From: a virus
Strand: one strand, 5' to 3'
IMG/VR virus record: IMGVR_UViG_3300030419_003547
Span: 1 to 22,502 of that record
DNA: 22,502 nt
The notes beneath the pieces were generated by a model that worked only from the letters and a program-made list of their open reading frames with translations, made no database searches and had not been told where the DNA came from. This document shows positions 1 through 22,502 of the stretch, piece after piece (positions within the stretch are counted from its first letter, which is position 1; the number at the start of each line of letters is the position of its first letter). Both the position numbers and the translations under genes were made by a program.

Positions 1-2
1 TA

Positions 3-317
3 CTCGGTAATATTTTAGCGTGGTATCAATTAAATGCACAATTCAAATGGACTGAAAGTGCGTTTTGGAATAATCCATATTTAATGTCGATATTTGGAAT
101 ACCAGTTGGATATGCATTTTTTATCGCAACTAAATTATGTTTTGAACATTTTGGTTTCACTTGGAATATGAGAATGATAGGTTTCGGAGTAGGAACATTA
201 GTGTTTGGAATTATGTCTTGGTTGATGTTAGATGAAATACCAACATTAAAAACTTTTATATGTATTATATTAGCAATTGCAATTATATTAATTCAAGTAA
301 CAAACTTAGTGGAGTAA
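3..317 (+). CDS. Small multi-helix membrane protein, 5'-truncated
   Basis: The reading frame is open from the first bases, so the start lies outside the window. An internal ATG at 84 is possible but unlikely, because the upstream codons continue the same kind of sequence (GNILAWYQLN...). About 104 residues are visible. At least three hydrophobic segments can be seen: around 'SIFGIPVGYAFFIATKL', 'MIGFGVGTLVFGIMSWL' and 'TFICIILAIAIILIQV', separated by short polar loops with the acidic turn 'LDEIP'. The size and the pattern of four short helices recall small drug/metabolite-transporter-like membrane proteins, but no transport motif is convincing. It sits 4 bases before the next gene, so it probably belongs to the same operon. 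Function unknown. Confidence 0.75.
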   Translation, partial: LGNILAWYQLNAQFKWTESAFWNNPYLMSIFGIPVGYAFFIATKLCFEHFGFTWNMRMIGFGVGTLVFGIMSWLMLDEIPTLKTFICIILAIAIILIQVTNLVE

Positions 318-321
318 GATT

Positions 322-546
322 ATGGCAGACAAAGAAATAGCATTTAGACAACCACCAGGAGATAGGTGGAAAGTTATAGGTTCAGATGTATTATTTACAT
401 CTTTAACAGATGCTTTAAATTCAATTTATTTAGAACACAAGGTATCAGAGTTTCACATTGATGCTAAAAAAGGTGTGATAATGATTGATGACGGAGTTGA
501 GATAGAACCAGAGATAGAAACATTTGATTTATACGGAGAGAGATAA
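322..546 (+). CDS. Hypothetical protein, 74 aa
   Basis: I do not recognise this protein. It is small, soluble and acidic towards the C-terminus (IDDGVEIEPEIETFDLYGER). It has no signal peptide or membrane segment and is probably a mixed alpha/beta fold. A GGAG Shine-Dalgarno site lies in the last codons of the preceding gene, and the stop codon overlaps the next ATG by one base (TAATG). The protein is therefore likely translated together with the nucleotidase that follows. It could be a small accessory or host-takeover protein, but the sequence shows nothing specific. Confidence 0.75.
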   Translation: MADKEIAFRQPPGDRWKVIGSDVLFTSLTDALNSIYLEHKVSEFHIDAKKGVIMIDDGVEIEPEIETFDLYGER

Positions 547-1109
547 TGAGAATAGGAATTGATGTAGACGGGGTATTAAGAGATTTTATTACAGCATTTA
601 AAAGTGTTGTAGGACAAGAATATCCAAACGCTCAGATACCAGAAGTGATTTCAACTTGGAAATTTGAAAATGATATCATAGGATTATCACGAGAAGATAT
701 AAAAGAAATATATAAAGAAAAATTCTCTAAACAATGTTTCCAAGACGCACTTCCATTTAGTGAAGTAGTTCCAACATTTTGGATGCTTGAAAAATGGGCA
801 GAAAGAGAAGGACACGAGTTGATAATCGTAACTTCACAAATACCAGTAAACAGACATTACACTTTATCTTGGTTAGGTAAGTATAGTTTATGTCCAAACC
901 AAGTTATATTCGCAAGAGGAAAACATAAGTGGATAGAAGATATAGATTATCTGATTGATGATTCACCAGTTAATCATAAGTATTGGGTAGAAAATAGAGA
1001 AGATAAAGATAATTTTATTATATTCAACAGAAGTTATAATCAAGATGTTGAATCTAAATATAGAATTAATTCTTTATCAGAAATTAAAGAAATAATAGAA
1101 AAAGGTTAA
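546..1109 (+). CDS. HAD-family 5'(3')-deoxyribonucleotidase-like protein
   Basis: This is a haloacid-dehalogenase-fold phosphatase that resembles the NT5C family, which removes phosphate from nucleoside monophosphates. Motif I is at the N-terminus as D6-V-D8-G-V-L, with D6 as the expected nucleophile and D8 as the acid/base. Motif II is T96/S97 in 'IIVTSQ'. A lysine around K126-K128 fits motif III. The acidic motif IV is 'LIDDSP' (D138, D139), which would hold the magnesium ion. The length of 187 aa is normal for this family, and the cap insert lies between residues 14 and 80. In phages such enzymes may adjust nucleotide pools or salvage host DNA. A GGAGAG site and a one-base stop/start overlap link it to the upstream gene. 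The precise substrate cannot be read from the sequence. Confidence 0.82.
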   Translation: MRIGIDVDGVLRDFITAFKSVVGQEYPNAQIPEVISTWKFENDIIGLSREDIKEIYKEKFSKQCFQDALPFSEVVPTFWMLEKWAEREGHELIIVTSQIPVNRHYTLSWLGKYSLCPNQVIFARGKHKWIEDIDYLIDDSPVNHKYWVENREDKDNFIIFNRSYNQDVESKYRINSLSEIKEIIEKG

Positions 1110-1113
1110 CATT

Positions 1114-1329
1114 ATGAAATATAAAGTTACATTAGATGATTTAAGATTAATAAGTATAGGGTTTATTCCTGCTATATTAGCGTTATATGTTATATATTAT
1201 TTAGCATATTTCTTGTGGTGGGTGCCATTTTTAGTGGTATTTCCAGCGTTAGCATACTTCTTTGGTATGTTATTAGAGGAAAAAGTTATGATAATTTACT
1301 ATACATTAAAAAAAGCTCTTGACAAATAG
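1114..1329 (+). CDS. Small two-helix membrane protein
   Basis: This 71-residue protein has two hydrophobic stretches, roughly residues 13-34 and 36-56. Aromatic residues cluster where they meet ('YLAYFLWWVPFLVV'). Short charged ends (MKYKVTLDDLR and KKALDK) flank the membrane part. There is no signal peptide cleavage site and no recognised domain. It starts 4 bases after the nucleotidase stop, behind an AAAAAGG element that recurs upstream of other genes in this block. Holins have this size and topology, but nothing here distinguishes a holin from any other small membrane protein. Function unknown. Confidence 0.7.
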   Translation: MKYKVTLDDLRLISIGFIPAILALYVIYYLAYFLWWVPFLVVFPALAYFFGMLLEEKVMIIYYTLKKALDK

Positions 1330-1353
1330 AAATAAAAAGGTTATATTAAAGGT

Positions 1354-2286
1354 ATGAATTTAGGATATGCATGTATCAATATGAACTTATCTAATCCAAA
1401 ACAATTTGGTTCGGACAAAGATAAGATTACTACAAATCGTTCAATGATTAAGCGAACTTTCCAAGAGAAAGGTGTTGAGTATGTATCTGAATTAGCATTA
1501 CAAAATGTTATTGATTTGAATCACATCATCAAATGGAATGAACAACACAATATCAAGTTCTTCCGTATGAGCTCAGAGATATTTCCCTGGGCTTCTGAAT
1601 ATAAATGGGAAGATTTACCAGATATAGATTTGATAAAAGTTTGGTTAAAGAATGCTGGACTTATGGCATCTGAATATGGACAACGATTGACTTCACATCC
1701 AGGCCCTTTCAATGTATTGGTATCACCAAACGAACAAGTAGTTCAAAATACTATTACAGATTTGTCAATACACGGGGACATTATGGACTTTATGGGTTTG
1801 AGTAGAACACCATACAACAAAATCAATATACATTGTAATGGTGTATATGGAGATAAGAAATCTGCGTTAGATAGATTTTGTAAAAACTTTGAACGACTAC
1901 CAGAAAATGTTCAGACAAGACTTGTAGTAGAAAATGATGACAAAGCATCTATGTATTCAGTAAAAGATTTATATGAGGGTATTCACAAGAGAATTGGTAT
2001 TCCAATTACATTTGATTATCATCATTACAAGTTCAATACAGGTGGACAAACAGAACAAGAAGCATTAGAATTAGCGACATCAACTTGGCCAAATGGTATT
2101 GTTCCAGCAGTTCATTATTCAGAATCAAGAGCAGAACACTTGTTAGATGAGTCAATCAAACCACAAGCACATTCTGATATAATAAATCAACTTCCTAATA
2201 CTTATGGGAAAGAAGTTGATGTTATGGTGGAAGCGAAATCTAAAGAGTTATCAATATTACCGTTTATAGAGAAAAATTATGAGTAA
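1354..2286 (+). CDS. uvsE: UV-damage endonuclease UvsE/UvdE
   Basis: This is a TIM-barrel, metal-dependent endonuclease that nicks DNA on the 5' side of pyrimidine dimers and (6-4) photoproducts, starting excision repair. The whole family signature is present. It has the N-terminal strand 'LGYACIN', 'FRMSSEIFPW' around residue 72, 'SHPG' at 114-117, H160 in 'INIHCNGVYGDK', 'VENDD' at 192-196 with the metal-binding glutamate, and 'DYHH' at 221-224. These are followed by 'VHYS' at 253-256, 'AHSD' at 272-275 and the C-terminal 'DVMVEAK' at 289-295. The length of 310 aa is typical and no key residue appears to be missing. In a phage it would protect genomes exposed to sunlight, which fits an aquatic setting. 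The next gene starts inside its last codons (8-base overlap). Confidence 0.93.
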   Translation: MNLGYACINMNLSNPKQFGSDKDKITTNRSMIKRTFQEKGVEYVSELALQNVIDLNHIIKWNEQHNIKFFRMSSEIFPWASEYKWEDLPDIDLIKVWLKNAGLMASEYGQRLTSHPGPFNVLVSPNEQVVQNTITDLSIHGDIMDFMGLSRTPYNKINIHCNGVYGDKKSALDRFCKNFERLPENVQTRLVVENDDKASMYSVKDLYEGIHKRIGIPITFDYHHYKFNTGGQTEQEALELATSTWPNGIVPAVHYSESRAEHLLDESIKPQAHSDIINQLPNTYGKEVDVMVEAKSKELSILPFIEKNYE

Positions 2287-2503
2287 AGAAACAAAAATAT
2301 GGAGTGTAGGTGATGGTATATCAATTGTTTATATAGAAAATGAAGAATTATATATGAAAATAAGAGATACCTTAAAGTTGAGAAGACAAAGAAAATGGAC
2401 ACCATCAGTTTATATGAAAGAAGGTGTTATTTACGCCTGGGCTTTACATTTAAATAAAGAACAATTAGACACTGCAAAAAATATTATTAAAAAACATAAA
2501 TAA
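2279..2503 (+). CDS. Hypothetical protein, 74 aa
   Basis: I do not recognise this protein. It is small and basic, with a beta-rich first half (IWSVGDGISIVYIENEEL) and a helical, lysine-rich C-terminus ending 'NIIKKHK'. No membrane segment or cysteine cluster is seen. Its ATG lies 8 bases inside the end of uvsE, so its translation is probably coupled to that of the endonuclease. It stops 8 bases before peptide deformylase. The overlap and strand argue that it is real rather than a chance frame. Confidence 0.72.
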   Translation: MSKETKIWSVGDGISIVYIENEELYMKIRDTLKLRRQRKWTPSVYMKEGVIYAWALHLNKEQLDTAKNIIKKHK

Positions 2504-2511
2504 AGGTTATT

Positions 2512-3135
2512 ATGGCAATAAAAGAGATAGTAATATATCCTAATGATATATTATCAACACCAACAAAGAAAACAGATTTAAAAACTGCACAAAACATAGC
2601 AGTTGATTTATTTAAAACTTTGAATGCAGAGGGTGGTTTAGGTTTATCAGCAAATCAAATAGGTGAAGATAAATCAGTTTGTGTTGTAAATGTTACAGAA
2701 CCTTTTTTCTTACAAAATCCTAAAATAGTTAAAAAAGAAAAAGAAATAATTTATAAAGAAGGTTGTTTATCTATACCAGATAAAATGATAACAACAAAAA
2801 GATATGAAAAGATTTGGGTTAAAGCGGATAACATTGAAGAAGAAATGTATTTTGGCCCACAAAAAGAAAAGAAGTATGACTTTAAAACAAATAGTTATAC
2901 CGCCAATGATTTGTTAATATTAGAAGCAGTTTGTGTTCAACACGAGATTGACCATTTAAATGGACTTACAATCTATGACAGAGAACATAAATTGGAACAA
3001 TACAAAAGAACAGAAAGAAAAATTGGTAGAAATGAAAAAGTTACAATCACAAAAGATAAAGAAACTTTAACTTTAAAGTATAAAAAAGCTATACCATACT
3101 TGGAGAAAGGTTGGGTAATAAATGGACAAACATAG
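2512..3135 (+). CDS. def: Peptide deformylase
   Basis: This is a metal-dependent hydrolase that removes the formyl group from the N-terminal methionine of new proteins. All three family motifs are present: G42-LGLSANQ (motif 1), EGCLS at 83-87 (motif 2) and HEIDH at 144-148 (motif 3). Metal ligands would be C85, H144 and H148, with E145 as the catalytic base. Two features differ from an ordinary 165-180 residue enzyme. A charged insert (about residues 108-133) lies between motifs 2 and 3, and the tail after motif 3 is about 50 residues long and lysine-rich, where many phage deformylases end early. Marine phage deformylases are known and are thought to support rapid turnover of host photosystem or other proteins. 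The gene lies in the uvsE operon and overlaps the next small gene by 14 bases. Confidence 0.92.
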   Translation: MAIKEIVIYPNDILSTPTKKTDLKTAQNIAVDLFKTLNAEGGLGLSANQIGEDKSVCVVNVTEPFFLQNPKIVKKEKEIIYKEGCLSIPDKMITTKRYEKIWVKADNIEEEMYFGPQKEKKYDFKTNSYTANDLLILEAVCVQHEIDHLNGLTIYDREHKLEQYKRTERKIGRNEKVTITKDKETLTLKYKKAIPYLEKGWVINGQT

Positions 3136-3274
3136 AGTTTTAGAATTACTAATGGACGCAATTGAAAGAGAAGATTGGGAATTAGTAGAAGAAGCAATAT
3201 CAGTTATCAAAGGGGAAGAAGAGTTTGTAGAGATGTTAGACTTTGATGATGAAGACGAAAATGATATATATTAA
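3122..3274 (+). CDS. Small acidic hypothetical protein, 50 aa
   Basis: This short open frame starts at an ATG 14 bases before the deformylase stop and runs to TAA at 3272-3274. The predicted product begins MDKHRVLELLMDAIERED and ends FDDEDENDIY. It has an amphipathic helical N-terminal two-thirds and a very acidic tail. The stop/start overlap, strand and good helical periodicity support a real gene; it also accounts for most of the space between def and the next gene. An AGAAAGG element lies in the right place upstream (3110-3114 region). The function is unknown. The acidic tail could mean a DNA-mimic or a binding partner, but this is only a guess. Confidence 0.65.
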   Translation: MDKHRVLELLMDAIEREDWELVEEAISVIKGEEEFVEMLDFDDEDENDIY

Positions 3275-3304
3275 TATTTAAGAGAGTAAAAACAGGAGAA
3301 TACT

Positions 3305-3844
3305 ATGCTTAGGAATTTTATTGTTATGGCAACATTTTTATTAATGTTCAACGGATTAGTTTGGGATAAACTATTTAAAGGATATCGTGAATATTGGTTA
3401 CAAACCATTGATAGTTTAGAAGATGATAGAGTTAGATTACAATTAAAAATTGATGAATTAGAAAATGGTGTGAAGTTAGAAGGACTTGATGTTGTGGTTA
3501 CAATGTATCACCCAACACGAGGCCAAACAGATTCTACACCAAATATTTTAGCTGACGGAACAAAGATTACAATACACAAAGCATCAGAATATAGATATGT
3601 TGCGGTTAGTAGAAATCTTTTAAAGCGTTGGGGTGGTTGGTTAGACTATGGTGATTTTATTGTTCTAAAAGGAACAGACGGAAAAGACGGAGTTTACCAA
3701 GTTAAAGATACAATGAATAAACGATTTGTAAATCGTATTGATATTTTAGAAAGTCCTGGTGTTAAACAATACAGATTTGACAATGCAAAGATTAAGAAAG
3801 CAAATTTGAACGAAAATTACACATTTATATCAGATGAAAAATAA
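3305..3844 (+). CDS. Membrane-anchored 3D-domain (double-psi beta-barrel) protein
   Basis: The N-terminus is a single hydrophobic segment (about residues 4-20), followed by a charged, probably coiled-coil stretch (about 25-57). The globular part (about 60-155) resembles the '3D' / RlpA-like double-psi beta-barrel. It begins with 'VTMYHPTRGQTDSTPNILADG' and continues with 'VAVSRNLL'. It then shows the conserved aspartates D117 (YGDFIVLKG), D135 (YQVKDTM) and D146 (RIDIL). In bacteria this fold occurs in cell-wall proteins, including the catalytic part of MltA-type lytic transglycosylases. The likely place of action is therefore the periplasmic or outer face, on peptidoglycan. A clear GGAG site precedes the ATG. 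A lysis or wall-remodelling role is inference, and enzymatic activity cannot be confirmed from sequence. Confidence 0.7.
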   Translation: MLRNFIVMATFLLMFNGLVWDKLFKGYREYWLQTIDSLEDDRVRLQLKIDELENGVKLEGLDVVVTMYHPTRGQTDSTPNILADGTKITIHKASEYRYVAVSRNLLKRWGGWLDYGDFIVLKGTDGKDGVYQVKDTMNKRFVNRIDILESPGVKQYRFDNAKIKKANLNENYTFISDEK

Positions 3845-3867
3845 TTTGTATTTTGGGGAACTTTATT

Positions 3868-3882
3868 GATATTTATTAGTAG
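3868..3882 (+). promoter_or_regulatory. Weak copy of the shared promoter-like motif
   Basis: The 63-base gap before the glycosyltransferase gene holds GATATTTATTAGTAG. This differs by one base from the ATATTTATAAGTA core found in other gaps, and a T-rich stretch lies just upstream. It ends about 26 bases before the ATG at 3908. It is the weakest of the four copies, and it could be chance in such A+T-rich DNA. Confidence 0.35.
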
Positions 3883-3907
3883 AATAATTAACAAATAAAA
3901 ATTTATT

Positions 3908-5386
3908 ATGGAAACAGGTTATAAACACAAACTATACGGAAGACGAATACTACATATAATGTCGCCAGTCAGGTGGAAAGGTAGTAAGCATATCGTTCAC
4001 GCAGATTCAAACTATAAAGTAATGGCCAAAACTATTAAATGGCTACCTATGTGTCATCACACAATATTAACTCCTGAAAATCATACAATACCAGATTTAG
4101 GAGATAATGTAACATTAGTTCCATTTCCATATGCTCAATCAGTATTATTTAATCGTGGGTTCTTTCACGGAAGACATTTAGTCAAACATACAGATTGGAG
4201 AGCAAAAGATTTTGACTTTGTATTCAATCATCAACCAGAGTTATTATATAATGTTTATAATGCGTTATTAACTGGTAGATATGGTATGACGGTAGATTCA
4301 TTTAACTTTTTCCATTGGGTTGATTGTGCAAAGAGTAGACCAACTGGTGGCTATCCTGTTGGATTTTTCAGACAATTAGAAGCTATTGATTTATCTTATC
4401 GTTCTTACTTCCATTGTCCTGTTAGTTTAGATTATATGAAATCTAATTGGGATAAACATAGTCATACATCAAAAGGTGTTGATGAAAAAGTAATGAAAGA
4501 AAAAATAAATTACTTTCCATTGGGTGTTGGTAATTTACCTGAACCAGAACCATTTCCATTACCAGATAAAAAGATTTTAGTATTTAATCACAGATGGAAC
4601 AACACAACTGGTATAAAAAAATTAATTAAGTTTACAGAAGATTTAGATAGAGATGAGTGGTTAGTTTGGGTAACTGATGATGAAGCTAAAAAACCAAAGG
4701 CAGGTGCACCAGCACCAGATTGGATGATGGTTAAGAACTTACCAAGTGGCGGAAACTATCGTTATCTATTGGACAAATGTTTTGCAAGTTTATGTTTTGT
4801 AGATGATTATATGACTTGGAATTTATCAGTCCAAGATGCAATTAAAGTTGGTAGACCAAGTTTAACTTTTAAACACGATACACACGAGTATGTATTGGGT
4901 AAAGATTATCCTTTATATTTTAAAGATAAAAAATCATTTAAAGAATTATTAGATAATGTATCAGTTGGACAAACATTAGATTGGACTTTACCAGAACACG
5001 ATAAACAATTTGAAGAAAATCTAATTGGTGATTTAATTCACGCTTTAGAAAATAGTAAAAAGAAAACTATTAAGAACACCAAATCTGGTATTGAGTGGTT
5101 ATATCACATTTTACAAGGAAATGGGTATAAGAAAAATCTACTTCACAATTCACACCCTAATTTGTTTTTAAGCAATTCTTGGGAGAAAATTAGACTATGG
5201 TGTTTGAGTAAAGGTGTATTAGATACACCAACAAAAGAATTTACAAAGTTATGGATTCCTGATGAAAAACGAGATGAAATACAGAAACTCGTTGATGAAG
5301 CAGGTGGAGTAACAGAAACGGGTAAAAAATTAGAACACTCGTTAAAAGACCCGACTTTTAATGACAAAGAAAACCAATGGTGGTAA
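3908..5386 (+). CDS. Glycosyltransferase-like protein (GT-B fold)
   Basis: The protein of 492 residues looks like a two-domain GT-B glycosyltransferase. The first domain (about 12-215) opens with a strand-turn 'RILHIMSPVRWKGSKH' and contains 'FDFVFNHQPELLYNV'. The second starts near 222 with 'KILVFNHRWN', a typical beta-strand and glycine/asparagine turn before the sugar-nucleotide site. It continues with 'WLVWVTDD', and with 'LDKCFASLCFVDD' and 'WNLSVQDAIKVGRPSL', where family-1 enzymes hold the donor. A further domain (about 390-470) of unknown type follows. Possible substrates are phage DNA bases, host envelope sugars or virion proteins. Phage DNA glucosyltransferases have the same fold, but the acceptor cannot be told from sequence. 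No Shine-Dalgarno site is obvious before the ATG. Confidence 0.62.
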   Translation: METGYKHKLYGRRILHIMSPVRWKGSKHIVHADSNYKVMAKTIKWLPMCHHTILTPENHTIPDLGDNVTLVPFPYAQSVLFNRGFFHGRHLVKHTDWRAKDFDFVFNHQPELLYNVYNALLTGRYGMTVDSFNFFHWVDCAKSRPTGGYPVGFFRQLEAIDLSYRSYFHCPVSLDYMKSNWDKHSHTSKGVDEKVMKEKINYFPLGVGNLPEPEPFPLPDKKILVFNHRWNNTTGIKKLIKFTEDLDRDEWLVWVTDDEAKKPKAGAPAPDWMMVKNLPSGGNYRYLLDKCFASLCFVDDYMTWNLSVQDAIKVGRPSLTFKHDTHEYVLGKDYPLYFKDKKSFKELLDNVSVGQTLDWTLPEHDKQFEENLIGDLIHALENSKKKTIKNTKSGIEWLYHILQGNGYKKNLLHNSHPNLFLSNSWEKIRLWCLSKGVLDTPTKEFTKLWIPDEKRDEIQKLVDEAGGVTETGKKLEHSLKDPTFNDKENQWW

Positions 5387-5387
5387 A

Positions 5388-6167
5388 ATGAGAGAATTAA
5401 CAGCAGAAAAAATACAAGAAAATTATGATTCATTATTGAATACTATTCAACTTCACATTACTGGTGATAGAAAAGAAAAAGTATTAAAAATGCATAATGA
5501 TATGAAAGATAGATTTATGATGGCTCCAGCAAGTGCTAAAGAACATTATCACAACGCAATGTATGGTGGTTATGTAGACCATATTTTAAGAGTAGTAGAT
5601 TTATCATTAAAGATAAAAGATTTATGGGAACAAAATGGTTGTCAAATAGACTTTACAGATGAAGAATTAGTATTTTCAGCACTTCATCACGATTTAGGTA
5701 AAGTTGGAGATTTAGAACACGATTATTATATTCCACAAGATAATGAGTGGAGAAGAAAGAATATGGGTGAAATATTTAAACACAATGAAAAGTGTGAATA
5801 TATGTCAGTAACAGATAGAGCATTCTTTTTATTACAACATTATAATATTCCTATTTCTAAAAAAGAATTTATCGGTATTAGATTAACAGACGGAATGTAT
5901 GAAGAAGCAAATAAAAATTATTATGTTGCTTACAAATCAGAGTTCCAACTTCGTTCAGCAATACAATATGTATTACACCAAGCTGATATGATGGCTTCTC
6001 AAATTGAAAGTCGTTTAACTAAAGCGTCAATTGAACAAGAAGAAACACAAGTAATTGAAAGAATACAGAATATACAACAAGCTGTTGGTAATACTGAAAA
6101 AGCAAAAGAAGAAAAACCGAAAATATCAAACGATTTATTTGAGGAATTATTTGGAGAGAAAAAATGA
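5388..6167 (+). CDS. HD-domain phosphohydrolase
   Basis: I prefer the ATG at 5388 to one 27 bases earlier, because it follows the previous stop directly and has GGTGG upstream; this gives 259 residues. The HD metal-binding signature is complete: H65 in 'GGYVDHILRVV', H101-D102 in 'LHHDLGKVGD', and H197/D200 in 'VLHQADMM'. The stretch 'KEHYHNAMYGGYVDH' followed by 'HHDLGK' resembles the HD domain of the 3'-5' exoribonuclease YhaM and related nucleic-acid or nucleotide hydrolases. The C-terminus is a charged linker (about 215-247) ending in a short hydrophobic-acidic tail, 'NDLFEELFGEKK', which looks like a peptide docking motif. The stop codon overlaps the next ATG (ATGA). It lies just upstream of the late sigma gene. 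Substrate unknown. Confidence 0.8.
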   Translation: MRELTAEKIQENYDSLLNTIQLHITGDRKEKVLKMHNDMKDRFMMAPASAKEHYHNAMYGGYVDHILRVVDLSLKIKDLWEQNGCQIDFTDEELVFSALHHDLGKVGDLEHDYYIPQDNEWRRKNMGEIFKHNEKCEYMSVTDRAFFLLQHYNIPISKKEFIGIRLTDGMYEEANKNYYVAYKSEFQLRSAIQYVLHQADMMASQIESRLTKASIEQEETQVIERIQNIQQAVGNTEKAKEEKPKISNDLFEELFGEKK

Positions 6168-6439
6168 TAGAAATAGTATTAGGAATTTTTGTAGTAGCGT
6201 GTTTAGTTGAAGGTTATGTTATTTGGAATTTAATGACAAAACAAGAAAAACTTGAAGACTGGACTGAAAGATATATTTTAAAGATTGGTGAAGTTAATAG
6301 AAATATTGACGAGATTGATTACAAAGGATATTTTGAAGTAGATGACGAAGTAGGACAAATATTTAAACAGATAAAAGAAGAAGTAAATTCATTAGAAGAG
6401 TTAACAGAAGAAGGAGCATTAGATGCCAAGAAAAGCTAA
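6164..6439 (+). CDS. Small membrane-anchored protein upstream of the late sigma gene
   Basis: This 91-residue protein has one N-terminal membrane helix (about residues 2-22, IEIVLGIFVVACLVEGYVIW). The following stretch is helical and charged (KQEKLEDWTERYILKIGEV), and a short motif 'YKGYFEVDDEVGQIFKQIKE' follows. Similar small proteins with a 'GxFExDDEVG' motif are familiar from T4-like marine phage genomes next to transcription genes. This comes from memory and I could not check it. It overlaps both neighbours (4 bases with the HD gene, 17 with the sigma gene), so the three are tightly linked in translation. A role in late transcription is possible only by position. Confidence 0.68.
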   Translation: MIEIVLGIFVVACLVEGYVIWNLMTKQEKLEDWTERYILKIGEVNRNIDEIDYKGYFEVDDEVGQIFKQIKEEVNSLEELTEEGALDAKKS

Positions 6440-7151
6440 AAAAGGTTCAGCAAGATATTATTTCACACAAAAAACAGAAGACGCTATTATTCGTTACAAT
6501 AACGAAAAAAGAGCTACAATGAGAAATAGAATCTATAATGACCATATAGCTGCCGCTTTTGACAAGTTAGTTGAAAATATAATTCACACATTTAAATTTT
6601 ATTATTTTGATGTTTCTTCGGAAGAAGTGAAACACGAAGTAGTAAGTTTCTTGGTTATGAATATGCATAAATACACAGAAGGTAAAGGTAAAGCTTTCTC
6701 TTATTTTAGTATTGTAGCAAAAAATTATTTAATTTTACACAATAATAACAATTATAAAAAAATGAAAACACACGATAAAATTGATGTGTTAGATTGGGAT
6801 AGAAGTATTCAAACAGAAATACAACAAAAAGATACAAATAATGCATATAATGAATTTGTAAAACAAATGTTAGAATACTGGGACAATAATATGAATGTAA
6901 TATTTAGACGACAAAAAGATATTCGTGTCGCGGATGCAGTATTACATATTTTTAGAATAAAAGGTAATATAGAAAATTTCAACAAAAAAGCGTTATACAT
7001 CTTAATAAGAGAAATGACACAATCAAACACACAACACATTACAAGAGTTATCAATGTAATGAAGAAATATCAGAGGGGCATTTACAAGGAATTTCAAGTA
7101 AATGGATTCATTGACACAAAGACCACAGGGTCTTTTGTTATCCATAATTAA
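6423..7151 (+). CDS. 55: T4 gp55-like late-transcription sigma factor
   Basis: The protein is a divergent sigma factor of the T4 gp55 type, which binds host RNA polymerase core and recognises late promoters. The N-terminal stretch 'YYFTQKTEDAIIRYNN' (12-27), then 'RNRIYNDHI' and 'KLVENIIHTFKFYYFD', match what I recall of gp55 proteins in cyanophages and related marine phages. The sigma-2-like polymerase-binding and -10-reading part is 'VKHEVVSFLVMNMHKY' plus 'GKGKAFSYFSIVAKNYLI' (69-104). At 242 residues it is longer than T4 gp55 (about 185). I do not see a short clamp-binding tail at the C-terminus. A GGAG site lies 9 bases upstream in the preceding gene. Its last codons form a terminator-like hairpin. 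Confidence in the family is good; function in this phage is inferred. Confidence 0.85.
   Translation: MPRKAKKGSARYYFTQKTEDAIIRYNNEKRATMRNRIYNDHIAAAFDKLVENIIHTFKFYYFDVSSEEVKHEVVSFLVMNMHKYTEGKGKAFSYFSIVAKNYLILHNNNNYKKMKTHDKIDVLDWDRSIQTEIQQKDTNNAYNEFVKQMLEYWDNNMNVIFRRQKDIRVADAVLHIFRIKGNIENFNKKALYILIREMTQSNTQHITRVINVMKKYQRGIYKEFQVNGFIDTKTTGSFVIHN
7118..7137 (+). terminator. Intrinsic terminator inside the 3' end of the sigma gene
   Basis: A perfect 7-bp stem pairs AAAGACC (7118-7124) with GGTCTTT (7129-7135) around an ACAG loop. It continues directly into TCTTTTGTT. The hairpin is coding DNA: it encodes the residues Lys-Thr-Thr-Gly-Ser-Phe just before the sigma stop codon. Stem plus T-run is the normal form of a rho-independent terminator, although the T-run is short and broken by a G. 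Confidence 0.6.
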
Positions 7152-7239
7152 TATATACAATTACTTATTACAGAATTTGAGTTTATTGCTATTACAGAAT
7201 AGACTCAATGTGAGTTCAATAATACGGAGGATATAGACT
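7152..7239 (+). promoter_or_regulatory. Structured leader of the 73-aa membrane protein gene
   Basis: This 88-base gap is the untranslated leader of the next gene. It holds a direct repeat ATTACAGAAT (7167-7176 and 7191-7200). It also has two alternative hairpins that share one arm: TTGAGT (7177-7182) can pair with ACTCAA (7203-7208), or ACTCA (7203-7207) can pair with TGAGT (7211-7215). A strong CGGAGG ribosome site (7225-7230) sits 9 bases before the ATG. No clear -35/-10 pair is visible, so the promoter is not located. Confidence 0.45.
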
Positions 7240-7461
7240 ATGAAAGATATCGTAACAACAATAAAGGGATATGTAAATGATTTAGTTCACTTATCATTAT
7301 CACTTGTTGCATTCGGAGCAGTTGCAGGAATTATATTTCCAGGTGGAATGTTCGGAATTGATGTAATCGGTAATCTGATATCATTAGTTAATATGTTTGG
7401 TGAAGCTGGTTTCGCTGGTTTCATCACATTAGTGATATTGGTCGGTTTATTTCGTAAGTAG
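7240..7461 (+). CDS. Small two-helix membrane protein in its own transcription unit
   Basis: The 73-residue product has a short amphipathic start (MKDIVTTIKGYVNDL). Two hydrophobic helices follow, roughly residues 17-38 and 52-71, joined by a glycine-rich link 'FPGGMFGIDVIGNL'. The C-terminus is 'FRK'. Its size and topology would suit a holin or another membrane-active phage protein, but no family is certain. What is striking is the setting. Terminator-like hairpins lie on both sides, an 88-base structured leader precedes it, and its Shine-Dalgarno site is among the strongest in the window. This suggests a separately controlled, possibly abundant product made apart from both the sigma operon and the tail genes. 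Confidence 0.75.
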   Translation: MKDIVTTIKGYVNDLVHLSLSLVAFGAVAGIIFPGGMFGIDVIGNLISLVNMFGEAGFAGFITLVILVGLFRK

Positions 7462-7476
7462 GAACACGAAATACAT

Positions 7477-7502
7477 AAGCAATAAAATCCTACATATTGC
7501 TT
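7477..7502 (+). other. Stem-loop after the membrane protein gene
   Basis: AAGCAAT (7477-7483) pairs perfectly with ATTGCTT (7496-7502), leaving a 12-base loop. It lies between the stop codon at 7461 and the terminator at 7509-7548. It could protect the 3' end of the messenger or be a processing site. It lacks a T-run, so it is not itself a terminator. Confidence 0.45.
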
Positions 7503-7508
7503 AATTAA

Positions 7509-7548
7509 AAAGGGAGCAAAGTATTAATTTATTTTGTTCCCTTTTTTT
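7509..7548 (+). terminator. Rho-independent terminator, possibly bidirectional
   Basis: AAAGGGAGCAAA (7509-7520) pairs with TTTGTTCCCTTT (7533-7544) with a single G-T wobble, around a 12-base A+T loop. Seven T's follow (7542-7548). On the opposite strand the same stem is followed by TTTTTAATT, so it could stop transcription from either side. It separates the 73-aa membrane protein gene from the tail genes. Confidence 0.85.
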
Positions 7549-7568
7549 GTTTCCATATATTTATAAGT
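7545..7568 (+). promoter_or_regulatory. Candidate late promoter, first strong copy
   Basis: TTTTGTTTCC is followed directly by ATATATTTATAA (ends 7566) and then GT. It begins in the T-run of the terminator and ends 14 bases before the ATG at 7582. The 22 bases 7545-7566 match the copy at 19393-19414 with one difference. On the minus strand the core reads TATAAATA, the T4 late box. Its position at the start of the tail gene block suggests it is a promoter for the late genes. If so, the messenger leader would be only about 10 bases. Confidence 0.6.
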
Positions 7569-7581
7569 AAAGGATTATATT

Positions 7582-7974
7582 ATGTCAAACGATTATGAAA
7601 TATTCAAAGGTAAATCGTTAGCTTCACTCTTTCAAGATATTTACGAAAATCAAAACTACAACAGAAAACAATTAGATGTTTTGACTAAAAATATCACAGC
7701 AATGATAAAAGATGGCGATACAGCAGTTCAAATTGTTCCAATGATTAAAGAATATTTAGAAATTAATGTTCGCAATGATGAATTGTTGGTTAAGTTAGCA
7801 TCTATTGTTCAAAAGATTATATCAGCTGAAGGTAAAGGTGAATCTGAAAGTGAATTTGGTTTATCTGAAAGTGAAAAAGAACAGATACTTAAAACCATAG
7901 TAGAACACGATACTATGGATTTACAAAACGCATCTGATAAAATTACAAAAGAAATAAGTTCTAAAAAAGATTAA
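7582..7974 (+). CDS. Helical hypothetical protein, first gene of the tail block
   Basis: This 130-residue protein is largely alpha-helical and acidic, with no membrane segment. The first part contains 'YEIFKGKSLASLFQDIYENQNYNRKQ'. The middle 'IVPMIKEYLEINVRNDELLVKLASIVQKII' looks like a helical hairpin or coiled coil. A low-complexity linker 'GKGESESEFGLSESEKEQ' follows. I recall related small proteins beside baseplate hub genes in T4-like marine phages, but I know no function for them. It starts 13 bases after the candidate late promoter, behind an AAAGG site, and ends 6 bases before the hub gene. It may be a tail assembly or scaffold factor, by position only. Confidence 0.72.
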   Translation: MSNDYEIFKGKSLASLFQDIYENQNYNRKQLDVLTKNITAMIKDGDTAVQIVPMIKEYLEINVRNDELLVKLASIVQKIISAEGKGESESEFGLSESEKEQILKTIVEHDTMDLQNASDKITKEISSKKD

Positions 7975-7980
7975 AAAAAA

Positions 7981-9225
7981 ATGCCTTATAAAAAATATAC
8001 TAATAAAGTATCTCTTGGAAACACCAATGAGTTTTTTAATAGAATCAAGGGTGAAGTAATAAATTTAATAAAAGCTTCAGAATTTGAGTTTTATGAATTG
8101 GAATTATTTTCAGTTCAAGACATTTTATTAGATGAAAAATTGTTACCAAAAAATAATGGAAATATAAATTATAAATATTATGGAGCAATTAAAGGATTTT
8201 GGATAAATGATGAAAGAAAAAAAATCTTACCAATGGGGGAACAATGGGTTTTACCATTAGACCCGAGTATTAAAAGATATCCAATAAAAGGCGAAAATGT
8301 TGTTTGTGTAAATTATCTTGGTAGAACTTATTATACAACAACACTTAATCATAACAATAATCCAAACCATTCTATACTTTCTGGTTTAAGTAAAAAATCA
8401 ACTGTGGAAGAAGTTCCACCAATGGTTTCTACTTCACCTATGTTTAATAAACCAGTATTAGTAGACGCTGGTGATATTGTTATTCAAGGTAGATTTAATA
8501 ATTCCATTAACATAGGTTCTCAAGATATGGTGGGTTCATCAATTAAATTGGTTGCTCACGGAAGAGAAAATCCAACTTATGATTTAGAAAAAGATGCAGC
8601 TTCTATTTATATACAAGATGGTGGAAGTGTAAAAGTTAAGAATCCAAATAGTAAACTGGGTTCAAATATAGTTACTGGAAAAAAGATTGTGTTAGATGCA
8701 GATTATATTGTAATTAACGCTAAAAAACAATTAAAATTACAAGGTGGTGATTTAGTAGAAGTAGTAGGTGGTAATACAGAAATTAAACATAACGCTGGTG
8801 GACAAATAGTAACAGGTGAAACTGAAAAAGCGATTGATGAGATACGAGAAAGAGTTAAGAAAAAAGCTACTGACGAATTCAACGAAAAGAAAAAAGAATT
8901 TATAGACGCAAAAAATAAAGTTCAAGAAGCCTTTGATAAAGGAATTAAGGATTTAAGAGACCTTGATAACAAAATGAAAGATGCTGTCGAAAATATTGAA
9001 AAGAAAATTAAACAAATTAGACAAGTATCATTTACTTTTGATGCACAAGAGTTTACAAAACTACAAGACAAAGTAAACAAATTACAAGCAGAGTTAGGTG
9101 CTACACCACCAACAGACCCAGTTAAAATAGTAAGAATAACAAAAGACTTGTTAGATGTATTTAGAAGTTTTTCAACATTAGATTTTATGAACAAAGATAT
9201 CGTAACGATTAAAAAGAAAAAGTAG
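7981..9225 (+). CDS. 5: Baseplate hub/tail spike protein, gp5-like
   Basis: The 414-residue protein is likely the central baseplate spike or hub. The N-terminal part (about 65-125) fits the gp5 OB-fold: 'YYGAIKGFWI', 'LPLDPSIKRYPIKGENVVCVNYLGRTYY'. Around 164-180 is 'AGDIVIQGRFNNSINIG', a motif common to hub proteins of T4-like marine phages. Next comes a beta-rich stretch (about 187-280) with 'IVLDADYIVINAKKQLKLQGGDLVEVVGG', which suits the repeating beta-helix of a spike. No gp5-type lysozyme domain is present between them. The C-terminal 280-373 is a long charged coiled coil, unusual after a spike. There is no Shine-Dalgarno site: nine A's (7973-7981) run into the ATG, so initiation may depend on coupling with the upstream gene. 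Confidence 0.75.
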   Translation: MPYKKYTNKVSLGNTNEFFNRIKGEVINLIKASEFEFYELELFSVQDILLDEKLLPKNNGNINYKYYGAIKGFWINDERKKILPMGEQWVLPLDPSIKRYPIKGENVVCVNYLGRTYYTTTLNHNNNPNHSILSGLSKKSTVEEVPPMVSTSPMFNKPVLVDAGDIVIQGRFNNSINIGSQDMVGSSIKLVAHGRENPTYDLEKDAASIYIQDGGSVKVKNPNSKLGSNIVTGKKIVLDADYIVINAKKQLKLQGGDLVEVVGGNTEIKHNAGGQIVTGETEKAIDEIRERVKKKATDEFNEKKKEFIDAKNKVQEAFDKGIKDLRDLDNKMKDAVENIEKKIKQIRQVSFTFDAQEFTKLQDKVNKLQAELGATPPTDPVKIVRITKDLLDVFRSFSTLDFMNKDIVTIKKKK

Positions 9226-9233
9226 GAGTAAAA

Positions 9234-9671
9234 ATGAAACAAGGTAAATTAGTATCATTAATAAAAGAAGTTGTCAAACAAGAGGTTAAAAAACAGATAA
9301 CCAATATACTTATTAATGAAACAAATATTCCCAAAGTAAAACCAGTAGTTAAGAAGAAAAAAGTTAAGGAACAGAAGTTTACAGATAATCCAATGCTTAA
9401 CAAAATTCTAAATGAAACTGCAAATAGTCCAAAAGAATTAGAGGAGTATCCAACATTAGGCGGGGGAACTTTTGACTCAAGTCGTATGACTGAAATGTTA
9501 GGATATGGAGCTGGTATGGGAAATGATGAACTTAAACGAGAAGTAGCGGCCGCAAGCACTTTAAAGAGTGGCGGAATAAATCCAGAAGCAGCTCCAGAGC
9601 ATTTAAAAGATGCATTAACACGAGACTATTCTGGTTTGATGAAAGCTATTGATAAGAAAAAAGGTAAGTAA
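9234..9671 (+). CDS. Lysine-rich hypothetical protein in the baseplate operon
   Basis: I do not assign a function. The 145-residue protein starts with an amphipathic helix 'KLVSLIKEVVKQEVKKQI', followed by a very basic linker (KPVVKKKKVKEQK). Then comes a segment ending in 'LTRDYSGLMKAIDKKKGK'. The first part could dock on another helix; the linker looks disordered. It has a good AGGAG site (AGGAGTAAAAATG, identical to that before 19471). Its stop overlaps the gp25 start by one base, which ties it to baseplate assembly. It could be a small baseplate connector or a tail-assembly chaperone, but nothing in the sequence decides this. Confidence 0.7.
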   Translation: MKQGKLVSLIKEVVKQEVKKQITNILINETNIPKVKPVVKKKKVKEQKFTDNPMLNKILNETANSPKELEEYPTLGGGTFDSSRMTEMLGYGAGMGNDELKREVAAASTLKSGGINPEAAPEHLKDALTRDYSGLMKAIDKKKGK

Positions 9672-10084
9672 TGTCGAGTGCAAGAGAAAATGATTTAAAT
9701 CCAGATGTTAGTATTGGTTTAGAGTTACCTTTCGCGAGAAGCAAAACAGGTTTATTTGGTAGAACACAAACAACATTAGAACAAGCAGGACATAATATAA
9801 AAAATTTATTATTAACTGCAAAGGGTGAAAGAGTGATGCAACCTGACTTTGGTTCTGATTTAAGAACTTTATTATTTGAACAATCAGATGAAAATATTAG
9901 TGAAAGAATTAGAGAAAGTATAGATGAAGCTATGTCTACTTGGTTACCTTATATAGACATATCTGATATTGATATTATACAAGACGAAAAAAATTTAAAT
10001 ACTATGAAAGTTAATATAAATTTTTCTTTGAATTACGAACCAGATAGATTTAATACAATAACTTTGGATATTGAAGGAGAATAA
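9671..10084 (+). CDS. 25: Baseplate wedge protein, gp25-like
   Basis: This is a member of the GPW/gp25 family, which forms the inner baseplate wedge of contractile tails and starts sheath polymerisation. The family core is clear: 'LEQAGHNIKNLLLTAKGERVMQPDFGSDLRTLLFEQ' (about 36-71), including the conserved 'GERxMxPxFG' (52-61). The helix 'ISERIRESIDEAMSTWLPYI' and a C-terminal beta hairpin pair follow. At 137 aa the length is normal. About 35 residues precede the core, including 'GLELPFARSKTGLFGRT'. The gene order gp25 then gp6/J is the standard wedge order in contractile systems. It shares one base with the preceding stop and ends 4 bases before gp6, with a GGAGAA site for gp6 in its last codons. 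Confidence 0.92.
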   Translation: MSSARENDLNPDVSIGLELPFARSKTGLFGRTQTTLEQAGHNIKNLLLTAKGERVMQPDFGSDLRTLLFEQSDENISERIRESIDEAMSTWLPYIDISDIDIIQDEKNLNTMKVNINFSLNYEPDRFNTITLDIEGE

Positions 10085-10088
10085 ATAG

Positions 10089-11969
10089 ATGCCAAATGTA
10101 ACAAAAGATGTAAAATATTTAAATAAAGATTTCTCACAATTGAGAAATAATCTTATAGAGTTTGCGAAACAATACTATCCAGACACACATAAAGATTTTA
10201 ATGAAGCCTCACCTGGTATGATGTTTATTGAAATGGCATCATATGTTGGTGATGTGATGTCTTATTATATTGACGCTCAATTTAAAGAATCATTATTAGG
10301 ATATTCAGAAGAATTAAGAACTCTTTATTCAATGGCACAAACATTTGGATATAAACCAAGATTATCAGCTCCTTCATCAGTAAATTTAGAAGTATTTCAA
10401 TTAGTTCCTGCAAAAGGTAGTGGTAATAATGTAGAACCAGATTATGATTATACATTAAATATACCAGTTGGAACAAGAATTTTATCTACGAACGGAACAA
10501 GTTTTAGAACAACTCAAGCTTGTAATTTTAAATATGATTCTATAAGGTCACCAAGAACAACAGAAATTTTTGAAAGAGACACAAATACACAGACACCAAC
10601 ATTTTATTTATTAAAAAAGAATGTTCACGCTAAAAGTGGAGATGTAACATCAGAAAATTTCACATTTACTGAAGCAAAAAAATATTCAAGAATTAAATTA
10701 TCTAATCAAAATGTTATAGAAATAATAAGTGTAACAGATTCAGATAATAATAAATGGTATGAAGTTGATTCATTAGCACAAGATACTGTTTTTGATGAAA
10801 CAGAAAATACTTCTGATAATGACCCAACACTTTCTCAACATTCGAGTGAAGTTCCATTTTTACTTAAATTAAAAAGAGTATCAAAAAGATTTTCAACATT
10901 TAGAAGACCAGATGCAAGAATGGAATTAAGATTTGGTGCTGGTGTTAGTGATAGCCATGACGAAGAAATTATTCCAAATCCAGATAATATTGGTTCAAAT
11001 TTATCAGATAGTCCTACAAAATTATTTGAATCATTTGACCCAACAAATTTTTTGAAAACAAAAACATATGGACAAGCACCAAGTGATACAACACTAACTG
11101 TGGAGTATTCTTATGGTGGTGGTGCACAAGACAATGTTCCTTCTGGTGATATTACAAATATAACAGCTATAACTTTTGAAATAGACAGAACTAACTTAAA
11201 TAAATCAGTATTAGAATTAGTTCAAAATTCAGTAGCGATTTCCAATAAAGAAGCAGCAACTGGTGGTCTTGGAGCAGAAACACCAGAGGAATTAAGAGAA
11301 AATATTAAAGCATATTTCCAATCACAAGGTAGAGCAGTTACAAAAGAAGATTATATTGTAAGAACTTATTCTTTACCAGACAAATATGGTAATATCGCAA
11401 AAGCTTATATTGTTCAAGATGATGTGTTATCTGAAAACGAAGAAGAAACAATACCAAATCCATTAGCATTAAATTTATATGTTCTTGGATATGATAGTAA
11501 TAAGTTTTTAACGAGTGTAAATGATGCAGTAAAAGAAAATTTAAAAAACTATTTAATAAGATTCAGACCAATAACAGACGCTGTAAATATTAAAAATGGA
11601 TATGTTATAAATATTGGTGTTAATTATTCAATAGTTACAACAAGTAATGCAAATCATCAAGAAACATTACTTAAAGTTAATAATTTAATAGCTAATTATT
11701 TTGAAATTGATAGATGGCAAATTAATCAACCAATTATACTTTCAAAACTACAATCAGAAATATTAACAATTGATGGTGTAGCATCAGTCACAGATTTAAG
11801 AATAACAAACAAATATAAAACCATAGATGGTTATAGTGGAAATGTTTACGATATACAATCAGCAAATAAAAGTGGAATAGTATATCCCGCACTTGACCCA
11901 AGTATATTTGAATTAAAATATCCATTAAAAGACATTGTTGGTAATGTAGATGGTGGTGAAAATGAATAA
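10089..11969 (+). CDS. 6: Baseplate wedge protein, gp6/J-like
   Basis: This is a baseplate J family member, corresponding to T4 gp6, which forms the ring of the baseplate wedges around the hub. The N-terminal 'YLNKDFSQLRNNLIEFAKQYYP' and 'EASPGMMFIEMASYVGDVMSYYID' (about 10-65), with 'LGYKP'-type 'FGYKPRLSAPSSV', are typical of T4-like gp6. The central J signature is around residues 390-425: 'GGLGAETPEELRENIKAYFQSQGRAVTKEDY'. The C-terminal domain contains 'LIRFRPITDAVNIKNGYVINIGVNY' and 'LSKLQSEILTIDGVASVTDLRI', also usual for this family. Its length of 626 aa is close to T4 gp6 (660). It lies directly after gp25. The next gene has its own strong GGAGGAG site 15 bases later. Confidence 0.92.
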   Translation: MPNVTKDVKYLNKDFSQLRNNLIEFAKQYYPDTHKDFNEASPGMMFIEMASYVGDVMSYYIDAQFKESLLGYSEELRTLYSMAQTFGYKPRLSAPSSVNLEVFQLVPAKGSGNNVEPDYDYTLNIPVGTRILSTNGTSFRTTQACNFKYDSIRSPRTTEIFERDTNTQTPTFYLLKKNVHAKSGDVTSENFTFTEAKKYSRIKLSNQNVIEIISVTDSDNNKWYEVDSLAQDTVFDETENTSDNDPTLSQHSSEVPFLLKLKRVSKRFSTFRRPDARMELRFGAGVSDSHDEEIIPNPDNIGSNLSDSPTKLFESFDPTNFLKTKTYGQAPSDTTLTVEYSYGGGAQDNVPSGDITNITAITFEIDRTNLNKSVLELVQNSVAISNKEAATGGLGAETPEELRENIKAYFQSQGRAVTKEDYIVRTYSLPDKYGNIAKAYIVQDDVLSENEEETIPNPLALNLYVLGYDSNKFLTSVNDAVKENLKNYLIRFRPITDAVNIKNGYVINIGVNYSIVTTSNANHQETLLKVNNLIANYFEIDRWQINQPIILSKLQSEILTIDGVASVTDLRITNKYKTIDGYSGNVYDIQSANKSGIVYPALDPSIFELKYPLKDIVGNVDGGENE

Positions 11970-11984
11970 TGGAGGAGAATACTA

Positions 11985-13091
11985 ATGCATTTCTTTACAT
12001 TTGCAGAAAAAGACGCAACACTTTACGAAGGTAGTGCTACTCAAAGTAGAAATACGGGATTAGACGAAATATTAGAAGTTCGTAAAGATATGAACGCAGA
12101 TGGTTCAGTTGTAAATGTTTCAAGAGTTTTGATAAAATTTAACATAACTAATATATCGGAATCAATTGTAGCAGGAACTATTCCTGAAAATGCAAGATAC
12201 TATTTAAATTTATATGATGCTTCTTCGGTAGAATTAACAACAAGTCAATCTTTATTCGCACACCCTGTAAGTCAATCTTGGGTTCAAGGTGATGGAAGAT
12301 TTTTTGATAAACCAGCTACAACAGAGGGAACATCTTGGAGATATCGAGACGGTGAAAATACAGGAACTCAATGGATTAGTGGTTCAAATAACACAGGTGG
12401 AACTTGGTATGCGGGAAGTGGTTATGAAGCATCTCAATCATTTAATCACGAAACAACTGATATGAGAATGGATGTTACAGATATCGTAACCAAATGGTTG
12501 AGTGGTTCTATAGCTAACGAAGGATTTATGATAAAGCGTTCAGGTAGTGTTGGTAATACATCATCTTCATTAGATGAAGGAAGCACAGATAGACTTGGAC
12601 ATTTCAAATTCTTTTCAAGAGATACACACACAATATATCCACCAAAATTAGAAGTTGAATATGATGATTCGTCATTCTCGACAGGTTCATTGTCAGAATT
12701 ATCTTCAGATGATATAGATGAAGTTGTTGTTTATATGAAAGGTTTAAGAGAAGAATATAAAGAAAAATCAAAAGTTAAATTTAGAATATATGGTCGTGAA
12801 AGATTTCCAACAAGAACTTATTCAACAAGTTCACAAAATCTAACTGTAAAATTTATTCCAAGTAGAAGTCAATACTCAGTTAGAGATGCTTTGACAGAAG
12901 ATGAAATTATACCATTTTCAACAGGTTCTTATTTAAGTTGTGATGGAACAAGTAATTATTTCAGATTAGATTTAAATGCATTCCAACCAGAAAGACACTA
13001 TCGTTTTCTTTACAAAATAGTAAGTGGTAGTGGAAATACAAGAACAGAAAACATTATAGATAACGACCACATATTTAAAATAACGAGGTAA
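11985..13091 (+). CDS. DNRLRE-like virion structural protein
   Basis: The 368-residue protein starts with a pattern typical of the DNRLRE beta-sandwich domain. 'KDATLYEGSATQSRNTGLDEILEV' (9-32) is followed by 'SRVLIKFNI' (46-54), then 'ARYYLNLYDA' and 'DMRMDVTDIVTKWLSGSIANEGFMIKRSG', the region where this family closes its sandwich. In bacteria such domains are surface adhesion modules. Here the position between gp6 and the long tail proteins suggests a baseplate or fibre-attachment subunit. The C-terminal third (about 240-368) is a second beta-rich domain with 'YMKGLREEYKEKSKVKFRIYGRERFP'. Its start has the clearest ribosome site of the tail block (GGAGGAG, 11971-11977). No signal peptide is seen. 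Confidence 0.7.
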   Translation: MHFFTFAEKDATLYEGSATQSRNTGLDEILEVRKDMNADGSVVNVSRVLIKFNITNISESIVAGTIPENARYYLNLYDASSVELTTSQSLFAHPVSQSWVQGDGRFFDKPATTEGTSWRYRDGENTGTQWISGSNNTGGTWYAGSGYEASQSFNHETTDMRMDVTDIVTKWLSGSIANEGFMIKRSGSVGNTSSSLDEGSTDRLGHFKFFSRDTHTIYPPKLEVEYDDSSFSTGSLSELSSDDIDEVVVYMKGLREEYKEKSKVKFRIYGRERFPTRTYSTSSQNLTVKFIPSRSQYSVRDALTEDEIIPFSTGSYLSCDGTSNYFRLDLNAFQPERHYRFLYKIVSGSGNTRTENIIDNDHIFKITR

Positions 13092-13095
13092 ACAA

Positions 13096-13812
13096 ATGCC
13101 TTATACAGAGGAAGAACTAAAAAGTTATCAGTTCTATTTAGATAGAATTGAAAATCAAAGACAAGAGTATAACGATTATTTATCAGATGAAACACTTTTT
13201 GAACAAAGTTCAAGAAATCATATTGTTGTAAAAGATACTAATACTTTAATAAGTTTTGAAGATATAGACGAAAATAGAAGAAAACAAAGCCCTTTTCTTA
13301 GAGCTGGATTAAACAGAGACGACCATAATATTGTAAAATCAAATAATTATCCTACATTTTATAAAGATGAAAGATATGATAATACCATAAATTATGAAAT
13401 AAATTCTTTGATACCAGAAGCTCCACAATTACCAACGGTTCAATTATTTGATTATCCAAATGATAATGTTTTAAATCCCGTAAAAATTGACAATAATGGA
13501 GAAACTATTAGACCAAATTTACTTACACCTTCAAGAACGAAACCAAATGAAAGAACAAATGGTTATAGTATTGATTTAGTAAATGGTGATATTATTGCAA
13601 TAGATGGTTGGACAGAAACACAATCAGAACTTGGTCTTGATATTTATTATTTAGAAAACAATCGTAAAAGACGATTTCCAACTATGAAAATATTAAACTC
13701 ATATAGAGGAACTTTATTAGGCCCACACACAGATTTAGAAGTTATAGTCATTGAAAAAGAAGATTTAGATTTTATATTATCAGGACAACCAATGGAATTT
13801 AATATACTATAA
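13096..13812 (+). CDS. Hypothetical tail/baseplate protein, 238 aa
   Basis: I do not recognise this protein. It is hydrophilic and rich in Asn, Asp, Arg and Tyr. A helical start 'YTEEELKSYQFYLDRIENQRQEYNDYLSD' is followed by a long extended region with many prolines (about 95-160; 'LIPEAPQLPTVQLFDYPNDN', 'NLLTPSRTKPNERTNG'). It ends in a compact beta part with 'YLENNRKRRFPTMKILNSYRGTLLGPH'. Such an extended, proline-bearing middle would suit a protein that threads between other baseplate parts. It follows the DNRLRE-like gene by 4 bases, behind GAGG, and precedes the next gene by 4 bases. Virion role inferred from position only. Confidence 0.7.
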   Translation: MPYTEEELKSYQFYLDRIENQRQEYNDYLSDETLFEQSSRNHIVVKDTNTLISFEDIDENRRKQSPFLRAGLNRDDHNIVKSNNYPTFYKDERYDNTINYEINSLIPEAPQLPTVQLFDYPNDNVLNPVKIDNNGETIRPNLLTPSRTKPNERTNGYSIDLVNGDIIAIDGWTETQSELGLDIYYLENNRKRRFPTMKILNSYRGTLLGPHTDLEVIVIEKEDLDFILSGQPMEFNIL

Positions 13813-13816
13813 AATT

Positions 13817-15367
13817 ATGGCAACAAACACATCAAGATTAAACAAAAACGACTTTGATATTCTATATACAGGAACTTCAGCAAGAAAAGGTATATTACCT
13901 ACGGTAGATTCACCGCCTTTTGGTGAAAGTGAAAAAGATTATATAGAAATGATAGTTTCAACAACAACTGGAACAATATTAGAATCTTTTGTTATAGCTA
14001 AAGGAAGTGATGTAAACCAACACTTTGATGAAGATGGTTATTTTGTAAAAATAAATCCAGGAATTTTTATGAGAGAAAAAGGATATTTTTCTGGTGAATA
14101 CAATATTGAATTTAATTTTTTAAGAGAAGTAGCCGGGTCTACAAATGAAACAATATTATTGACACATAATAATCAAATTTGGGAAGGCCCTACTTGGACA
14201 GATGACGATGGTAATATACTTCAAACAGCATATGATGAAGAAGCCGGAACAAACATGCCAGCTCTTTTATTAGACGACAACACAAATTTATTACAAGAAG
14301 TATCTTTAAAATATTACATTGATGAAATTTCAAGTGATAGAACAGAAGTTAGATTATTACCTTTTTCAATAGATGATAAAATTTATAGAGAAGAATTTAA
14401 ATCAATAGGAAAAGATAAAGTAGTCATAACATATGATAACAAACTTAATACAGATACAAAAGAAAAAAAATTTAAAGTTATAAATTATGAAAATATGGAT
14501 GATAAATTAAAACAATCATTTATTGGTGGAGAATTAGTTGTTTCCGATGCATACGAGTTATTAGATTTTAGTTCAGACGGTAGTGATATAAATATAGATT
14601 TCTTGGTTGGAGAAATGGTCGATACTAAAGGAGGAACTCGTATAGTGACTTGGGGAGAAAATTGGAAAAAAAGTCCGTTTACACCTTTGGGAAGTAATGG
14701 AGTATCTGGAAAATCACCTAATCATATTATTCACGGTGGAGATAACAATTATTATGTAGATGTTCCAAGTCCAACTCACAGAGTAGAAAAACTTCAGAAC
14801 GGATATATTGAAGACTTCGTTCTTACCGCAAATAAAGATGATGTAGATGATACTTTATTTGAAATGCTTGGAACAGGAGAAAATCAAAGTTACAACTCTG
14901 GAGATGCTACACAAGATTTTATAGATAAAAGAGGTGCATTAAGACCAGATTTCTTTTTGGGTGGAGCCGCAATTATAGGATATGATACATATGATAGGTA
15001 TGGATTTCCACTTTGGATAAGAGCAAAAGGAGATATAAAAAAATTAGTTGGTGCAAAATTAACAATAGATATAGACGGAGAAGTTATAGGTGGAGCTAAT
15101 GGAGCTTTCCTAACAAAATTCACAGGACAAAAAGTTGCAACCTTTAATGGTGAAAATACATTTGTAAGAATAACTACACCGATGGACACAACAGATGATG
15201 GTGATGATGCGAGAGCAGGAGTTTTAGTCAATTTAAATGTTAAATTTGAACATCCACTTTGGACTGGTAATATACAGAAAAATAATGTCTTTGGTATAAT
15301 GCCAGATGACGACAAAGATGCAGCTAAAAACTTTGTTAATGCTGGGTTTGATGGAGGGCGTAAATAA
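13817..15367 (+). CDS. Virion structural protein, possibly related to the next gene's N-terminal arm
   Basis: This 516-residue protein is beta-rich and acidic, with no membrane segment. Residues about 75-105 read 'FVKINPGIFMREKGYFSGEYNIEFNFLRE', and about 161-184 read 'EVSLKYYIDEISSDRTEVRLLPF'. The second motif, an 'EIS.DRTE.RL' strand, is one I recall from large tail proteins of T4-like marine phages. The following gene has the same order of two shorter motifs. The C-terminal half contains 'GGAAIIGYDTYDRYGFPLWIRAKGD' and ends with a beta region (about 400-490) holding 'FLTKFTGQKVATFNGENTFVRITTPM'. No Shine-Dalgarno site is visible; it starts 4 bases after the previous stop. Probably a baseplate or proximal tail-fibre component. 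Confidence 0.68.
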   Translation: MATNTSRLNKNDFDILYTGTSARKGILPTVDSPPFGESEKDYIEMIVSTTTGTILESFVIAKGSDVNQHFDEDGYFVKINPGIFMREKGYFSGEYNIEFNFLREVAGSTNETILLTHNNQIWEGPTWTDDDGNILQTAYDEEAGTNMPALLLDDNTNLLQEVSLKYYIDEISSDRTEVRLLPFSIDDKIYREEFKSIGKDKVVITYDNKLNTDTKEKKFKVINYENMDDKLKQSFIGGELVVSDAYELLDFSSDGSDINIDFLVGEMVDTKGGTRIVTWGENWKKSPFTPLGSNGVSGKSPNHIIHGGDNNYYVDVPSPTHRVEKLQNGYIEDFVLTANKDDVDDTLFEMLGTGENQSYNSGDATQDFIDKRGALRPDFFLGGAAIIGYDTYDRYGFPLWIRAKGDIKKLVGAKLTIDIDGEVIGGANGAFLTKFTGQKVATFNGENTFVRITTPMDTTDDGDDARAGVLVNLNVKFEHPLWTGNIQKNNVFGIMPDDDKDAAKNFVNAGFDGGRK

Positions 15368-18300
15368 TGAAATTTACAATATTATATGGGCCCAACTTTT
15401 CTCAAGAAAACGGCATTAATATATTTAATGTATCTAATACAAATAATGTAGGAACAATAAGATTAAAACCTGATTGGAGTGAAGCATTAGAAGGTCAATA
15501 TAACCACAGATTTGTTTCAACTAATTGGAAAATATATAACCAAGAACAAATAACAGAACAAGCTGGAGGGTTTTCACACCAAGACGGTTCAGAAGGAATT
15601 GAACAATCTTTTGGTGGATATAAATCTGGTGAATATTCAATAAAAGTTAGTTTTAAATATAGTTGGATGGAAGAAGGCCCTGGTGGTTCGGAAACCATAA
15701 CCAGTCCAGAACTTCAAAGTGAGGGTATGTTTAGGATAATAAATGATAATGGTGATGATGATAATGGTGGTGAAGGTAGTGGTGATAGAGACAATAAAGT
15801 TTATGTAACATATAAATCTAAAATTTTAGATATAGACACAAATACTGGTGAAATAACAACAGAAGATAATTTTGATAAAAATACATATTTAGCGTCTTTA
15901 GGATATAGTGATGATATAATATCTGAAGCAAAACAATTTGAAGAATCAGAAGGTTGGGCAATCAATTATAACTCAATGGATTCAAGAAATTTAAATGTTC
16001 TATTAAATATTAGAGGAAATAAATCAGTAATAGTAAATTCTAATATAGACGCAGAAACAACAAAATTAGACCCTTATTCAGTAGTATTAAAAACATATGA
16101 ACCTTTACCAGAAGCTATATTTACGAAAGATAAAGTAAATGTTGTAAAGGAAATGATAAAACCTGTGAGAGATACTATAAGGTTAGTTCCATTTAACGAT
16201 GCAGATTTAGGAGATACATATTTATATCAACCAAATGATAAATCACCACAATATATAGATAATTTAAGAACATCTAATAAGACACAAGAAGATTTATTAA
16301 CATCAGATAATTACTTATCTGGTTCATTATTTAATGATATTATAAGTGGTAGTAATCAAGCCGATATTAATGTAGATTATAATGATTATGGTAATTTCTC
16401 AACATTTGGTTCAGTAAGAAAACGATTAGAAAATTTCTGGACTAAAATGGAAAGATATGAGTATTACTCAAAAGAAAGTGGTTCATTAGCCGCACTAACA
16501 GCTAGTGCAGTATTCAAATCAGAGATTGTAAAAAATGAAGAATTAAAAAATAATATTGTAAATAATTTTGACCACTTTGAAAAATATCTATTCTTTGAAA
16601 GTTCATCAGCGAATACAAGTTCATTTGGATTAGAGTTTGATACTTCTTGGCCAAAAGAAAATTCAACAAAACCACATAATGTATTAAGTGTAAGTTCATC
16701 TGCAGTTTCAACTTGGTATAATAATAATATTATCTCTGCATCTAACTATGACCAAAATAATCCAAATCGTTTAATAAATCTAATACCAGAATATCTGAAA
16801 CGAGATGATAATACAATAGCTTATAATACTGCATCATACGATAGTGGTTCAGCACTTTATAACAAAAGAGATGATGCATCAAATAAACCTTTCTTGGATT
16901 TCTTGGATATGACTGGACATTATTTTGATAATATGTTAATTTATATTAAAGCTTTTGAAGACATTTATAATAGAAGAGAAAATTTAGACAAGGGATTATC
17001 AAAAGACTTGGTATGGGCAGTTTCTAATGCTTTCGGTTGGAGACAACCATCAGGAAAAGAACTGATAGACCTACATAGATATTATAAAGGTCAATTTTTA
17101 AGTGGTTCAGCAACTTCATCAGCATATTCTACTTATTCAGTAGAAACAGAAAAAGATTTAGAGAGAGAAGTATGGAATCGTATCTTAACAAGTATGCCTT
17201 ATATTTTAAAAACAAAGGGAACAAAAGAGTCAATTCAAGCTCTTGTTAATGCTTATGGTATTCCACCATCAATTTTAAGAATAAATGAATATGGTGGTCC
17301 AGATAACAAAGACTATCAACCAACATTTGATATTCAACAAAGATTTACAAAAGCATTAGATTTCAAAGGAAGTCAATATATTTTAAGTCAATGGAAAGAA
17401 AGTTCAGGAAGTTTAAGAACACCAGATACAATAGAATTTAGATTTAGAACACCTTCTTCATCAAATCAAGTATTATTATCAAAAGATAATGAGTTTTTAG
17501 TAAGATTAAAAGAAGAAGGTTCAATAACAGATAATAAAGGTCGTATTGAATTTATATTATCAAGTTCAATGGGAACTGGTAGTGTAAGTTCATCATTATT
17601 CCCTGTTTATAACAACGAGTTTTGGTCAGTTGGTATTACAAGAGAAAAAAATAGTGGATATGATATTATATCAGACAGAACAACAGAATACAATGTAACA
17701 GAAAGTTTAAAATATAATTTATATGTAAAACAATATGAATCGGGTAGAAGTAAAATAGTTTACGACTCAGCAACATCAATGACTTTAAGTGGTTCAACCA
17801 CAGGTGATGCATCAGCTTCCGCATTATTAAATGGACAATGGACAGCGAGTGGTAATTTATATTGGGGTTCAACAGGTTCATTTGGTTCTACATTAGGTTC
17901 AGAATTTACAGGTTCATTACAAGAATTAAGACTTTGGAATGCTCCACTTACAGAATCAGCATTTAATAATCATACAAGAGCTCCAAAAACAATTAATGGT
18001 AACCACGCTTCAGCATCTTGGACAGATTTAGTATTTAGATTAAGATTAGATGAAAATAAAAACTTATCAACATCATCTGGTTCAAGAAATGTAGCCCCAG
18101 ACCAAACAACATTTGCAGCAACTTCAAGTGCGTTCCAAACTGGTAGTGCAGTTGGATTTACCGCTAATACTTATGTTAGTGTTGAACAAGAAGAAAAAAG
18201 ATTAACGCCTAATATAGGATTAAATAGAAAAACAAATACAAAGGTTAGGATAGAACAAAATTATGTTCCAACTGGTTCAGACGGATTTATAAGACTTAGC

Positions 18301-19380
18301 CCAGACACAAGAAAAGAAATTAGTTCTTATGATACAATGCCTTTGGATTCAAATAAAGTAGGAATTTTCTTTTCACCAACAGATGTTGTAAATCAAGATA
18401 TTATTGAGTCATTAGCAGATTTAGATTTTGAACAAGAGATTGGTGACCCAAGAGACCAAAAGAAATTATTTTATAGAGGACTGAAAAAATTAGCAGATTC
18501 TTATTTCCAAAAATATTCAGGAACAAATAATTTCTGGGACTATATGAGATTGGTAAAATACTATGACCAAGCTATATTTGAACAAATTAAAAAAGTAATA
18601 CCAGCAAGAGTTAATTTTAACTTCGGTTTATTAGTAGAACCTACTATTTTAGAACGAAGTAAAAATATAATGGGTAAAACACCAAGTATAGAAAATGTAT
18701 ATAAGAGTGGAGAAATAAATGTTGGTTTATTAGAAGCAACTCAATCTTGGAGAAGACCAGTAACATCAGTAACATCATCTTATACAGACTATACTGGAAT
18801 ATTATCAGAAAGTTTTAATAGAGAACCATCAGTTTATCTTATTGGAAGTGCTTCACTTTCATCTTCACTTGATGATTATAGATATCTAAATACCAACATT
18901 AGAACAAAAGAGGTATATTATTTAACATCAAGTATATCAGAAAGAAATTATGATATCACACTTACACCTGGTTTATCAAGTAGTGTTATTTATGAACCAG
19001 AAATATTATTTAATGAAGCGATAATGCCAAATTATTCATCATCAATAGAGCATCCAATTCTTAAAGAAAGAGAAATATTTTATACAAGTTCAACAGCAGT
19101 AGGAACTGCGGGAGTGGCCACAGGTTCACAAGTAAGATATTCACCATTATCAAGTTCTTTAATTCACGCTTATTCATCATCTTTAAAAGCCGCTGAATAC
19201 CAACCACTTTCAGACTATTCATCAGGATATAGAAGAAGTGTGTTTGAAGGAGTAAAGAATACAATAGATACAACAATTGATGGTAAATTACCAATAGAAG
19301 TTAAAGCTTCACAAGGAACTGCAGTGATAACACGAACAGAAAGTGGTGGTAAAAAACTTGAAGTAGTAAGAAAGAAATAA
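15367..19380 (+). CDS. Large baseplate/tail protein with tail-protein-I-like and LamG-like domains
   Basis: At 1337 residues this is the largest protein in the window. The N-terminal arm (1-120) is beta-rich, then an Asp/Gly linker at 127-142 (NDNGDDDNGGEGSG). The 'VRDTIRLVPF' motif is at 267-276. A helical region follows with 'FLDFLDMTGHYFDNMLIYIKAFEDIY' near 509. Around 612-640 'YILKTKGTKESIQALVNAYGIPPSILRI' resembles tail protein I of contractile tails. Residues about 662-878 look like a concanavalin/LamG sandwich: 'ALDFKGSQYI', 'FWSVGITRE', and 'FTGSLQELRLWNAPLTESAFNNH'. The C-terminal 'KYYDQAIFEQIKKVIPARVNFNFGLLVEP' (about 1064-1092) precedes a Ser-rich end. This suggests a large wedge protein, in the place of T4 gp7 or gp10, that carries a surface-binding lectin-like domain. 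Its ATG shares one base with the previous stop. Confidence 0.75.
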   Translation: MKFTILYGPNFSQENGINIFNVSNTNNVGTIRLKPDWSEALEGQYNHRFVSTNWKIYNQEQITEQAGGFSHQDGSEGIEQSFGGYKSGEYSIKVSFKYSWMEEGPGGSETITSPELQSEGMFRIINDNGDDDNGGEGSGDRDNKVYVTYKSKILDIDTNTGEITTEDNFDKNTYLASLGYSDDIISEAKQFEESEGWAINYNSMDSRNLNVLLNIRGNKSVIVNSNIDAETTKLDPYSVVLKTYEPLPEAIFTKDKVNVVKEMIKPVRDTIRLVPFNDADLGDTYLYQPNDKSPQYIDNLRTSNKTQEDLLTSDNYLSGSLFNDIISGSNQADINVDYNDYGNFSTFGSVRKRLENFWTKMERYEYYSKESGSLAALTASAVFKSEIVKNEELKNNIVNNFDHFEKYLFFESSSANTSSFGLEFDTSWPKENSTKPHNVLSVSSSAVSTWYNNNIISASNYDQNNPNRLINLIPEYLKRDDNTIAYNTASYDSGSALYNKRDDASNKPFLDFLDMTGHYFDNMLIYIKAFEDIYNRRENLDKGLSKDLVWAVSNAFGWRQPSGKELIDLHRYYKGQFLSGSATSSAYSTYSVETEKDLEREVWNRILTSMPYILKTKGTKESIQALVNAYGIPPSILRINEYGGPDNKDYQPTFDIQQRFTKALDFKGSQYILSQWKESSGSLRTPDTIEFRFRTPSSSNQVLLSKDNEFLVRLKEEGSITDNKGRIEFILSSSMGTGSVSSSLFPVYNNEFWSVGITREKNSGYDIISDRTTEYNVTESLKYNLYVKQYESGRSKIVYDSATSMTLSGSTTGDASASALLNGQWTASGNLYWGSTGSFGSTLGSEFTGSLQELRLWNAPLTESAFNNHTRAPKTINGNHASASWTDLVFRLRLDENKNLSTSSGSRNVAPDQTTFAATSSAFQTGSAVGFTANTYVSVEQEEKRLTPNIGLNRKTNTKVRIEQNYVPTGSDGFIRLSPDTRKEISSYDTMPLDSNKVGIFFSPTDVVNQDIIESLADLDFEQEIGDPRDQKKLFYRGLKKLADSYFQKYSGTNNFWDYMRLVKYYDQAIFEQIKKVIPARVNFNFGLLVEPTILERSKNIMGKTPSIENVYKSGEINVGLLEATQSWRRPVTSVTSSYTDYTGILSESFNREPSVYLIGSASLSSSLDDYRYLNTNIRTKEVYYLTSSISERNYDITLTPGLSSSVIYEPEILFNEAIMPNYSSSIEHPILKEREIFYTSSTAVGTAGVATGSQVRYSPLSSSLIHAYSSSLKAAEYQPLSDYSSGYRRSVFEGVKNTIDTTIDGKLPIEVKASQGTAVITRTESGGKKLEVVRKK

Positions 19381-19392
19381 TTTAACGAAAAA

Positions 19393-19416
19393 TTTTGTTT
19401 TCATATATTTATAATT
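19393..19416 (+). promoter_or_regulatory. Candidate late promoter, second strong copy
   Basis: TTTTGTTTTC followed by ATATATTTATAA (ends 19414) differs from the 7545-7566 copy by one base. It lies in the 90-base gap after the giant tail gene, 56 bases before the next ATG. The gap also holds a weak inverted repeat (AAATTTTG 19390-19397 with CAAAATTT 19443-19450). This would start a new transcript for the fibre-like virion genes. Confidence 0.6.
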
Positions 19417-19470
19417 GACACCGAAGTAGTTTCAAATGAAATCAAAATTTAATCACAAATAGGAGTAAAA

Positions 19471-20052
19471 ATGGGAGTTTTAGACAACACCACCGTAACA
19501 GTAGACGCTATTTTAACAAAAAAAGGTCGTGAGTTATTAGCAAAAGGAGAAGGACAATTTAATATAACAAAATTTTCTTTGGGAGATGACGAAATAGATT
19601 ATAATCTATATGATGTTACTCACCCAAATGGTTCTAATTTTTATGGGGAAGCGATAGAAAATATGAATCTATTAGAAGCTATCCCAAATCAAGATTTAGC
19701 ATTAAAATATCCACTTGGTGATGTTGAAGCTTCAAGTGATGGAGATGAAACAACAGGTAATTATACATTAAATATAAATCCACCATCAAGCACTATGAAA
19801 GCGGGTGAAAGAACTATATTTACTGCTACATTAACTGGATATTCAGGACAACCAAACTTTACATTTAGTTTAAGGGATACTGATTATGCAAGACTTGTTC
19901 AACCGAATTCAACAGCTGGTACAGTAACTGTAATCGGTAAACCAGTCTTAACAAACAGACAAACTGTTTTAACTATAACAGAAGAAATGACAGGAACAAG
20001 TAAACCAGTTAATATAACAATAGAACCATCATCAGTAGAACCATTAGTATAA
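19471..20052 (+). CDS. Virion structural protein with Ig-like C-terminal domain
   Basis: The first 80 residues have the pattern 'MGVLDNTTVTVDAILTKKGRELLAKGEGQFNITKFSLGDDEIDYNLYD', then 'HPNGSNFYGEAIENMNLLEA'. I recall this as a conserved virion protein of T4-like marine phages. The rest (about 97-190) looks like one immunoglobulin-like beta-sandwich: 'YTLNINPPSSTMKAGERTIFTATLTGYSG', 'FTFSLRDTDYARLV' and 'TVLTITEEMTGTSKPVNITIE'. Ig-like domains on phage surface proteins are thought to help weak binding to host or mucus sugars. The gene has a good AGGAG site and its own candidate promoter. It ends 10 bases before the next virion gene. Its exact place in the particle is not known. Confidence 0.75.
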   Translation: MGVLDNTTVTVDAILTKKGRELLAKGEGQFNITKFSLGDDEIDYNLYDVTHPNGSNFYGEAIENMNLLEAIPNQDLALKYPLGDVEASSDGDETTGNYTLNINPPSSTMKAGERTIFTATLTGYSGQPNFTFSLRDTDYARLVQPNSTAGTVTVIGKPVLTNRQTVLTITEEMTGTSKPVNITIEPSSVEPLV

Positions 20053-20062
20053 GGAATAGAAA

Positions 20063-21172
20063 ATGACAAAAGTAACATTTGATTTAAGCAGAGACATTGT
20101 AACAGAGGAAAATCAAACTCTAACATCGGGTATTTGGTCAGAAGGAGCCTCATCTCTAACTTCTTTCTTCACATCATCTACTCAATCAAGTTCTAACGGA
20201 CAATACTTTTTACAAGTATACAACAAAGATACTTCAGATTCAACATCTGCTAAACAATTTGCAGTTATGTATGGACATAAAGGTGGTAGTGGTTCATTAG
20301 GAGCTCCTGGAACAGCAGGTGGTAGAGATACAGCGGCTGTGTATGGACAATTATTAAATTTAACACAACCAGCAGAAACAGAGTTATTTGATTTCGGTAG
20401 TTCTACCGTAGAAACTAAACAACACATATATGGAATTCTATTTGATAGAAGTCGTATGAGAGAAAAAGTTGACCCAGGTAATTGGGAATTAGTTTTAGCA
20501 GGGCCAAATGGTTCAGCTACACAAAAATTATCATTGATTGATGATAGTTCTACAAACACATCAACTATCAATGATAACGGAGTTACTGAATACAATGTTG
20601 TAACTGGTTCTATACAAGGTGGTTCAACAACTATTGTTACAGCAGCTTCTTCAATGGGAGCTTCAACAGGTTCTTTTGGTAAATTCTATCCAGATTTTGG
20701 ATTAATTGTTTTAAATGCTAACGCATTAGAAAAATCACAAATTGGTAGTTTAGGAGCCGCTAAACCAGCATTTAGTCCATATTTTGAATTTGGACAAGCT
20801 CACACTGGAGGAACTTCTTATACTGGTTCAAATACACTACATAATGTAGCTTCACATAGTTTACATAGATTTGTAGATTCATTAAATTCTGGTTCATTAT
20901 TCCAAGCTCGTAGAGAAGAAGTAGTAAGTTCAACTCACTATTTTTGTAGAGTAATGAATGATAAATTTAACAGAAGTAATAATCCAACTTGGGTTACTGG
21001 TTCAGATGGTTCACCAAGAATTGAATCATTTAGAACAAATCCAAAGACTTATATAACTACCGTTGGTTTATACAATGATTCAAATGAACTATTAGCTGTA
21101 GCAAAATTAAGTCAACCAATTCTAAAATCAAAATCAAGAGAAGCACTGATTAAAGTTAAATTAGACTTTTAA
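20063..21172 (+). CDS. Virion structural protein, paralogue of the following gene
   Basis: The 369-residue protein is Ser/Thr/Gly-rich and beta-like. Its N-terminus carries 'FAVMYGHKGGSGSLG' (67-80). In the middle it has 'IYGILFDRSRMREKVDPGNWELVLAG' (122-147) and 'LSLIDD' (156-161), then 'FYPDFGLIVLNANAL' (208-222). It continues with 'CRVMNDKFNRSNNPTW' (295-310) and ends with 'YITTVGLYNDSNELLAVAKLSQPI' (330-353). The same motifs in the same order, with altered residues, occur in the gene at 21188, so the two are probably tandem duplicates. A C-terminus of this kind is familiar to me from virion proteins of T4-like marine phages. The exact structural role is unknown; tail fibre, neck or surface protein are all possible. 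Confidence 0.75.
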   Translation: MTKVTFDLSRDIVTEENQTLTSGIWSEGASSLTSFFTSSTQSSSNGQYFLQVYNKDTSDSTSAKQFAVMYGHKGGSGSLGAPGTAGGRDTAAVYGQLLNLTQPAETELFDFGSSTVETKQHIYGILFDRSRMREKVDPGNWELVLAGPNGSATQKLSLIDDSSTNTSTINDNGVTEYNVVTGSIQGGSTTIVTAASSMGASTGSFGKFYPDFGLIVLNANALEKSQIGSLGAAKPAFSPYFEFGQAHTGGTSYTGSNTLHNVASHSLHRFVDSLNSGSLFQARREEVVSSTHYFCRVMNDKFNRSNNPTWVTGSDGSPRIESFRTNPKTYITTVGLYNDSNELLAVAKLSQPILKSKSREALIKVKLDF

Positions 21173-21187
21173 TAAGGAACATCATAA

Positions 21188-22339
21188 ATGGGTATCTACA
21201 AAAATATAAAACCCGAAGATGTTTCACTTAGGTCTTTTCAAGTTCACAAAGAGTTTACATTCAGTAATACAGATAGTGGTAGTGGAGTTTATGGTATTCG
21301 TGCCATAAGTGGTAGTATCTACAATTTCAAACCATCAACAGCAAATTCACAAAGTTTCGGAGAATACAATTCAGTTTCAGCATCAGTTGGAAAAGAACCT
21401 TATTGGGCAACATACTATGAAATACCAACATACGGCTTGATAAATTCAAATTTTTACCACGACATTAATGTAGTTGATAGTTCTGAAGTGGATATAAGCC
21501 ATTGGAACAAAGTTAGTTCTTCAAGAGACCCATTTATATCAGTTTCAGGTTCAGATTTTCCTGATAGACTTTTACGAACTAAATTTCAATCACGAGATTT
21601 ACACGCTTCAGCATCAATAATATCAATACCACAAGAATTTTGGGGAGAACAAATAAAACCAAAATCAGTTACAATCACAGATAATAGCACAGATATCACA
21701 ATGACATTAAAAGACGATGGATTAGGAAATATTTATGATAATACCTATTCATCATCATTTACAATAGCTTCTGAATCATTTGGAACAGATGGTCAGATTT
21801 CTGGTAGTATAATTGGTAATGTTATGTATAATCACGGATTAATTGTTATTACAGATACTGGTTCTTATAAAGATGTAGGAAATACTGGTGGTGGAGATGG
21901 TTGGGAAATAACTTTTAAAGGAACACAAACTATATATGAGAGAGAAGTTCAATGTAATGTTGAAAGAGGAGAATTCCAAAGAATAAATAATATATCAATA
22001 ACACCTGGTTATAGTGGTAGTCAAAGAATAGAAGCAGGTCTTCTAAGTGGTAGTTACGGAACACAACACAGATTTTTAACACCGATTTGGCCAGCAAGTT
22101 CATCATTTAAAACAAAAATAGAAACAAATGAAGCAGGAGATACTTATACCGTAAACGATTTATACGAAGGAACTGGTTCAATACACAATTTCGCAACAGG
22201 TTCAGATTTCAGTCCTTATATTACATCAATAGGATTATATGATTCAAACAATGAATTATTAGCTATTGGTAGATTAGCCAAACCAATTAAAAATGATAAA
22301 GAATTAGATATGAATTTTATCATAAGATTTGATGTATAA
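21188..22339 (+). CDS. Virion structural protein, paralogue of the preceding gene
   Basis: This 383-residue protein aligns by eye to the gene before it. 'IISIPQEFWGEQIKPKSVTITDN' (144-166) parallels its 'IYGILFDRS..' region, 'LKDD' (174-177) its 'LIDD', and 'VMYNHGLIVITDTGSY' (212-227) its 'FYPDFGLIVL'. 'CNVERGEFQRINNISI' (256-271) parallels 'CRVMNDKFNRSNNPTW'. The end 'YITSIGLYDSNNELLAIGRLAKPI' (344-367) parallels the other C-terminus. The first 140 residues are different from its partner, with 'SLRSFQVHKEFTFSN' and 'YWATYYEIPTYGLINSNFY'. This half probably gives it a different contact in the virion. It starts 16 bases after the preceding stop, behind AAGGA. Role unknown beyond virion structure. 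Confidence 0.75.
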   Translation: MGIYKNIKPEDVSLRSFQVHKEFTFSNTDSGSGVYGIRAISGSIYNFKPSTANSQSFGEYNSVSASVGKEPYWATYYEIPTYGLINSNFYHDINVVDSSEVDISHWNKVSSSRDPFISVSGSDFPDRLLRTKFQSRDLHASASIISIPQEFWGEQIKPKSVTITDNSTDITMTLKDDGLGNIYDNTYSSSFTIASESFGTDGQISGSIIGNVMYNHGLIVITDTGSYKDVGNTGGGDGWEITFKGTQTIYEREVQCNVERGEFQRINNISITPGYSGSQRIEAGLLSGSYGTQHRFLTPIWPASSSFKTKIETNEAGDTYTVNDLYEGTGSIHNFATGSDFSPYITSIGLYDSNNELLAIGRLAKPIKNDKELDMNFIIRFDV

Positions 22340-22353
22340 TAAAATTAATTATA

Positions 22354-22366
22354 CATATTTATAAGT
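22354..22366 (+). promoter_or_regulatory. Candidate late promoter, third copy
   Basis: CATATTTATAAGT lies in the 41-base gap before the last gene, 14 bases before its ATG, close to the spacing at 7582. It lacks the T-rich upstream block of the two best copies and two bases of the central AT run, but keeps the ATATTTATAAGT core. It is followed by GAGGAG, the ribosome site. Confidence 0.5.
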
Positions 22367-22380
22367 GAGGAGATTATAAA

Positions 22381-22502
22381 TGCCAAACAGAGCTGCAAAA
22401 GATAGAAAAGATAAAAAGAGAAGATTAAACGCATTGTATGCTCGTCAAGGTAGAACCGCCAACCAAGTCAAAAAATATAAAGCTAAATTAAGAGAACAAG
22501 GA
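22381..22502 (+). CDS. Small basic protein, 3'-truncated
   Basis: The first 40 residues are visible before the window ends: MPNRAAKDRKDKKRRLNALY, then 'ARQGRTANQVKKYKAKLREQG'. It is strongly basic, with a run of Lys/Arg and an 'RQGRT' turn, and probably forms two helices. A GAGGAG ribosome site is 6-8 bases upstream and the shared promoter-like motif precedes it. Short basic proteins with a very similar beginning occur in T4-like marine phages, as I recall, without a known function. It may bind nucleic acid or another acidic protein. Its full length cannot be judged here. Confidence 0.7.

Follow-up and report, generated by a model that had tools for sequence, protein, structure and literature searches.

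How a phage might express one small membrane protein apart from its closely packed neighbours is the question raised by the gene at 7240-7461 in the DNA analysed here, a 22.5-kb IMG/VR viral fragment of 22,502 nucleotides (the window; features lie on its plus strand unless stated otherwise). The window carries T4-like baseplate genes, among them a member of the gp25 family at 9671-10084. Judged by the large baseplate-wedge protein, its nearest isolates are the Microcystis phage Mel-JY01 (46% identity) and the Flavobacterium phages 'immuto' (37%), and several window proteins have relatives in Bacteroidota phages. Far-T4-like marine phages have been linked to the Bacteroidota (PMC7198788). The gaps between the other window genes are mostly shorter than 31 nt, with exceptions ahead of 19471 (90 nt) and of 3908 (63 nt); the leader of the gene at 7240-7461 measures 88 nt and its trailer 120 nt, in agreement with the 88-base leader and the isolation stressed in a first-pass annotation of this DNA. 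That annotation regarded the gene as a separately controlled monocistronic unit between two terminators, encoding a holin or another membrane protein needed in large amounts at a set time. Our computational analysis points to an autonomous, late-type unit of one gene for a small phage membrane protein, which we consider to be the best explanation of the whole and a probable one.

The gene and its protein family

The open reading frame 7240-7461 ends with UAG and encodes 73 residues, MKDIVTTIKGYVNDLVHLSLSLVAFGAVAGIIFPGGMFGIDVIGNLISLVNMFGEAGFAGFITLVILVGLFRK. It is a real coding gene under purifying selection, with dN/dS values of 0.05-0.30 in every pair tested. Relatives of the protein in IMG/VR numbered 6 in a single-sequence scan and 35 in an alignment scan, and two broader alignment scans confirmed at least 473 and at least 483. 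Among 76 distinct sequences the length is 73 aa in 71 and 74 aa in two; of the remaining three, which are shorter, at least two are cut by the locus end. The C-terminal half is strongly conserved. No significant match to the family was obtained in Pfam or PHROGs, and it is absent from INPHARED phages, GTDB genomes and PDB sequences. As far as sequence searches tell, the protein represents a new gene family that is widespread in uncultivated marine phages.

AlphaFold models predicted a helix at residues 2-32, an amphipathic helix at 42-51 and a helix at 54-71, at middling confidence (pLDDT 72-75, pTM 0.39-0.40). The hydropathy peaks coincide with both predicted membrane helices (2-32 and 54-71), and the two helices mentioned in the first-pass annotation are thus found again in the models. 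The C-terminus is basic, and an N-in/C-in topology is probable. Fold searches with the models in BFVD and PDB returned no significant structural relative.

A conserved slot and in-place inversion

The gene occupies a slot whose left border is the gene 6423-7151 (242 aa) and whose right border is the gene 7582-7974 (130 aa), both fixed by conserved synteny. In all 155 loci containing homologues of both neighbours the 73-aa gene lies between them, co-directional in 49 and antiparallel to both in 106, counts in which some contigs entered in more than one locus. In the tree of the 6423-7151 homologues the co-directional state forms one clade (support 96/93) nested among inverted lineages; hence, the arrangement in the window most likely goes back to one flip of the whole unit. 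Read-through of the flanking operon would not yield a sense transcript of an inverted gene, which therefore requires its own promoter. These sequence comparisons lend strong support to a monocistronic unit under separate control, with a constant slot, a mostly inverted orientation, leader hairpins belonging to the units themselves and a T-tract terminator in nearly all of them. The in-place inversion can be regarded as a natural experiment, which argues for independent expression even ahead of RNA data.

The window itself shows the gene in the same direction as its neighbours, which would suit an ordinary gene on a read-through transcript with incidental hairpins and an incidental gap. However, such an explanation has to cope with a gene that is kept although it is antiparallel to both neighbours in 106 of the 155 loci, and with hairpins that hold their positions despite changed sequence, and we regard it as highly improbable.

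In immuto and Mel-JY01 both neighbours are present and the 73-aa gene is absent, not only between them but also from the rest of the genomes. Moron-type phage cassettes consist of a gene with its own promoter and terminator. The unit resembles them in being autonomous between conserved genes and missing from these two isolates; it differs in that it is not sporadic but common throughout the lineage, in a fixed slot, and flipped rather than moved. A separate observation concerns the recombinant locus L093 (3269-3567), which combines the leader and the 3' element of the window clade with the ORF of the clade L174-L182 (inverted units), with a piece of the end of the replaced gene (NNNKGWIRK) still standing ahead of the old 3' element. 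Read in this way, L093 shows that the ORF itself is exchangeable.

The upstream border

The upstream terminator of the first-pass annotation corresponds to the hairpin AAAGACC-ACAG-GGTCTTT at 7118-7135, which is formed by the last codons of the ORF 6423-7151 and is not part of the unit. Only TGTTATCC follows it, the terminator scan of the window made no call there, and the close relatives L002-L007 read GGTCATTTG at this place, a change of a Ser codon from TCT to TCA that breaks the stem. The candidate was rejected, because it is coding sequence with a stem that is not conserved; for lineages with the inverted unit it would be unusable in any case. The position between two terminators is hence real on the downstream side and is lost on the upstream side of the window, while many inverted relatives possess a terminator-like leader hairpin with a T-tract. 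The same division applies to the conservation of the flanking terminators in relatives, which had been proposed as a check and was found downstream only.

The upstream neighbour had also been assigned to a sigma operon, a label with weak backing. One homologue of the 6423-7151 product gave a marginal match to the PHROG late-sigma profile in one search (E 0.5); a second PHROG search yielded E 0.008 and 12.7 bits, with controls matching in that search as well, and hhalign of the family to T4 gp55 returned 2% probability. The possible resemblance to a T4-type late sigma is therefore very weak, and a sigma identity is not claimed on this PHROG and hhalign support.

Promoter element, leader hairpin and ribosome-binding site

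A candidate promoter element, TACTTATT, lies at 7162-7169 and agrees with TATTTATA at 6 of 8 positions. Relatives have TATTTATA or TATAGTTAT in its place, directly upstream of the leader hairpin. A broad pattern for this promoter-like motif was matched by 91 of 100 leaders, and most of the exceptions carry TATTTATA itself. On the coding strand of distinct co-directional gaps (28 loci) TATTTATA occurred 19 times versus two occurrences of TATAAATA, with about 3 expected by shuffling; here, as for the leader folding scores and the helix lengths below, shuffling kept the base composition and not the dinucleotides. In these gaps TATTTATA is often situated 10-21 nt ahead of the start codon, and its enrichment in related phages includes immuto and Mel-JY01. 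We therefore propose TATTTATA, the reverse complement of T4's TATAAATA, as a candidate late promoter of the lineage, and the unit would have its own promoter, with the element at 7162-7169, and a start site of its own. The TATAAATA of T4-type late promoters was not found at -10 on the coding strand, the element of the window being TACTTATT. In inverted relatives TATAAATA was considered as the promoter of the small gene and rejected; it was reassigned to the divergent neighbour, because the co-directional gaps show the reverse-complement motif. Elsewhere in the window, TATTTATA stands on the coding strand in the intergenic gaps at 7558-7565, 19406-19413 and 22356-22363.

The candidate promoter is followed by a 5' leader hairpin, TTGAGTTTATT / AATAGACTCAA, at 7177-7208, an element beyond those of the first-pass annotation. 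Its position is kept in relatives while the stem sequences differ, and it is present in nearly every leader, with a mean folding z of -3.1 over 96 distinct leaders. Many inverted relatives have a T-tract behind this hairpin, by which it resembles a terminator or attenuator; the window clade is without it. In locus L143 (about 4925-5000) and other inverted units, such a terminator-like leader hairpin is located between the promoter element and the start codon and might act as an attenuator. In the clade with TAGTAC tails (L163, L169, L133, L222, L230) GTCGG..CCGAC occurs in the 5' hairpin and TCGGAT in the tail, a possible 5'-3' complementarity.

The Shine-Dalgarno sequence CGGAGG at 7225-7230, called strong in the first-pass annotation, indeed has the second strongest predicted anti-SD pairing (-9.5 kcal/mol) among the 25 window genes. 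In T4, a leader structure of gene e sequesters the SD and prevents early synthesis of the lysis protein, and both gene e and soc are, as the 73-aa unit probably is, small genes with a promoter of their own and a folded mRNA ahead of the start codon (PMC3014915). The unit differs from gene e in that its SD lies outside the stable stem.

The terminator and the RNA fold over the stop codon

The downstream stem-loop and strong terminator of the first-pass annotation are both present. The intrinsic terminator at 7507-7546, with 17 pairs and a subsequent T-tract, is the best-formed one of the window and is shared with relatives, in which 96 of 102 tails have a run of T5. The stem-loop ahead of it (7476-7503) is a covarying hairpin, UAAGCAAUA / UAUUGCUUA, in which 7476-7484 pairs with 7495-7503 and the loop contains UCCUACA. 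A helix of 7-11 bp exists at this place in all 57 distinct tails with TAGG..CCTA, built from 24 distinct stem sequences, while 9.7% of shuffles reach 7 bp. In an alignment of 24 sequences from the main inverted clade, both sides have changed in 7 of 10 pairs (48 such changes in total), and 98.6% of all its cells are paired, which was matched by none of 500 shuffles and approached by no slide.

Two further pairings would connect this hairpin with the end of the ORF, and the resulting fold at 7448-7503 also goes beyond the first-pass annotation. First, UAGGA (7459-7463) is complementary to UCCUA in the loop of the hairpin (7488-7492), so that the two loops may kiss; UAGG, i.e. the stop codon and one base, and CCUA in the loop are invariant in the 57 distinct tails and hence without covariation. 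Second, the last codons of the gene (UUAUUUCG) could pair with CGAAAUA downstream of the stop codon, in the window as UAUUUCGU (7448-7455) with ACGAAAUA (7466-7473), and this pairing would place the stop codon in a loop, AAGUAGGAAC, able to kiss the loop of the second hairpin. In the main clade this stop-codon helix shows one-sided changes only and has a mean length of 8.4 bp versus 5.6 in shuffles; in a sub-clade with the exchange F71I (I71) it has only 5 bp, and in two clades lacking the covarying hairpin it is not clearly above shuffles. As a universal feature across clades it was rejected by shuffle and swap controls. An H-type pseudoknot of the loop pairing and the covarying hairpin alone was also considered and replaced by the kissing hairpins, since these give the conserved CGAAAUA a pairing partner in the end of the ORF. 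The two clades without kissing hairpins keep the gene, thus the hairpins are not essential for it.

A covariance model without the loop-loop helix, searched against 675 kb, gave matches at the stop region of the 73-aa gene and elsewhere only two marginal ones (E 0.04). No Rfam family reached its gathering score for the stop-codon fold, and a literature search, in which subscription journals were thinly covered, found no description of such an RNA element. In locus L143 a tRNA-like match (5307-5350, minus strand) is located directly behind the terminator of the inverted unit; it scored 28.9 bits with Rfam tRNA versus a gathering score of 29 and is cut off by the searched stretch. UAG is the stop codon in 105 of 111 units, whereas TAA is used by 20 of the 25 window genes, a preference that is expected if the stop codon belongs to a helix.

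The take-off hairpin of the T4 gene 60 bypass element contains a UAG, and the present unit likewise has a UAG stop codon inside an mRNA hairpin of a T4-like phage. However, it has neither a conserved downstream frame nor a landing codon, and it possesses in addition a second, kissing hairpin. From clade to clade the tails vary in length and frame, and the 3' length changes by non-multiples of three. Stop-codon read-through or bypass was therefore rejected, because the downstream reading frame is not conserved. With H-type and kissing-loop pseudoknots of cis-regulatory RNAs in Rfam the element shares two hairpins, complementary loops and a covarying helix; it differs from them in enclosing the stop codon and not the ribosome-binding site. 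No stop-codon fold is described for T4 lysis or late genes in the part of the source available to us (PMC3014915), and in this the 73-aa unit differs from them.

The fold overlaps the last codons and the stop codon, and it might chiefly serve as a pause element, which slows the ribosome before termination and hands the short protein over to SRP/Sec as helix 1 exits the tunnel. From general ribosome geometry, unwinding would begin at about codon 66, when some 33 residues, i.e. helix 1, would be out of the tunnel, and the lack of a conserved downstream frame argues against read-through as the alternative. On the other hand, clades without the fold keep the protein, and a plain role in 3' stability or insulation accounts for the same data. 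No publication was found that treats SRP pausing with short membrane proteins. We consider a pausing function unlikely. It concerns the RNA element and is compatible with a holin as well as with a non-lytic protein. Equally unlikely, in our estimation, is the broader notion that such folds around the stop codon constitute a new class of cis-acting RNA, which slows termination for membrane capture and forms a portable unit with its gene in a widespread marine lineage.

Proposed mechanism and role of the protein

The autonomous one-gene unit, our preferred reading, could operate as follows. The promoter element at 7162-7169 would start a short mRNA, the 5' end of which would fold into the hairpin 7177-7208, and the strong SD would drive translation of the 73-residue protein with its two predicted membrane helices. 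At the 3' end, a pair of neighbouring hairpins (7448-7503) would kiss through their loops across the stop codon, with the terminator 7507-7546 immediately behind them. Most likely the transcript owes a long life and its insulation to the RNA folds at its two ends, and such stabilisation may permit the synthesis of much protein from one gene, whatever the neighbours are. Expression of this kind would also permit the flipping of the whole unit in place during evolution. Large amounts at a set time, as suggested in the first-pass annotation, would be in line with this mechanism, and the most likely place and time of action of the protein are the inner membrane of the host and the late phase of infection.

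What the protein does there may be considered in the light of class II holins such as that of the lambdoid phage 21, which have two membrane helices in N-in/C-in topology. The 73-aa protein is like them in its size, two predicted helices, basic tail and presumably isolated late-type expression; it differs by the lack of a significant match to a known holin family, the strongly conserved sequence and length, and the absence of an identified endolysin next to it. Specifically, it could be a holin or antiholin of the class II type, building up in the inner membrane without harm until it triggers lysis, with gene isolation and folded mRNA ends preventing early read-through expression in a similar way as the leader structure of T4 gene e. 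The isolated unit with a promoter-like motif common to other genes is consistent with this role, as is the precedent of T4, where a lysis gene has a structured leader and late promoters (PMC3014915). Matches to two PHROG holin profiles (E 0.035 and 0.095) came from single family members, but they are not significant and Pfam gave none, sequence and length vary unusually little for a holin, and no recognised endolysin stands beside the gene. The holin suggestion of the first-pass annotation hence fits in size, helices and isolation and does not gain a significant profile match, and we hold this specific assignment only tentatively. Two other window genes are mentioned in this regard. The gene 1114-1329 encodes another short hydrophobic protein (71 aa), apparently with two membrane stretches, which is an alternative holin candidate. 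The gene 3305-3844 encodes a 179-aa protein with an N-terminal hydrophobic helix, possibly a cell-wall enzyme; it has distant relatives in Bacteroidota phages, and its C-terminal part is related to hypothetical proteins of Cellulophaga, Tenacibaculum and uncultured gut phages.

The strong SD, the separate unit, the low dN/dS, the near-constant length and the strongly conserved C-terminal half would also suit a non-lytic late membrane protein needed in quantity, for example in membrane remodelling, at the assembly site, in superinfection exclusion or as a virion component. However, there is no homologue of known function, and the sequence favours none of these roles in particular; taken together they are a serious possibility, if one that falls short of an even chance. 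A class-II-holin-like or other lysis-timing role is the leading single guess, plausible and unproven.

Members of the family abound in marine viral contigs, yet the family is missing from Pfam, PHROGs and isolate phage genomes. With its 73-residue product, the uncultivated T4-like lineage offers a directly testable candidate for lysis or membrane takeover. Moreover, the conserved fold over the stop codon makes a contribution to mRNA stability, insulation or the pausing of terminating ribosomes accessible to reporter experiments.
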